Source of the DNA: Dechloromonas sp.
GTDB taxonomy: Bacteria; Pseudomonadota; Gammaproteobacteria; Burkholderiales; Rhodocyclaceae
NCBI GenBank assembly: GCA_011391255.1
Contig: JAABQV010000003.1
Location: 62,001-126,000 of the forward strand
Direction: 5' to 3'
Length of the DNA stretch: 64,000 nt
The notes under the pieces are model-generated. The model did not search any database. It was not told the DNA's origin and worked only from the letters and a program-made list of their open reading frames with translations. The first letter of the stretch is position 1. Each line of letters opens with the position of its first letter. Shown in pieces: positions 1-64,000 of the stretch. The position numbers and the translations under genes are program-made.

Positions 1-2
1 GT

Positions 3-260
3 CGCGCCGCCTATCGTGGCGACAAACTGACCAAGCGTGTGTTCGAGGAAATCCTGCATGGCGGCTACATCGCCCAAGAAGTCGTGCCACCTTCCGAGCA
101 CAGCGTTGTCGTCGATGCTCAGCCGCAAACCATGAAAGCCGACATCCGCGCCTACGTTTATCAGGCACGTGTGCAGCTGCTGGCTGCCCGGCTGTATCAA
201 GGACAGACGACAAACTTCCGGACGCCCGGTGGCGGTTTTGCGCCGGTTTTTGTTGAATGA
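3..260 (+). CDS. C-terminal end of a truncated CDS, possibly a circularly permuted ATP-grasp family protein
   Basis: Open frame from the window edge to 260; C-terminus ...ADIRAYVYQARVQLLAARLYQGQTTNFRTPGGGFAPVFVE resembles circularly permuted ATP-grasp C-termini. Confidence 0.45.
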   Translation, partial: RAAYRGDKLTKRVFEEILHGGYIAQEVVPPSEHSVVVDAQPQTMKADIRAYVYQARVQLLAARLYQGQTTNFRTPGGGFAPVFVE

Positions 261-784
261 ACGAGAAAAATTTCCCGATGAAAGTATTTGGCATCGCCGG
301 CTATTCCGGCTCCGGCAAAACAACGCTGCTGGAAAAGCTGATCCCGCAATTCACTGCCCGTGGCCTGAAAGTGTCGGTTATCAAGCATGCCCATCACGGT
401 TTCGATATTGACCGTCCGGGCAAGGATTCCTTTCGCCACCGCGAAGCCGGCGCCACCGAAGTGATGCTCTCCTGCGGTGATCGCTGGGCGCTGATGCACG
501 AGCGCCGCGATGAGGGTGAGATTTCGCTCGATGAACTAATTGGCCGTCTGGCACCTTGCGATCTGGTACTGATCGAAGGCTTCAAGCAGGAACCGGTGCC
601 CAAGCTCGAAGTCTATCGTCCGGAGAATGGCAAGCCGCCCTTGTACCCGGAGCGTAGCGATATTGTGGCGGTGGCGACTGATGCAGACATTGCTGCCACG
701 CTGCCAAAACTACCCCTGAGTGACATCGGCGCGATTGCCGATTTTGTGATGAACCATCTCCAATTGCAGGAACGCGCATGCTGA
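257..784 (+). CDS. mobB: Molybdopterin-guanine dinucleotide biosynthesis adaptor protein MobB
   Basis: P-loop GYSGSGKTTLLEKLI, VIKHAHHGFDIDRPGKDS, LVLIEGFKQEPVPKLEV; followed by moeA. Confidence 0.93.
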   Translation: MNEKNFPMKVFGIAGYSGSGKTTLLEKLIPQFTARGLKVSVIKHAHHGFDIDRPGKDSFRHREAGATEVMLSCGDRWALMHERRDEGEISLDELIGRLAPCDLVLIEGFKQEPVPKLEVYRPENGKPPLYPERSDIVAVATDADIAATLPKLPLSDIGAIADFVMNHLQLQERAC

Positions 785-1983
785 GTTTTGAACAAGCCCT
801 CGAAAAATTGTTGTCAGCCGCACAGCCGGTTGAAGAAGTCCGCTCTTTGCCGCTAACCGCTGCCGCCGGCCGCGTTCTGGCGGCACCGCAGCAATCGACC
901 GTTGATTCGCCGCCACTCGACAACTCGGCGATGGACGGCTACGCCGTGCGCCTCGCCGACATCACTGCCGCTGGCGTTTGCCTGCCGGTTAGTCAGCGAA
1001 TCCCCGCCGGCACTGTTGGAATAACCCTACAGCCGGGAACTGCCGCGCGCATTTTTACTGGCGCGCCGGTGCCAGCCGGCGCTGATGCGGTGGTGATGCA
1101 GGAGCTTTGCGAACATGGCGAAAGCGGGGTGGTCATCAATCATCTGCCGAAGCCGAATGAAAACATCCGGCGTGCCGGCGAGGATATCGCCATCGGTGCC
1201 GAAATTTTGCCTGCCGGTATCAAGCTGCGTGCCCAGGATATTGCCCTTGCTGCCTCGGCCGGTTTGCCCGAATTGCCGGTCTATCGTCGCTTGCGCGTCG
1301 GCGTTTTCTTTACTGGCGATGAACTGGTGCAACCCGGCGATCCTTTGCCGCCCGGCGCCATCTACAACTCCAACCGCTACGCGCTACGTGCCTTGCTTGA
1401 AGGCCTTGGCTGCGAAGTGCGCGACCTCGGCACCGTGCCCGATAATCTTCCCGCCACTCGAGACGCGCTACGTCGTGCTGCCACCGATAACGACCTGATT
1501 GTCACCAGTGGCGGCGTTTCGGTTGGTGAGGAAGACCACGTCAAGCCGGCGGTTGAGGCCGAAGGACAGCTTGATATGTGGAAAATTGCCATGAAGCCAG
1601 GTAAGCCGCTGGCCTTTGGCGAGATTCGCCGTGACGGCGGCAAGGCCTGGTTTATCGGTTTGCCCGGTAATCCCGTGTCGGCCATGGTCACTTTCATGAT
1701 CATGGTGCGTCCCTTTGTTCTGCGCTTGCAGGGCGTCAATCAGGTCACCCCGCGCATCTTTAATCTACAGTCAGACTCGGACTGGTTGCGGCCTGATGGG
1801 CGGGCTGAATTTTTGCGCGCACGGATCAATGATAGTGGCAACGTCGAGATCTATGCGAATCAGGGGGCCGGTGTCCTCACGTCAATGTGCTGGGGGGATG
1901 GGCTGGTGATGAACCGTCCAAGTCTCGTTATCAATAAAGGCGACACGGTGCGCTATGTGTCATTTGCGGAATTGCTGTCATGA
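778..1983 (+). CDS. moeA: Molybdopterin molybdotransferase MoeA
   Basis: DNSAMDGYAVR, TSGGVSVGEEDHVK, GLPGNPVSAMVTF motifs. Confidence 0.96.
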   Translation: MLSFEQALEKLLSAAQPVEEVRSLPLTAAAGRVLAAPQQSTVDSPPLDNSAMDGYAVRLADITAAGVCLPVSQRIPAGTVGITLQPGTAARIFTGAPVPAGADAVVMQELCEHGESGVVINHLPKPNENIRRAGEDIAIGAEILPAGIKLRAQDIALAASAGLPELPVYRRLRVGVFFTGDELVQPGDPLPPGAIYNSNRYALRALLEGLGCEVRDLGTVPDNLPATRDALRRAATDNDLIVTSGGVSVGEEDHVKPAVEAEGQLDMWKIAMKPGKPLAFGEIRRDGGKAWFIGLPGNPVSAMVTFMIMVRPFVLRLQGVNQVTPRIFNLQSDSDWLRPDGRAEFLRARINDSGNVEIYANQGAGVLTSMCWGDGLVMNRPSLVINKGDTVRYVSFAELLS

Positions 1984-2228
1984 GCGTGCGAATTCTTTAT
2001 TTTGCCGGCTTGCGTGAAGCCTTTGGCTGCGCTGGCGAAAGCCTTGATCTGCCTGCTAATGTGGCCAGCGTTGCCGCGCTGCGCGATTTACTGGTCGGGC
2101 AGGGGCGCGACCTGCTGGCGACGGCGAAAAACCTGCGTTGCGCAGTCAATCAGGAAATGGCCGGATCCGATGCCGTGGTGAAAGATGGCGATGAAGTCGC
2201 CTTTTTTCCGCCGGTAACCGGAGGTTGA
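1980..2228 (+). CDS. moaD: Molybdopterin synthase sulfur carrier subunit MoaD
   Basis: Small ubiquitin-like protein ending FFPPVTGG; overlaps moeA stop by ATGA. Confidence 0.94.
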   Translation: MSVRILYFAGLREAFGCAGESLDLPANVASVAALRDLLVGQGRDLLATAKNLRCAVNQEMAGSDAVVKDGDEVAFFPPVTGG

Positions 2229-2230
2229 CC

Positions 2231-2683
2231 ATGACCGTTCGCGTTCAGGAAGCTGATTTCGACCTTGGGGCCGAGCTCGCCGCGCTGCGTGCCGGTGACC
2301 CGCGAATCGGCGCGCTGGCCAGCTTTGTCGGCCTGGTGCGCGATTTGAATGACGGCAGCAGCGTTTCGGAAATGACCCTGGAGCACTATCCGGGAATGAC
2401 CGAAAGGGCATTGGAGGAAATCGTCAGCGAAGCCAAGTCGCGCTGGAAGATTTACGGCGCACTGATTATCCACCGCGTCGGCCCGCTCAAACCCTGCGAT
2501 CAGATCGTGCTGGTCGCCGTAACCAGCGCCCATCGCGGCGAAGCCTTTGCCGCCTGCGAATTCATTATGGATTACCTGAAAACCCGCGCCCCGTTCTGGA
2601 AGCGCGAAGCGACGCCAGATGGGGCGCGCTGGGTGGATGCCCGTGAATCCGATGATTCGGCGGTAAGGCGGTGGGCACAATAG
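2231..2683 (+). CDS. moaE: Molybdopterin synthase catalytic subunit MoaE
   Basis: ASFVGLVRDLNDG, LEHYPGM, IIHRVGPLKPCDQIVLVAVTSAHRGEAF motifs; start ATG at 2231 (MTVRVQEADF). Confidence 0.94.
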   Translation: MTVRVQEADFDLGAELAALRAGDPRIGALASFVGLVRDLNDGSSVSEMTLEHYPGMTERALEEIVSEAKSRWKIYGALIIHRVGPLKPCDQIVLVAVTSAHRGEAFAACEFIMDYLKTRAPFWKREATPDGARWVDARESDDSAVRRWAQ

Positions 2684-2722
2684 GTAGCATTGGCGGATGC
2701 AAGATTTCATGAGGAGATCGCT

Positions 2723-2935
2723 TTGGCACAGAAATTCTTTGGCTTTGCACTGATTTTAGTTTTTCTGGGTCTTTGTTCTGCTTGCAGCTCTCAGCAAATC
2801 TATGTGTCCGGTCAGTCTTATCAACGTAACCAATGCTTGCAGCAGCCGGATCTAGGCGATCGGGAAAAGTGCCTGAGTAACTCAAGCATGTCTTACGAAG
2901 ATTACAAGCGAGAAAGCGCTTCGGGTAACAAGTGA
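2723..2935 (+). CDS. Small putative lipoprotein
   Basis: Likely TTG start at 2723 after GAGGAG; hydrophobic leader with lipobox-like LCSAC. Confidence 0.6.
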   Translation: MAQKFFGFALILVFLGLCSACSSQQIYVSGQSYQRNQCLQQPDLGDREKCLSNSSMSYEDYKRESASGNK

Positions 2936-3175
2936 TCATTAACCGGAAGCCAACCACCACGAGGCGGAAGTCACCGTAACTCACGATGGGCCGGTGAAAA
3001 GCCGGCACGCCGATAAAGACAGTAACGCAGCTGCCGAGCGCTGGATTCTCGCATTAGGCGAGGTTTAAAATTTCAGCCGGTTTAGGCCGTTGACTGCAAT
3101 CATTGCCCCGCATATTGAAATTTCACCTTTCAGTCGCATATAGGTGTCATTGAAATATTGCTTAGGGAGACCGAA

Positions 3176-5767
<2,592 letters not shown>

Positions 5768-5788
5768 TTGGGGTGGGCTGAAATGCAT

Positions 5789-5820
5789 AACGGCGAGATG
5801 AAAATCTCGCCGTTTTTTTA
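5789..5820 (+). terminator. Rho-independent terminator after clpB
   Basis: Perfect 11-bp stem AACGGCGAGAT-GAAA-ATCTCGCCGTT followed by a T-run. Confidence 0.9.
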
Positions 5821-8016
5821 GCGGCGGGTTTTTGTTAGCCAGAACAATAAGGTCAGGAGCAGTTTGTCTGGGTCCACGGGTTTGCCGATGTGGTCGTTCA
5901 TCCCGGCCTCAATGCAGGTCTGGCGATCTTCATCAAAGGCGTTGGCAGTCATCGCCAGAATCGGTGTTTCGGCATGCCTGGGTAACAAGCGAATAGCACG
6001 CGTTGCGTCGACACCATTCAGTTTCGGCATCTGCATATCCATCAGGATAAAATCGTAAGGATTTTGATTGGCCAGCGCCAGCGCCTCGGCCCCGTCTTCC
6101 GCGAGATCGACAACGAAACCAACGTCCTCCAGCAAACCGCAGGAAATTTCCTGACAGATTGGCTCGTCTTCGGCCAGAAGTACGCGGATGCCGGTGAATT
6201 GAGTCTTTAGTTGCTCTTCAGCCGACTCGCTGGATAAGGCCGGCGCGGTCGACATGGTTTTACCGGCTTTTTCAAGGTGAGCCGTGAACGAGAATTGACT
6301 GCCCGCACCCGGCTGGCTCTCAACCCCAATGTCGCCACCCATGAGTTTCGCCAGGCGCTTGCTGATCGTTAGCCCAAGCCCACTGCCACCATATTTGCGG
6401 GTCATCGAATTGTCGGCCTGTTCAAAAGCTGTGAACAGGCGTTTTTGCGCTTCAGCGTCGATGCCGATACCGGTATCAGTAACCAAAAAACGAAGCATGA
6501 CGCTGTTGGGGGTGATGTCGAGTTGCTTGGCATTCACGATAATGCTGCCCTGATGGGTGAATTTAATTGCGTTACCGACCAAGTTGAGAAGCACCTGGCC
6601 GAGGCGCAAAGGATCACCTTTGAAGCGCTGGTCGCGCAATTCAGGCGCGAGGTCGATCAGAAGTTTGAGACCCTTTTCAGTCGCGCTCTGTTCAACCAGC
6701 GCGCTCAGATTGTCCAGCACCGAACTTAGCCGGAAATCCGTGCTTTCCAGAGTCAGGCGTTCCGCCTCGATCTTGGAAATGTCGAGAATGTCGTTGATCA
6801 CCATCAGTAAATGCCGGGATGCCTGCTCAACCTTGGCCAATTGCTCACGCTGCTTTGGGTCGTCGGCACGGCGTAACGCCATGGCGGTCATGCCCATGAT
6901 CGCATTCATCGGCGTTCGCAACTCATGGCTCATGTTGGCGAGGAAGGCGCTCTTCGCGCGATTGGCCGCCTCGGCAGCTTCCTTGGCGATTGACAGGGCG
7001 GCGGTACGCTCTTCGACGAGAGATTCAAGATGGTGTTGATATTTGGCCAGTTCGGCTTCGGCTTGCTTGCGCTCGGTGATGTCGATCCGGTTGCCGACAA
7101 TGAAGCCGCTCGGCGTCCGGTGCTCGATGATCAATAGCCAGCGGCCATCATCGAGTTGCTGTTCGAGTTGCGATCCATCGGCCGCCTGGTGTTTTTTGAC
7201 GCGCGCGCGTACCCATTCATCAACGCGCCCGATGGCCTCCTGGTATTGACCTCTTTCAGCGCCCTTGCGAACGATTTCTTTAAAGCTGGCGCCAGTGACG
7301 ATCAGATCACGGCTGGTCTGATAAAAATCAAGGTAGGCCTCGTTGCAAGCGACCAGGCAATCTTTTTCGTCGTAAATGGTGAATCCGATGGCGACATTGC
7401 TGACGGCTTCTTGCAAAAGTGCGTGCGCCTTCTTCGCGGCAAGTTCACTCTCCCGGCGCTCGGACATTTCACGCATCAGGCGCAGGGTGTTGGCAGAGAG
7501 GCTGGAATAAATCGACAGAATGATGTCGATTAACGCCCGTGTTGCACCACCCATCTGCTCCTTTGCTCGGGTTTTGGCCGCAGCGAGTGGTAATCCTGCC
7601 TGCAGCGCCAGCACCATGTAAGCCATGTGGCGGTCAGTTTCAAGTATGTGTGAGGCTAGCCAGCGGGCGAGAAACCCCAGTGCTTTTTCAGCCAGTTCGT
7701 GTTGCGCGGTCGAGCCAAGTGCACTCTTGAAACGAATGACCTCGGCAACAAATGAGGCATGGGTGGCCAGGTGATCTGTTTCTGCCTGTTCTCCCGCCAG
7801 ATATTCGTGCCAGATACCTTCTTCAGTTTCGAAGTGATAGACCGTATAGGCAGCCAGTTCATCGAAAATCAGGCCAAGTTCGGGAATGTCGGCGCGAAAG
7901 GCAACGTGACTCGCCAGATCATTGAGCAACTGCACCAGTTTTCTGTGCTGTTCATCAACAGTCGCCAGCCCGGTGTTGAAGTTGTCGTCCCAGGGGAAAA
8001 TATCTATGGAATTCAT
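5818..8016 (-). CDS. Hybrid sensor histidine kinase with N-terminal bacteriohemerythrin domain (hemerythrin-PAS-HisKA-HATPase-REC)
   Basis: N-term [28 protein letters not shown] (hemerythrin), [14 protein letters not shown]-box, [16 protein letters not shown] with [10 protein letters not shown] and KPVD. Confidence 0.92.
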
Positions 8017-8086
8017 GGCTGAAATCATCCTGGGCGATGTGCTTGGATTCCCGCATCGGAATGCATGGGAAAAGTCCTTGGCCGGG

Positions 8087-8773
8087 TTACATCCCCAGCG
8101 AATTCAAAAAATCGTCCTGTTCGCTTGAGGATGATTGAGATGGTGCGGATGGGGTGGATTTTTTCCCGGCCTGGGCGATCAATTCGTCCGGATCGGGAGT
8201 GTCGTTGGCGTCGAAATCATTGAGCTTGATGAACTCGGTGCGGTCGATCGCCAGTTCAAGATAAAAAATGTTGTGGCGACCAGTAAAGAAGGTGACGCGG
8301 CGCGACTCCGGCTGGTCGAGATTGGTATCGACGCTGAGCATGACCTGTTTGTTAAGCACCAGCATTTTCGGCTGGTTTTGCGTGATGTGGGTTTGCAGTT
8401 CGCGTGCCACTTTGCCAGTAAAGTCGCCGACGATCTGGTTCATCAACTCGCCCATGACGTTGCTGACCTCGTCCGCGGTGTGCGAGGTGGCCAGTTCAGC
8501 TTTATCCATGCCCATGTGCAGCATGTAGCTTTCGTAGAGTTCGAGCGCCGATTGTGCCGAGAAATTTAGGACGACGAGGCCGGAGAAGCCGCCGTCGAAG
8601 AGCACAAAGCAGCCGATGTCTGGCTTCAGGCAGGTTTTGGTGATGCGTTGCACCATGCCGGAGTAGTGGATTTCGCTTTGCGTGGCGACGGAGAGAACCC
8701 GGGTGACGGAGTTGCAAAGGCTTCTCAGGATGTCTTCAGTGCCGTAGATGACGGGGTTATCTTGTGCGCTCAT
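8087..8773 (-). CDS. DUF3334/CheX-like protein
   Basis: CheX/CheC-like segment SHTADEVSNVMGELMNQIVGDF; upstream of the hemerythrin hybrid kinase on the same strand. Confidence 0.7.
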   Translation of the reverse strand: MSAQDNPVIYGTEDILRSLCNSVTRVLSVATQSEIHYSGMVQRITKTCLKPDIGCFVLFDGGFSGLVVLNFSAQSALELYESYMLHMGMDKAELATSHTADEVSNVMGELMNQIVGDFTGKVARELQTHITQNQPKMLVLNKQVMLSVDTNLDQPESRRVTFFTGRHNIFYLELAIDRTEFIKLNDFDANDTPDPDELIAQAGKKSTPSAPSQSSSSEQDDFLNSLGM

Positions 8774-8859
8774 GATTTTTGAGTGGTTCAGCTATGGAAA
8801 ATTGCAATAAGTGATCATCTTAGCCCTTCGTCGAAGGCGCGTCTCGGCTCTTGTTGCGG

Positions 8860-9453
8860 TCAACGCCCGATATGCAGCGAAATCCAGGCCGCAACTTTCA
8901 TAACCGGGTCTTCGGCTGGCTTGATTTCATGGCGCTCATGGACGACGTTCAAATAAGGAGCGGCGCGGTCGAAAGCGATTTTTCCAATATTGTCGTCGGC
9001 ATCAAACAGCATCATCAACGGCGCGGCGAGGAATTTGAGTCCTTCGAGGCCGGCGCGGTCGATGGCGCCGCCGTGGCCGGCAAGCACTTTGACCTGCGTA
9101 TCACGCTGGGCAGCGGCGCGGATGGCGGCCGGGGTGGCGTCGCCGCTGGCGAAGATGGCGAGCGGTAGTTCCTGAATGTCGCCGTCGCGATGGATCAGGT
9201 CAAGGATGTCGAGCAGGCGCTGACTGAGACGCGGCACATTTTGTGTGGCATCGGCAAACTGCGCCTCCTGCACCGTCAGCAATTCCATGCTGAGGATGGC
9301 GTAGCCGTGCAGCGCAAGATTGGCGGTGATATTGGCATCAACCGGCGCGTGATGGGCGCGGGCTAGGAGAATCAGCCCTATGGGGTTGTCGGGCAGTTCG
9401 AGATGGCCGTGCAGCGAGCCGTGCGGCGTGTGGATGGCGAGGGTGCGGTTCAT
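8860..9453 (-). CDS. Alpha/beta-hydrolase-like (dienelactone hydrolase-type) protein
   Basis: Start MNRTLAIHTPHGSLHGHLELPD at 9453, overlapping the upstream radical SAM stop by ATGA; GLILLARAHHAPVDANITANLALHGYAIL pattern. Confidence 0.65.
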   Translation of the reverse strand: MNRTLAIHTPHGSLHGHLELPDNPIGLILLARAHHAPVDANITANLALHGYAILSMELLTVQEAQFADATQNVPRLSQRLLDILDLIHRDGDIQELPLAIFASGDATPAAIRAAAQRDTQVKVLAGHGGAIDRAGLEGLKFLAAPLMMLFDADDNIGKIAFDRAAPYLNVVHERHEIKPAEDPVMKVAAWISLHIGR

Positions 9454-10529
9454 GGCGATAGGCGAACAGGGATGCGACGTGGTCCAAAGGCTTTGCCATT
9501 GTGACCCAAAGCCGGGCCGAAATGGCCGGCAATCTTGGTTTGGCAATGCGGGCAACGGCCTTCGGGGCTGAGGTCGTAACGCTTGATATCGTACCAGTCG
9601 CGGACGATCAGCGCGGTATGGCAGTTCGGACAAAAGGTAGTGCCGCCTTCGCTGTCGTGCACATTGCCGGTGAACACGTGATGCAAACCGGCATCAAGCG
9701 CAATGCGGCGCGCCTGAATCAAGGTGGCGGGGCGCGTGGCGGGGATGTCGCCCATTTTCCAGTCGGGGTGGAAGGCAGTGAAGTGTAGCGGTACATCCGG
9801 CCCCAGTTCTTTGGCGACCCAACTTGCGAGTTGATTGATTTCGTCAGGACTGTCGTTTTGATCGGGGATCAGCAGGGTCGTGATTTCCAGCCAGCAATCG
9901 GTTTCGTGGTGGATGTAGGCGAGGATGTCGAGGACGGGCTGCAGGTGGGCGCCGCAGAGCTTGTGGTAGAAGCTGTCGGTGAAGGCCTTGAGATCGACAT
10001 TGGCGGCATCCATGACAGCAAAAAACTCGCGAGCCGGTTCAGGGTGGATGTAGCCGGCAGTCACCGCGACATTGCGGATACCCAACTCGTGGCAGGCGAG
10101 CGCGGTGTCGATGGCGTATTCGGCAAAAATCACCGGGTCATTGTAGGTGTAGGCAACGGCGTCCGCACCGTAGCGTTTGGCGGCCTGGGCGATGGCTTGC
10201 GGACTGGCGCTGTCCATCAGGCGGTCCATGTCTTTTGACCTGGAAATGTCCCAGTTCTGGCAGAACTTGCAGGCCAGGTTGCAGCCGGCGGTGCCAAAGG
10301 AGAGGATGCTGCCGCCGGGGTAAAAATGGTTGAGCGGTTTCTTTTCAATCGGGTCGATGCAGAAGCCGGACGAGCGGCCGTAGGTGGTCAGTTGCATCGC
10401 GCCGTCGGCCATTTGTCGAACGAAACAGGCACCGCGCTGACCGTCGTGCAGCTGGCAGTCACGCGGACAGAGGTCGCACTGGATGCGGCCATCGGGCAGG
10501 GCGTGCCACCAGCGGGCGGGGTGGTTCAC
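9450..10529 (-). CDS. amrS: AmmeMemoRadiSam system radical SAM enzyme
   Basis: CNLACKFCQNWDIS radical SAM CxxxCxxC, GRSSGFCIDPIEKKPLNHFYPG; GTG start at 10529 overlaps the amrA stop (ATG 10547 is an alternative). Confidence 0.92.
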   Translation of the reverse strand: MNHPARWWHALPDGRIQCDLCPRDCQLHDGQRGACFVRQMADGAMQLTTYGRSSGFCIDPIEKKPLNHFYPGGSILSFGTAGCNLACKFCQNWDISRSKDMDRLMDSASPQAIAQAAKRYGADAVAYTYNDPVIFAEYAIDTALACHELGIRNVAVTAGYIHPEPAREFFAVMDAANVDLKAFTDSFYHKLCGAHLQPVLDILAYIHHETDCWLEITTLLIPDQNDSPDEINQLASWVAKELGPDVPLHFTAFHPDWKMGDIPATRPATLIQARRIALDAGLHHVFTGNVHDSEGGTTFCPNCHTALIVRDWYDIKRYDLSPEGRCPHCQTKIAGHFGPALGHNGKAFGPRRIPVRLSP

Positions 10530-11074
10530 GGGATGGTTTCTTTCCATTTTTTGACCGTGTAACGTTCGAGTTTTACGTCGCTGCCCCAATAGCTGGCGGG
10601 CAAGCCGGCCTTTTGTTTGAGATGCGCCATGAAATCGGCAGGCTTGGGCAGTTGCTCCCAGACTTGCGGCAAGAATGTGGAACGACGGTTTCCAGCGCTG
10701 AAAATGATGCCGTCGATATCGGGGCGTAATTGGGCGAGGGCATCGGCTTCGCTGCTGAATTGCAACGCTTCAGCCGGTGTCAGGAGCGAGACTTCAACGC
10801 GGGTGATTGGCAACTCTTCAGCGCTGAGCGGTATGAAGCGTGGGTCACGGAAGGCTGCATTGCAGGCGTTTTCGCGGATGTCATCGAGCAGCGGGCGGTA
10901 GGCTTGCAGGCTGCCGATGCAACCGCGCAGCTGGCCGTTTTGGGTCAGCGTGACGAAGGTGGCGGCATTTTTATGCAGTTCCGGGGCGTCGACCGCAAAC
11001 AAGTGGCTGGCATTCAGACGGTTCTCAATGGCGTTACGGGCGAGCGCCAGCAGGGGGGTGCCGAGATCAGTCAT
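10526..11074 (-). CDS. amrA: AMMECR1 domain protein
   Basis: LRGCIGSLQAYRPLLDDIRENACNAAFRDPRF motif typical of AMMECR1. Confidence 0.92.
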   Translation of the reverse strand: MTDLGTPLLALARNAIENRLNASHLFAVDAPELHKNAATFVTLTQNGQLRGCIGSLQAYRPLLDDIRENACNAAFRDPRFIPLSAEELPITRVEVSLLTPAEALQFSSEADALAQLRPDIDGIIFSAGNRRSTFLPQVWEQLPKPADFMAHLKQKAGLPASYWGSDVKLERYTVKKWKETIP

Positions 11075-11867
11075 GGTCAGACTCATAAAAAGCAAAGGAG
11101 GCGTAGCCGACGACGCGGTTTTTATCGCCCGCCGTATCGCCGGAATTGCACAGGTGGATCAGTTGCGGTGTTAGTCCGCGCTGGCGAGCGGCGAGTAGAA
11201 GGCCATTGACTGGATAGGCGCCGCAGGCTTGTTGCGGCTGGATGCTGGCGTCGAGTTGCAGGATGTGTTGGCAAGTGTTGCGGTCAACTTGCCGGGCAGC
11301 CGAATAATTGAGGAAGTGCGAGAGATCGGAGCTGATGACAATCAGTGTTTCCGACCCACCCCAAAGCAGGTCGAGCACTTCGGCTACCGCTTGCGGGCTG
11401 GCTTCGCCAACGGCCAGTGGCACCAGCTTGAAATCATCCAGGAGACGCTGGAGAAAAGGCAGATGGACTTCGAGCGAATGTTCCTCGGCATGGACGCGGT
11501 CGCTGGAGACGATTTGCGGCAGATCATGCAGTTGGGTCATGGCCTCGAGGTCAAGCGGAATGTTGCCGAGCGGCGTCGCGAAAGCGGTGACTTCAGGTGC
11601 CGCAATGCCGTTGACCGCAACCTGATGCGTCGGGCCGAGCAAAACTACCCGCTTGATCTGCTGGCGAAGTGGGGCGAGGCTGGCGTAGGCGAGGGCAGCG
11701 GTTGAACCGGAGTAGATGTAGCCGGCGTGCGGCACGATCAGCGCTTTGGGTACCGGCTGCTCACCAGGCGTTGCCGCTGCCAGCAAGGCATCAACCGCTG
11801 CCATCAATTCAGCCGGGTTGCCGGGGTAAAACATGCCGGCGACGGCGGGCGGACGCGGGTTTGTCAT
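11067..11867 (-). CDS. amrB: MEMO1 family protein
   Basis: PAVAGMFYPGNPAEL, VPHAGYIYSGSTAA, EHSLEVHLPFLQ, ISSDLSHFL motifs. Confidence 0.93.
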   Translation of the reverse strand: MTNPRPPAVAGMFYPGNPAELMAAVDALLAAATPGEQPVPKALIVPHAGYIYSGSTAALAYASLAPLRQQIKRVVLLGPTHQVAVNGIAAPEVTAFATPLGNIPLDLEAMTQLHDLPQIVSSDRVHAEEHSLEVHLPFLQRLLDDFKLVPLAVGEASPQAVAEVLDLLWGGSETLIVISSDLSHFLNYSAARQVDRNTCQHILQLDASIQPQQACGAYPVNGLLLAARQRGLTPQLIHLCNSGDTAGDKNRVVGYASFAFYESDHD

Positions 11868-11877
11868 GGTCGAATTC

Positions 11878-13134
11878 CTAAACCAGCAATAAACCGGTGG
11901 CCAGTCCGGCGCCGATGGCGAGCAGTCCGGGCAGGGCGTGGCGGGCGAGTTTTCCGCCGCCGATGGTGATCACCAGGCCGATTTTGAAAATCAGGTTGGC
12001 TATCAAGGCCAGCGTGACTGCAATCACCGCCTGATCACTTGAAATTTTTTCGAGGTTGAACATGCGCAAGGTGGACAATACGCTGGCGTCGGCATCGGTC
12101 AGGCCGGAGGCGATGGCGACAATGTAGAGGCCTTTGTTGCCGGCAATATCCTGCAACCAGGCCGAAGCGAGCAGGACGATGGCGTAAAGGAGGCCAAAGG
12201 AGATGGCAGTTCTCAGCTCGGTCGGGTTTTTCACTTCCGGCATCGGCAATTCGCCGGCCGCACTGAGAATCTTCCAGCCGTATAGCGACATCACCACGCC
12301 GGGCACAATGCCGCAAGCGAAAACAATCGCGATCTGGGTAATCAGCGCCGGGGCGACGACACTCGACACCAGCCCAAGGCGGATCATCACCATCACATTG
12401 GCGATCAGGATGACGATGGCGGCCATCCGTACCAGGTGGCCGAGTTCGCGGGCGTGCCGCGAGAACATCATGGTGGTTGCGGTCGACGACGCCAAGCCGC
12501 CAAAAATGCCGAGCAGCGCTGCACCGTGGCGGGAGCCGACGATACGCAAGGCAAGGTAGCCGGAGAGCGCGAGGCCGGAAATCAGCACCACCATCCACCA
12601 GATCTGACGAGGATTCAGCGCGTTGTAGGGGCCGTAATCCTGACTCGGTAAAATCGGCAAAATGACCAGCGAGAGCACCGCAAATTGCAGAATCGAGTTG
12701 ATGTCCTTGGGCGTCATCTTCTCGCTGATGTTGCGCAACTCGGCCTTGAAATAGAGCAAAACGGTTGTCGTAATCGCCAGCATGACCGCCAGCGTCGCGT
12801 AGCCAAACCAGACCGCGGCACCGAGGCCGTAGGTGATGATGATCGCAGCCTCCGAAGTGAAGCCGCGAAATTTTTCTTCCTGTTGCGCTGAAAAATTGGA
12901 GGCAACCATGGCGGCAGAGATGACCAGCAAGCCAACTACCAGCATCCACGGCCCACCGGCTTTTTCGCCGAGCAAGGCAAAGAGGCAGCCGAGCATCGCC
13001 ACCAAAGCAAAGGTGCGTAGGCCGGCAGCCGAGTCAGGGCGCCGTTCGCGCTCCATACCGACAAGCAGGCCAATGCCAAGTGCGGTGGCAAAAGCCTCCA
13101 GCGGCACAGCCAGTTCCGGGACGATGAAGTTCAT
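11878..13134 (-). CDS. MgtC/SapB-DUF4010 family membrane protein
   Basis: ALGIGLLVGMERERR and multiple TM segments; true start MNFIVPELAVP at 13134, within the longer 13638 ORF. Confidence 0.85.
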   Translation of the reverse strand: MNFIVPELAVPLEAFATALGIGLLVGMERERRPDSAAGLRTFALVAMLGCLFALLGEKAGGPWMLVVGLLVISAAMVASNFSAQQEEKFRGFTSEAAIIITYGLGAAVWFGYATLAVMLAITTTVLLYFKAELRNISEKMTPKDINSILQFAVLSLVILPILPSQDYGPYNALNPRQIWWMVVLISGLALSGYLALRIVGSRHGAALLGIFGGLASSTATTMMFSRHARELGHLVRMAAIVILIANVMVMIRLGLVSSVVAPALITQIAIVFACGIVPGVVMSLYGWKILSAAGELPMPEVKNPTELRTAISFGLLYAIVLLASAWLQDIAGNKGLYIVAIASGLTDADASVLSTLRMFNLEKISSDQAVIAVTLALIANLIFKIGLVITIGGGKLARHALPGLLAIGAGLATGLLLV

Positions 13135-13175
13135 CTCTCTCCTCGCTTTTGGACGATATTCAGTAAAATTAAGCC

Positions 13176-13862
13176 ATGCCACGATATTTCGCAATTGTTC
13201 CCGCTGCCGGCAGCGGTTCACGCTTCGCTGCCGGAAAGCCCAAACAGTACCTGAGTTTGAACGGCCGCCCGCTGATTTTCCATACGCTGGCGGCCTTGGT
13301 CGCCTGCCGCGAGATCGAGCGCGTCTGGGTGGTGCTCTCGCTGGACGACGTATTTTGGCCGCAGTATGACTGGAGTGAATTGGGGGCGAAGCTTGAAACC
13401 TTGCGTTGCGGTGGTGAAACGCGTGCCGAAAGCGTGACCAACGGACTGCGTGCTGCATCGATGGTGGCGGCGGATGATGACTGGATGCTGGTGCATGACG
13501 CCGCCCGGCCCTGCCTGTCTCAGGCCATGCTGGCAGCGCTGATTGGTGAATTGACCGATGACCCGGTCGGCGGCATCCTCGCCGTGCCGGTCGCTGACAC
13601 CCTGAAGCGTGCCGGCGAAGGCCAGCGGATTGCTGCAACCGAGCCGCGCGATGGTTTGTGGCAGGCGCAAACGCCGCAGATGTTCCGTTACGGTCTACTT
13701 ACGGAAGCGCTGGAAAAATGCCGCGCCGTGACTGACGAGGCCAGCGCCGTCGAAGCACTCGGTCATGCACCCAAACTGGTACGCAGTGAAACCAGCAATC
13801 TCAAAGTGACTTATCCGGCCGATCTGGCCATGGCGGGGCTGATCTTGCGGGGGCAGAAATGA
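13176..13862 (+). CDS. ispD: 2-C-methyl-D-erythritol 4-phosphate cytidylyltransferase
   Basis: [34 protein letters not shown] motifs; overlaps ispF. Confidence 0.96.
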
Positions 13863-14344
13863 ATATTCGCGTCGGGCAGGGCTACGATGTGCATCGCCTG
13901 GTTGAGGGGCGCAAGTTGATTCTTGGCGGGGTGGAAATTCCTTATGAGCGTGGTTTGCTCGGCCATTCCGATGCGGATGCCTTGTTGCACGCGATTACCG
14001 ATGCCTTGCTCGGTGCCGCCGCCTTGGGCGACATTGGCCGTCATTTCCCCGATACCGATCCGCGTTATCAGGGTGCCGACAGCCGCCTTCTGCTGCGCGC
14101 CGCAGTCAGTCTGCTCAAGGAAAAGGGCTGGCGCCCGGTCAATGTCGATGCAACGATTATTGCCCAGCAACCCAAAATCGCCCCGCACGCCGTCGCGATG
14201 GTGGAAAATATTGCGGTCGACCTCGGTATTGCCCCGGATTTTGTGAATATCAAAGGTAAGACCAATGAAAAACTGGGTTACCTCGGTGAAGGCAATGCGA
14301 TTGAGGCGCAGGCGATTGTTCTAATCGAGCGCAACAGTATTTAG
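13859..14344 (+). CDS. ispF: 2-C-methyl-D-erythritol 2,4-cyclodiphosphate synthase
   Basis: [48 protein letters not shown] motifs. Confidence 0.97.
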
Positions 14345-14428
14345 TAGCAGCTTACAACCCCGGCATAGTTCTGGTAGTCTGTTGCTTAACCGCTTCAGCA
14401 GCGGATTTCGAGAGAATCGCCGATTGCC

Positions 14429-14494
14429 ATGAGCAAGAAAATTTCCGTTCATCAGCTCGTGCTTGGCAACTATGTCAGCGATTTCTTACATTGA
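14429..14494 (+). pseudogene. 21-codon ORF matching the N-terminus of DUF3391/HD-GYP proteins (truncated relic or leader)
   Basis: ATG..TGA encodes MSKKISVHQLVLGNYVSDFLH*, similar to MxKKISxxQLxxGMYVxDL starts of HD-GYP proteins; no continuation. Confidence 0.5.
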
Positions 14495-14518
14495 TCGACT
14501 AGCCACCAAGGAGTGGGT

Positions 14519-17428
14519 TTGAGCGTCCAGGAAGACCTCGTCGTTCTTCGCGTATTGCTGATCGAAGCCGAGGCCAAAACGGCCGAGCGGCTGCTTGAGG
14601 CATTGCGTGATGGTGGCCATGTCGTCTACTCGCGGCAGGTTGCTACGCGCCCCGAGCTGGCTGCGGTTCTGCTGGAAGAGTCATGGGATGTCATTCTGCT
14701 CAGTTGCAGCCTCACCGGCCTGCCGGCGCTTGAGGCGATTGACTTGATCAACGAGCAGGGTTCCGCTGCGCCGATTATTCTGACCGTTGAGCGCGGCAGC
14801 AGTAACTTGCCGATTGAATTGATCGAGAGCGGCGCCCGGGATTTTGTTTTCAAAAGCAACCCGTCGCGCCTGCTTGCTGTTGTCGAGCGCGAATGCTTCC
14901 AATCGCAGCTAAATCGGGTGGACAGCTTGCTCGATACGCTGCCCGAGGGTGAAGCGCGTTTCCTGCAACTGGCGAGCAATATCCCGGAATGTTATTGGCT
15001 GGTGGATGCCGAGTCGCAGCGCATCACTTATGTCAGCAAAGGCTACGAGCAAATCTGGGGCCTTTATGTTGAAGCCTTGTATGCCGACAGCCATGACTGG
15101 CTGAAGTACGTCCATGCTGATGATCAGCCACGCATGGCGCAGCGTCTCGAACAATTCCGGATGGGCGGGCTGGATGAGCGCTTCCGCGTCTTGCGGCCGG
15201 ATGGCAAAGTGCGTTGGCTGCATGCGCGGAATTTCCCGGTACGTGACGAGACCGACAAAGTTGTCAGTATTGGCGGCGTTGCCAGCGACATTACTTCCTC
15301 CTCTATCGAGCAGCGGCAGTCGCCGTTTTTTGCCCATTTTGATGCGTTGACCGCACTACCCAATCAACTGATGTTCTACGATCAGGCGCGTCGCCTGCTC
15401 GCCCTCGGAAAACGCAAGCAGCAACCGCTTGGCGTGATGGTGATTGATATCGACCGCTTCCATGAAATCAATCTGACGCTCGGGCATGTCTGCGGTGATG
15501 AGTTGTTGCGGCAGGTCGCCGGGCGTTTATCAGGCTCGCTTCGTGAGTCCGATGTACTCGGGCGGCTGGGTGGTGATGTTTTCGGGATTCTCCTGCCCGA
15601 AGTGGCTGATCGTGAGCAGGCGGCAATTGTCGCCCGGCGCATCCTCGATACGCTGACACCGCCGGTGCGCGTTGAAGGCCAGGAGGTGTTTGCCACTGCC
15701 AGCATCGGTGCTGCCTTTCATCCACACGATGGCCAGGAAGTACATGATCTGGTTAGCTACGCAGAAATCGCCATGCGTCATGCCAAGCAGATGGGACGCA
15801 ACTGCTATCAATTTTATTCACCGGCGATGCAGGAGGGTGTCCGGGAGCGCCTGTTTCTGGAGACCGATTTGCGCAACGCGGTGATCCGCGAAGAATTCGT
15901 TCTCCATTACCAGCCCAAGGTCAGCTGCGCCAGCGGTCGCATTGTTGGCACCGAGGCGCTGATTCGCTGGAATCATCCGCGACGCGGGCTGGTGCCGCCC
16001 GATCAATTCATTCCACTGCTTGAAGAAACCGGTCTGATTGTTAGTGTTGGCCGCTGGGTGCTCGAAACTGCCGCCCGGCAGGCGCTTACCTGGCAAAAGG
16101 CGGGGCTCGACTTGCCCAGTGTTTCGGTCAATCTCTCTGCCCGTCAATTGCAGTCCGACACGCTCATCGCTGATGTCGCCAATACCCTGGCGCGCAGTGG
16201 TTTGCCGGCTGCTTGTCTGGATCTGGAAATTACCGAAAGCATGCTGATGCAAAATGCCGATCAGGCGATCCAGATCCTCGGCGGGCTCAAGAAAATGGGC
16301 GTCACCATTTCACTGGACGACTTCGGCACCGGCTACTCCAGCCTGGCTTATCTCAAGCGCTTTCCGCTTGATGCGGTCAAGGTTGATCGCTCTTTCGTGC
16401 GCGATATTGTCGCCGACTCTGATGATGCCTCAATCACTCGCGCAGTGATCACCATGGCCCATCACCTCAAGCTTAAGGTGGTCGCTGAAGGCGTCGAGAC
16501 TGCCGAGCAGTTGGCGATGCTCATCTCGCACCAATGTGATGTGATTCAGGGGTATTTCTTCGCGCGTCCGTTACCGGCAGATCAGATGGAAAAGCTGTTG
16601 CTTGGTGACGAGCATTTGCCGACCCATCTGCTGCGCTCCGGCACGCGCAAGCCGATGGCCTTGTTTGTTGCGGTCGACGGCGTCAATGAGGTGATTTCCA
16701 TGCTCGAACGCGACGGCCATCGCGTTTGTATTGCCAATGACGCTGAGGCGGCTCTGCAATGGTTCTCCGGAAATCTTGCGGATGTGATGATTTGCGGCGC
16801 ATCACGCAAAAATTTCGATGCGCTGGCGTTGTTGCAACAGGTAGCCGTATTGCAGCCGCATTGCGAACGCATATTGCTTGCTGACGACAAGCAGTGGCGT
16901 CACAAAAAAGTGGCTGAAATGGCAGGTGCCGGGCTGGTACAACGGGTAATGCACGCGCCAGTCGATGCCACAGCCTTTCGTCAGACGGTCGAGGAGGCTT
17001 TGCAACGGCGGCATATTTCTGACGAATACAGCCGCCTTTCGCACGAGGTTGAAGTTGCCGAACGTGCGCTACTCAGAACCGAGCAGGAACGCCGCCGTCT
17101 GGAGGTTGAAAACACTGAGTTGCAGGCGCTTGAAAGCCGCGGCTTCGCCATTTTGCAGGATGTGGTTGCCGCTTTACCGGTACCGATTATCGGCTTCGAT
17201 GAACAAAGCATGGTCGCCATGATTAATGACGCTGCCGCCGATGTGTTCGGCGCTCGAGGATTGGCTATAGGTTCGGTACTTACAGTTGTTTTTCCGGAGT
17301 TGTCCGGGGTGGGTGCCGATGAAATTGTGCTGGTCAGTGAAGGGCGGTATCGTTGCCTGTGGCGGCAGGCGAGTTTGGGCGGGGACTTACAAAGGCAATT
17401 GCTGATTTTGCAAAAGGAAATCGCATGA
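14519..17428 (+). CDS. Multidomain response regulator: REC-PAS-GGDEF(degenerate)-EAL-REC-like-PAS
   Basis: TTG start at 14519 after AAGGAG (GTG 14513 alternative); GGDVF in place of GGDEF; EALIRW, LDDFGTGYSSLAYLK, AEGVET of EAL. Confidence 0.88.
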   Translation: MSVQEDLVVLRVLLIEAEAKTAERLLEALRDGGHVVYSRQVATRPELAAVLLEESWDVILLSCSLTGLPALEAIDLINEQGSAAPIILTVERGSSNLPIELIESGARDFVFKSNPSRLLAVVERECFQSQLNRVDSLLDTLPEGEARFLQLASNIPECYWLVDAESQRITYVSKGYEQIWGLYVEALYADSHDWLKYVHADDQPRMAQRLEQFRMGGLDERFRVLRPDGKVRWLHARNFPVRDETDKVVSIGGVASDITSSSIEQRQSPFFAHFDALTALPNQLMFYDQARRLLALGKRKQQPLGVMVIDIDRFHEINLTLGHVCGDELLRQVAGRLSGSLRESDVLGRLGGDVFGILLPEVADREQAAIVARRILDTLTPPVRVEGQEVFATASIGAAFHPHDGQEVHDLVSYAEIAMRHAKQMGRNCYQFYSPAMQEGVRERLFLETDLRNAVIREEFVLHYQPKVSCASGRIVGTEALIRWNHPRRGLVPPDQFIPLLEETGLIVSVGRWVLETAARQALTWQKAGLDLPSVSVNLSARQLQSDTLIADVANTLARSGLPAACLDLEITESMLMQNADQAIQILGGLKKMGVTISLDDFGTGYSSLAYLKRFPLDAVKVDRSFVRDIVADSDDASITRAVITMAHHLKLKVVAEGVETAEQLAMLISHQCDVIQGYFFARPLPADQMEKLLLGDEHLPTHLLRSGTRKPMALFVAVDGVNEVISMLERDGHRVCIANDAEAALQWFSGNLADVMICGASRKNFDALALLQQVAVLQPHCERILLADDKQWRHKKVAEMAGAGLVQRVMHAPVDATAFRQTVEEALQRRHISDEYSRLSHEVEVAERALLRTEQERRRLEVENTELQALESRGFAILQDVVAALPVPIIGFDEQSMVAMINDAAADVFGARGLAIGSVLTVVFPELSGVGADEIVLVSEGRYRCLWRQASLGGDLQRQLLILQKEIA

Positions 17429-17607
17429 CAAACCAGGAATCACCATCCCCTGAGGATCTGGTGGCAGAAATCAAGGTTTCCGACGAGGTTCGGCTTACCG
17501 CGATCAAAACTCAACTCGACCAGCTTTTCCGCCAGGCAGGCAACGGGGCGGAGACGCGCGCGCTGTACCGGACGCTGCTGGATTTTCGGATGGATAAGCA
17601 CAAATGA
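17425..17607 (+). CDS. Small conserved-looking hypothetical protein (60 aa)
   Basis: ATGA overlap with upstream gene, GACAAATGACA overlap with downstream HDOD gene; MTNQESPSPEDLVAEIKVSDEVRLTAIKTQLDQLFRQ. Confidence 0.65.
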   Translation: MTNQESPSPEDLVAEIKVSDEVRLTAIKTQLDQLFRQAGNGAETRALYRTLLDFRMDKHK

Positions 17608-18446
17608 CATTACTCAGCCGTGATCAATTGATAGATCGTCTCAAACAATTGCCACCATTGCCACCGGTAGTGACTGAGCTAATTGCTACCTTTGGTGACG
17701 ATGATGTCGATGTGGCCTATATATCGCGGCAAATTTCCCTCGATCAGGGCTTGACTGCAAGGGTGTTGCGGGTCGCCAACTCACCGTTTTACGGCCTCCA
17801 GAAAAAAGTCGGGACAATCAACGATGCGCTGGTGGTTCTTGGTTTTCGTGCCGTGCGCAGCATGGTGTTGACGCTCGGGGTTAATGGCGCTTTTCATGTC
17901 GATCAATGCCCCGGTTTTGATACGCAGGCCTATCTGCGGCATGGCATCGGCGCGGCACTGGCCGCGCGTTCGCTGGCACCACTTGCCAAAAGCAATGCTG
18001 ACCTGGCTTTCACAGCCGCGCTTCTGCACGACATCGGACAACTCGTACTGGCCTCGAACTTCTCAGAACATTATTCACTTGTGCTTGAATACCGCACAAA
18101 ACACGATTGCACATTGGTCGTCGCCGAGCGTGACATTCTCGGACTGGATCATGCTGAGGTCGGCGGTCTATTGGCTGAAACCTGGCGCTTTCCGGAAAGC
18201 CTGCGTCAGGCAATCGCCATGCACCATGCGCCGGCTGGCGAACTGGCTGAATCCTTGGCGAATATCGTGCATATCGCCGATATTTTTTCCCATGCGCTTG
18301 GGCTTTCCGGCGCGTCTGACGAGATGTTGATGGCGATTGATCGTACCGCCTGGGAGCGACTCGGGCTCGACGGCAAAAAATGCGCGTGCGTACTGGCTGA
18401 GGTTGAAGCCGACTTCGAAGAAAGCTGGCAGATTTTCAGGGGTTAG
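17604..18446 (+). CDS. HDOD domain protein
   Basis: LPPLPPVVTELIATF, RVANSPFYGL, LLHDIGQLVLA. Confidence 0.9.
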   Translation: MTLLSRDQLIDRLKQLPPLPPVVTELIATFGDDDVDVAYISRQISLDQGLTARVLRVANSPFYGLQKKVGTINDALVVLGFRAVRSMVLTLGVNGAFHVDQCPGFDTQAYLRHGIGAALAARSLAPLAKSNADLAFTAALLHDIGQLVLASNFSEHYSLVLEYRTKHDCTLVVAERDILGLDHAEVGGLLAETWRFPESLRQAIAMHHAPAGELAESLANIVHIADIFSHALGLSGASDEMLMAIDRTAWERLGLDGKKCACVLAEVEADFEESWQIFRG

Positions 18447-21201
18447 ACGCAGTACCTGCTGCCTGACGGGGTTTGGTCAGCCATTTCAGAAGTGTTTCGT
18501 AGAGTTTTTCCGGTACCACCGGCTTGCCGATGTGGTCGTTCATGCCGGCCTCAAGGCAGGCCTGACGGCTTTCGTCATAGACATTGGCAGTCATCGCCAG
18601 AATCGGTGTCTCGGCGTAGCCGGGCAGGGTGCGGATCGCCTTGGTCGCGTCGAGGCCATTGATCCGTGGCATCTGGATGTCCATCAGGATCAGGGCATAG
18701 TTTTGGCGCATCGCCAGGTCGATGGCGATTTCTCCATCGTCCGCTAGATCAACGATCAGTCCGGAATCCTCCAGCTGTATTTTGGCGATCTCTTGATTAA
18801 GTGGCTCGTCTTCGGCCAGCAGGATGCGCACTCCTGCGAACTTTGCCCGCAGTTCGTCGATGCTGCTTGTTGCCGGCAACGCGGCGAGGTCCGGCTTCTC
18901 AGCGATAACTTCAGGTAGCCTGACGGTGAACCAGAAGGTGCTTCCCTGTCCAGGCATGCTATCGACACCGACTTCACCGTGCATGATGCCGGCCAACCTT
19001 TTGCTGATCGCCAGTCCAAGGCCGCTGCCGCCATACTTTCGCGTCATTGATCCATCGGCCTGCTCAAAGGCAGTAAATAAGCGTTGCTGATCTTCCGGCG
19101 AAATGCCGATCCCGGTATCCGTCACGGCAAAGCGTAGCAGTACTTCGCCGGCCTTTTTTTCGAGTAAGCGGGTGCTCAGCACGATACTCCCCTGATCAGT
19201 GAACTTGATCGAATTTCCGGCGAAATTGAGCAGAATTTGCTTAATGCGCAGCGCGTCGCCCCTAACGGTTATCGCAGCAATATCCGGTGCCATGTCCGCC
19301 GACAGGGTTAAGCCTTTTTCGTGGGCTTTGACGCTGAGCATGCCGGTAACGCTCTTGAAGAGTTCGCCGAGCTTGAAGTTCTCTTCACTTAAAATCATCC
19401 GATCTGCTTCGATTTTTGAAATGTCGAGAATATTGTTGATCACTGCCAGCAAATGCTGCGACGACTGCTCAATCTTGCCCAGGAAATCCCGGATTGCCGG
19501 TTCGCCAGAGCGGCGCAGCCCCAGCGCCGTCATGCCAATAATGCCATTCATTGGTGTGCGCAATTCGTGACTCATGTTGGCGAGAAAGGTGCTCTTGGCA
19601 CGACTGGCAGCTTCCGCTGCTTCCTTGGCTACGAGCAGATCGGCGGTGCGCTCCTCAACAAGCGCCTCAAGATGAAGCCGGTATTGTTCCAGTTCTCTTT
19701 CAGCTTTTTTGCTGGCGCGCAGATCAATGTCGAGACAAAACATTTCCGGGCCGTTGGTGCCGGGTTGCAGGACGTGGCTTGAAAAGACATCAACCGCCGA
19801 GCCGTCTTTATGCCTGAGTCTCAGTTCTCCTGGCGGAATCGCAACACCGCCATTTATCCAGTGTTTAGTGGCCTCGATCACCCCGTTGCACATGGATTCG
19901 GGAATGATCAAGTCCTCAAGTTTGCGACCCAGTGCTTCTTCCTTGCTGTAGCCGTACAAATCATGACTTGCCTGGTTCCAGAAAATGACTTCGCGCTTTG
20001 CGTTGTAACCTTGCACTGCCACGTTGGGCGTGTTTTCGAACAGAGTTCGGAAGCGCTTCTCGCTTTCGAGGAGCGCGTTTTCTCGCTTCAACTCGTCAGT
20101 GATGTCCATGCTTAGACCAACCAGCGCTACCGGCGAGTTGTTTTCATCGCGCTTGACAGCTTTGATGACGCGCAAGTCGTGCAGTTGGCCGTCTGCAAAA
20201 GGCAGGCTTTGTTTATTGACACTGATGCCGTCGCTGGCCAGTGCCTTGGCATCCGAAGCCAGGCATTGCGGACGGAACTCTTCGGGAATCAGCTGTTTGT
20301 AATGGGGGACGGCGAGAAACTCGGCCTCGCTGATACCGGTTGCCTGACAGAATTCTTTGTTGACGAATTTCATTCGACCATGCCCGTTCTGCAGCCAGAT
20401 GCCGATCGGCGCATAGTCAAGAATCAACTGCAGCATATCGTGCTGTTGCTGGAGCGACTGTTCGATCCGGATTTTTTCAGAGATGTCGCGGGCAATGCCG
20501 TAAAGCCCAATGACTTGGCCCTGATCATTTTTGATCGGGTATTTACGATTATCAACCCAACCAATGTTGCTATCCCGGTCGATGTAATCCTGAATTTCGT
20601 GAACGGCTTCGACACCGGCGAAAATCTGTTTCTCCAGCCGGTAGTAGATATCGGCAAAATGTTCCGGAAAAACATCGTAGTCGGTCTTGCCAAGAAGATC
20701 AGTCCAGTGCTCGGCAGGCGGGCAGAGTTTGACCAAGGTCTGGCTGGCGGCGGTAAAAACGTGATTGCGATCCTTGAAAAAGATGAAGTCGTCGGTGTTC
20801 TCCATCATTGCTTTGAGATTGATCAGCGACCGGGCATCGTCGAGCGTGCGCCCCAAGCTCTTGGCATCTTCAATTTTGAGGTTAAGGAGCAGACTGTTGC
20901 GGTCAACCGCAAAAATCTTATTAAAAGTTGCCTTGCAACAGCGAATGCGACCGTTGGCCTGTCGCAGGCGCAGGTTGCATACCCGGGCAGCTGATGTTTC
21001 AGCATGAGAAAAAAGAAGTTCGGTGATGTCGTCGTCTTCGGCATGAATCAGGTTGGCGAAATGGATCGCATTGCCAATCAGCTCAGCAGCAGGGTAGCCA
21101 AGCAGATCAAAACAATTGCCGTCAGCCCGAAGCAGGGAAACCTGATCGGTGATACTGAAGTGAAATTCAGCGGTAAGCGGCGACTGTCCCGGAGTAGTCA
21201 T
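18436..21201 (-). CDS. Multi-PAS hybrid sensor histidine kinase with C-terminal receiver
   Basis: PAS repeats, [50 protein letters not shown]. Confidence 0.92.
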   Translation of the reverse strand: MTTPGQSPLTAEFHFSITDQVSLLRADGNCFDLLGYPAAELIGNAIHFANLIHAEDDDITELLFSHAETSAARVCNLRLRQANGRIRCCKATFNKIFAVDRNSLLLNLKIEDAKSLGRTLDDARSLINLKAMMENTDDFIFFKDRNHVFTAASQTLVKLCPPAEHWTDLLGKTDYDVFPEHFADIYYRLEKQIFAGVEAVHEIQDYIDRDSNIGWVDNRKYPIKNDQGQVIGLYGIARDISEKIRIEQSLQQQHDMLQLILDYAPIGIWLQNGHGRMKFVNKEFCQATGISEAEFLAVPHYKQLIPEEFRPQCLASDAKALASDGISVNKQSLPFADGQLHDLRVIKAVKRDENNSPVALVGLSMDITDELKRENALLESEKRFRTLFENTPNVAVQGYNAKREVIFWNQASHDLYGYSKEEALGRKLEDLIIPESMCNGVIEATKHWINGGVAIPPGELRLRHKDGSAVDVFSSHVLQPGTNGPEMFCLDIDLRASKKAERELEQYRLHLEALVEERTADLLVAKEAAEAASRAKSTFLANMSHELRTPMNGIIGMTALGLRRSGEPAIRDFLGKIEQSSQHLLAVINNILDISKIEADRMILSEENFKLGELFKSVTGMLSVKAHEKGLTLSADMAPDIAAITVRGDALRIKQILLNFAGNSIKFTDQGSIVLSTRLLEKKAGEVLLRFAVTDTGIGISPEDQQRLFTAFEQADGSMTRKYGGSGLGLAISKRLAGIMHGEVGVDSMPGQGSTFWFTVRLPEVIAEKPDLAALPATSSIDELRAKFAGVRILLAEDEPLNQEIAKIQLEDSGLIVDLADDGEIAIDLAMRQNYALILMDIQMPRINGLDATKAIRTLPGYAETPILAMTANVYDESRQACLEAGMNDHIGKPVVPEKLYETLLKWLTKPRQAAGTASNP

Positions 21202-21338
21202 TGCTTTTCTCTTTGCGCTTAAGCTTTAGTAATTGCCGAAGGGATGGATTGGTTTTCCGGCGCACGTTTTCCCCCGTGCGATGAAGAAATCATACGCCAT
21301 AAATGCGGGCTGGAAGGCCCTTATTCCGTTTGAATGAA

Positions 21339-22652
21339 CTATATTTTTTGGCTGACTGGAAAACTGAGGCGGGCGATCAAACCGCAGGGATTATTGGGCA
21401 ATAAAGCCAGTTTTCCGCAATGACCGCGCGCGACCCGTTCGACAATCGCTAACCCGAGGCCGGTGCCGCTGGCGTTGGTGCGCGCGCTTTCCAGTCGGGT
21501 GAAGGGGCGCTTGAGGCGTTCTGCCTCGCTTTCCGGGATACCGGGCCCGTTATCTCTAACCTCGATAACGATAACGCCGGCGCCGTGATACGCGCGCAGG
21601 GTGACTGCGCTTGCACCGTATTTCCAGGCGTTGTCGATCAGATTGGTGAGCGCGCGGTTCAAGGCCTTGGGGCGCAATGCCACATCGGGCAGGTGATCGG
21701 CGATCTCTGTCGTTAGCGGCTGACCTAAATAAAGATGGCGCTCGGCCAGAGTATTGAGCAAGACGGGGAGGTCGGTGAGGACGAGCGTTTCGCCCTGATC
21801 GGCGCGGGCATAGTCCATGAATTGCGAAATGATTGCTTCCATTTGCTCGATATCAGCGACCACGGCGTTTCGTGCGCCTTCGTCACTTACGCTCAGTTCA
21901 GCTTCCAGCCGCAAACGGGTAAGCGGCGTCCGCAGGTCATGCGAGATGCCGGCCAGTACTTCCGAGCGGTCACGCTCATGGGCTTGCAAATCAGCCGCCA
22001 TGCGGTTGAAGGCGCTGGCCAGGCTGCGCAATTCATCGGCACCGGTTTCCGGCAAGGGCTCAGGTATTTGCCCGCGCCCGACGCTTGCGGCAGATTGCGC
22101 GAGCGCCTTGAGCGGTCGACTGATCCGCGTGGCGATCAGGCCGGCAACCGCCAGCGCCGCTGCGAGCGCGAGCAAGCCCCAGGTCAGCCATTGGTTGGCG
22201 ATGCCGCGTTGAGCGCGCTCACGGGGCAGGATCAGCCAATATTCGTCTTCGTCCAGCTCACTAAAGCGAAAACTCACCCAAAAGCCCGCTACGTCATCGA
22301 CGCTGGCGGCGATTCTGGTCTGCGGGCCAAGACTGTTGGTTAACTCACGGCGGATCAGGTTCGTGAAGCGCGATTCGGGCATCGGCACGATGCGGTCTTC
22401 ATCCTCGACGGGAAGCAGGCCGATCCCTTCACGGCTCGACAACTCGTTAAGCAGTGCGATCCGTTTCTCGGGCGCTGCCGCAAAAAGGGCGGCGCGAATC
22501 AGGTTGACCGCAGACGTTGCCAATTGCGCAGTTTCGCGCGCCCGGGGTTCAGCGTCGATGTAACGAAACAGGCTGAGCCAGGCGGTCGTCGTCAGCAGTA
22601 CCAGCGCGGCGAGGAGCAGAAACGTCCGTGCCAGCAGCGTGCGCGGCATCAT
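21339..22652 (-). CDS. EnvZ-like sensor histidine kinase
   Basis: TM-HAMP-HisKA (GISHDLRTPLTRLRLEAELS) - HATPase (GTGLGLAIVERVARGHCG); overlaps ompR-like gene. Confidence 0.88.
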   Translation of the reverse strand: MMPRTLLARTFLLLAALVLLTTTAWLSLFRYIDAEPRARETAQLATSAVNLIRAALFAAAPEKRIALLNELSSREGIGLLPVEDEDRIVPMPESRFTNLIRRELTNSLGPQTRIAASVDDVAGFWVSFRFSELDEDEYWLILPRERAQRGIANQWLTWGLLALAAALAVAGLIATRISRPLKALAQSAASVGRGQIPEPLPETGADELRSLASAFNRMAADLQAHERDRSEVLAGISHDLRTPLTRLRLEAELSVSDEGARNAVVADIEQMEAIISQFMDYARADQGETLVLTDLPVLLNTLAERHLYLGQPLTTEIADHLPDVALRPKALNRALTNLIDNAWKYGASAVTLRAYHGAGVIVIEVRDNGPGIPESEAERLKRPFTRLESARTNASGTGLGLAIVERVARGHCGKLALLPNNPCGLIARLSFPVSQKI

Positions 22653-23374
22653 TCCTTGTTTGTGCCGTCCGGCACAAAAACGTAGCCAAAGCCCCAGACC
22701 GTTTGCAGGTAGCGGGGTTGCGTGGCATCGGCCTCGATCAGTTTGCGCAGGCGGGAGACCTGAACGTCGATGGCGCGGTCAAACGGCCCTTGTTCGCGGC
22801 CGCGCGCCAGCGACATCAGTTTATCGCGCGACAGCGGCTGGCGCGGGTGCTTGAGTAAAACCTTGAGGACGGCGAATTCGCCAGTCGTTAGCGGCAGCGT
22901 TTCGTCGCCGCGCTTGAGGCTGCGGGCGGCAAAGTCGACTTCGATATTGCCGAAATGCATCGTCTCGCTATCCGCTTCAGGCGCGCCGGGCGGTTGCCGA
23001 GTTTGGCGGCGTAGCACGGCATGAATTCGGGCGAGCAATTCGCGCGGGTTGAAGGGCTTCGGTAAATAGTCATCGGCGCCCATTTCGAGGCCGACGATGC
23101 GGTCGATTTCATCACCCTTGGCGGTCAGCATGATAATTGGCGTCTTGTCACCGGCACCGCGCAAACGCCGGCAGATGGTCAGGCCGTCTTCACCCGGCAT
23201 CATCAGGTCAAGCACCAGCAGATCAAAATGCTCGCGGGATCGCAGCTTGTCCATCTGGCTGGCATCAGCGGCGGCTTTAACATCAAAGCCGTTCTCGCCG
23301 AGATAGCGGGTCAGTAGATCACGCAGGCGGACGTCGTCATCGACGACGAGGAGTTGTGGGGTTCGTTCAGTCAT
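22649..23374 (-). CDS. ompR: OmpR-family response regulator
   Basis: REC + winged helix; LVVDDDVRLRDLLTRYLGENGFDV, LQTVWGFGYVFVPDG. Confidence 0.88.
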   Translation of the reverse strand: MTERTPQLLVVDDDVRLRDLLTRYLGENGFDVKAAADASQMDKLRSREHFDLLVLDLMMPGEDGLTICRRLRGAGDKTPIIMLTAKGDEIDRIVGLEMGADDYLPKPFNPRELLARIHAVLRRQTRQPPGAPEADSETMHFGNIEVDFAARSLKRGDETLPLTTGEFAVLKVLLKHPRQPLSRDKLMSLARGREQGPFDRAIDVQVSRLRKLIEADATQPRYLQTVWGFGYVFVPDGTNKE

Positions 23375-23422
23375 GGCTGCAAGCGTGCTTTCTGGTGACG
23401 TCTTGGAGAATCATTGAGGGCT

Positions 23423-23713
23423 TCAGGCAGCGAGCGGCTGAATATGCGCAATCGCGTCGCCGTTCATCCGCAATACTTCCTCGGTGTCGTATTCCGCTTG
23501 TAAGGCCAGCCAAAATCCCGGTGTGGTGCCAAAGGCGCGCGCCATGCGTAGCGCGGTATCGGCAGTAATGCCGCGCTTCCCGGCACAAATTTCGCTGATG
23601 CGCATGGCCGGAACACCGATTTGCTTGGCTAGCCGGTATTGGCTGATATTCATTGGCGTCAGGAACTCTTCACGGAGAATTTCGCCGGGGTGGATGTTGG
23701 GCAGTTTGTCCAT
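23423..23713 (-). CDS. higA: HigA family addiction module antitoxin
   Basis: NIHPGEILREEFLTPMNISQYRLAKQIGVPAMRISEI; ATG 23713 preceded by GGAGG. Confidence 0.9.
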   Translation of the reverse strand: MDKLPNIHPGEILREEFLTPMNISQYRLAKQIGVPAMRISEICAGKRGITADTALRMARAFGTTPGFWLALQAEYDTEEVLRMNGDAIAHIQPLAA

Positions 23714-23725
23714 AAAAACCTCCAT

Positions 23726-24007
23726 TCAGTGATAGTCGCAAATTTCAGCGCGCTCGGCGTTGCCTTCATGCCACTTGAAGCAGATGCGCCTTTGGTCGTT
23801 GATACGAATGCTATGTTGGCCGGCGCGGTCTTTGCTCAGTGCCTCCAGCCGGTTGTTCGGTGGTATCCGGATATCATCAAGGCGCTGTGCGGCGTTCAAC
23901 ATCCGCAACTTGCGCCGGGCAATTTCCTGAATTTGATTCGGTAGTTTCTTGGTGAAGTTGCCAAGCCAGATGGCTTCAGTCGGCTCATTGTGGAAAGAAA
24001 TAATCAT
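23726..24007 (-). CDS. higB: HigB/RelE family toxin
   Basis: RRKLRMLNAAQRLDDIRIPPNNRLEAL...HSIRINDQRRICFKW; toxin-first order with higA immediately downstream. Confidence 0.92.
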   Translation of the reverse strand: MIISFHNEPTEAIWLGNFTKKLPNQIQEIARRKLRMLNAAQRLDDIRIPPNNRLEALSKDRAGQHSIRINDQRRICFKWHEGNAERAEICDYH

Positions 24008-24016
24008 CTGGAAATA

Positions 24017-24060
24017 GTATTGATAAGCGGTATTAACGTCAATCGATATGGTATTGATAA
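24017..24060. promoter_or_regulatory. Repeat-containing putative operator upstream of higBA
   Basis: GTATTGATAA occurs at 24017-24026 and 24051-24060, flanking GGTATTAACGTCAATCGATAT. Confidence 0.4.
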
Positions 24061-24252
24061 AGTCACCATTTTCCGATTATTCATCACGGCGTCAAAGTAG
24101 CACCTCGCCAAAGTGTTGTCGCTGCAACAAGTAACAAGGTTTTGCTTGAGACTGACTTGAAACAAGTTGTTACAAAACGCCGTCGGCAAACTGCCTATGG
24201 GCACCAGAAAGTTGGCAGAATGATTCATCGCCACGTTGATTTGAAAGTCTCA

Positions 24253-24555
24253 ATGTTCTCTCGTCTTGATTTGCTCCGCGGTTTGCTTGCGCTGGCAGTT
24301 TTTGCTGCGCTGGCAGGCAATGCGTCGGCGCAACTGGGGCCGGGTGAGCGGCGTCAGATTCGGCAGGAAATGCGTGAGCACTGGCAGCAAACGCCGCAGG
24401 AGGACAGGCAGCGCTTTCGCCAGGAACGCGAGGAGCGGCGCGATGGCTTTCAGCAAATGCCGCCCGAAGATCGCAGTCGCCTGCGTGATGAGTTGCGCGG
24501 CCAACGTGACGCCGGTGGACGCCATGATTTTCAACATCATCGCGGTCAACGCTGA
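24253..24555 (+). CDS. Sec-secreted Arg/Gln-rich hypothetical protein (DUF3106-like)
   Basis: Signal peptide MFSRLDLLRGLLALAVFAALAGNASA followed by a highly charged region. Confidence 0.6.
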   Translation: MFSRLDLLRGLLALAVFAALAGNASAQLGPGERRQIRQEMREHWQQTPQEDRQRFRQEREERRDGFQQMPPEDRSRLRDELRGQRDAGGRHDFQHHRGQR

Positions 24556-24561
24556 ATTCAC

Positions 24562-25992
24562 ATGAAGTTTTTATCCGCCCTGCTGCTCGCCGGCTACTCC
24601 CTGTCGCTTCAGGCTGCGCCGATTGGCGTTGATGGTGCCAGGCATTTGCTCGAGCGAACCGGTTTCGGTGCTCCGCCCGCCTTGCTTGCCGAATATTCCC
24701 GACTTGATCGGGCGCAGGCGGTTGATCGCTTGCTGAACGGCAAGGAAAGTGGCTTGCAGAGTCGCCCGCCGGAAATTTCCTACGAGCGTCCGGGGGCGCT
24801 CAAAAACCTATCTGATGATGAGCGTAAGCTTGCGCAACGTGAGCGTGTTCGCGAGGGCGGCGAAATGCGTGCCTGGTGGGCTGGTGAAATGCTGCGGGCG
24901 CCAAGCGCTCAGGATGCGTTGCGTGAACGGATGACCCTGTTCTGGCACAACCATTTCGTTTCCAGCCAGCAAAAAGTCAAATCCGGTACCCTGATGCTGC
25001 GCCAGAACGAACTACTGCGCCGTTATGCGCTCGCTAATTTTGGCAGCTTGCTCCATGCCGTTGCCAAAGACCCGGCAATGCTGGTCTATCTTGACGGCGC
25101 CAGCAATCGCAAGAGTAGCCCGAATGAAAACTTTGCCCGCGAGGTGATGGAGCTTTTTACCCTCGGTGAAGGTAATTACAGGGAGCAGGACATCAAGGAA
25201 GCGGCACGCGCCTTCACCGGCTGGAGCTTTGCGCCGCAAAGCGGAGATTACCTGTGGCGGCCGGCAATGCACGATGATGGTGAGAAGTTGATCCTTGGCC
25301 GGCGCGGTAATTTTGATGGCGATGCCGTGCTCGATATTCTGCTGGCGCAGCCGGCAGCCGCGAAATTCATTGCCGGCAAGCTGTGGCGCGAGTTTGTCTC
25401 GCCGGTGCTGGATGCGCAGCAGGTAAGCCGAATTGCCGCCGCGTTGCGCGGCGCCGGGTATGAAATACGTCCGGCCTTGCGGGCATTGTTCATCAGTGAG
25501 GCCTTCTGGGCAGCCGGAAATCGTGGCAGCCTGATCAAGGCACCGGTTGATTTCATTATTGGCACGACGCGAACATTGGCGGTTGATGTTCCCGATGCGC
25601 TGCCCTTGGCGCTCGCCATGCGCAACATTGGGCAGGATCTTTTTGCGCCGCCCAACGTGCGTGGCTGGCCAGGCGGCGAGGCGTGGATCAATTCAAGCAC
25701 CTTGCTGGCGCGCAAGCAGTTCATCGAGCGTTTGCTACGGGCGAGTGAAATGGAGCGTTCGGCAATGCTTCGCCGCGAATCCCCTGATCCCGCTGACGGC
25801 AAGACGCGGATGGCCGAAGCGATGCGCCAGATTCATTTCGATAGCGCCGGCTGGTTGTCGCATTACCGGGATTTCAGCGGCCTGCAACTGGCCTTGCTGG
25901 CTTTGCCGCCGGTGCAGGAAATCAGCGCCCCGCAGATCGGCTTGCCCTTGCTGCGCACGCTGCTGCTTGATCCCGTTTTTCAATTGAAATAG
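24562..25992 (+). CDS. DUF1800 family protein
   Basis: HLLERTGFGAPP, MTLFWHNHFVSSQQKV, NENFAREVMELFTLGEG, FTGWSF. Confidence 0.93.
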   Translation: MKFLSALLLAGYSLSLQAAPIGVDGARHLLERTGFGAPPALLAEYSRLDRAQAVDRLLNGKESGLQSRPPEISYERPGALKNLSDDERKLAQRERVREGGEMRAWWAGEMLRAPSAQDALRERMTLFWHNHFVSSQQKVKSGTLMLRQNELLRRYALANFGSLLHAVAKDPAMLVYLDGASNRKSSPNENFAREVMELFTLGEGNYREQDIKEAARAFTGWSFAPQSGDYLWRPAMHDDGEKLILGRRGNFDGDAVLDILLAQPAAAKFIAGKLWREFVSPVLDAQQVSRIAAALRGAGYEIRPALRALFISEAFWAAGNRGSLIKAPVDFIIGTTRTLAVDVPDALPLALAMRNIGQDLFAPPNVRGWPGGEAWINSSTLLARKQFIERLLRASEMERSAMLRRESPDPADGKTRMAEAMRQIHFDSAGWLSHYRDFSGLQLALLALPPVQEISAPQIGLPLLRTLLLDPVFQLK

Positions 25993-26000
25993 GTGCCGGC

Positions 26001-27143
26001 ATGGATCGTCGAGACTTCCTGAAAGCACTCTCGCTAGGCTCACTCTATGCGCTGACACCAAATCTGGCATTTGCCGCTGGTGATTACCGGCGTCTGTTGA
26101 TTCTCGTTGAACTCAAGGGTGGCAATGATGGCTTGAATACCGTCATCCCCTACAGCGATCCGCTCTATGCCAGCCTGCGGCCGCGCATTGCCATCAAGCG
26201 TGACGAAGTAATTGCGCTCAATGGTTCGCTTGGCTTGCATCCGGCGCTTGCCCCGCTGATGCCGCTGTGGAAGAACGGTGAGATGGCGGTGCTGCAGTCG
26301 GTCGGCTATCCGCAAGCCAATCTCTCGCATTTTCGCTCGATTGAAATTTGGGATACCGCTTCAGCAGCCAGCGAATATCTCCACGAAGGCTGGCTGGCGC
26401 GGGTTTTCGCTCGGCAAGCGGTACCCAAATCGTATCTCGCCGATGGCGTACTGGTCGGTTCCAGTGACCTCGGCCCGTTGACCGGCGCGCGGGCAATTGC
26501 GCTCAAGGATGCCGGCCAGTTCAGCCGGCAGGCGCGCCTGGCGAATTCAGTGTCTGAGGAGGGCGGGGCGGCCTTGCGTCATCTGCTCAAGGTCGAGAAC
26601 GATGTTTCGGAAGCCGGCAAAAAGCTGGACACCTCATTTGCCTTCAAGACTGAATTCCCCAAAGGCGAGTTTGGCCAGGCGATCAAAACCGGCTGCGGGG
26701 TGCTGTCTGGCGGCCAGATCGCCGTGCTGCGGCTGACCCTTGGCGGCTTCGATACCCATCAGAACCAGCCCGGCACGCACGCCAATCTTCTGCGCCAATT
26801 GGGTGAAGGCGTCGCTGCCTTGCGGGCTGCATTGATTGAGATGGATCGCTGGCAGGACACGTTGATCATGACTTACTCGGAATTTGGCCGGCGAGCGCGC
26901 GAGAACCAGTCCAACGGCACTGATCACGGCACGGCAGCGCCGCATTTTGTGCTGGGTGGGAGGGTTCGCGGGGGAATACACGGCGCAGCACCGGCACTTA
27001 GCCGACTTGATGGCAACGGCAATCTACCTTTTGACATTGATTTTCGTAGCCTCTACGCCACCGTGCTTGAGCGCTGGTGGGGAGTACCGGCGAATACGCT
27101 GTTCGCAGCGGGGGTTCGACCGCTTGAACTTGTTAGGGGATAG
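26001..27143 (+). CDS. DUF1501 family protein with Tat-like signal
   Basis: MDRRDFLKALSLGSLYAL leader; LVELKGGNDGLNTVIPY, SHFRSIEIWDTA, FGRRARENQSNGTDHGTA. Confidence 0.93.
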   Translation: MDRRDFLKALSLGSLYALTPNLAFAAGDYRRLLILVELKGGNDGLNTVIPYSDPLYASLRPRIAIKRDEVIALNGSLGLHPALAPLMPLWKNGEMAVLQSVGYPQANLSHFRSIEIWDTASAASEYLHEGWLARVFARQAVPKSYLADGVLVGSSDLGPLTGARAIALKDAGQFSRQARLANSVSEEGGAALRHLLKVENDVSEAGKKLDTSFAFKTEFPKGEFGQAIKTGCGVLSGGQIAVLRLTLGGFDTHQNQPGTHANLLRQLGEGVAALRAALIEMDRWQDTLIMTYSEFGRRARENQSNGTDHGTAAPHFVLGGRVRGGIHGAAPALSRLDGNGNLPFDIDFRSLYATVLERWWGVPANTLFAAGVRPLELVRG

Positions 27144-27302
27144 AGAATTACCCCTTTGATACTCATTTAGGCAGCCAGCGCTTCTGATATATCGCTGGCA
27201 CGTAGCATACGACTGGTTATCGCCAATGTTTCAAGATAATAAAAATACAATTTCAGCGGCCTTTCAGGCGACAAGACTCTTGTTAGACCTGGCTTTGCGG
27301 CA

Positions 27303-27671
27303 CTAAAACCCTGTCGCCAGGAGTGCGTATGCGGCGAGTACGGTACCGAGCATGGCCAGCCCGTAACAGAGTAGCCTAGCGCCCCTGCCAGCGTGAATCC
27401 CGATGTCGTGCAGGCTGTGAAAGATTCGGTGGGCAGCGTGCCACAGGAAGAGCGCAATGATGGCAAAAATAAAACCCTTGCCGATCAAGTTCTGGGCAAA
27501 GGCCAGCATCTTTGGGTAGCTCATCGTGTCGGCCGGAAGTAGCAGACCGAGCGGAACAGCGATGCCGGTGATGAAAACCAGCATCGGCCCAAGCAGTGCC
27601 GAGAGCATGCCGCCGGCACCAAAAAGCGCCCAGAAGATTGGCGCATTGGAACGTTTCAGTGGACGTTTCAT
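27303..27671 (-). CDS. frdD: Fumarate reductase membrane anchor subunit FrdD
   Basis: 122-aa three-TM protein, [37 protein letters not shown]; last gene of frdABCD. Confidence 0.9.
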   Translation of the reverse strand: MKRPLKRSNAPIFWALFGAGGMLSALLGPMLVFITGIAVPLGLLLPADTMSYPKMLAFAQNLIGKGFIFAIIALFLWHAAHRIFHSLHDIGIHAGRGARLLCYGLAMLGTVLAAYALLATGF

Positions 27672-28066
27672 CGTGCCAACCCCCAGACCAGGACGAACAG
27701 TAGCAGGCTGGCCGCGCCCGCCGCAGCGAGACCGCCGCCAGTGATTGCCCAGGCCGGCAGACGTTTGCCGCCAACGACGAGCGGCGGCATGGTGCGCGGC
27801 ATGATCTTGAACCAGGTGTAGGCGTGATAGCCGATCGCAGCCAGTGCCAGCAGGTGGAAGCCGATGGACCAGGGGCTCTTGAGGGCCAGCAGCCAGCCGT
27901 TCCAGGCCGCTTCGCCTTGCGCCAGGCGGAGCAGTCCGAAGAGCAGGACCGCCGCATAGGCCGCCACGAAAAGCGCCGTGCCCTCGTGGATCATGTACTC
28001 GACGAAGTAGGGGTTTTTCCGCCACCAGCCATCCATGGGGCGGACATAGGGACGACGCTTGCTCAC
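27668..28066 (-). CDS. frdC: Fumarate reductase membrane anchor subunit FrdC
   Basis: GTG start at 28066 preceded by GGGAGG and overlapping frdB stop; [33 protein letters not shown] resembles E. coli FrdC. Confidence 0.9.
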
Positions 28067-28818
28067 TTGGTACCTCCCTTCGGTGCGAGGAAGCGCAGGA
28101 AGTAATCCATGGCGCTGTTGGTCTTGTTCAGGTTGACCGCATTGGCCGGGTCCACATGCTTCGGGCAGACCTCGGAGCAATACCCGACTGCGGTGCAATT
28201 GAACACGCCTTCCTCGGCGTTGACCAGTTGCATCCGCTCGGCCTGGCCGCCGTCACGTGAATCCATGTTGTAGCGATGCAGCAGGGTCAGCGCCGCCGGG
28301 CCGACGAAATCCTTGTTGAGGCCGAACTGCGGACAGGCGGCATAGCACAGCAGGCAGTTGATGCACGAACTGAACTGCTCGTAAGCGTTGAGCTGGGCCG
28401 GTGTCTGCAGGTATTCACCCTGGGCCAGGGTGCGCGCTTCCTTGGGAATGATGTAGGGCTGGATGCTTTCGAGTTTCTCGATGAAGCCTTCCATGTTGAT
28501 CACCAGATCGCGCTCAATCGGGAAATGCGCCAGCGCTTCGACACGCACCCGTTCCGGGTAGTAGTCACGCAAAAAGGTCTGGCAGGACAGGCTCGGCTCG
28601 CCGTTGATCATCATGCCGCAACTGCCGCAGATGGCCATCCGGCACGACCAGCGAAAGCTCAGGGAGCCGTCGAGGTAATCCTTGATGTACTGCACGCCCT
28701 GCAGCACCGACATGTCGTCGGTGAATGGCACTGCAAAAACCTGTGCGTACGGTACCTGGTCCGTTTCCGGGTTGTAGCGCAGGACCTCGATCTCGATGGT
28801 TTTCTGTTGTTCAGGCAT
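28063..28818 (-). CDS. frdB: Fumarate reductase iron-sulfur subunit FrdB
   Basis: [21 protein letters not shown] 2Fe-2[13 protein letters not shown] and [17 protein letters not shown] clusters. Confidence 0.95.
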
Positions 28819-30598
28819 GGGATGCCTTCCTTTCCCGCTCCGCCTTTTCGCCGGCTGCGCCGTAGGCGCGGGTGCCGGGCGGCGACTTGGTGATCTTTAC
28901 CGGGCCGTAATCGATGCGCGGCGGACCATCGGCGACGTAGTGCGCCTGCGAATGCTTCAGGAAGTTCGCGTCGTCGCGCTGCTCGAAGCCGTCGAGGCGC
29001 TGGTGGGCGCCACGCGACTCGCGTCGCTGCAAGGCGGAATGGGCCATCGACTGGGCCACGTCGAGCTGGTATTCGAGTTCGATCGCCAGCAGCCACTCGG
29101 TGTTCCAGACGCTCGACTTGTCCTCGACATTGACGTTGCGGAAGCGCGCCTTGAGTTCGTCGAGCTTGTCGCAGGTCTTCTGCATGGTTTCGGCCAGGCG
29201 ATAGATGCCGCAGCCGTCTTCCATGGTCTGCGCCATTTCCTTGCGCAGGGTGGCAATGCGTTCGCTGCCCCCGGTCTTCGTCTTGAGCCCGAGGACGCGC
29301 TGCTCGACAGCCTGCGCCTGCTTGTGCAGGCTCGCAGTGTTTCCCGGCGCCACCGATTTCGCGAAACGCGCAGCTTCCTCGCCGGCCACCTTGCCGAACA
29401 CCAGCAGTTCGGACAGTGAATTCGAGCCGAGCCGGTTGGCGCCGTGTATGCCGACGCTCGAGCACTCACCGGCCGCATAGAGGCCCGGCAAGGGCGAGGA
29501 ACACAGGCCGTCGACGAGAATGCCGCCCATCGTGTAGTGGACCGCAGGCCGCACCGGAATCGGCGCCTTGGCCGGGTCGACCCCGAGATATTGTTCGGCC
29601 AGTTCGTAGATCTGCGGCAGACGCTCGCGCAGCTTGGCTTCGCCGAGATGGCGCAGATCAAGGTATACCACCGAACCGTGCGGGCCCTCGATGGTGCGGC
29701 CTTTTTGCTGCTCATACCAGAAAGCCTGACTCAGCCGGTCGCGTGGGCCGAGTTCCATGGCCTTGTTGCGCGGCGTCGGTTCGGCAGGGCCGAGGCCGTA
29801 ATCCTGCAGGTAACGGTAACCATCCTTGTTGACTAGAAAGCCACCCTCGCCACGGCAGGCTTCGGTGAACAACAGTCCGGTGCCGGGCATGCAGGTCGGG
29901 TGATACTGAACGAATTCCATGTCACGCAACGGCACACCGTGGCGGTAGGCGAGCGCCATGCCGTCGCCGGTCACCACGCCGCCGTTGGTATTCTCGCGGA
30001 ACACCCGGCCGGCGCCGCCGGTGGCGATAATCACCGACCCGGCCTCGATCAGGGTAAATTCTCCCGAGGCGATTTCGATAGTGACGACCCCTTGGGCACG
30101 CCCTTCCTCGACCACGAGGTCGACGCAGAAATGTTCATCGAAGCGCTTGATCGACGGATACTTGATCGACGTCTGGAACAACGTGTGCAACATGTGGAAG
30201 CCAGTCTTGTCGGCGGCAAACCAGGTACGCTCGATCTTCATGCCACCGAAGGCGCGCACATTGACCTGTCCGTCGGCCGTGCGGCTCCACGGGCAGCCCC
30301 AATGCTCGAGTTGGGTCAACTCTGCGCTGCATCGCGCCACGAAATACTCGACCACATCCTGCTCGCACAGCCAGTCGCCGCCCCCCACTGTATCGCTAAA
30401 GTGGTAGTCGAGGCTGTCGCTCGGCAGTTTTACCCCCGCCGCGCCGCCCTCGGCGGCGACGGTGTGGCTGCGCATCGGATAGACCTTCGAGACAAGCGCG
30501 ATCCTCAGTGCCGGGTCGGACTCCGCCACCGCGATAGCTGCCCGCAGACCAGCGCCGCCACCGCCGACAATCACCACATCCGCCTTAAATATTTCCAC
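28811..30598 (-). CDS. frdA: Fumarate reductase flavoprotein subunit FrdA (E. coli QFR type)
   Basis: [66 protein letters not shown], closely resembling E. coli FrdA. Confidence 0.95.
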
Positions 30599-30613
30599 GT
30601 GTGAACTCCCTGT

Positions 30614-31369
30614 CTATGCGTCAGCTTTCCTGTCCGGAACTGTCCCGGAAATTCTCAACGTCAACATTTGGTACAAGCCGCCAAAGTAGCGTCGTTCGCT
30701 GACTGTGGCGAAGCCACCACCCTTCGGCAACCAGGCGGCAATCTTCTCACTGAACAAATCACGGGCGAATGGCTCCAGGCGCTCGAGCACGGGCAGCCAC
30801 AAATAGCACAATGGGTTCAATCGACTCGGCGGAGCGTAATCGACAATGGTCAGCGTACCGCCCGGCCGGATTACCCTCAGCGCCTCGGCCAGCGTCTTTT
30901 GACGCACCGCTTGCGGCTGTTCGTGCAACAGGAAAAAAAGCAGGGCCCGGTCAAAGCTCGCATCGGGAAACTGCAAGGCCGCCGAATCCATGCAGTGCAG
31001 CTTGACCGGTGCATCATGAGCCAGCTTGCTTGCCAGATTTTCGATCTGGATCGGCAGGATATCGACAACCTCCAACGTGCCGCCGGGGGCGATGCAGGCC
31101 GCCAGGCGCGGCGTGAGATCACCGTAGGCGCAGGCAATTTGCAGCGCGCGGCCAGACAAGTGGCGGCCGAAACCATTAAGCACTGCGTTGCACAGGCGCC
31201 GGTAGTTGCCCCAGAGAATCAGGTTGACCAGCCACTGGCGCTCAAAAACATATACCGCGCGCGGATGAATATAAGCCCACCAGTAATTTGCCTGCAGATA
31301 TTGCGGAACTGCCGGGAGCGCTTTTCTTGCTCCCATATCGGGCGATACAAGTTGATCAAGGGGAGGCAT
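30614..31369 (-). CDS. rquA: Rhodoquinone biosynthesis methyltransferase-like protein RquA
   Basis: YLQANYWWAYIHPRAVYVFERQWLVNLILWGNYRRL, ALQIACAYGDLTPRLAA, FFLLHEQPQAVRQKTLAEALRVIRPGG: RquA-type sequence; directly upstream of frdA. Confidence 0.88.
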   Translation of the reverse strand: MPPLDQLVSPDMGARKALPAVPQYLQANYWWAYIHPRAVYVFERQWLVNLILWGNYRRLCNAVLNGFGRHLSGRALQIACAYGDLTPRLAACIAPGGTLEVVDILPIQIENLASKLAHDAPVKLHCMDSAALQFPDASFDRALLFFLLHEQPQAVRQKTLAEALRVIRPGGTLTIVDYAPPSRLNPLCYLWLPVLERLEPFARDLFSEKIAAWLPKGGGFATVSERRYFGGLYQMLTLRISGTVPDRKADA

Positions 31370-31488
31370 CAAGAGGGCATGAAGATGGTGTCCTGCGATT
31401 CTACACCCGCACGCTGCTCTGCCCGAGATCAATTCATCCCCCCCGTATTTCAACCTGATTTAAAAATGAGAATTGCTGGCACAATTTT

Positions 31489-31681
31489 CTCCGAAGAGAA
31501 GAAGTCAGTGCTATCAAGGGCGATCAGAAAGGTGTGGTTGATCGAGCGGAAGTGCTCGAGATAGCCATCCCGGTAAAGTTCGTCGCTAATCGTGGCCATG
31601 AGTGGGAATAGCGTTTCTGGCGGCACCGGATCAAGCAGGTTGCGAATCTGGTTGTCACAAGGGATCTGGTGCACCCAACCC
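31489..31681 (-). pseudogene. Transposase fragment (IS relic), truncated at both ends
   Basis: Minus-frame peptide WVHQIPCDNQIRNLLDPVPPETLFPLMATISDELYRDGYLEHFRSINHTFLIALDSTDFFSSEKI resembles IS transposases with DNQIRNLLDP / LIALDGTxYFSS motifs; no start. Confidence 0.65.
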
Positions 31682-31764
31682 TGCTTGAGCGCTGGTGGGG
31701 AGTACCGGCGAATACGCTTTTCGCAGCGGGGATTCGGCCCTTGGAGATTGTCCGTCAGGGGTAA
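31682..31764 (+). repeat. Diverged second copy of the DUF1501 gene 3' end
   Basis: Encodes LERWWGVPANTLFAAGIRPLEIVRQG*, matching LERWWGVPANTLFAAGVRPLELVRG* at 27066-27143; shared exact stretch GCTTGAGCGCTGGTGGGGAGTACCGGCGAATACGCT. Confidence 0.95.
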
Positions 31765-31805
31765 TCCAGGAATTCGGCACAACTGGGCGTAGCGGCTCCG
31801 GTAAA

Positions 31806-32504
31806 ATGCGCCGCATGTTGATTCTTGCCCTTGAAACCTCCACAGAATTTGGCTCTTGCGCGCTTTTCCATGATGGGCGGGTGATTGAGCGTCTTTGCCC
31901 GTTAGGGCGCTCACATTCTGAAACCTTGCTGCCGCTGGTGCGTGAGTTGATGCTCGAAGTCGGGATCGGCTTTTCGCAGTTGGACGCGATTGCTTTTGGT
32001 GCCGGGCCTGGTGCCTTTACCGGTTTGCGAATTGCTTGCGGGGCGGCACAGGGTTTGGCCGTGGCGCATGATTCGCCGTTGATTGCGGTGACAAGTCTGG
32101 AAACGATGGCGGTGATGGCCGGCTCGGCGCATGTTTTGGCTTTGCTTGATGCGCGGATGGGCGAGGTTTATTCGGGCGCTTATCGGGTTACTGGCGATGA
32201 AGCGGTTTTGCAGGGCGAAATCCGGGTGAGTTCGCCGGATGGCGTGCCCTTGCCTGAGGGAAATGACTGGGTCGCCTGCGGTAATGCCTTGGCGGCCTAT
32301 CCGGTGCTAAAAGATCGACTTGCTTCGGTCAACGGCTTTTTTAGGCCGGAAATTGTCCCGCTTGCCGCGACGCTTGCGCGCATCGGGGCATTACGCGCCG
32401 GGCGGGGCGAAGGGATCGATCCGGCCTTGGCGGCGCCGCTTTACATTCGCGACAAGGTAGCCAAAACGGTAGCCGAACGTTTGAGTGAAGGCGGCAAGGC
32501 GTGA
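31806..32504 (+). CDS. tsaB: tRNA (adenosine(37)-N6)-threonylcarbamoyltransferase complex subunit TsaB
   Basis: MLILALETSTEFGSCALF, FGAGPGAFTGLRIACGAAQGLA, LLDARMGEVYSG. Confidence 0.95.
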   Translation: MRRMLILALETSTEFGSCALFHDGRVIERLCPLGRSHSETLLPLVRELMLEVGIGFSQLDAIAFGAGPGAFTGLRIACGAAQGLAVAHDSPLIAVTSLETMAVMAGSAHVLALLDARMGEVYSGAYRVTGDEAVLQGEIRVSSPDGVPLPEGNDWVACGNALAAYPVLKDRLASVNGFFRPEIVPLAATLARIGALRAGRGEGIDPALAAPLYIRDKVAKTVAERLSEGGKA

Positions 32505-32962
32505 GTGGCTTTGAACTCCATCCGGAGTTTTTTCCGATGAATGAGCGCGATCTTGATTCAGTGGCGGCGCTGGAGGCGACTTTGCAGGCATTTCCCTGGT
32601 CGCGTGGTAATTTTTCGGATTCGCTGGTGGCCGGGCATAGCGCCTGGGTGTGCCGTCTGGGTGGTGATCTGATTGGGTTTTCGGTGATCATGCGCGTCCT
32701 TGATGAGGCGCATTTGCTCAATCTAGGCGTCTGTCAACGTTATCAGGGGCAGGGCCACGGCGCGCGTCTGTTGCGGCATGTCATGGAATTGGCCAAGCAG
32801 CATGGGGCGAGCAAGCTTTTTCTTGAGGTACGCCCCTCGAATGAGCGGGCGGTCGAGCTTTATCGCCATTTTGGCTTCAATCAGATCGGTGTGCGGCGGG
32901 GCTATTATCCGGCTGTTATCGGGCGCGAGGATGGGCTGGTTTTTGACAAGGAACTGTCGTGA
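32501..32962 (+). CDS. rimI: Ribosomal protein S18-alanine N-acetyltransferase
   Basis: GNAT motifs LGVCQRYQGQGHGARLLRHVM, LEVRPSNERAVELYRHFGF; follows tsaB. Confidence 0.93.
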   Translation: MSGFELHPEFFPMNERDLDSVAALEATLQAFPWSRGNFSDSLVAGHSAWVCRLGGDLIGFSVIMRVLDEAHLLNLGVCQRYQGQGHGARLLRHVMELAKQHGASKLFLEVRPSNERAVELYRHFGFNQIGVRRGYYPAVIGREDGLVFDKELS

Positions 32963-33711
32963 ATCTGAGTCGTGAGCAAGTGCTGGTCGAAATGGGGCTC
33001 GGGCCGATCTGGCGTCAGCGCACTCAGGAGTCGCTGCCGCCGGCAAGCGAGGCGCCCGCAGTTGTTAAACCCGCGGCGCCTCATCAGCCGGTGGTGACGG
33101 CAAAGGCGCAGCCTGAACCGCTTCTCGTTGTGGCTGGTAACACCGGTCAGCTTGACTGGCCGGAACTGACCCGGCAGGTTAGTGGGTGCCGCGCCTGCGC
33201 GCTTTGCCAGCAGCGCAAGCAGGCGGTGTTGGGGGCGGGGGATCGTCAGGCTGACTGGTTGTTTATTGGCGAAGGGCCGGGCGCTGAAGAAGATGTGCAG
33301 GGTGAACCCTTTGTCGGTCAGGCCGGCAAGTTGCTCGATAACATGCTGGCAGCGCTTGATCTCAAGCGCGATCACAAGGTCTATATCGCCAACGCGGTAA
33401 AGTGCCGCCCGCCCGGCAATCGCACGCCGGAAGCCGGAGAAATGGCGGCTTGCCGGCCTTATCTGGAGCGTCAAATTGCGCTGATCCGTCCAAAAATAAT
33501 CGTTCTGCTCGGCAAGGCGGCGGTACATGCGGTTTTGCACGAGGATAAAACCCTGGCCTCAATGCGTGGCCAGCCGCTTGCCTATCAGGGCATCCCGGTA
33601 GTGGTGACTTATCACCCGGCCTATCTGCTGCGCAATCTGCCGGAAAAAGCCAAGGCCTGGGAAGATTTATTGCGCGCCCGGCAGTTACTGCGCGCTGCAG
33701 CGGCGGCCTGA
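32959..33711 (+). CDS. Uracil-DNA glycosylase, Fe-S family (type 4-like)
   Basis: CRACALCQQRKQAVLGAGD, FIGEGPGAEEDVQGEPFVGQAGKLLDNML, TYHPAYLLRN. Confidence 0.92.
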   Translation: MNLSREQVLVEMGLGPIWRQRTQESLPPASEAPAVVKPAAPHQPVVTAKAQPEPLLVVAGNTGQLDWPELTRQVSGCRACALCQQRKQAVLGAGDRQADWLFIGEGPGAEEDVQGEPFVGQAGKLLDNMLAALDLKRDHKVYIANAVKCRPPGNRTPEAGEMAACRPYLERQIALIRPKIIVLLGKAAVHAVLHEDKTLASMRGQPLAYQGIPVVVTYHPAYLLRNLPEKAKAWEDLLRARQLLRAAAAA

Positions 33712-33718
33712 AACGCTT

Positions 33719-35095
33719 TTAGTGGTGGGTTGAGTCGTCGAGGTGGATCACGTCGTCGCGTTCCTGCTGGTTAAGCTGGTGGCGCTTGCGGATCAAGTAC
33801 ATCAGGCCGCTGACGAATAGCCCAAACATGGTGAGGACGATGTAAATCGAAACATCCATCTTGATCATCAGGTAATACAAGCCGGTCATGATCAGGATCG
33901 AGAGATTTTCGTTGAAGTTCTGCACGGCAATCGAGTGGCCGGCGCCCATCAGGATGTGGCCGCGATGCTGAAGCAGGGCGTTCATCGGCACGACAAAGAA
34001 GCCGGAAAGTCCGCCGATCAGGATCAGCAGCGGGACGGCCAGCCAGACTTCATGGACAAAGTTCATTACCAGAACGATGATTCCCATCGCAATGCCGAGC
34101 GGGATAACCTGAACCGATTTGCGCAGGGTGATGAATTTGGCGGCAGCGACCGCACCAACGGCCACACCAACCGCAACGACGCCTTGCAGCATCGACGATT
34201 TGGAGAGGTCGAGATTGAGCGCAACCTCTGACCATTTGATGACGATAAATTGCAGCGTCGCGCCGGCGCCCCAGAACAGGGTCGTCACCGCCAGCGAAAT
34301 TTGACCCAGCTTGTCGCGCCAGAGCAGCGCCAGGCAGTGATTGAATTCGTGAATCAGGAAGAAGGGGTTGGATTTGAGTTGCTTGTGGTCAACGCCGGTA
34401 TCCGGCACATAAAGATTGAACAGCGAGGCCAGAAGGTAAAACACGGCAATGACGGAGAGCGCCATTTCACCGACCGTGTCGACGCCGGTGTCGATGATCG
34501 GGAAATCAAAGGCGAGCAGGCTGCCGGCGACCTCCGGGCGGATCAGGGTGCCGCCGATGACGACGCCGAGAATGATCGCACCGACCGTCAAACCCTCGAT
34601 CCAGCCATTGGCGACGACCAGCATACGGGCCGGCAGGTATTCGGTAAGGATGCCGTACTTGGCTGGCGAGTAAGCGGCAGCACCGAGACCGACAACGGCG
34701 TAGGCGACCAGCGGATGGGCGCCGTAGAACATCAGGCTGCAGCCGAGTATCTTGATTGCATTGCTGATGAACATCACGCGCCACTTGGGCATCGAGTCGG
34801 CAAAAGCGCCAACAAACGCCGCCAGCAAAACATAGGAAAGCGTGAAAAAAGTTTTAAGCAGCGGCTCGTACTCCGACGGCGCCTGCATCTCGCGGAGGGC
34901 GTAGATCGCTGCAATCAGGAGAGCGTTGTCGGCCAGCGCTGAAAAAAACTGCGCTGCCATAATGATGTAGAAACCGAAAGGCACGTTGGCGCTTGTCTCG
35001 CTATAACTTTGGGCGAGTTTATACCATGGATTTGTGACACTGCCGCGTCGGCTGATTTCCTGAAACGCCGCAGCCTGTGATTGAATAGCGCTCAT
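33719..35095 (-). CDS. lplT: Lysophospholipid transporter LplT-like MFS protein
   Basis: FYIIMAAQFFSALADNALLIAAIYAL; MFS topology; exact start uncertain. Confidence 0.85.
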   Translation of the reverse strand: MSAIQSQAAAFQEISRRGSVTNPWYKLAQSYSETSANVPFGFYIIMAAQFFSALADNALLIAAIYALREMQAPSEYEPLLKTFFTLSYVLLAAFVGAFADSMPKWRVMFISNAIKILGCSLMFYGAHPLVAYAVVGLGAAAYSPAKYGILTEYLPARMLVVANGWIEGLTVGAIILGVVIGGTLIRPEVAGSLLAFDFPIIDTGVDTVGEMALSVIAVFYLLASLFNLYVPDTGVDHKQLKSNPFFLIHEFNHCLALLWRDKLGQISLAVTTLFWGAGATLQFIVIKWSEVALNLDLSKSSMLQGVVAVGVAVGAVAAAKFITLRKSVQVIPLGIAMGIIVLVMNFVHEVWLAVPLLILIGGLSGFFVVPMNALLQHRGHILMGAGHSIAVQNFNENLSILIMTGLYYLMIKMDVSIYIVLTMFGLFVSGLMYLIRKRHQLNQQERDDVIHLDDSTHH

Positions 35096-35113
35096 TGACT
35101 CAGGGAGAAACTA

Positions 35114-36016
35114 ATGGCTGACCGGCGTTTGCAGATATTTCTGGCAGTAGCCAAGCAGCTTAGTTTCACGCGCGCCGCCGAAACAATGTTCATGTCGCAA
35201 CCGGCTGTTACTGTTCAAATCAAGCAACTGGAGACGCTTTACCGCACCCGGTTGTTTGAACGCCGGCACGGCAACATTACGCTGACACCGGGCGGCAGAC
35301 TGGTGCTTTCCTATGCCGAAAAAATCATGGCGCTTTCCGACGAAATGGAAGGGCGGCTTGCCGAGATGACCGGCGAAATGCGCGGGCCCTTGCTGATTGG
35401 TGCCAGTAGCACTATTGCCGAATTCATGCTGCCGGTGGTGCTCAGCGAATTCAATGCGCTCTACCCGCAAGTCAGGGCGCGCCTGATTGTCGCCAATAGT
35501 GAAACTATCGAAAATCGCGTCGCAGCCCACACCCTTGACCTGGGTTTGATCGAGGCAGCGCTCAAAGCGCCCACCTTGGTCGGGGAGGTTTTTGGCAGTG
35601 ACGAACTGATTGCGATTTGCGCGCCCGATTACCCGTTGGCCGGAAAAAAGACGATCACTCCAAAGGCACTGGCTGACTATGAATATGTCGCGCGCGAACC
35701 GGGGTCCGGAACCCGCGAAGCGACCAATGCTTATTTTGAAAGCCATAAAATTGATCCGCAATCGCTCAAAATGCAAATGGAAATGGGTAGCCCGGAGGCA
35801 ATAAAAGGCGTTGTTGCCCAGGGTATCGGCTTCGCCGTTGTTTCGCGCTGGGTAGTGGAGAAAGAGCTTGGGACGGGAAGCTTGGTTGGGGTCGCACTCA
35901 AGCCGCCGCTCAAGCGCAATCTACTGATGATCTATCCGGAAGACAGGTTCCGCACCCGTATGGCCGAGACGTTTATGGGTTTTGCCAAAAACAAACTTCA
36001 GGAAATTGCTTTATGA
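35114..36016 (+). CDS. LysR family transcriptional regulator (CysB-like)
   Basis: N-terminal HTH LQIFLAVAKQLSFTRAAETMFMSQPAVTVQIKQLE plus LysR substrate domain. Confidence 0.93.
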   Translation: MADRRLQIFLAVAKQLSFTRAAETMFMSQPAVTVQIKQLETLYRTRLFERRHGNITLTPGGRLVLSYAEKIMALSDEMEGRLAEMTGEMRGPLLIGASSTIAEFMLPVVLSEFNALYPQVRARLIVANSETIENRVAAHTLDLGLIEAALKAPTLVGEVFGSDELIAICAPDYPLAGKKTITPKALADYEYVAREPGSGTREATNAYFESHKIDPQSLKMQMEMGSPEAIKGVVAQGIGFAVVSRWVVEKELGTGSLVGVALKPPLKRNLLMIYPEDRFRTRMAETFMGFAKNKLQEIAL

Positions 36017-37095
36017 AGACCTCGCGCCCGATTCGCGCCCGCATCGCACCTGACGCACTGCTGCATAACTATCGCCTGGCCAAACAGCACGCACCGGCCG
36101 CCAGTGCGTGGGCGGTGATTAAGGCTGATGCCTACGGCCACGGCCAGTGGCGCGCGCTGCAAACCTTGCGCGATGAGGCAGATGGTTTTGCCTTGCTGGA
36201 AACTGAAAGCGCGCTTGCCCTGCGCGAAGCGGGCATCACCCAGCCCATCTTGTTGCTTGAAGGCGTCTTCAGTGCGCGAGATGCCCGCGCCGTGGTGGAA
36301 TCTGACCTGACCAGCGTGGTGCATTGCATTGATCAGCTGGAAATTCTGATTGCCGCGGTCAACCGCGAAAAACCCCTGAAAATTTACCTCAAGTTGAATA
36401 CCGGCATGAACCGCCTCGGCTTTACCGCCAAACAGTTGCCGACGGTGCTCGAAACCCTGCGCCAGTTTCCGCAGACTGAAGTCACGCTAATGACCCATTT
36501 CGCCGAGGCTGATGGCGAGCGGGGCATCGCCTGGCAAATGGATCGTTTCAAGGCGATGACCGGTAAATGGCAGGGGCCGGTAAGCCTGGCCAATTCAGCG
36601 GCGATTTTGCGGCATCCGGGCGCGCAGGCGGATTGGGTGCGCCCCGGCATCATGCTTTACGGTGCCAGCCCATTTGCCGATCAGTCAGCTGAGGCGCTGG
36701 GTTTGCAAGCGGTGATGACGCTGCATAGCCAGATTATTGGTATCCAGACCCTGGCCGCCGGTGATCGAGTCGGCTATGGCGGCACCTTTACCGCGACGCG
36801 GCCGATGCGCATCGGGATTGTCGCCTGCGGCTATGCCGATGGCTACCCGCGTCACGCGCCAAGCGGCACGCCGATTGTTGTGATGGGTAGACGGACAACG
36901 ACCCTGGGCCGGGTTTCGATGGACATGCTGGCCTGCGACATCACTGATATTCGTGAAGCCGGCATCGGCGCGCCGGTCACGCTCTGGGGCGATGCTCTGC
37001 CGGCTGATGAGGTGGCAACGGCCGCCGGCACCATTGCCTATGAATTGTTCTGCGCCCTGGCGGCGCGCGTGCCGGTCGAAGTCGTCGGCAGCTGA
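36013..37095 (+). CDS. alr: Alanine racemase
   Basis: AVIKADAYGHG PLP-lysine motif, LNTGMNRLGF, RVGYGGTFTA, RVSMDMLACDIT. Confidence 0.96.
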   Translation: MKTSRPIRARIAPDALLHNYRLAKQHAPAASAWAVIKADAYGHGQWRALQTLRDEADGFALLETESALALREAGITQPILLLEGVFSARDARAVVESDLTSVVHCIDQLEILIAAVNREKPLKIYLKLNTGMNRLGFTAKQLPTVLETLRQFPQTEVTLMTHFAEADGERGIAWQMDRFKAMTGKWQGPVSLANSAAILRHPGAQADWVRPGIMLYGASPFADQSAEALGLQAVMTLHSQIIGIQTLAAGDRVGYGGTFTATRPMRIGIVACGYADGYPRHAPSGTPIVVMGRRTTTLGRVSMDMLACDITDIREAGIGAPVTLWGDALPADEVATAAGTIAYELFCALAARVPVEVVGS

Positions 37096-37114
37096 TTGTT
37101 GTATCCTCGGCAAC

Positions 37115-38473
37115 ATGGCAAAAAGCAAGTCGATCTATAGCTGCACCGAATGTGGTGCGATCAGCCCCAAATGGCAAGGGCAATGTCCGGGCTGCGATGC
37201 CTGGAACACGCTCGTTGAGACCATCGCCGAGAAATCTAGCGGCCATCGTTTTGAGGCGCTGGCGCCGACCGTCAAATTGCAGAATCTGTCCGAGATCGAG
37301 GCGCGCGAAACCGAGCGGCTGGCGACCGGCATCGGCGAATTTGACCGGGCGCTCGGCGGCGGACTGGTGCCCGGCGGCGTCGTCCTGATCGGCGGCGATC
37401 CAGGTATCGGCAAGAGCACCTTGCTGTTGCAGGCGCTGTCGCTGCTGTCGATTGGGCAAAAAGTGCTTTACATCAGCGGTGAAGAATCCGGCGAACAGGT
37501 TGCCTTGCGCGCCCGCCGCCTGAGTTTGGATACGCGACGCCTGCAATTGATGGCCGAAATCAATCTCGAACGCATCCTGTCGACCTTGCAGGCCGAAATG
37601 CCGATGGTGGCGGTAATCGACTCGATCCAGACCTTGTGGTCGGATCAGTTGTCGAGCGCGCCGGGCTCGGTCGCGCAGGTACGCGAATGCGCGGCGCAAT
37701 TAACCCGGCTGGCCAAACAGGCCGGCATCACGGTAATTCTTGTCGGCCATGTGACCAAGGAAGGCGCCCTGGCCGGGCCGCGCGTGCTGGAACATATTGT
37801 CGATACGGTGCTCTATTTCGAGGGCGATACCCATTCGACTTTCCGGCTGATCCGGGCAGTCAAGAACCGCTTTGGCGCGGTCAATGAAATCGGCGTGTTT
37901 GCGATGACCGAAACCGGCCTCAAGGGGGTTAGCAACCCCTCGGCGCTGTTTTTGTCGCAGCACGGGCAGGATGTCGCGGGTTCCTGTGTGATGGTGACGC
38001 AGGAGGGGACGCGCCCGCTGCTGGTCGAGATTCAGGCGCTGGTTGATACAGCGCACGGCGTACCGCGCCGGCTGACGGTCGGGCTCGATGCACAACGGCT
38101 GGCGATGTTGCTGGCGGTGTTGCATCGACACGCCGGGATCGTTTGCTTCGATCAGGATGTCTTTGTGAACGCTGTTGGCGGCGTCAAGATTACTGAGCCG
38201 GCAGCTGACTTGGCGGTGCTTTTATCCATCACATCATCGTTAAAAAACAAAGCATTGCCTGCTAAACTTATAGTGTTTGGTGAGGTTGGTTTGGCGGGTG
38301 AAATCCGCCCGGCACCACGCGGTCAGGAGCGCCTCAAGGAGGCTGCCAAACTGGGATTTACCCGCGCGTTGATTCCTGAAGCCAATCGCCCGAAACATGC
38401 GATTCCCGGTATGGAAGTGATTGCCGTCAAGCGGGTTGAAGAAGCGGTTTCGCGTTTGCGCGAGCTAACTTAA
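37115..38473 (+). CDS. radA: DNA repair protein RadA
   Basis: Zinc finger CTECGAISPKWQGQCPGC, GGDPGIGKSTLLLQ, KNRFGAVNEIGVFAM; ATG 37115. Confidence 0.96.
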   Translation: MAKSKSIYSCTECGAISPKWQGQCPGCDAWNTLVETIAEKSSGHRFEALAPTVKLQNLSEIEARETERLATGIGEFDRALGGGLVPGGVVLIGGDPGIGKSTLLLQALSLLSIGQKVLYISGEESGEQVALRARRLSLDTRRLQLMAEINLERILSTLQAEMPMVAVIDSIQTLWSDQLSSAPGSVAQVRECAAQLTRLAKQAGITVILVGHVTKEGALAGPRVLEHIVDTVLYFEGDTHSTFRLIRAVKNRFGAVNEIGVFAMTETGLKGVSNPSALFLSQHGQDVAGSCVMVTQEGTRPLLVEIQALVDTAHGVPRRLTVGLDAQRLAMLLAVLHRHAGIVCFDQDVFVNAVGGVKITEPAADLAVLLSITSSLKNKALPAKLIVFGEVGLAGEIRPAPRGQERLKEAAKLGFTRALIPEANRPKHAIPGMEVIAVKRVEEAVSRLRELT

Positions 38474-38480
38474 GGCAAGC

Positions 38481-40565
38481 ATGTTCAATCTTTCCCGCTA
38501 CTTTTCGACCCTCAGTTTCATCCTGATTGTGCTGGCAGCCGGTTTGCTTGGGCCGCTTTACCGTTATATCTCGATCCAGCAGATGACTGCATTGGCTGAA
38601 GATCGTAATGTGGCAATGGCTGAGGTTTTTAAAAACTCGTTGGGACCGGATCTTCTGACCTTGCTCGGTAATTCAGCTGCGCGGGATGCCAACTCGCTGC
38701 GCCTGGCGGCTGAAGAGGTTGCATTACGCGCTAAGGTCATGGCGCTGATGAATAATACGGCGGTGATCAAGATCAAGGTTTACAACCGTCTTGGGATCAC
38801 GGTGTTTTCGACCGATATCAGTCAAATTGGCGAAAGTAAACTCGACAATCCCGGTTTCAGAGCCGCAATCGGGGGCGCTGTGGCCAGCGATCTAGCGCAT
38901 CGGGACACTTTCGATACCTTTGAAGGCAGTCGCGCAAATGTTGATCTGCTCTCCAGTTATATCCCGATGCGTGGCGATAACAAGGCAGTCGAAGGAGTTT
39001 TTGAACTCTATCAGGACGTTTCCCCGTTCATGCGTTCGCTGTATTTCGCCTTGTGGTGGGTTACTGCCGGCCTGGTTGCAGTCCTCTCCGCGCTGTATCT
39101 CATGCAGTTTTTGCTGATTCGCCGTGCTCAGGGCATCCTGTGTGAGCAGGAAGGAAAAATCAAAACCGCCCGCGATACTCTGGAAATTCAGGTTGCGGCA
39201 CGCACCGACGAACTCAAGAAGGCAAACCGGCAACTCGAGGGCGAAATCGCCGACCGCCGGCAGGCCGAAAGCAAGCTCAATTTTCTTGCCTACCATGATC
39301 CGCTGACCGGCCTCTCCAACCGCCGGCGCTTTATCGAGCGGATGCAGGAGAGCATTGCCGAAGCGGGCCAACGTGGGCAACGGCTAGCTATTTTGTTCAT
39401 TGACCTTGACCAGTTCAAGCAGGTTAACGACTCGCTCGGTCATACGGTAGGTGATGATTTGCTGATTGCGGTCTCCGCCCGCCTGTCTGAGCATGTCCGT
39501 CTGATCGACGTACTGGCAAGGCTTGGTGGCGATGAGTTTATTTGCCTGATGGAGGCGGTGCGCAATAATGATGAGGTGGCAATGATCGCCGAGGAAATAA
39601 TCGCTGCCTTCGATGAACCATTCCGTCTCGGCAAGCATGAGCTGTTCTTGTCTGCCTCAATCGGGGTCAGTCTTTACCCCGCCGATGGTGACACGGTGGT
39701 TGACCTGATGCGCAATGCCGATTCGGCAATGTATCGCGCCAAAGATAGCGGTCGCGGCCGCTATCATTTCTACACGCCGGAAATGACGCAGGCGGCGCAG
39801 AAACGTATTCGCATGGAGAATCTGCTGCGCCGGGCCATGGAGAACGACGAGTTGTCCGTCCATCTGCAGCCTCAAGTTGATGCCGCGACGGGTTCGCTGG
39901 TTGGTGCCGAGGCACTGGTGCGCTGGTTCAGCCCGGAGCTGGGGAACGTGCCACCCGGCAGTTTTATCAAAATGGCAGAAGAGTCCGGGATCATCATCAA
40001 GCTGGGCAGCTGGGTTTTGCGTGAGGCCTGTCGTCAGGTCATGCAGTGGCGTTCAAGCGGCTTCGAATTGCCGCAGTTATCAGTCAATTTATCGGTCAAG
40101 CAACTCGAGCGACCTGAGTTTATCGACACGCTGGACGACATTCTCTGTGAAACCGGGATGGACCCGGCGCATCTCAAGCTGGAAATTACCGAGTCTGTGG
40201 TCATGGCGGTGGGCAATGCCTTCGATATTCTGGATCGCCTGCGCAGCCTCGGCATTACCTTGTCGCTCGATGACTTTGGTACCGGTTACTCCTCGCTCAG
40301 TTACCTCAAGCTTCTGCCCGTACAACAGCTCAAGATTGACCAGTCTTTCGTCTTTGGTATTGGTATTAACGAAGGCGACGAAGCGATTATCCGCAGTGTC
40401 ATGGCGCTGGCCAAGAGTCTTGGCTTCGAGGTGGTTGCCGAGGGCGTTGAAACGATAGAGCAGGCAGCCTTTCTCAAGGCTTTGGGCTGCCACAAACTGC
40501 AAGGTTTTTTGCACGGACGCGCAGTGGCTCCGGTTGATTTCCGCGCCCGCTGGTCGCTGGGCTGA
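38481..40565 (+). CDS. Membrane-anchored diguanylate cyclase/phosphodiesterase (GGDEF-EAL)
   Basis: N-terminal TM/periplasmic sensor, RLGGDEFICLM, GAEALVRW, LDDFGTGYSSLSYLK. Confidence 0.93.
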   Translation: MFNLSRYFSTLSFILIVLAAGLLGPLYRYISIQQMTALAEDRNVAMAEVFKNSLGPDLLTLLGNSAARDANSLRLAAEEVALRAKVMALMNNTAVIKIKVYNRLGITVFSTDISQIGESKLDNPGFRAAIGGAVASDLAHRDTFDTFEGSRANVDLLSSYIPMRGDNKAVEGVFELYQDVSPFMRSLYFALWWVTAGLVAVLSALYLMQFLLIRRAQGILCEQEGKIKTARDTLEIQVAARTDELKKANRQLEGEIADRRQAESKLNFLAYHDPLTGLSNRRRFIERMQESIAEAGQRGQRLAILFIDLDQFKQVNDSLGHTVGDDLLIAVSARLSEHVRLIDVLARLGGDEFICLMEAVRNNDEVAMIAEEIIAAFDEPFRLGKHELFLSASIGVSLYPADGDTVVDLMRNADSAMYRAKDSGRGRYHFYTPEMTQAAQKRIRMENLLRRAMENDELSVHLQPQVDAATGSLVGAEALVRWFSPELGNVPPGSFIKMAEESGIIIKLGSWVLREACRQVMQWRSSGFELPQLSVNLSVKQLERPEFIDTLDDILCETGMDPAHLKLEITESVVMAVGNAFDILDRLRSLGITLSLDDFGTGYSSLSYLKLLPVQQLKIDQSFVFGIGINEGDEAIIRSVMALAKSLGFEVVAEGVETIEQAAFLKALGCHKLQGFLHGRAVAPVDFRARWSLG

Positions 40566-43051
40566 TGTTCCGCCTGGCCTGGCGCTTATTGGTTAGGGAA
40601 CTGCGCTCAGGCGAATTGCGCCTGTTGTTTGCAGCGCTGGCTGTCGCCGTCGCCGCGGTTACCGCCGTCAGCTTCTTTGCTGACCGGGTACGCCTTGCAC
40701 TGGAGCGCGAGGCGCAGCAAATGATGGGTGGCGATCTGGTACTGACCGCCGACCACCCGTGGGATCCTGCCTTTGTGCGAGAGGCGCGGGTGCGTCGCTT
40801 GCAGATCGCCGAGACCTTGAGTTTTCCGAGTATGGTCATGGCTGGCGCGCAGATGCAATTGGCCGACGTCAAGGCGGTCAGCAGCAGCTATCCACTGCGC
40901 GGCAAGCTATCGGCTGGTGCAGTTGCCGGCGAACCTGGAGTGCCGGTGAATAGCGGCCCGCCATTGGGCAGCGTGTGGCTCGACGAGCGTTTGTCGGGCA
41001 CCTTGCAAATCGCGCCGGGCGGTCAGGTTAGTGTTGGTCAGAAATCCCTGGTGGTTTCGGCGATCCTGACGCTGGAGCCGGATCGCGGGGTCAATTTCTT
41101 CGCCCTTGCGCCGCGCTTGATGATGCACCTTGATGACGTTGCCGGTAGCGGCCTGGTGCAGACCGGTTCGCGGGTGACTTACCGGCTTTTGCTGGCTGGT
41201 GAGCCGGATGCGGTGAAAGGCTACGCTGCCTGGTTGGAAGGGCGCTTGCAAAAAGGCGAGCGACTTGAAGATGGCACCAGCGCCCGCCCCGAGATACGCG
41301 GGGCGCTGGATCGCGCGCAACGATTTTTAGGCCTCGCAACGCTGTTGACCGTAATACTCTCTGCCGTAGCCGTTGCGCTGGCCACCCGTCGCTATCTGCA
41401 GCGCCATCTCGATGCCTGCGCCGTGCTGCGCTGTCTGGGCGTTACACAGGGTGGCCTTGTCCGCCTGCATTTCATGCTTTTTCTGTGGCTCGCTTTATTC
41501 GCGGCAATTGCCGGATCTCTGGCCGGATTTGCCGCGCATTATGTGCTGATTAACTGGCTGGCCAATCTGCTGTCACTGCAATTGCCCTGGCCGGGCTGGC
41601 TGCCCTTGGTGCAGGGTGCGGTGGTTGCGCTGGTCTTGCTGTTCGGCTTTGCCTTCCCGCCCTTGTTGCAACTGGCTCGCGTGCCAACTTTGCGCGTCTT
41701 GCGCCGCGAGCTGGGCGCCCCGCGTGCCAGCCTGCTGGGTGGCTATCTGCTCGGCCTGCTGATGCTGGCCGCCCTGATTCTCTGGGTGGCAGGTGATCTA
41801 CGCCTGGGCGCGATGGCAGCCGGAGGGTTTGCGCTGGCGGCACTGCTTTTTTGGGGGCTGGCACGGCTTGCCGTATTGCTCGCTTCAGGTGTCAGAAGCT
41901 ATGGCGGTTTCGGCTGGCGTCAGGGCTTGGCCAACTTGGGACGTCACCGTGGCTCGAGCACCCTGCAAATTGCCGCTCTGGCGATTGGCCTGATGGCGAT
42001 GTTGCTGCTTACAGTAACGCGGGCTGAACTGCTTGCTGCCTGGCAAAAGGCAGCGCCGCCGGACGCGCCCAATCGCTTTGTGATCAACATTCAGCCCGAT
42101 CAGCGTGATTGGATTGCCAGCAGGCTATCGGCAGCGGGCGTTTCTGCTGAATTGTCACCGATGGTGCGCGGGCGTTTGGCTCAGATTGGCCGGCGCAGTG
42201 TTGGTGCGGCTGATTTTCCCGACGACGAGCGCGCCCAGCGCCTGATCGAGCGCGAATTCAATCTTTCGTGGCGGGCTGACTTGCCGGCGGGCAACCGCAT
42301 CAGTAGCGGCGAGTGGTTCACGTCGGCAGAAGCCGGCGAGGCTTTGGTTTCGGTCGAGGAAGGGCTGGCTAATACGTTGGGCATCAGGCTCGGTGAAACG
42401 CTGGTCTTCAACATTGCCGGACGCCAGACTGAAGTCAAGGTCAGTAATCTGCGTCAGCTTGATTGGAGTTCGATGCGTGTCAATTTTTTTGTTTTGATGC
42501 CACCCGGGGTAATCGACAAGTCTCCGGCCAGCTACATCACCAGTTTTTACCTGCCGCCTGACAAGTCAGGGATGAGCCGCGAGTTGTTGGCGCGCTTTCC
42601 GAACTTGACGGTAATTGATGTCGAGGCAGTGCTCAAGCAGGTGCAGGCAGTGATGGAGCAAGTCTCCAGCGCGGTTCAGTTTGTTTTCCTGTTTACCCTG
42701 ATGGCCGGTGCGGTGGTACTTTATTCGGCCTTGATGACGGCTTTTGACGAACGGCGCTACGAACTATCGGTGATGCGCGCGCTGGGTGCCCGTCGCCGGC
42801 AATTACGTCAGGCTTTGCTTGCCGAACTGCTGGTCGTCGGTGCCATTGCCGGCCTGATCGCCGCCCTGGGCGCCAGTCTCCTTGGCCAGGTGCTGGCACG
42901 CCAGGTCTTCCAGATGGAATTGCCGCTCAATCTCTGGTTGCCCTTTGTCGCAGTCCTGGCCGGTGCACTGCTGGCAATTTGCATCGGCTGGCTGGCAATT
43001 CGCCAGTTGCTCCAAATGCCGCCGATGGCTGCCTTGCGAGCCGGCGCTTAA
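40565..43051 (+). CDS. FtsX-like ABC transporter permease (YbbP family)
   Basis: Multiple TM segments; VRELRSGELRLLFAALAVAVAAVTAVSFFADRV; C-term YELSVMRALGARRRQLRQALLAE. Confidence 0.88.
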   Translation: MFRLAWRLLVRELRSGELRLLFAALAVAVAAVTAVSFFADRVRLALEREAQQMMGGDLVLTADHPWDPAFVREARVRRLQIAETLSFPSMVMAGAQMQLADVKAVSSSYPLRGKLSAGAVAGEPGVPVNSGPPLGSVWLDERLSGTLQIAPGGQVSVGQKSLVVSAILTLEPDRGVNFFALAPRLMMHLDDVAGSGLVQTGSRVTYRLLLAGEPDAVKGYAAWLEGRLQKGERLEDGTSARPEIRGALDRAQRFLGLATLLTVILSAVAVALATRRYLQRHLDACAVLRCLGVTQGGLVRLHFMLFLWLALFAAIAGSLAGFAAHYVLINWLANLLSLQLPWPGWLPLVQGAVVALVLLFGFAFPPLLQLARVPTLRVLRRELGAPRASLLGGYLLGLLMLAALILWVAGDLRLGAMAAGGFALAALLFWGLARLAVLLASGVRSYGGFGWRQGLANLGRHRGSSTLQIAALAIGLMAMLLLTVTRAELLAAWQKAAPPDAPNRFVINIQPDQRDWIASRLSAAGVSAELSPMVRGRLAQIGRRSVGAADFPDDERAQRLIEREFNLSWRADLPAGNRISSGEWFTSAEAGEALVSVEEGLANTLGIRLGETLVFNIAGRQTEVKVSNLRQLDWSSMRVNFFVLMPPGVIDKSPASYITSFYLPPDKSGMSRELLARFPNLTVIDVEAVLKQVQAVMEQVSSAVQFVFLFTLMAGAVVLYSALMTAFDERRYELSVMRALGARRRQLRQALLAELLVVGAIAGLIAALGASLLGQVLARQVFQMELPLNLWLPFVAVLAGALLAICIGWLAIRQLLQMPPMAALRAGA

Positions 43052-43446
43052 AAATCAATTTCAAGCAGGTTGCTATTGTCCCGGCGCTGGTAGCGAACCG
43101 CGCTGGCGATGCCAAGTATCAGGTTGATCCCCAATCCTCCAACCTGATCATCAGCCGGATTGCTGACTGAACGTTCGCTTAAATCAAAAGCTGCTGCCTG
43201 GTCACGATAAATCAGGGTAATCACCCCGTCGCCGGCGCGCAGGCCGATACCAATTTCTGCATCAGATTCGCCCCCAAAGCCGTGATTAATGCTGTTACTG
43301 AAGAGCTCCTCAAGGACCAGTTGCAGGCGCGGGATTTCATGCACCGGTATGCCCAGGCTTTTTGCCAAACCGGCCAGTCCGAGCATCAGGTCGGGCAGGG
43401 AGGCGTAGCGCAAAGGGGACAGAAGTTCCGTAGAATGCGAGGGCAT
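43048..43446 (-). CDS. ATP-binding protein, RsbW-like anti-sigma factor kinase domain
   Basis: LVLEELFSNSINHGFGG N-box, GGLGINLILGIASAVRYQR. Confidence 0.82.
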   Translation of the reverse strand: MPSHSTELLSPLRYASLPDLMLGLAGLAKSLGIPVHEIPRLQLVLEELFSNSINHGFGGESDAEIGIGLRAGDGVITLIYRDQAAAFDLSERSVSNPADDQVGGLGINLILGIASAVRYQRRDNSNLLEIDF

Positions 43447-43469
43447 TGATAGACGTCAGGAAAAATCCA

Positions 43470-43928
43470 ATGAATAAAGTATATCGGACAGGGCTCATCG
43501 CGCTTGTTTCGCTTGGCTTGGTCAGTCCGGTTTTGGCCATCGAAGCGGCCGGAACGATCAAGAGTAGCAAGGGCCAGGTCAATATTGAGCGGGGCGGAGA
43601 AAAGTTGCCTGCGGCAGCGGGCAGCCCGGTTTTCGTCAGCGACAAGGTGCGCTCGGGCGGCGATGGATCATTCGGTATCACGCTGAAAGACAATACCTTA
43701 TTGTCCGGCGGGCCAAATTCCCTGTTGGTGATCAACAAGTTTGCCTATGACACGACAACCAACGCCGGCAGCATGTCGATAGGCGTACGTAAAGGCACTC
43801 TGGCAGTGGCGACTGGCAAGATTGCCAAAGCGACGCCGGAGTCGATTGATTTCCAGACACCGACATCGGTGCTGGGGGTACGCGGTACCGAGTTTGTCGT
43901 TGAAGTGGGTGCCGGCAGTGATGAGTAA
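43470..43928 (+). CDS. FecR domain protein
   Basis: AAGTIKSSKGQVNIERGGEKLPAAAGSPVFVSDKVRSG; TPTSVLGVRGTEFVVEV. Confidence 0.85.
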   Translation: MNKVYRTGLIALVSLGLVSPVLAIEAAGTIKSSKGQVNIERGGEKLPAAAGSPVFVSDKVRSGGDGSFGITLKDNTLLSGGPNSLLVINKFAYDTTTNAGSMSIGVRKGTLAVATGKIAKATPESIDFQTPTSVLGVRGTEFVVEVGAGSDE

Positions 43929-44508
43929 GCTTTTGCTAACTTTGCTTGTTGGCGCCTTGTTGGCTGCTGGCTGCGCCAGTGAGCGGGTGATTCTTCTGCC
44001 ATCGGCCGATGGCCGGCCGGGTGTTGTGATCGTCCGCGACCAGAGCGGCGAGGTTTTACTTAACCAGCCATATGCTGGCACGGTGCGGCGAGCTGGTTCA
44101 GTGAGCGGCTATCAGTCGAGTGCTGAAGAGATTAATGAGCGCTTTGCTGATACTTTGGCTGCCCTGCCAGCGCGCGCGGTCAGCTACACGGTTTATTTTG
44201 AGTCCGGTAGCAGCGATACGCTGACGTCTGAATCACTGCTTGAGTTCGACAAGGTCAAGGCGGATCTAGCCAAACGTCCGGCCGGTGAGATCCGGGTGAT
44301 CGGCCACACCGACCGGGTTGGCAGCATTCAGAGCAACGACGCCTTCTCACTCAAGCGAGCGGCTGCTGTGCGCGAGTTGTTGATCGGTGCCGGAGTCAAG
44401 CTGGAAGTTATTGAAACTGCCGGACGCGGCGAGCGCGAGCCGCTGGTGGCGACCGAGGATGAAGTCGCCGAGGCGAAAAATCGGCGGGTCGAGATCAGCG
44501 TTCGTTAA
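43921..44508 (+). CDS. OmpA family lipoprotein
   Basis: Lipobox LLAAGC; OmpA motif VIGHTDRVGSIQSNDAFSLKRAAAVRELL, AEAKNRRVEI. Confidence 0.9.
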   Translation: MSKLLLTLLVGALLAAGCASERVILLPSADGRPGVVIVRDQSGEVLLNQPYAGTVRRAGSVSGYQSSAEEINERFADTLAALPARAVSYTVYFESGSSDTLTSESLLEFDKVKADLAKRPAGEIRVIGHTDRVGSIQSNDAFSLKRAAAVRELLIGAGVKLEVIETAGRGEREPLVATEDEVAEAKNRRVEISVR

Positions 44509-44515
44509 CCGATTT

Positions 44516-45277
44516 TCAGGAGTTCGCCTGTCCCATGTAGTGCTTGGCGTAGCGGCTTGAAACCTTGGCCATCGGCAAAAGGATAGGCAGATCTGCGGTG
44601 TTGAAATCAGGATCCCATGCCGGTTCACCGCAAATCCAGGCGCCGGCGCGCAGATAGCCTTTGATCAGCGGTGGTATTGACGCCGGCTGGTCATCCTTGA
44701 GGGCTTCCATTTGCAGGGGGCAGCGTGGAAATACCCGGTATTCAGCCGGCCCCAGATGCTCCGCGAGCTGCTTGTAGAGGCTGGCTGCATTATGGCCGCC
44801 ATCAGCCATGCTGACTGAGGCGCAGCCCATCAGATAATCATGGCCACGATCCGTCATGAACTGCGCAAGACCAGCCCACAGAAGAGAAATCGTCGCCCCT
44901 GAACGGTAATCCGGATGCACACATGAGCGACCGATCTCAACCAGGCGCGGGCGCAGATGCTGCAATCGTGTCAGATCAAACTCGTTTTCCGAGTAGTAGC
45001 CGATCTGCCTGGCGTTTTCCGGGGAAAGAATGCGATAGGTGCCAACCACCTCCATGCTTGCGGTGTCGCGCACGACAAGGTGTTCGCAATACGGATCGTA
45101 AATGTCATGGTCGACACCGGGTGTCCGGCTTGGCAGGTTCGCTCCCAATTCGCCACTAAAGATGCGATAGCGCAGCCGTTGTGCATCAAGAATTTCGCTG
45201 CGTGTGCGGGCAAAACTGACGGCGAGGCTCGGGCGTTTGGCGCGGCGCTTTTCGATGAAGCTTTGAATCTCTTCCAT
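44516..45277 (-). CDS. GNAT-type N-acyltransferase (OlsB/hemolysin-like)
   Basis: LRYRIFSGELGANLPSRTPGVDHDIYDPYCEHLVVRD; VEIGRSCVHPDYRSGATISLLWAGLA. Confidence 0.82.
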   Translation of the reverse strand: MEEIQSFIEKRRAKRPSLAVSFARTRSEILDAQRLRYRIFSGELGANLPSRTPGVDHDIYDPYCEHLVVRDTASMEVVGTYRILSPENARQIGYYSENEFDLTRLQHLRPRLVEIGRSCVHPDYRSGATISLLWAGLAQFMTDRGHDYLMGCASVSMADGGHNAASLYKQLAEHLGPAEYRVFPRCPLQMEALKDDQPASIPPLIKGYLRAGAWICGEPAWDPDFNTADLPILLPMAKVSSRYAKHYMGQANS

Positions 45278-45447
45278 GTAAGTTCTCCGTTATGTATTCC
45301 GGGAACAGTCTGGAAGCTGCGCGTTACGTGTTCATTGCAGATATCTTGCAGAGAGGTTTCGATCAACAGGGGCTGCTAGCCTTGAGAGGCAGACCAACGG
45401 CGGGATGATTTCTTTTGCCAGATGTCATGCTCGATTTCATGGCTGTC

Positions 45448-45468
45448 ACAATTTCGTAAGAATTGTGG
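45448..45468. promoter_or_regulatory. Palindrome upstream of the cyclic nucleotide-binding domain gene
   Basis: CACAATT-TCGTAAG-AATTGTG, perfect 7-bp arms, about 50 nt upstream of ATG 45518. Confidence 0.4.
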
Positions 45469-45517
45469 AGGGCAAGTATGCTAAAAAAGACTCCCGATTT
45501 TTAAGGACTTTTCATCC

Positions 45518-45892
45518 ATGGTTTTTTTCGAACTGTTTGCCCACAACCCCGACATCCTCAAAGTCTCAGCAGGCCAGCCTTTGTTCTCAGCGGGTGAGGA
45601 GGGGCACATGATGTTTGTGTTGAGCGCTGGTACGGCCGACGTTATTGTCAATAACCGGACTGTTGAAGTTCTGCAACCGGGCAACATTGTTGGTGAGATG
45701 GGCATCGTTTCGCCCGGCCCGCGTTCAGCTTCGGTTGTTGCAAGCAGCGATTGCGAATTTATCGCGATTGACGAAAAACGCTTTCTCTTTCTCGTTCAGC
45801 AAGCGCCATTCTTTGCCACGCAAGTCATGCGCGTCATGGCCGAACGCTTGCGTGCAGCCAATCAGTTATTGACACCGCTCGAAGATATTTAA
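45518..45892 (+). CDS. Cyclic nucleotide-binding domain protein
   Basis: cNMP fold: FSAGEEGHMMFVLSAGTADVIVNNRTVEVLQPGNIVGEMGIVSPGPRSASV. Confidence 0.88.
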   Translation: MVFFELFAHNPDILKVSAGQPLFSAGEEGHMMFVLSAGTADVIVNNRTVEVLQPGNIVGEMGIVSPGPRSASVVASSDCEFIAIDEKRFLFLVQQAPFFATQVMRVMAERLRAANQLLTPLEDI

Positions 45893-46086
45893 TCCTGCTC
45901 GGTCGCCGGGACGAATTCACCGCACCAGGAATGACCGCTGACCCCGGGAAAGCGCCAATGATGGGCTTCGCGCGGTGAGCTCTCGCCGGCGAAAGCCGGC
46001 GGGTAGCGGTGGCACTGGCCGTTCAAGGCATCGCCAGAGACAAAATAGCGGCAACGGCAGCAATGGTTCCGATCAAACTCTTCCAT
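45889..46086 (-). CDS. Small Cys-rich protein
   Basis: MEEFDRNHCCRCRYFVSGDALNGQCHRYPPAF...WCGEFVPA, CxxC...C...WCGEF pattern. Confidence 0.65.
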   Translation of the reverse strand: MEEFDRNHCCRCRYFVSGDALNGQCHRYPPAFAGESSPREAHHWRFPGVSGHSWCGEFVPATEQD

Positions 46087-46786
46087 GGACGTCCAGATCA
46101 AAGGTGTGGGCAATTCGGTAACTCAACTCTTTGGGTGACTCGGAGATGAAGTTGTCAGGAATATTGAAGCCATCGACCAGCCGGTCGTAGCCCTCGAAGC
46201 CGTAGGCGACGACAAAGGGATGCATGCCTGCTTCAATCGCCGCCAGATAATCACGATATTCGTCGCCACAGGCAAACGAGCGCGATGGATTGACGCCAAG
46301 CTCTGAACGCAGGCGCCGGAAAGTTGCCGTCTTTTCTTCGCCGAGCGGGATGCAGTGCAGGAAGTCGAGCTGGCGGTAGTCGATGCCGTGCCGTCCGAGT
46401 ACGAGGCGTACCGTTTCATCCGGCTCTATCGTGACGTTGCGCGACACAAGGCCAACGCGAATGTCCGGGGTGTCGATCAAGGTTTGCAATAAATTCGCCA
46501 TGCCGTCGAAGAGGCTGGCTTCATTGCGGTAAATGTCGGTCAGGGTGAGTTTAAGTTTCTTGCGGTTCTCTTTGTTGAATTGACGATGGAGATTCTTGGG
46601 AAATTCGCGCAGGCCGCCGAGATACTTCAAAAGTTTACGGCGTTTCTGGAAGCGCTCAAGATCGCCTATATCCATGCCGAGCGAGGTGAATGTTCGTTCC
46701 ACCGCAGGAAACGAGTCGACGATGGTGCCATCTACGTCAAAAATGATTAGTCGATCTTTGCTGCTGTACATGGCGGGATGACTCAT
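46073..46786 (-). CDS. HAD superfamily hydrolase
   Basis: IIFDVDGTIVDSF motif I, GLVSRN, ACGDEYRDYLAA; start overlaps upstream kinase stop (TAATGA). Confidence 0.88.
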   Translation of the reverse strand: MSHPAMYSSKDRLIIFDVDGTIVDSFPAVERTFTSLGMDIGDLERFQKRRKLLKYLGGLREFPKNLHRQFNKENRKKLKLTLTDIYRNEASLFDGMANLLQTLIDTPDIRVGLVSRNVTIEPDETVRLVLGRHGIDYRQLDFLHCIPLGEEKTATFRRLRSELGVNPSRSFACGDEYRDYLAAIEAGMHPFVVAYGFEGYDRLVDGFNIPDNFISESPKELSYRIAHTFDLDVHGRV

Positions 46787-48066
46787 TAAATTGAAGCGGG
46801 GCAGTCGATGGTGATACAAGCACCGCCATCAGCATTGTTGCTGGCTGAAATACTGCCCTGATGCAGGCGCAAGATTTCACGGGAAATGGATAAACCCAGC
46901 CCGGTTCCGCCGGCGCCGGTGCGGGTTGCGGTCGACTGGGTAAAGCGCTCGAAAATACTCTCGAGTTCAGCCTCGGGAATACCGGGGCCACGATCGATTA
47001 CTTGCAGTCGGTAGCCACGAACAGGTTCTTGATGTGCGTTTTCAGTGCTTGAATAACTGCGTAGCAAAACGACGACCATCGTGTTGTGGGCGGTGAATTT
47101 GATAGCGTTAACCAGTACGTTGCTCAACATTTGATGCATTTTTCCGGTATCGCAACGAATGAATGCGGGTTCATCCGCCCGGTCAAAGCGCAGATCGATA
47201 TTGCGCGGGGTGGCATGGATGCGCATTTCGCCCAGAACATCGGCAACCAATCCGCCCAGATCGGCAGTCTCCAGCGTCAGTTCCATTTTTCCGGACTCAA
47301 GCTTGCTCAGATCCAGCAAATTATCAACCAGCGATGACAAGCGCTCGGTGCTTTCATTGATGCGTAAAAAATACTGTTCCAGTTTGCTCTTTTGACCATC
47401 GGCAGATTTTTTGATCCCCAGCCCGGAGTAGGCAAGGATGGCGTGCAAGGGCGTCCTGAATTCATGAGACATATTGGATAAAAATTCGCTCTTTGCCCAG
47501 TTGGCTTGTTCGGCCGCCTGTTTGGCGAGCAGCAGTTCCTGCGTGCGCTCCTCAACCATGTTTGAAAGATGGTCACGGTGCTGGCGCAGTTCCTCTGAGG
47601 CTTCCCGCTCGAATTCGAGCAATGCGGCGAGTACATCACTGGAGTAGCCGGTGCCGAGATAAGTCCCGTCACGGGCAACAATGAAGTTCTCGAGCAACAT
47701 TCTGGTTTTGCCTGAAACGAGCAGCAAGTTGGCGACTTCGCGAATCTCCGTCTCGGCTTCGACAACAACAATTTCCTCGTCCATCAGCTTGGTACAGCGC
47801 TTCTTGCCGTAGACCTCCCAGTGAAAATGGCCAGCCATGTGACCCATGAAGCGCTCACGATTAATCAGGCCGACAATTTTCTCGTCTTCAACGACAGGTA
47901 AGCACTGCAAGGATTTTTTCGCGTTGAAAATTTCGAATACTTCGGCATTTCGCGTAGCCGCGTCCACGCATGGCGCTTGATGACAGAGATCAGCAGCAAT
48001 CCGCTTGTCGCCACTTGATTCGCCGGGTTTCTTGTGATGCTCAGGATGTTTCACTTTACTGCTCAC
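46786..48066 (-). CDS. Sensor histidine kinase with N-terminal CBS-like pair
   Basis: LQCLPVVEDEKIVGLINRERF; NMSHEFRTPLHAILAYSGLG; GGTGLGLSISREILRLHQG. Confidence 0.87.
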   Translation of the reverse strand: MSSKVKHPEHHKKPGESSGDKRIAADLCHQAPCVDAATRNAEVFEIFNAKKSLQCLPVVEDEKIVGLINRERFMGHMAGHFHWEVYGKKRCTKLMDEEIVVVEAETEIREVANLLLVSGKTRMLLENFIVARDGTYLGTGYSSDVLAALLEFEREASEELRQHRDHLSNMVEERTQELLLAKQAAEQANWAKSEFLSNMSHEFRTPLHAILAYSGLGIKKSADGQKSKLEQYFLRINESTERLSSLVDNLLDLSKLESGKMELTLETADLGGLVADVLGEMRIHATPRNIDLRFDRADEPAFIRCDTGKMHQMLSNVLVNAIKFTAHNTMVVVLLRSYSSTENAHQEPVRGYRLQVIDRGPGIPEAELESIFERFTQSTATRTGAGGTGLGLSISREILRLHQGSISASNNADGGACITIDCPASI

Positions 48067-48228
48067 GTTCTACCTTGCTGATCACCGATTAGCTATTTTA
48101 TTAAAATGATGTGACGTTTTTCTTACAGGAAGCGGCTTTTACTTGTAGCAATTTCGGACTGCAATAAAACTGAAATCTTTTAACGCGACAATGAATCGCT
48201 TCGTTCAAATCACCCTTAGGAGAAATTC

Positions 48229-48486
48229 ATGCGTTCCATTCTGCTCACGATTGCTGCATCCTTGGTACTTACCGCCTGCGCCAGCCAGACCCCCGCCCCG
48301 GCCCCAGCTGCCGCAACTCCGGCGCCTGCCGCTGCCGCTGCAGCCCCGAAAGCACCGCAGTGCTACAACGGCGATGCCGGGATGTTTGTTGATGTTGGCA
48401 CCAAGGCAAGCATTTCCGGTGTTGCAGTGACCTGCGAAAAGACCGCCGATGGCAAGGCTGCTCAATGGATGGGCAAGAAGCACTAA
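48229..48486 (+). CDS. Small Ala/Pro-rich lipoprotein
   Basis: MRSILLTIAASLVLTAC lipobox, SD AGGAG. Confidence 0.75.
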   Translation: MRSILLTIAASLVLTACASQTPAPAPAAATPAPAAAAAAPKAPQCYNGDAGMFVDVGTKASISGVAVTCEKTADGKAAQWMGKKH

Positions 48487-48505
48487 GTTTCAGCTCGCTG
48501 TACGT

Positions 48506-48535
48506 AAAAAGCCGCCTTGAAGGCGGTTTTTTTTG
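48506..48535 (+). terminator. Rho-independent terminator
   Basis: GCCGCC-TTGAA-GGCGGT followed by T8. Confidence 0.8.
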
Positions 48536-48592
48536 GGTAAGAGAATAATCTGCCGATTTTCACCGTCGACCGCAACAATCGCTGAAGGGCGC

Positions 48593-48958
48593 TCAGGCAC
48601 TCAGTTTCTTGAAGGTTTCAAGAACCGCTGCGCCCTTGAACGGCTTGACGATCCAGCCCTTGATCCCGGCCGCCTTGCCGCGTTCCTTCATGCTCGGGCT
48701 GCTCTCGGTGGTCAGCATGATGACATTGACTGTTGAATTGCCCAGTTCGCCACGGATTTTTTCAACCATGGTCAGGCCATCCATATTCGGCATATTGACA
48801 TCGCTGACGATCAGCTTGATGCCAGGGTCGCCCTTCATTTTTGCCAGGCCATCCTTGCCGTCAATGGCGGTTGCCACGTCGAGGCCATTGCCTTTGAGAA
48901 AGTTGGCGACTTCGTCGCGCACCGTACTTGAGTCATCGACTACCAGAATTTTTGCCAT
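48593..48958 (-). CDS. CheY-like response regulator
   Basis: KILVVDDSSTVRDEV, LIVSDVNMPNMDGL, GWIVKPFKG. Confidence 0.92.
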   Translation of the reverse strand: MAKILVVDDSSTVRDEVANFLKGNGLDVATAIDGKDGLAKMKGDPGIKLIVSDVNMPNMDGLTMVEKIRGELGNSTVNVIMLTTESSPSMKERGKAAGIKGWIVKPFKGAAVLETFKKLSA

Positions 48959-48982
48959 GGTTAAAAGCCTTAAAAAAGCAAA

Positions 48983-49939
48983 TTAAAACAGTTCGAGTTC
49001 GCCTGAATCGACCAGCTCGCTGGCATCGTGGGCGATTTCCTTGAATTCTTCGGGTGTCCAGCAGAGGTTGAAAACAAAGCGCTGGTAGAGCTTGATGGTC
49101 TTGCCCGTGTTTTCGTCGGTCAGCGTGTAATAAAAGCAGAGTTGCGGGTTTTCGCTGCCGAAGGAGATGTACTTGTGCTTGTGATTGACGATCAGCGGTA
49201 CCTGAACCCGGCTCGCCAAGGCCGCACCGGCATCACCGATGTAGCGATTCTTGAAAGCACCCCAGATCAGGTTGGTGACTTCGCCGAGCAGGCTGTTTAC
49301 ATCGCGGAAATTAGCTGATTCTTGCTTGTTGCCGTAGGCGTCGAGAATGTCAAGAATCGGCTGCTCTTCGGTTTGCAGCATCATGTAGCCGCGACACCAG
49401 GCACTTTCAAGCGGGATCAAACTGAATACTTCACCGAAAATCACCTTGTCGTGAACGATATAGGGCGTCGCCCAGGTGGTCGTCATGTGCTTGAACTGGC
49501 TGGCGAGGACGTCCTCGGTGATTTCTGAAATGCCACGCACCAGCTCATTGGGATAAACCTGGCTGAAAATGTACTCTTCAATGATCCGGCTCAGGGCCGA
49601 CATGTCATCCGTTGTGTAGGCGCCACAAAAGACCTGGCGGCGGATCTCGGAAAGATCATCAAGGGTTGCGGCATCGTCGCGGCGCAGAATGATCGGCAGT
49701 TCCGGGCGCAGGGTGTGAATCCGCGTCGCAATTTCGGTATTCTCTTCCGGCGAGGCGCCGTAGCTGGCTGAAAAAAGGATGGCGCCGAGGTCAATGTTCG
49801 AGCGCAGGACGGACATCAGACGATTCTTTTGCACCTTGAGTCCGACCAGATTGTTCTCGTCGCAGAACTTTTTAATGGTGATGACGTGTTCGGGGCTGCT
49901 GTCGAGCACCAATACCTTGCTGATAAGTTGGTCTGTCAT
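48983..49939 (-). CDS. Receiver-like/CheX-like two-domain protein, C-term SGELELF
   Basis: N-terminal receiver-like VLVLDSSPEHVITIKKF; C-terminal CheX-like DVNSLLGEVTNLIWGAFKNRY. Confidence 0.65.
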   Translation of the reverse strand: MTDQLISKVLVLDSSPEHVITIKKFCDENNLVGLKVQKNRLMSVLRSNIDLGAILFSASYGASPEENTEIATRIHTLRPELPIILRRDDAATLDDLSEIRRQVFCGAYTTDDMSALSRIIEEYIFSQVYPNELVRGISEITEDVLASQFKHMTTTWATPYIVHDKVIFGEVFSLIPLESAWCRGYMMLQTEEQPILDILDAYGNKQESANFRDVNSLLGEVTNLIWGAFKNRYIGDAGAALASRVQVPLIVNHKHKYISFGSENPQLCFYYTLTDENTGKTIKLYQRFVFNLCWTPEEFKEIAHDASELVDSGELELF

Positions 49940-49976
49940 GGGGTTTCCGTTAGGGATTCAGTGGGCAGAAAGGGAT

Positions 49977-50516
49977 TTAGAACAACTCTAATTCGCCGAA
50001 TTCTTCTTCAACCTGATGCGGATCAATACGAAAGTCCAGCGGCCTGTAGGCGCACAGGCAGAGGGTGGCGTGCAGTGAGATGTCAGCATTGATGCCGATC
50101 CGGTGATGCGATACATACCCCGGTTTCAATTCGCTGATGAAAGGGGCGCTTTTGCTTTCCAGCTTATAGGGTGTCGACATCCCCAGATGCAAAAAATGGT
50201 GGCCAAGATCACGGTTCATGGCGCCCACGCAGAGATTTCCGTGTTCGTTAAAAACCTCATGAAACTGCCGCTCGGAATCGGGTTTGACGAAATAGGCGGC
50301 GGTTGCCTTGTCAGGGTCGACATGAAAAATGGTCAGCAGGCGAAACAGGTAGGATGAAATGGTCAGCACGACAATATCCTTGCCGGGCAATTCACCGGGC
50401 CGCATATCGCTGAGTTGAGAGACTTCGATTCGATCTTCCGGGTTGACCGTGAGATGGGTTTTGGCCGCCCTGGTAAAAATGCTATTGACGGCATGCTTGG
50501 CTTGTTCGCTGATCAT
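49977..50516 (-). CDS. Hypothetical CheX/CheC-like protein, C-term FGELELF
   Basis: Operon position and shared GELELF C-terminus with downstream protein. Confidence 0.5.
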   Translation of the reverse strand: MISEQAKHAVNSIFTRAAKTHLTVNPEDRIEVSQLSDMRPGELPGKDIVVLTISSYLFRLLTIFHVDPDKATAAYFVKPDSERQFHEVFNEHGNLCVGAMNRDLGHHFLHLGMSTPYKLESKSAPFISELKPGYVSHHRIGINADISLHATLCLCAYRPLDFRIDPHQVEEEFGELELF

Positions 50517-50519
50517 GGC

Positions 50520-51296
50520 CTATTCCTGCGCGAGTTGGGATTTCAGTTGATTGATCATTGCCTCGATGCTGCAAATGGCCGCTGTGATCATCTTGCCGCT
50601 GGCCTGAATTTCCTGAAAGGTCGCGGTGGTGGTCAGGTCATTCTTGTGCAGGCTCTTGCTATAACTGTTCGATAGCACCTGTGAGCGGTGTGCCAGTACG
50701 CGCACCTCGTCAGCGACGACGGCGAAGCCGCGCCCCGAGTCGCCGGCGCGCGCTGCTTCAATCGCCGCGTTCAGTGACAGCAGGTCAACGTGCTTGACGA
50801 TGGAGGAGAACTCCTTGTTCTTCTCGTGCATGTCCTGATTTTGTAGCATCAGCGAGTTCATTTCTTCATGCCAATGCTCGAAGGTCACCGAGATACTTCT
50901 TAGCTGCGTGGCCTCCACGCTGAGGCGCTCGATGCGCTCGGTAATGTCGCTGCGAAACTGGATATCCGACTGTTGGCGATCAACGGCGATCTGGCGCTCA
51001 GTGCTGGTTGTCATCTCGGCAGCGGCCTGCTGCGCTTCCAGCGCTTGCTGGAATGACAGATTTTCGGCCTCAAGCTGGCCGAGGCGGGCTTCAAGCCCTG
51101 ATTTATGGATTGTTGCGGTCGTCAGCTCGAATGCCAGAAAATTATTTTTTTCCAGCAACCCGTTTTGCGCCTCGTGATGGTTTGCCGTCACAGCGGCTAG
51201 CCGCTGTTTGTGCTTGGCACCAGCTCGGGTACTGGAAAAGAGCCAGGAGGCAATCCCGACAACGGGCAGGGCGATCAGGGTGTATTCAGGTAACAC
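50520..51296 (-). CDS. Short methyl-accepting chemotaxis-type signalling protein with N-terminal TM
   Basis: [39 protein letters not shown] start 51296 two bases after the upstream gene stop. Confidence 0.85.
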
Positions 51297-51297
51297 T

Positions 51298-54147
51298 TCA
51301 GGCCTTGGCGAGTTGGCTGAGTGGAAGTGCCGGCAGTAGTTTCCCGCTCTTGTCCGGCGCAACTTCAGAGTAGGCACCGCTGGCTACCGATTTCCCCGGG
51401 CTCTCCGGTTGGCTGAGTACTGCAAACTTGGCCGGCAGGCAAATGATCGTTTCGAACTGACGGAAATCGGCGCCGACGTTGCTGTCCGTCAGTTCCAAAC
51501 GGATTCCACCGCCCTCACGCTTGACGAAACTTTGCACCGCATCCATACCGACGCCGCGTCCGGAGACTTCAGTCACCGCACTGGCCGTTGAAAAGCCGGC
51601 GGCAAAGATCAAACCGGCGACAGCTTCATCACCCATCGACTCTCTCTCACCAAGCAAGCCACGGGCAATCGCTTTCTGGCGAATATGACCGAGGGCGAGA
51701 CCTTTGCCGTCGTCCTTCAGGCGGAACTCCAACCAGTTTTTATTAAGCGCCAACTCGAGCTGAATCGTTCCAGCGGCTGACTTGCCTTGAGCGATACGCA
51801 CCGCCGCTGCTTCAATGCCATGATCCATCGCATTGCGATAGAGGTGCATGAAGACATTACGCAAGAGGTCAGTTATCTGGTTGCGGATTTGAATTCCGTG
51901 GTCGATCACCGGTAAGTTCGGTGCTTCCTTGCCAAGTTCTTTGGCGAGTGCCGGCAGGGAGTCATAGACGCCGTCAAGAATTTCCTGTGCCGGCTCGGTG
52001 CCAATCAGGCTCAGTTGGGTTTCAAGTATTTCCAGCGTTGAGATGAGCACTTCAGGGTGACAGGCCTTGAAATCAAAGTGAGCAAGGTTGGCCTGCATGC
52101 GCTCAAGGTGGGTGCGTTCAATCATCACGTATTTCTCGGCGCTGCCACGTCGTCCCGGGCCTTTGCGACCGAGTTTGTGCTCATTGATCGCGGCGTATTC
52201 TTCAATGCTGTGGGCAACGCCTTCAAGTTGGGCGAGCAGGGCAGCTTGATCAAAAACCGCCGCACTGTGCTTGCGCAACTCGTCGTAGGCCTGTTCGGCT
52301 TCATGGACGATATTAGTCAGGTGCAGCAAGCCGTAGGTGCGCGCGTTGCCCTTGATCGTGTGCATGTTGCGGAAAAGCTGGGTAATCAGTTCCGCGTCCT
52401 TGTCACTGGCCGCTTTGAGCAGGGCTTCGTTGTCGGCGACAAACTGGCGCGAGCTGGAGACAAAATCGGCAAATTTTTCCTGGTTGACCTTGAGAATCTG
52501 CCCGATCAGTTCGAGTTCGCGCTTCTGGTGAGCCGCTTCGATTTCAAGTTGGCGCAGTTCGGTGATGTCGCGCACACAAACCATTATTTTTTCGACGTCA
52601 CCAGAAGCATCACAGATCGGCGCCCAAGTCAGGTCGAGACATTTGACCCGGCCATCAGCCATCGGCTTGGTAAATTCACCAATCAGCAGATGGGAGTTCA
52701 TCTCGTAATTCATTACGTCTTCGCCGATACAGGCGGCGAGGGTTGCTTCGATCTGCGACAGGGCGTCGGTTCCGATGCTACTGTTGTTGAAAATCAAGGC
52801 CAGTGCCGGCTTGCCGGAGAGTTCTTCCTGCTCGAAGATTTTTTCGAGAAATGACGAATACTCGGGGTGGATCGTCCCGCTGCCATCCACCGTCAGGATG
52901 CCTTGTGGCAGGTTTTGCAACATCGCATGGATATCGTTGGTTTTTTCGTACAACTGCGTCGTACGCTCGGCAAGGTTCTCGACCATCAGGTTGAATTGCT
53001 TGCCGACTTCGCCGATTTCGTCGCGCGAGGAAACATCAACACGCGCACTGAGGTCACCCGATGCCATGATTGCGACCGCATCGGACAGGCCGTTCAAGCC
53101 CCGCATGATCGAAATGTAGGCGGCGACAAAGCTGGCCAGCAAGACGATCAACAAGCCAAAAATCGCGGCAAAAATTGCGTTACGCTGGTTCTGTAAGGCG
53201 ACCAGGCGCTCGCTAAGCAAGGTGTCGGTATCGTTGAAGACAACAGCCGTCACAGCCAAGGTTTCTTTGAATGCGGTATCGGTGATTTCAAGAAACTCTA
53301 GCGGCGTCAAGCTATAGTCCGCTGTCTCAAGCATCTTGGTGGTCACCATTTCCTGAATTTTCAGGTAGGCGGTGTTCAGACGGCTACCCGAGTCATCCAG
53401 CGTGCCTTTGAAACGGGGATTGTCGCGAATCACCTTGTCGAGAACGCTCATGCTCCACTGCACCAGGACATTGAAATTGCCACGGAGCAGGGTCAGTTCG
53501 AGTCGGGCTCTGTTTTTGATCCGCTGACTAACGAGAACCGAGCTGCCGATGCTGGCCGTTTTGCCGGTGGTGTCGATCAGTTCTGGAATTTGGGCGGTCA
53601 GAATGTCGATCAGGCGACTGCTGGCAGTATCGCCGTCGACCAGCAAACCCGCATCTTCATTGAGATTGTCTAGTTCGTTCCTAATATCACTGGTGATTTT
53701 TCCCTGTAACTCACCAAGTTCATCGCCTTGGGATAACTCACCGATCTGTTTGATATCTGCTTTCAAACTATCGAGCCAAGCCGGGTTGGCGGTCAGCTTG
53801 CCGCCCAAGTGGCTATGCTGTGCCACCTCCGCCTGCAATTTACCCAGCGCCGCCTGAGTGTCGGCATCGCTGCTCTTAACCAGGGCTTGGAGGCTCTCGT
53901 CGCCATCACGAAAGGCCCGGCTGGCGGCCAGATATTGATGCAGGCTGGACATCAGGGTGAGGGTGGGAATCTGTACTGAAAGCGCTTCGCGCTCCTTCTG
54001 CAGTTTGGCAACCTGCTGATTGATCCCATTCAGAATCAAACCAAGAGCGATAAGCAAGGGCAGGCCAAAAACTATGGCGGTAACTCGTAGCTTGTTGCGA
54101 AACGATAGCTTGCCAACAAGTTCAATGGCAGGTTCAAGAATCTTCAT
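51298..54147 (-). CDS. Membrane CheA-like sensor kinase (TM-HAMP-PAS-HPt-HATPase), no CheW-like P5
   Basis: HPt [37 protein letters not shown]-box; [13 protein letters not shown]; ends soon after HATPase. Confidence 0.85.
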
Positions 54148-54297
54148 GGTGATTGAATCCGGTATTTCAAAGAACAATCAAGATAGTTCTCAACTGTTTC
54201 ACTCCAATGAAGCTATCGTTTCAGTTTAGATATGCGTTCAAGCTTGAAAAGCGGGCGACAGCGGCTGGCTGCCTGTGCTTCTCACTAAATTGAGGGC

Positions 54298-54322
54298 AAA
54301 AAAAACCGGGTTTCCCCGGCTT
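54298..54322 (-). terminator. Rho-independent terminator for the 54347-54517 ORF
   Basis: On minus strand GCCGGG-GAAA-CCCGG followed by T8. Confidence 0.85.
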
Positions 54323-54346
54323 TAAGCTGACTTACTGCTTGATTTA

Positions 54347-54517
54347 TTAGCGTGACACCAAGGGTAGGGGGCGCAGATCAGAGGCACACAATCCAGCCAA
54401 TTCACCGACGACCCGGTTAATTTTTTCACCGAGCAGCCACCAGCCGCCGGCATAAGGTTTAACACTGATGCCATGCTCTGCACACAGTTCCAAAGCTTCT
54501 TGTCTCAGTTGTTCCAT
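54347..54517 (-). CDS. 56-aa hypothetical protein (absent from ORF track because <60 aa)
   Basis: GAGGAG SD then ATG: MEQLRQEALELCAEHGISVKPYAGGWWLLGEKINRVVGELAGLCASDLRPLPLVSR*; terminator directly downstream. Confidence 0.75.
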   Translation of the reverse strand: MEQLRQEALELCAEHGISVKPYAGGWWLLGEKINRVVGELAGLCASDLRPLPLVSR

Positions 54518-54594
54518 TGTTTATTTACTCCTCAATCAAGTTGCGCTTTCTGCGCCATCATCAACCCGCCACGTGGCGAACTGACCTTGCAGTT

Positions 54595-54651
54595 GGAGCG
54601 TCCAAACCCTCCATCTGCCTGTCGGCAGCGCACCAAATGAGCTAACCGACC
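54595..54651 (-). other. tRNA-like relic or structured element
   Basis: Minus strand GGTCGGTTAGCTCATTTGGTGCGCTGCCGACAGGCAGATGGAGGGTTTGGACGCTCC has a D-arm-like TAGCTCATTTGGT, anticodon-stem-like CTGCC..GGCAG and T-arm-like GGAG..CTCC, with shortened loops. Confidence 0.4.
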
Positions 54652-54686
54652 GCTGCATTATTCCCGCTGCTTATTGCAGGATTATT

Positions 54687-55553
54687 TCAGATCGGCATCT
54701 TCATCAATGCTTCACCCATGGCAATTTGTGTACCTTCAAAAATATCGGGGCTCAAACGAAAACCCTTGGGGGCAAAGACAATAATCGTCGAGCCGTGCTG
54801 GAACCAGCCCATTTCTTCGCCCTTTTTGAAGCTGGCAGAGCAGGGAAGGCGATTCGGGCCGCGATAGCGGATGTGCAGCAGCACATCGATGAAATGCAGG
54901 CGAATACTGGCGACCAATATCGCCGCCACCGGCACCAGCAGGATACGCTGACCGCCACTGAGTGTGGTTTCGATCAGCGCGCGCTCGTTTTTACAGAATA
55001 ATTTTTCGACTCGCTTGAGGGCAATCGGGTTGACGTTCCAAGTATCTCCGGAAATGTAATTGACTTCACTGACCGAGCAGTCGGCCGGGGCGTGGAAACG
55101 GTGGTACATGCTGGAGGTCAGGCGCAAGGTGACGTAAGTACCATCACGGTAGTGCTCAACCAGCGCCGGGTCGCCAAAAAGATCAAGCAGAGTGTAGGGA
55201 AAGCCTTTGGCCTGAAATACCTCGATACCGGCGATTGCCCCGCAGGCACCAACGATGCCGTCAGAAGGGCTGCTCAGCACATTGGGGTCGGCGTTGATCG
55301 GTCGGGCGCCTTCCTTAAGTTGGCGGGTAAAGCAATCGTGCAGGCTGCGGAATTCAGTTTTGCGCGCATCCGAGAGATCGAGATCGGCAAAGAGTTTCCA
55401 GGTGGCAATCGACAGGTCACGAATCAGCGGCTGTTCGATCTGGCTGAACCAGCCCATGAAACGGGTCAGCAACTGGCGCGGCACGCGGTTGGTGAGGAGA
55501 AAATTGAGGTCTTCCTGAAGGACTATGCGGGAGATTAGTTTTTTTATCGTCAT
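54687..55553 (-). CDS. psd: Phosphatidylserine decarboxylase proenzyme-like
   Basis: YHRFHAPADCSVSEVNYISGDTWNVNP; C-terminal HGSTIIVF cleavage-type motif. Confidence 0.9.
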   Translation of the reverse strand: MTIKKLISRIVLQEDLNFLLTNRVPRQLLTRFMGWFSQIEQPLIRDLSIATWKLFADLDLSDARKTEFRSLHDCFTRQLKEGARPINADPNVLSSPSDGIVGACGAIAGIEVFQAKGFPYTLLDLFGDPALVEHYRDGTYVTLRLTSSMYHRFHAPADCSVSEVNYISGDTWNVNPIALKRVEKLFCKNERALIETTLSGGQRILLVPVAAILVASIRLHFIDVLLHIRYRGPNRLPCSASFKKGEEMGWFQHGSTIIVFAPKGFRLSPDIFEGTQIAMGEALMKMPI

Positions 55554-55599
55554 GGTTTTGTAATAAGGCTTGGGTAGAAGGGAGGCTAAGGAGAACTCA

Positions 55600-57252
55600 A
55601 TGAACGAAACTTTGCCTTTTTATATTGCCGGCTTCGGCGCCCTGGTGGCAGCTTTGCCGCGTATCAAACGTCGTCTTGAACTGTCGCGTGCCAAGCACCC
55701 GTCGCTCGCCGGGCATTCCCGGGTGGCCAAGCGGGTGGCGCGGCTGATTCCGTTTTACGAATACGATGAAGAGCGCTTTTACAGTGCCGACGGGGCGCCG
55801 GCGGAAATTGCCGAGCGCCGCAAAGCCGGCTTTATGGCTCTGTCGGCGCTCTTTCAGGAGCGTTTTGCCCGCTCGGCGGCGCTGACCAGTGAAGCGGCCG
55901 AGAGTATTTCCGATTTGCAATTCACCGGCAGCTACCGCGTGCCTTTCCAGTTCAGCTGCCATGTTCGTCAGCACTTGAAGGGTGGCAGCTTTTTGCAGGC
56001 CAGCAATGGCGTCAAGGTGACCGATCTTGATGGCAACGAACTGTACGACCTGACCGGTTCCTACGGCGTCAATGTCTTTGGCTATGATTTCTACAAGGAA
56101 TGCATGGCCGAAGGAGCGCAACGGGTTCAGGCGCTGGGGCCGGTGTTGGGTGCCTATCACCCGTTGGTTGCCGATAACGCCAAGCGTTTGCGGGTGATTT
56201 CCGGGCTCGACGAAGTTTCCTTCCACATGTCCGGCACTGAGGCAGTCATGCAGGCCGTGCGCCTGGCTCGCTATCACACCGGAAAACGCAACCTGGTGCG
56301 CTTCAACGGGGCGTATCACGGCTGGTGGGAGGATGTTCAGCCCGGTATCGGTAATCCCTTGCCGCCGCGTGAAACCTATACCCTCAGCGATATGAGCAGC
56401 AAAAGTCTGCAAGTGCTGGCGACGCGCAAGGATATTGCCTGTGTGCTGATCAATCCCTTGCAGGCCTTGCACCCGAATGTCGGTGCGCCAGGTGATTCCT
56501 CGCTGGTAGATAGCAGCCGAAGCGCGCATTTTGACCGTGCGGCCTACACCGAATGGCTGCAGCAACTGCGCGAAGTGTGCACCCGGCGCGGCATTGTCCT
56601 GATTTTTGACGAAGTGTTCGTCGGCTTCCGCCTCGCCGCCGGTGGTGCTCAGGAATACTTTGGCGTGCAGGCCGACATGGTGACCTACGGCAAAACCCTG
56701 GGTGGCGGCTTGCCGGTGGGTGTAGTTTGCGGTCGACGCGATTTGATGAAGCGTTTTCGTGACGACAAACCGGCCGACATCTGTTTTGCGCGCGGCACCT
56801 TCAATGCGCACCCTTATGTCATGGGCGCCATGCAGGTTTTTCTTGAAAAGCTGGCTACGCCCGACGTCCAGGCCATTTATCAGGGGCTTGACGAAACCTG
56901 GAACCGGCGTGCCGAATTGCTCAATACCCGCCTGGAAGCAGTCGGTTTGCCGGTTCGTGTGGCCAATATGTCGAGCATCTGGACGGTCTATTACCAGAAG
57001 CCCAGCCGCTATAACTGGATGTTGCAGTATTACCTGAGGGCGCAAGGGTTGGCACTTTCTTGGGTAGGAACGGGGCGTTTCATCTTCAGCCTGAATTACA
57101 CTGCGGCAGATTTTGAAGAAGTTGCCAAACGTTTTATTGCTGCTGCTTTGGCCATGCAGGCGGATGGCTGGTGGTGGGAGGTTCCGGGTCAGAGCAACAA
57201 GTCGATACGGCGTGGAATACTGCGCGAACTGATTGCAAAAAAACTGGGTTGA
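55600..57252 (+). CDS. Class III aminotransferase (glutamate-1-semialdehyde aminotransferase-like)
   Basis: NGAYHGWWEDV, LIFDEVFVGFRLAAGGAQEYFGVQADMVTYGKTLGGGLPVG PLP-lysine motif. Confidence 0.9.
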   Translation: MNETLPFYIAGFGALVAALPRIKRRLELSRAKHPSLAGHSRVAKRVARLIPFYEYDEERFYSADGAPAEIAERRKAGFMALSALFQERFARSAALTSEAAESISDLQFTGSYRVPFQFSCHVRQHLKGGSFLQASNGVKVTDLDGNELYDLTGSYGVNVFGYDFYKECMAEGAQRVQALGPVLGAYHPLVADNAKRLRVISGLDEVSFHMSGTEAVMQAVRLARYHTGKRNLVRFNGAYHGWWEDVQPGIGNPLPPRETYTLSDMSSKSLQVLATRKDIACVLINPLQALHPNVGAPGDSSLVDSSRSAHFDRAAYTEWLQQLREVCTRRGIVLIFDEVFVGFRLAAGGAQEYFGVQADMVTYGKTLGGGLPVGVVCGRRDLMKRFRDDKPADICFARGTFNAHPYVMGAMQVFLEKLATPDVQAIYQGLDETWNRRAELLNTRLEAVGLPVRVANMSSIWTVYYQKPSRYNWMLQYYLRAQGLALSWVGTGRFIFSLNYTAADFEEVAKRFIAAALAMQADGWWWEVPGQSNKSIRRGILRELIAKKLG

Positions 57253-57331
57253 TCCCGGCTGGCAGGCCCGCAGTCGTTGCTGCGGGGCTTGCGGTCAACG
57301 CCGGAAACAGGTCAAAAATCTCCGGCCCGAA

Positions 57332-57955
57332 TCAGGCGCCTTGTTCGGTCTGGTGCATGGTGTGAACCATCGGGTCAATTAATTCACCGCGCAAAAGGTG
57401 CAGGGGCGCCGAGCGGTAAATCATGAAATCATGGAAAGGATCGGTCAGGATTTTGGTCATCCAGACCAGGCCGGTCTGCACGTCGCGAATGAAGAACAAA
57501 TGGACGGTGCGGAAGAGCAATCCGGCAACACCAAGAGACAACCAGATCAAGCCTACCTGATCAACCAGCGCTGACTTGCTGGTCGCCGGCTCGAAGGCGC
57601 CAAGCAGAGTCGGGTCGATCAAGAGGCTGAACGGCGCCAGTGCCCAGACGGCAATCAGGATCACTTTGCGCTGCAGGTTATAGCCGACCTTGATTGCTTC
57701 CTTGTGGTCTTGGCTTGCCTGATTGACATGGTCGTAGCCGAGCGGCTCAAAGAAGAAATGCCCGGATTGGCGCGTCACCATCGCAATTAGCCAGCCAATC
57801 AACGCCGCATAAGCCGGGTTGATGAATAACATGACGTAAGCGACAAGAAAACTGATCGCACTGATGAAGTGGAGGGTTTGATTAATACGGCTATGGTGGT
57901 AGTAGCGATGGTCATCCCAGCGTTGCACTTTCAGTGCGTGCAGAAATTCTTTCAT
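57332..57955 (-). CDS. Conserved membrane protein with multiple His motifs
   Basis: DDHRYYHHSRINQTLHF, RQSGHFFFEPLGYDHVNQ, several TM segments. Confidence 0.7.
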   Translation of the reverse strand: MKEFLHALKVQRWDDHRYYHHSRINQTLHFISAISFLVAYVMLFINPAYAALIGWLIAMVTRQSGHFFFEPLGYDHVNQASQDHKEAIKVGYNLQRKVILIAVWALAPFSLLIDPTLLGAFEPATSKSALVDQVGLIWLSLGVAGLLFRTVHLFFIRDVQTGLVWMTKILTDPFHDFMIYRSAPLHLLRGELIDPMVHTMHQTEQGA

Positions 57956-58073
57956 GGTGTCTCCTGTAGGGTGGTTGGGCAAGCAGGCCTGCAGTTACCA
58001 AGTTATAGAGGCATTGCTACGAATTTGTTAAAACCTGAAGAAAAATCGATGACTATCTCCCCTTGACGCAAAA

Positions 58074-58106
58074 CTGTCATCTGGCTGTCGCAGGGTTGTT
58101 ACAAAG
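58074..58106 (+). promoter_or_regulatory. Candidate Pho box (three 11-bp units)
   Basis: CTGTCATCTGG-CTGTCGCAGGG-TTGTTACAAAG, 7-bp CTGTCAT-like cores at 11-bp spacing, 40 bp upstream of ATG 58146. Confidence 0.6.
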
Positions 58107-58145
58107 AGTCGCGATCATCAGGCAACTTAATTACTAGTGCACGTT

Positions 58146-59327
58146 ATGGAGTCCATCCTTGTTGAACAGTTAGTACCCGGCCGCCGCTGTCTGCGTTTGG
58201 CTGTCGTTACCGAAACCTATCCGCCCGAAGTCAATGGTGTTTCGCTCAGTCTGGCGCGTTTTGTTGAGGGATTACGCGAGCGTAATCACGAGATCCAGCT
58301 GATTCGCCCGCGTCAGGCGGCGCTTGACCAACCGGCGCGGCGCGAGCGCTTTGACGAATTGTTGACTATTGGCATTCCGATTCCCCGTTACCCGGATTTG
58401 AAAATGGGACTGCCGGCCAAGCGGGCGCTGATCAAGCAATGGACATTAAAACGCCCGGATCTGGTTCATATCGTCACCGAAGGGCCGCTCGGCTGGTCAG
58501 CATTACAGGCAGCGATCAAACTTAAAATTCCTGTTTGCTCGGATTTTCGTACCAATTTCCACGCCTATAGCCTGCACTACGGTATCGGCTGGTTGAAAAA
58601 ACCAATCGTTGCCTATTTGCGCAAATTCCATAATCGCACTCAGTTGACCATGGTGCCTACCGAGCAATTGCGTGCCGAATTGGCCGCCAGCGGCTTCCGC
58701 AACCTGCGGGTGGTGGCACGCGGTGTTGATACCCACCTGTTTAATCCGGCGCGGCGTTGTGACAACTTGCGCAGCGAGTGGGGCGTCAAGGCTGACACAC
58801 CGGTGGTTATTCATGTCGGGCGCCTGGCTGCTGAAAAAAATCTCAGTGCATTGACTTCGGCCTTTCTGACCATTCGTCAGCAACAGCCTCAGGCCCGCTT
58901 GGTACTTGTTGGGGACGGCCCGGAGAGAGCCGCCATGCAAAGCAGGGTGCCTGATGCAATTTTTGCGGGTACCCGGCGCGGTGAGGATCTTGCCACCCAT
59001 TACGCCTCAGGCGATATGTTTCTCTTCCCCAGCGTTACTGAAACTTTTGGCAACGTCACCCTGGAGGCAATGGCCAGCGGATTACCAATGGTCGCCTACG
59101 ATTACGCAGCGGCCGCACAACATCTACGCCATGAGAAAAGTGGGCTGCTGGCCGCCTACGGACAGACAGAAAAATTCACCGGACTGGCTGGTGATCTTGC
59201 CGCTATTCATGCCAACGACCCGCAGCGCTTTGGTGAAATCGGCAAACAGGCTCGCCTGAAAGCCGAATCGCTGGACTGGAAATGCGTTGTTCAGGAGATG
59301 GAAGGCCTGTTGCTGTCGATCGCCTGA
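58146..59327 (+). CDS. GT4-family glycosyltransferase
   Basis: VVTETYPPEVNGVSLSLARFVEGL; HVGRLAAEKNLSALTSAF; FPSVTETFGNVTLEAMASGLPMVAYDYAAA. Confidence 0.92.
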   Translation: MESILVEQLVPGRRCLRLAVVTETYPPEVNGVSLSLARFVEGLRERNHEIQLIRPRQAALDQPARRERFDELLTIGIPIPRYPDLKMGLPAKRALIKQWTLKRPDLVHIVTEGPLGWSALQAAIKLKIPVCSDFRTNFHAYSLHYGIGWLKKPIVAYLRKFHNRTQLTMVPTEQLRAELAASGFRNLRVVARGVDTHLFNPARRCDNLRSEWGVKADTPVVIHVGRLAAEKNLSALTSAFLTIRQQQPQARLVLVGDGPERAAMQSRVPDAIFAGTRRGEDLATHYASGDMFLFPSVTETFGNVTLEAMASGLPMVAYDYAAAAQHLRHEKSGLLAAYGQTEKFTGLAGDLAAIHANDPQRFGEIGKQARLKAESLDWKCVVQEMEGLLLSIA

Positions 59328-60614
59328 TTACTTGATGCGGGTGACCAGCAACTGATCAATTTTGTGGTTGTCCACGTCGAGCACCTCGAACTTGAAGCCG
59401 GCGTGTTCGACGCTTTCGGTCGGTCGCGGCACCTTGCGCAGCACGTACATCAGGAAGCCGGCAATGGTTTCAAACTGATCGTCGTCCGGAAAGGGCGCAA
59501 TATCCAGCGCCAATTCCAGGTCACCAACCGGCGTCATGCCGTCAACCAGCCACGAGTTCTCGTCACGCTGAATGATCTGTTCCTCGGTCATTGCCACCAT
59601 CGAGTTGCCCATCAGCGTACTGGTTACGTCGTTTAGCGTAATCAGGCCGACAATTAGCGCGTATTCGTTGATGATCAACGCAAAATCTTCACGCATGGCC
59701 TTGAATTGCTCAATGATTTCAGCCAGCGTCAGGGTTTCCGGCAAAATCAGCAGCGTGCGCAAGAGACCCTCGCTGTGCAGGGAAAGCGGGTCTCCATTAA
59801 GTAGCCGGCTGAGAATATCCTTGGAGTCAACGTAGCCAATGGACTGATCAATACCGCCGCTACAGACCGGAAACTTGGCGTGCGGGTTGGCAATGATCTT
59901 GGCCCGGATGCTTTCCTCGCTTTCGTGGCGCTCCAGCCAGACGATGCTCTCGCGGGCGGTCATCGTTGATGGTGCAGTACGAATTTCCAGCTCGAAGACG
60001 TTTTCGATCATCTGCCTTTCCTGACGGGCAACAACGCCTGCTTCAGCGCCGGCATTGGCCATTGCGACGATATCCTCGGGCGTAATATCTTCCGGACGCG
60101 CGTTCGGCAGTCCGAGTAGCACCAGAACCCGGTTAGCGATGCCATTGAGTGTCCAGATCAGCGGGCTCAGCAATTTAAGGCACACGGTCATCGGGCCGGC
60201 GATACGCAATGCAATGGCTTCCGGGGCAACGATGGCAATACGTTTGGGCAACAGATCGGCAACCAGGATAAAGGCGCTGGTGACGATCAGGAAGGAAGTC
60301 AGCGAACCCAGGGTGTCTGCTGAATCGCTCCCGAAAAAACTTGAAAACCATTGAGAAAACAGCGGTGCGTAAGCCCCCTCACCAAGCACACCGGCGAGAA
60401 TTGCGACGGTGTTCAGGCCAATTTGCACGGCCGTGAAGAAGTGCCCCGGGTTGCTTTGCAGCGCCAGCACGCTGGCGGCTCGAGTTTCTCCCTCTTCGAG
60501 CCATTGCTCAAGCTTTAGCTTACGGGCCGCGGCCAGTGATATTTCCGAAATGGAAAAGAATGCGCTGGCTGCGATGAGCAGCAAAATCACCAGGGTACTT
60601 TCAAACGGATTCAT
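59328..60614 (-). CDS. CNNM/CorC-HlyC family membrane protein with CBS domains
   Basis: LLIAASAFFSISEISLAAARKLKLEQW; EDIVAMANAGAEAGV; C-term transporter-associated domain. Confidence 0.92.
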   Translation of the reverse strand: MNPFESTLVILLLIAASAFFSISEISLAAARKLKLEQWLEEGETRAASVLALQSNPGHFFTAVQIGLNTVAILAGVLGEGAYAPLFSQWFSSFFGSDSADTLGSLTSFLIVTSAFILVADLLPKRIAIVAPEAIALRIAGPMTVCLKLLSPLIWTLNGIANRVLVLLGLPNARPEDITPEDIVAMANAGAEAGVVARQERQMIENVFELEIRTAPSTMTARESIVWLERHESEESIRAKIIANPHAKFPVCSGGIDQSIGYVDSKDILSRLLNGDPLSLHSEGLLRTLLILPETLTLAEIIEQFKAMREDFALIINEYALIVGLITLNDVTSTLMGNSMVAMTEEQIIQRDENSWLVDGMTPVGDLELALDIAPFPDDDQFETIAGFLMYVLRKVPRPTESVEHAGFKFEVLDVDNHKIDQLLVTRIK

Positions 60615-60773
60615 GACTTGCTTTGATAATTAGTTGCGGGGCCGAAGTCCAGCCTGACGCCAAGCGGTTAGGGTAGCCGATTTGAGCAGCCGATAACAGC
60701 CATCGCTCGCCAGATCGAAGCTTGACTCGTCATCGCCAGGAAATGCCGGGTGGCAATCAGCCCCGCTGAATAC

Positions 60774-61241
60774 TCACGCGGTTTCGAGGTGAATGACCAA
60801 ATTCGCTTCATAGCCATGCCAAAGGAAGGGAATGGCGTAGGGGAGTGAATGAGCCAATGGCTGGAAAGTGGTAATCGAGTAGTCCAGCAATTGAGGCGTG
60901 CTGATTCCCAGGCCTTCGCCAAAATGACGACGGGCACGGCCGGCAAGGGTGTTGGCGATTTCGCCAACGATGTCGCCATGGCGTTCATCGGTAAACACCG
61001 ACTCACCCGATTTCAGCAAAACATGTGAGAGTAGGGCTCGTGGTGCGGAGAAGCAAATACTACCGAGATAATCGCCGCTAACCTCAATCAAGCCGTTGAA
61101 CTCGTTCCAGAGGATAGGCCCACCCTGTTCAAGGAGATAGGCTGAGCGAATGACTGCTGCCTCGCCGGTACTCGCCAAAAAATAATGGCAGATGGTTTCG
61201 GTAAAAACTTCGATGTCTTGCGGGCGCAGTTGCGGATGCAT
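60774..61241 (-). CDS. CheX-like chemotaxis protein
   Basis: FNGLIEVSGDYLGSICFSAPRALLSHVL; DIVGEIANTLAGRARRHFG. Confidence 0.85.
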   Translation of the reverse strand: MHPQLRPQDIEVFTETICHYFLASTGEAAVIRSAYLLEQGGPILWNEFNGLIEVSGDYLGSICFSAPRALLSHVLLKSGESVFTDERHGDIVGEIANTLAGRARRHFGEGLGISTPQLLDYSITTFQPLAHSLPYAIPFLWHGYEANLVIHLETA

Positions 61242-61244
61242 GGT

Positions 61245-61631
61245 TCAGTCAATCAGTTCGCACAAGGAGTCGATCAACTCCTTGTCGGTAAATGGTTTGT
61301 GGAGAAATCCATGGGCGCCCTTCATGATTGCCCGCAGCGCCGTGGCTTTGTCTGCCAGTGCCGAGACAACAAGGATTTTCGCGTTTGGCAGAAATTGAGC
61401 AATGGCTTCAATGCAGGCTTCGCCATCCATATTCGGCATGGTCAGATCCATGGTAATCAGATCCGGCCTTTTCTCGCGCGCCATGAGCAGCGCAATTTCT
61501 CCGTTGCCAGCCAACCCGGAGATCTGAATGGGCGGCAGTTGCGGGTTGGATATCAGGCGGGATATCCGGTTACGAATGACGGTCGAGTCATCGACAATCA
61601 TTATGTTCAGGGGACGGGTAGAAGTAGTCAT
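61245..61631 (-). CDS. CheY-like response regulator
   Basis: NIMIVDDSTVIRNRISRL, ITMDLTMPNMDG, GFLHKPFTDKEL. Confidence 0.92.
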   Translation of the reverse strand: MTTSTRPLNIMIVDDSTVIRNRISRLISNPQLPPIQISGLAGNGEIALLMAREKRPDLITMDLTMPNMDGEACIEAIAQFLPNAKILVVSALADKATALRAIMKGAHGFLHKPFTDKELIDSLCELID

Positions 61632-63697
61632 GCAGGTTTGAATTGCATAATGAAGCGGGTGTGGGAGTTGGTTCGCGAGGTGATCCGCAAGCGACCATCA
61701 AATTCTCGCAGTGCTTCTTTGACAACCGAGAGTCCGTCGCCACGGCCGGCGTGCAGGTTGGCCTTATCAAGCGAGCTGAAGCCGGGTTCAAAGAGCATCG
61801 CAATGACCTGATCATCGCTCATTTCACCAACATCTTCGGGAGTTTTGAAACCTCTGGCCACAAGCACCGTACGCAGATGACTGGCGGAAATTCCGCGCCC
61901 ATCGTCATGGATAGTCATGGTTAGCGTGCCATCAGCCTCATTGGCGATTTCGATACGGATCAAGCCAGTGCCAGATTTACCGATAGTTAAGCGTTCATCA
62001 GAGGGCTCTATGCCGTGTGCAATAGCGTTACGAATTAACTGAGGGACCGCTTCGCGCAGAATGCCGGCGATGGAGGAGGGGATTTGGCTCAGTCGTGGAG
62101 CAATCGCTTCAAAACGAACCGATTTGTTAAGGTCTTCGGCAACTTTAAGGGCGTATTTTTCGATGCTATGCAGCGTTTCCCAAAGCGGGTCGGGCGAATT
62201 CTGGTCGCCGCTACGTCCGGATACATGCTGCTGAATACGACTGACGATCACTTCAATTTTGGCGACTTCAGACAATAATTTACTCAGCGCAACCGCGGCC
62301 GGAATCAGGTCATCGCCCTGAATTTTGTTGCGACCACGCAAAGGAGTTAGTAATTCTTCAAAGTCGTGAATTTCCTGGCAGATGGATTGACAGCTAAGCG
62401 TGCCCGCTTCGCCTTTCAGACCGTGCAAAGTCCGCGCAATCCGATTGACCAGTTGCGGGTAATTTTGGCCTACCGGCTGAACATCCTGAAGTTCCTGATT
62501 GATCAGTTGCAGGTTGCGGCGGGCAGTAAGCAAAAACTCGGCGACCGTATCTGGATTATGGTCAAGCACACCAAGCAGCAAATCAATTTCACCTTTGGCT
62601 CGCGATTCCGCATTCATCAGCTCGCGCTCCAGGCGCACCTCATCGGAAATGTCAAAGACACTGACCAGCAGGGCGACGACTTCGTCGTTTTCGCGAATCT
62701 GGTCGAACTCGAAACTGACAAAGGTGCTCCCCTTGCGCTGTTTGGTGCCGCTGAGTAATTCGATTTCCTTGAGCGGATTCAGCTGCTCAAGCAGTACCTG
62801 CTTGATTTTCCGGTTGAAAAGTATGTCTATGTAGTTTTCAGCGGCTTCTGCGCTTTCCAGCGAGCAAATCCGGGATAGCGCTTGATGAAAGTTTTCACCG
62901 GTCTTGAGTTGCTCACCAAAGAGTTTGTCCAGTGACGCCGAGCGCTGGCTACCGACGGTTCTATCCCGGGTTAACAAAAACAGTCCCTCGCGCACCCCTT
63001 TCATGATTCGTTCATTTTCTTCGCGAGCCACAGCTGCTGCTTGATCACTGGCGGTAAGACGAGCAATGAATTTGAAAACGATGAACAGGAAGTTCAAAAA
63101 AGCGAGAATGATGGCGAATGTCTGGATTGTTCGCATCGTTGATGTTTTGTATTGCGCCAACGCTTCAAGCATCAGGCCAAGATCGTCGGCCTGTTGGGTC
63201 AGCCGGTTGTTGCGGGTGACCGCCTTGCTGACCGCACTCGAAACCATTTCCAGGTTCAGTGTCTCGCTATTTAGCAAAGGCGACACTTCACGGTCAATCG
63301 GATCCCAGGTATTGGCGATCTGGCTCAGTTGTTCACTGACCTTCTGGCCGAGCGCTTCAGGTTCAAGCAAGCCGCGCTTGAGAAGCCCCTCCGGCTTTTT
63401 CTGAAGTTTCTCTTGGGCATCTAGAAATCCCAGGCGAGCCCCGGAAATTTCGGCCTGACTGGTCTGCGTTATAGCGCCGCTGCGCATTTCCATATCGAGC
63501 GTCAACAGCGCTTTGGTCAGCTGCTGGGCGGATGCCCGCATTTCGCCAGCGGCATTGATGCGGCTGGTGTCATCTTCAATCTGGTGCGAGGTGTAAATAT
63601 TGATGACCGAAACGCCGGCATCAATAAAAATGAAAATGGCAATCAGCAGGACAAGGTCCCGATACTTTCCAAAGGATAGGCGAGGCAGAGAAGTCAT
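61628..63697 (-). CDS. Membrane CheA-like sensor kinase (TM-PAS-HPt-HATPase), no P5
   Basis: LHGLKGEAGTLSCQSICQEIHDFE HPt; QLIRNAIAHGIEPSDER; GRGDGLSVVKEAL; ATG 63697. Confidence 0.85.
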   Translation of the reverse strand: MTSLPRLSFGKYRDLVLLIAIFIFIDAGVSVINIYTSHQIEDDTSRINAAGEMRASAQQLTKALLTLDMEMRSGAITQTSQAEISGARLGFLDAQEKLQKKPEGLLKRGLLEPEALGQKVSEQLSQIANTWDPIDREVSPLLNSETLNLEMVSSAVSKAVTRNNRLTQQADDLGLMLEALAQYKTSTMRTIQTFAIILAFLNFLFIVFKFIARLTASDQAAAVAREENERIMKGVREGLFLLTRDRTVGSQRSASLDKLFGEQLKTGENFHQALSRICSLESAEAAENYIDILFNRKIKQVLLEQLNPLKEIELLSGTKQRKGSTFVSFEFDQIRENDEVVALLVSVFDISDEVRLERELMNAESRAKGEIDLLLGVLDHNPDTVAEFLLTARRNLQLINQELQDVQPVGQNYPQLVNRIARTLHGLKGEAGTLSCQSICQEIHDFEELLTPLRGRNKIQGDDLIPAAVALSKLLSEVAKIEVIVSRIQQHVSGRSGDQNSPDPLWETLHSIEKYALKVAEDLNKSVRFEAIAPRLSQIPSSIAGILREAVPQLIRNAIAHGIEPSDERLTIGKSGTGLIRIEIANEADGTLTMTIHDDGRGISASHLRTVLVARGFKTPEDVGEMSDDQVIAMLFEPGFSSLDKANLHAGRGDGLSVVKEALREFDGRLRITSRTNSHTRFIMQFKPA

Positions 63698-63941
63698 GGT
63701 GGCGTTGGAATGGAAAGGAGCCTCATGGTGCACCTGTCGGGTTACAAACAGATGAAGCAGGGCATTGTTGCGGTCAACTACCGAATTGGCTGGATTTTTA
63801 TTCGGAGAAAAGACCGGAAATCTATTCCAGGAGAGGTGTGTGATCGGTCTAATCCCTGCGAGAATTCGGGCGACCCTCCCTCGGCACACGCCAGCCAGTG
63901 ATTGGGCATAATGCGCTTCCCGATTGAGCTCCCTATTTCAA

Positions 63942-64000
63942 ATGACAACCATCCTTTCATCGCTGTTTTTGCTGGTTCTACTGTTCTCTTCGATTGTCCT
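63942..64000 (+). CDS. Start of a CDS running off the window (hydrophobic N-terminus)
   Basis: ATGACAACCATCCTTTCATCGCTG... = MTTILSSLFLLVLLFSSIVL. Confidence 0.5.
   Translation, partial: MTTILSSLFLLVLLFSSIV

Follow-up and report, generated by a model that had tools for sequence, protein, structure and literature searches.

The Pho boxes of E. coli, such as those of pstS and phoA, consist of 11-bp direct repeats of the CTGTCAT type, with the -10 element about 10 nt past the last half-site. In P. aeruginosa, Agt1 and Agt2, both encoded by Pho-box genes, make MGDG and GADG (glucuronic-acid diacylglycerol) under phosphate stress, and Agt2 takes UDP-glucuronate as its sugar donor (PMC8528852). 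In marine bacteria, PlcP together with an Agt leads to glycosyl- and glucuronosyl-diacylglycerol under the same stress (PMC4796936).

In this work, we have analysed by computation a 64-kb stretch of DNA (the window) in which three direct repeats precede a gene coding for a GT4 glycosyltransferase. The locus resembles the PlcP-Agt1/Agt2 system of P. aeruginosa (PA3219, PA3218, PA0842; PMC8528852) in GT4 genes that carry Pho boxes of the form CTGTCATNNNNCTGTCAT, in the pairing of plcP with one GT4 while a second GT4 lies at a separate locus, and in the grouping of the window GT4 with Pseudomonas GT4b genes. It differs in that the host is betaproteobacterial and the GT4 belongs to a conserved module with phosphatidylserine decarboxylase (PSD)-like, class-III aminotransferase and Mpo1-like genes; moreover, the GT4 adjoining plcP in this genome is of another type than that of the Pseudomonas locus L146. 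With the plcP-agt operons of marine bacteria and rhizobia (Phaeobacter, SAR11, Agrobacterium Agt; PMC4796936) it shares Pho-box control and the use of PlcP together with a GT4, and the products, glycosyl- and glucuronosyl-diacylglycerol in those bacteria, may be alike; however, a single promiscuous Agt operates there, whereas here the GT4 forms its own transcription unit, apart from plcP. The reading of the gene as a Pho-regulated lipid-remodelling glycosyltransferase, of a kind already known from marine bacteria, Agrobacterium and Pseudomonas, is well supported by these sequence comparisons.

The candidate Pho box and its predicted -10 element

The initial annotation had described three 7-bp cores at 11-bp periodicity, about 40 bp before the GT4 gene. 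The repeats are as described: three CTGTCAT-like half-sites follow one another at this spacing (Table 1), separated by the linkers CTGG and AGGG, and a last linker, AAAG, ends at position 58106. Between this linker and the ATG at 58146 lie 39 nt. Initiation upstream of 58128 is ruled out by an in-frame TAA there, and a GTG at 58137 is an alternative start. As in E. coli, the predicted -10 lies 10 nt past the last half-site, although the third half-site and the G+C-rich linkers are more degenerate than in the E. coli boxes.

Table 1. Genes and regulatory elements of the locus (window positions)
Feature	Coordinates	Strand	Basis or remark
PSD-like gene, divergent from aminotransferase	54687..55553	-	PF02666, 188 bits; TIGR00163 over cut-off
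Pho-box-like site TCGTCAT GGTT TTGTAAT, before aminotransferase	55547..55564	+	matrix rank 2 of ~128,000
Predicted -10 TAGAAG, 10 nt after that site	55575..55580	+	same spacing in module orthologues
Class-III aminotransferase (GSAM-like / lipopeptide AMT-like)	55600..57252	+	PF00202; genetically linked to GT4
Mpo1-like (2-hydroxy fatty acid dioxygenase-like) membrane protein, divergent from GT4	57332..57955	-	PF06127, 23.9 bits, 0.1 under cut-off
Weak candidate Pho repeats for Mpo1-like gene, TAGTCAT/TTTTCTT/TTTTAAC	58027..58055	-	6.8 bits
Possible fourth half-site TTGACGC, 11 bp before first	58063..58069	+	register from 58063: 12.1 (two repeats), 17.6 (three repeats)
Candidate Pho box, half-sites CTGTCAT, CTGTCGC, TTGTTAC, 11-bp spacing	58074..58102	+	pst-trained matrix rank 1; kept upstream of orthologues
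Predicted -10 hexamer GATCAT, 10 nt past last half-site	58113..58118	+	NANNNT phase enrichment, 37 upstream regions
GT4 glycosyltransferase, 393 aa, probably Agt2-like	58146..59327	+	Glyco_transf_4 and Glycos_transf_1 domains; tree

A half-site matrix, seeded with the textbook consensus, was trained on the regions upstream of pstS-like genes of relatives and of the genome's own pst operon, with the GT4 locus left out. Scanning the window with a PhoB matrix had been suggested as a check, and the outcome favours the box: the site at 58074 ranks first among approximately 128,000 positions on both strands, with 16.3 bits for two repeats and 19.8 bits for three, and dinucleotide shuffling of the complete window (100 replicates) gives an expectation of 0.07 and 0.01 matches of equal strength, respectively. 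The IUPAC pattern YTGTMAYNNNNYTGTMRY has two matches in the 3.29-Mb genome, this site and the own pstS promoter; since it was composed with both sites already known, it is illustrative, and the independent test is the matrix. An Rfam scan of the 64-kb window returned no matches.

A comparison of the upstream regions of orthologues, the second check proposed, indicates that the box is conserved, several orthologues scoring weakly. Orthologues of the GT4 were collected from genome contigs L002-L047 and from further relatives. Half-sites at 11-bp spacing are present in most upstream regions where the GT4 orthologue opens a transcription unit, and 37 of the 68 distinct upstreams reach p<=0.05 in a three-repeat shuffle test; matrix scores are weak before six orthologues (L011, L017, L018, L019, L024 and L043). 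Almost every same-genus copy is among those that fail the test, and most of these copies closely trail another long open frame. For this reason, and in view of the strong box before plcP in the GT4 cluster of G031 (see below), we rejected, as a rule, the same-genus copies L060-L077 as a contradiction of the box.

The spacing of the putative -10 element provides further evidence. We examined 37 upstream regions, that of the window and those of 36 orthologues, many of them from related Pseudomonas. After the repeats, NANNNT hexamers occur at phase 10 mod 11 in 37 of 105 cases, against 0-9% at every other phase. Counted by distance from the best three-repeat stretch, such a hexamer lies 10 nt downstream in 16/37 and 21 nt downstream in 19/35 regions, and one sequence can fall in both tallies. 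The same 10-nt gap separates the box from the -10 at the genome's own pstS promoter (TAAGCT) and at its own plcP promoter (TATCGT). A -10 is thus found at a fixed distance, with the box in place of a -35 element, and we regard this phase locking as the best sign that the GT4 Pho boxes may function. That the repeats are a chance resemblance, as the deviation of CTGTCGC and TTGTTAC from the consensus and the G+C-rich linkers might lead one to think, is hardly tenable, being contradicted by the shuffling figure for three repeats and by the conservation and phase-locked -10 across the orthologues.

By inspection, the predicted leader of the window GT4 is about 20 nt long and carries no clear Shine-Dalgarno sequence. 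The ATG lies about 6-9 nt past the -10 in the own plcP gene, and likewise in many of the remoter GT4 orthologues (e.g. L008-L022), so that leaderless mRNAs are predicted for them.

The genome possesses the regulator that such a box would need. A pstSCAB-phoU-phoB-phoR operon, with a Pho box at its pstS promoter, starts 24 kb past the right end of the window; its PhoB scores 351.8 bits, over the curated cut-off, and its PhoR was identified from gene order, not from a family-library score. The genome is also rich in response regulators (the PhoB model has 84 matches, many to the receiver part only), and sites of the OmpR family can be similar direct repeats, so another regulator of this family with PhoB-like half-sites could bind here and make the GT4 answer a different signal. 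We consider this very unlikely, as the matrix was trained solely on pst upstreams and the geometry of the box, including the 10-nt gap, equals that of the own pstS and plcP promoters. The independent matrix, the conservation among orthologues, the fixed-phase -10 and the PhoB/Pst system with its matching box all agree with the Pho box that had been suspected, and the 11-bp repeats before the GT4 look like a genuine candidate docking site for PhoB.

The glycosyltransferase and its association with PlcP

Both Rossmann-domain models of the GT4 family are present in the protein, as in Agt-type enzymes. Its best NCBIfam match is GlcNAc-phosphatidylglycerol synthase (NF053787); the score of 142.3 bits, far under the 480-bit cut-off, does not place it in that family. 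Sequence families fix neither the sugar nor the acceptor directly. In a maximum-likelihood tree, the window GT4 and Pseudomonas GT4b genes form one clade (97/97), and two other GT4 types adjoining plcP fall outside it. Most of the Pseudomonas genes of this clade are flanked by genes for Oxidored_FMN, a glutathione peroxidase, FKBP/SlyD and Pta, and we take the neighbours of PA0842 (Agt2) to be Oxidored_FMN, GPx, SlyD and Pta as well. The plcH gene, considered as another pointer to PA0842, was not recognised by eye as a neighbour in any of 30 Pseudomonadaceae loci. The tree sampled Pseudomonas GT4b genes rather than PA0842 itself, so it is through this presumed synteny that the Pseudomonas proteins grouping with ours are probably Agt2, a glucuronosyl-diacylglycerol synthase; on the same assumption, Agt2 membership of the window GT4 is likely, though not established. 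Two NDP-sugar dehydrogenase genes score over their cut-off in the genome, which would be compatible with a supply of UDP-glucuronate.

The genome encodes its own PlcP homologue (contig C11:9495-10280), directly followed by a second GT4 (C11:10281-11474). Ahead of the pair is a Pho box with four repeats, scoring 27.0 bits, and TATCGT follows it after a 10-nt gap. At this locus (L134:9434-11474, on the same contig C11), the -10 lies 6 nt from the ATG. The plcP gene is therefore present in this genome but unlinked to the window GT4, whereas elsewhere the two are associated: orthologues of the window GT4 lie directly before plcP in two loci (L015, L022) and cluster with plcP, another GT4 and dgkA in two same-genus genomes (L110, L112), and a PAP2 phosphatase gene is found downstream of the GT4 in other orthologous loci. 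A strong PlcP match was obtained in 18 of the 21 GT4-orthologue genomes searched; the other three have no clear PlcP, two of them (G084, G099) giving weak LpxH-like matches only and the third (G091) none. Promoters of plcP score strongly in L139, L145, L147 and L152 and weakly in others, where uncurated starts and contig edges are partly responsible. Within the GT4 cluster of G031 a strong box (25.6 bits) precedes plcP; that of G036 is weaker (10.9).

These observations bear on the nature of the acceptor. The promoter could be controlled by PhoB while the GT4 has a substrate different from diacylglycerol, e.g. phosphatidylglycerol, lipid A or a polysaccharide of the envelope, and plays no phosphate-sparing role; the GT4 family is large, and the best NCBIfam match, though far under its cut-off, is GlcNAc-phosphatidylglycerol synthase. 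We judge this unlikely, because the linked plcP, dgkA and PAP2 genes handle diacylglycerol and phosphatidate, the protein shares a clade with Pseudomonas GT4b, and the genome has a Pho-box plcP-GT4 pair of its own. The proposal of the initial annotation that the gene makes a phosphate-sparing glycolipid gains support from the plcP-adjacent orthologues, the own Pho-box plcP-GT4 pair and the P. aeruginosa relatives; the product would be a glycolipid, probably made in response to low phosphate.

The distribution of the GT4 within the window genus (G001-G048) is patchy. The 77-80% form occurs only in the own genome, G017 and G020, and most others have a 48-53% form, which adjoins dgkA and plcP in both clusters closely inspected. 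This pattern suggests module replacement or horizontal transfer.

The neighbouring genes

Synteny of the PSD-like, class-III aminotransferase, Mpo1-like and GT4 genes (54687-57955 and 58146-59327 in the window) extends to about a dozen orthologous loci. Sulfuricella sp. T08 and Rubrivivax albus are examples of culturable bacteria that carry the module. In the PDB, the aminotransferase is matched best by the corresponding domain of mycosubtilin synthase. This gene was found in 28 of 250 genomes of the order and lies <=4 kb from the GT4 in 22 of the 28; the GT4 was found in 92 of the 250, and the two occur jointly in 23 of the 28 aminotransferase genomes (hypergeometric p 2.5e-7, a value that treats genomes as independent and ignores kinship). 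For the Pho-box-like site before the aminotransferase, 0.21 matches are expected per shuffled window, and similar sites are present in most orthologues (L002-L008, L013). TAGAAG or a close variant was seen by inspection at equal spacing in most module orthologues. The conservation of this site is partly coding, because one half-site and the start codon of the PSD-like gene overlap.

No Pho box for the PSD-like gene itself, which is syntenic in the module orthologues, was found on the minus strand in the window, where scores are low. The Mpo1-like protein is 54-82% identical and syntenic across the module orthologues. Its upstream regions reach 11.7-21.7 bits in L002, L005, L008, L010 and L016, and 16.9-21.7 bits in the last four of these, in which the gene may be Pho-regulated.

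It is possible that these genes share an uncharacterised, Pho-controlled lipid pathway. A more specific version, in which the four genes constitute a betaproteobacterial phosphate-starvation module that would make an undescribed phosphate-free lipid, e.g. an amino- or aminoglyco-lipid, is put forward tentatively and with more doubt than confidence; here the amination of a lipid precursor would fall to the aminotransferase, in the manner of the mycosubtilin synthase domain, its nearest solved relative.

A putative Pho-controlled route to a phosphate-free glycolipid

Returning to the glycosyltransferase, we propose that the segment 58074-58118 is a PhoB-activated promoter that would express the GT4 under low phosphate, and that the enzyme would carry out an Agt2-type glycosylation of diacylglycerol, leading to the replacement of phospholipids. 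To this joint reading of the sequence data we assign a probability of roughly 0.8. Phosphorylated PhoB would bind the direct half-sites, of which there are three or possibly four. These would stand in for a -35 element, and PhoB would recruit RNA polymerase to GATCAT 10 nt downstream, so that under phosphate shortage the promoter would drive the GT4 gene that starts at 58146. PlcP, encoded at a separate Pho-box locus together with the second GT4, would free diacylglycerol from phospholipids, and the window GT4 would then move a sugar from a UDP-sugar to it, glucuronic acid being the likeliest and glucose or another hexose possible. As a result, a phosphate-free glycolipid would take over from the phospholipid.

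What would this mean for the organism and its relatives? Judging by the relatives named above, PhoB-controlled PlcP-Agt remodelling would extend to Rhodocyclaceae-type Betaproteobacteria. The candidate regulon would comprise pst, plcP-GT4, the agt2-like GT4 and the aminotransferase. The last of these, linked to the GT4 and with a Pho-like promoter of its own, is less expected than the GT4 result and hints at a possible uncharacterised lipid step.
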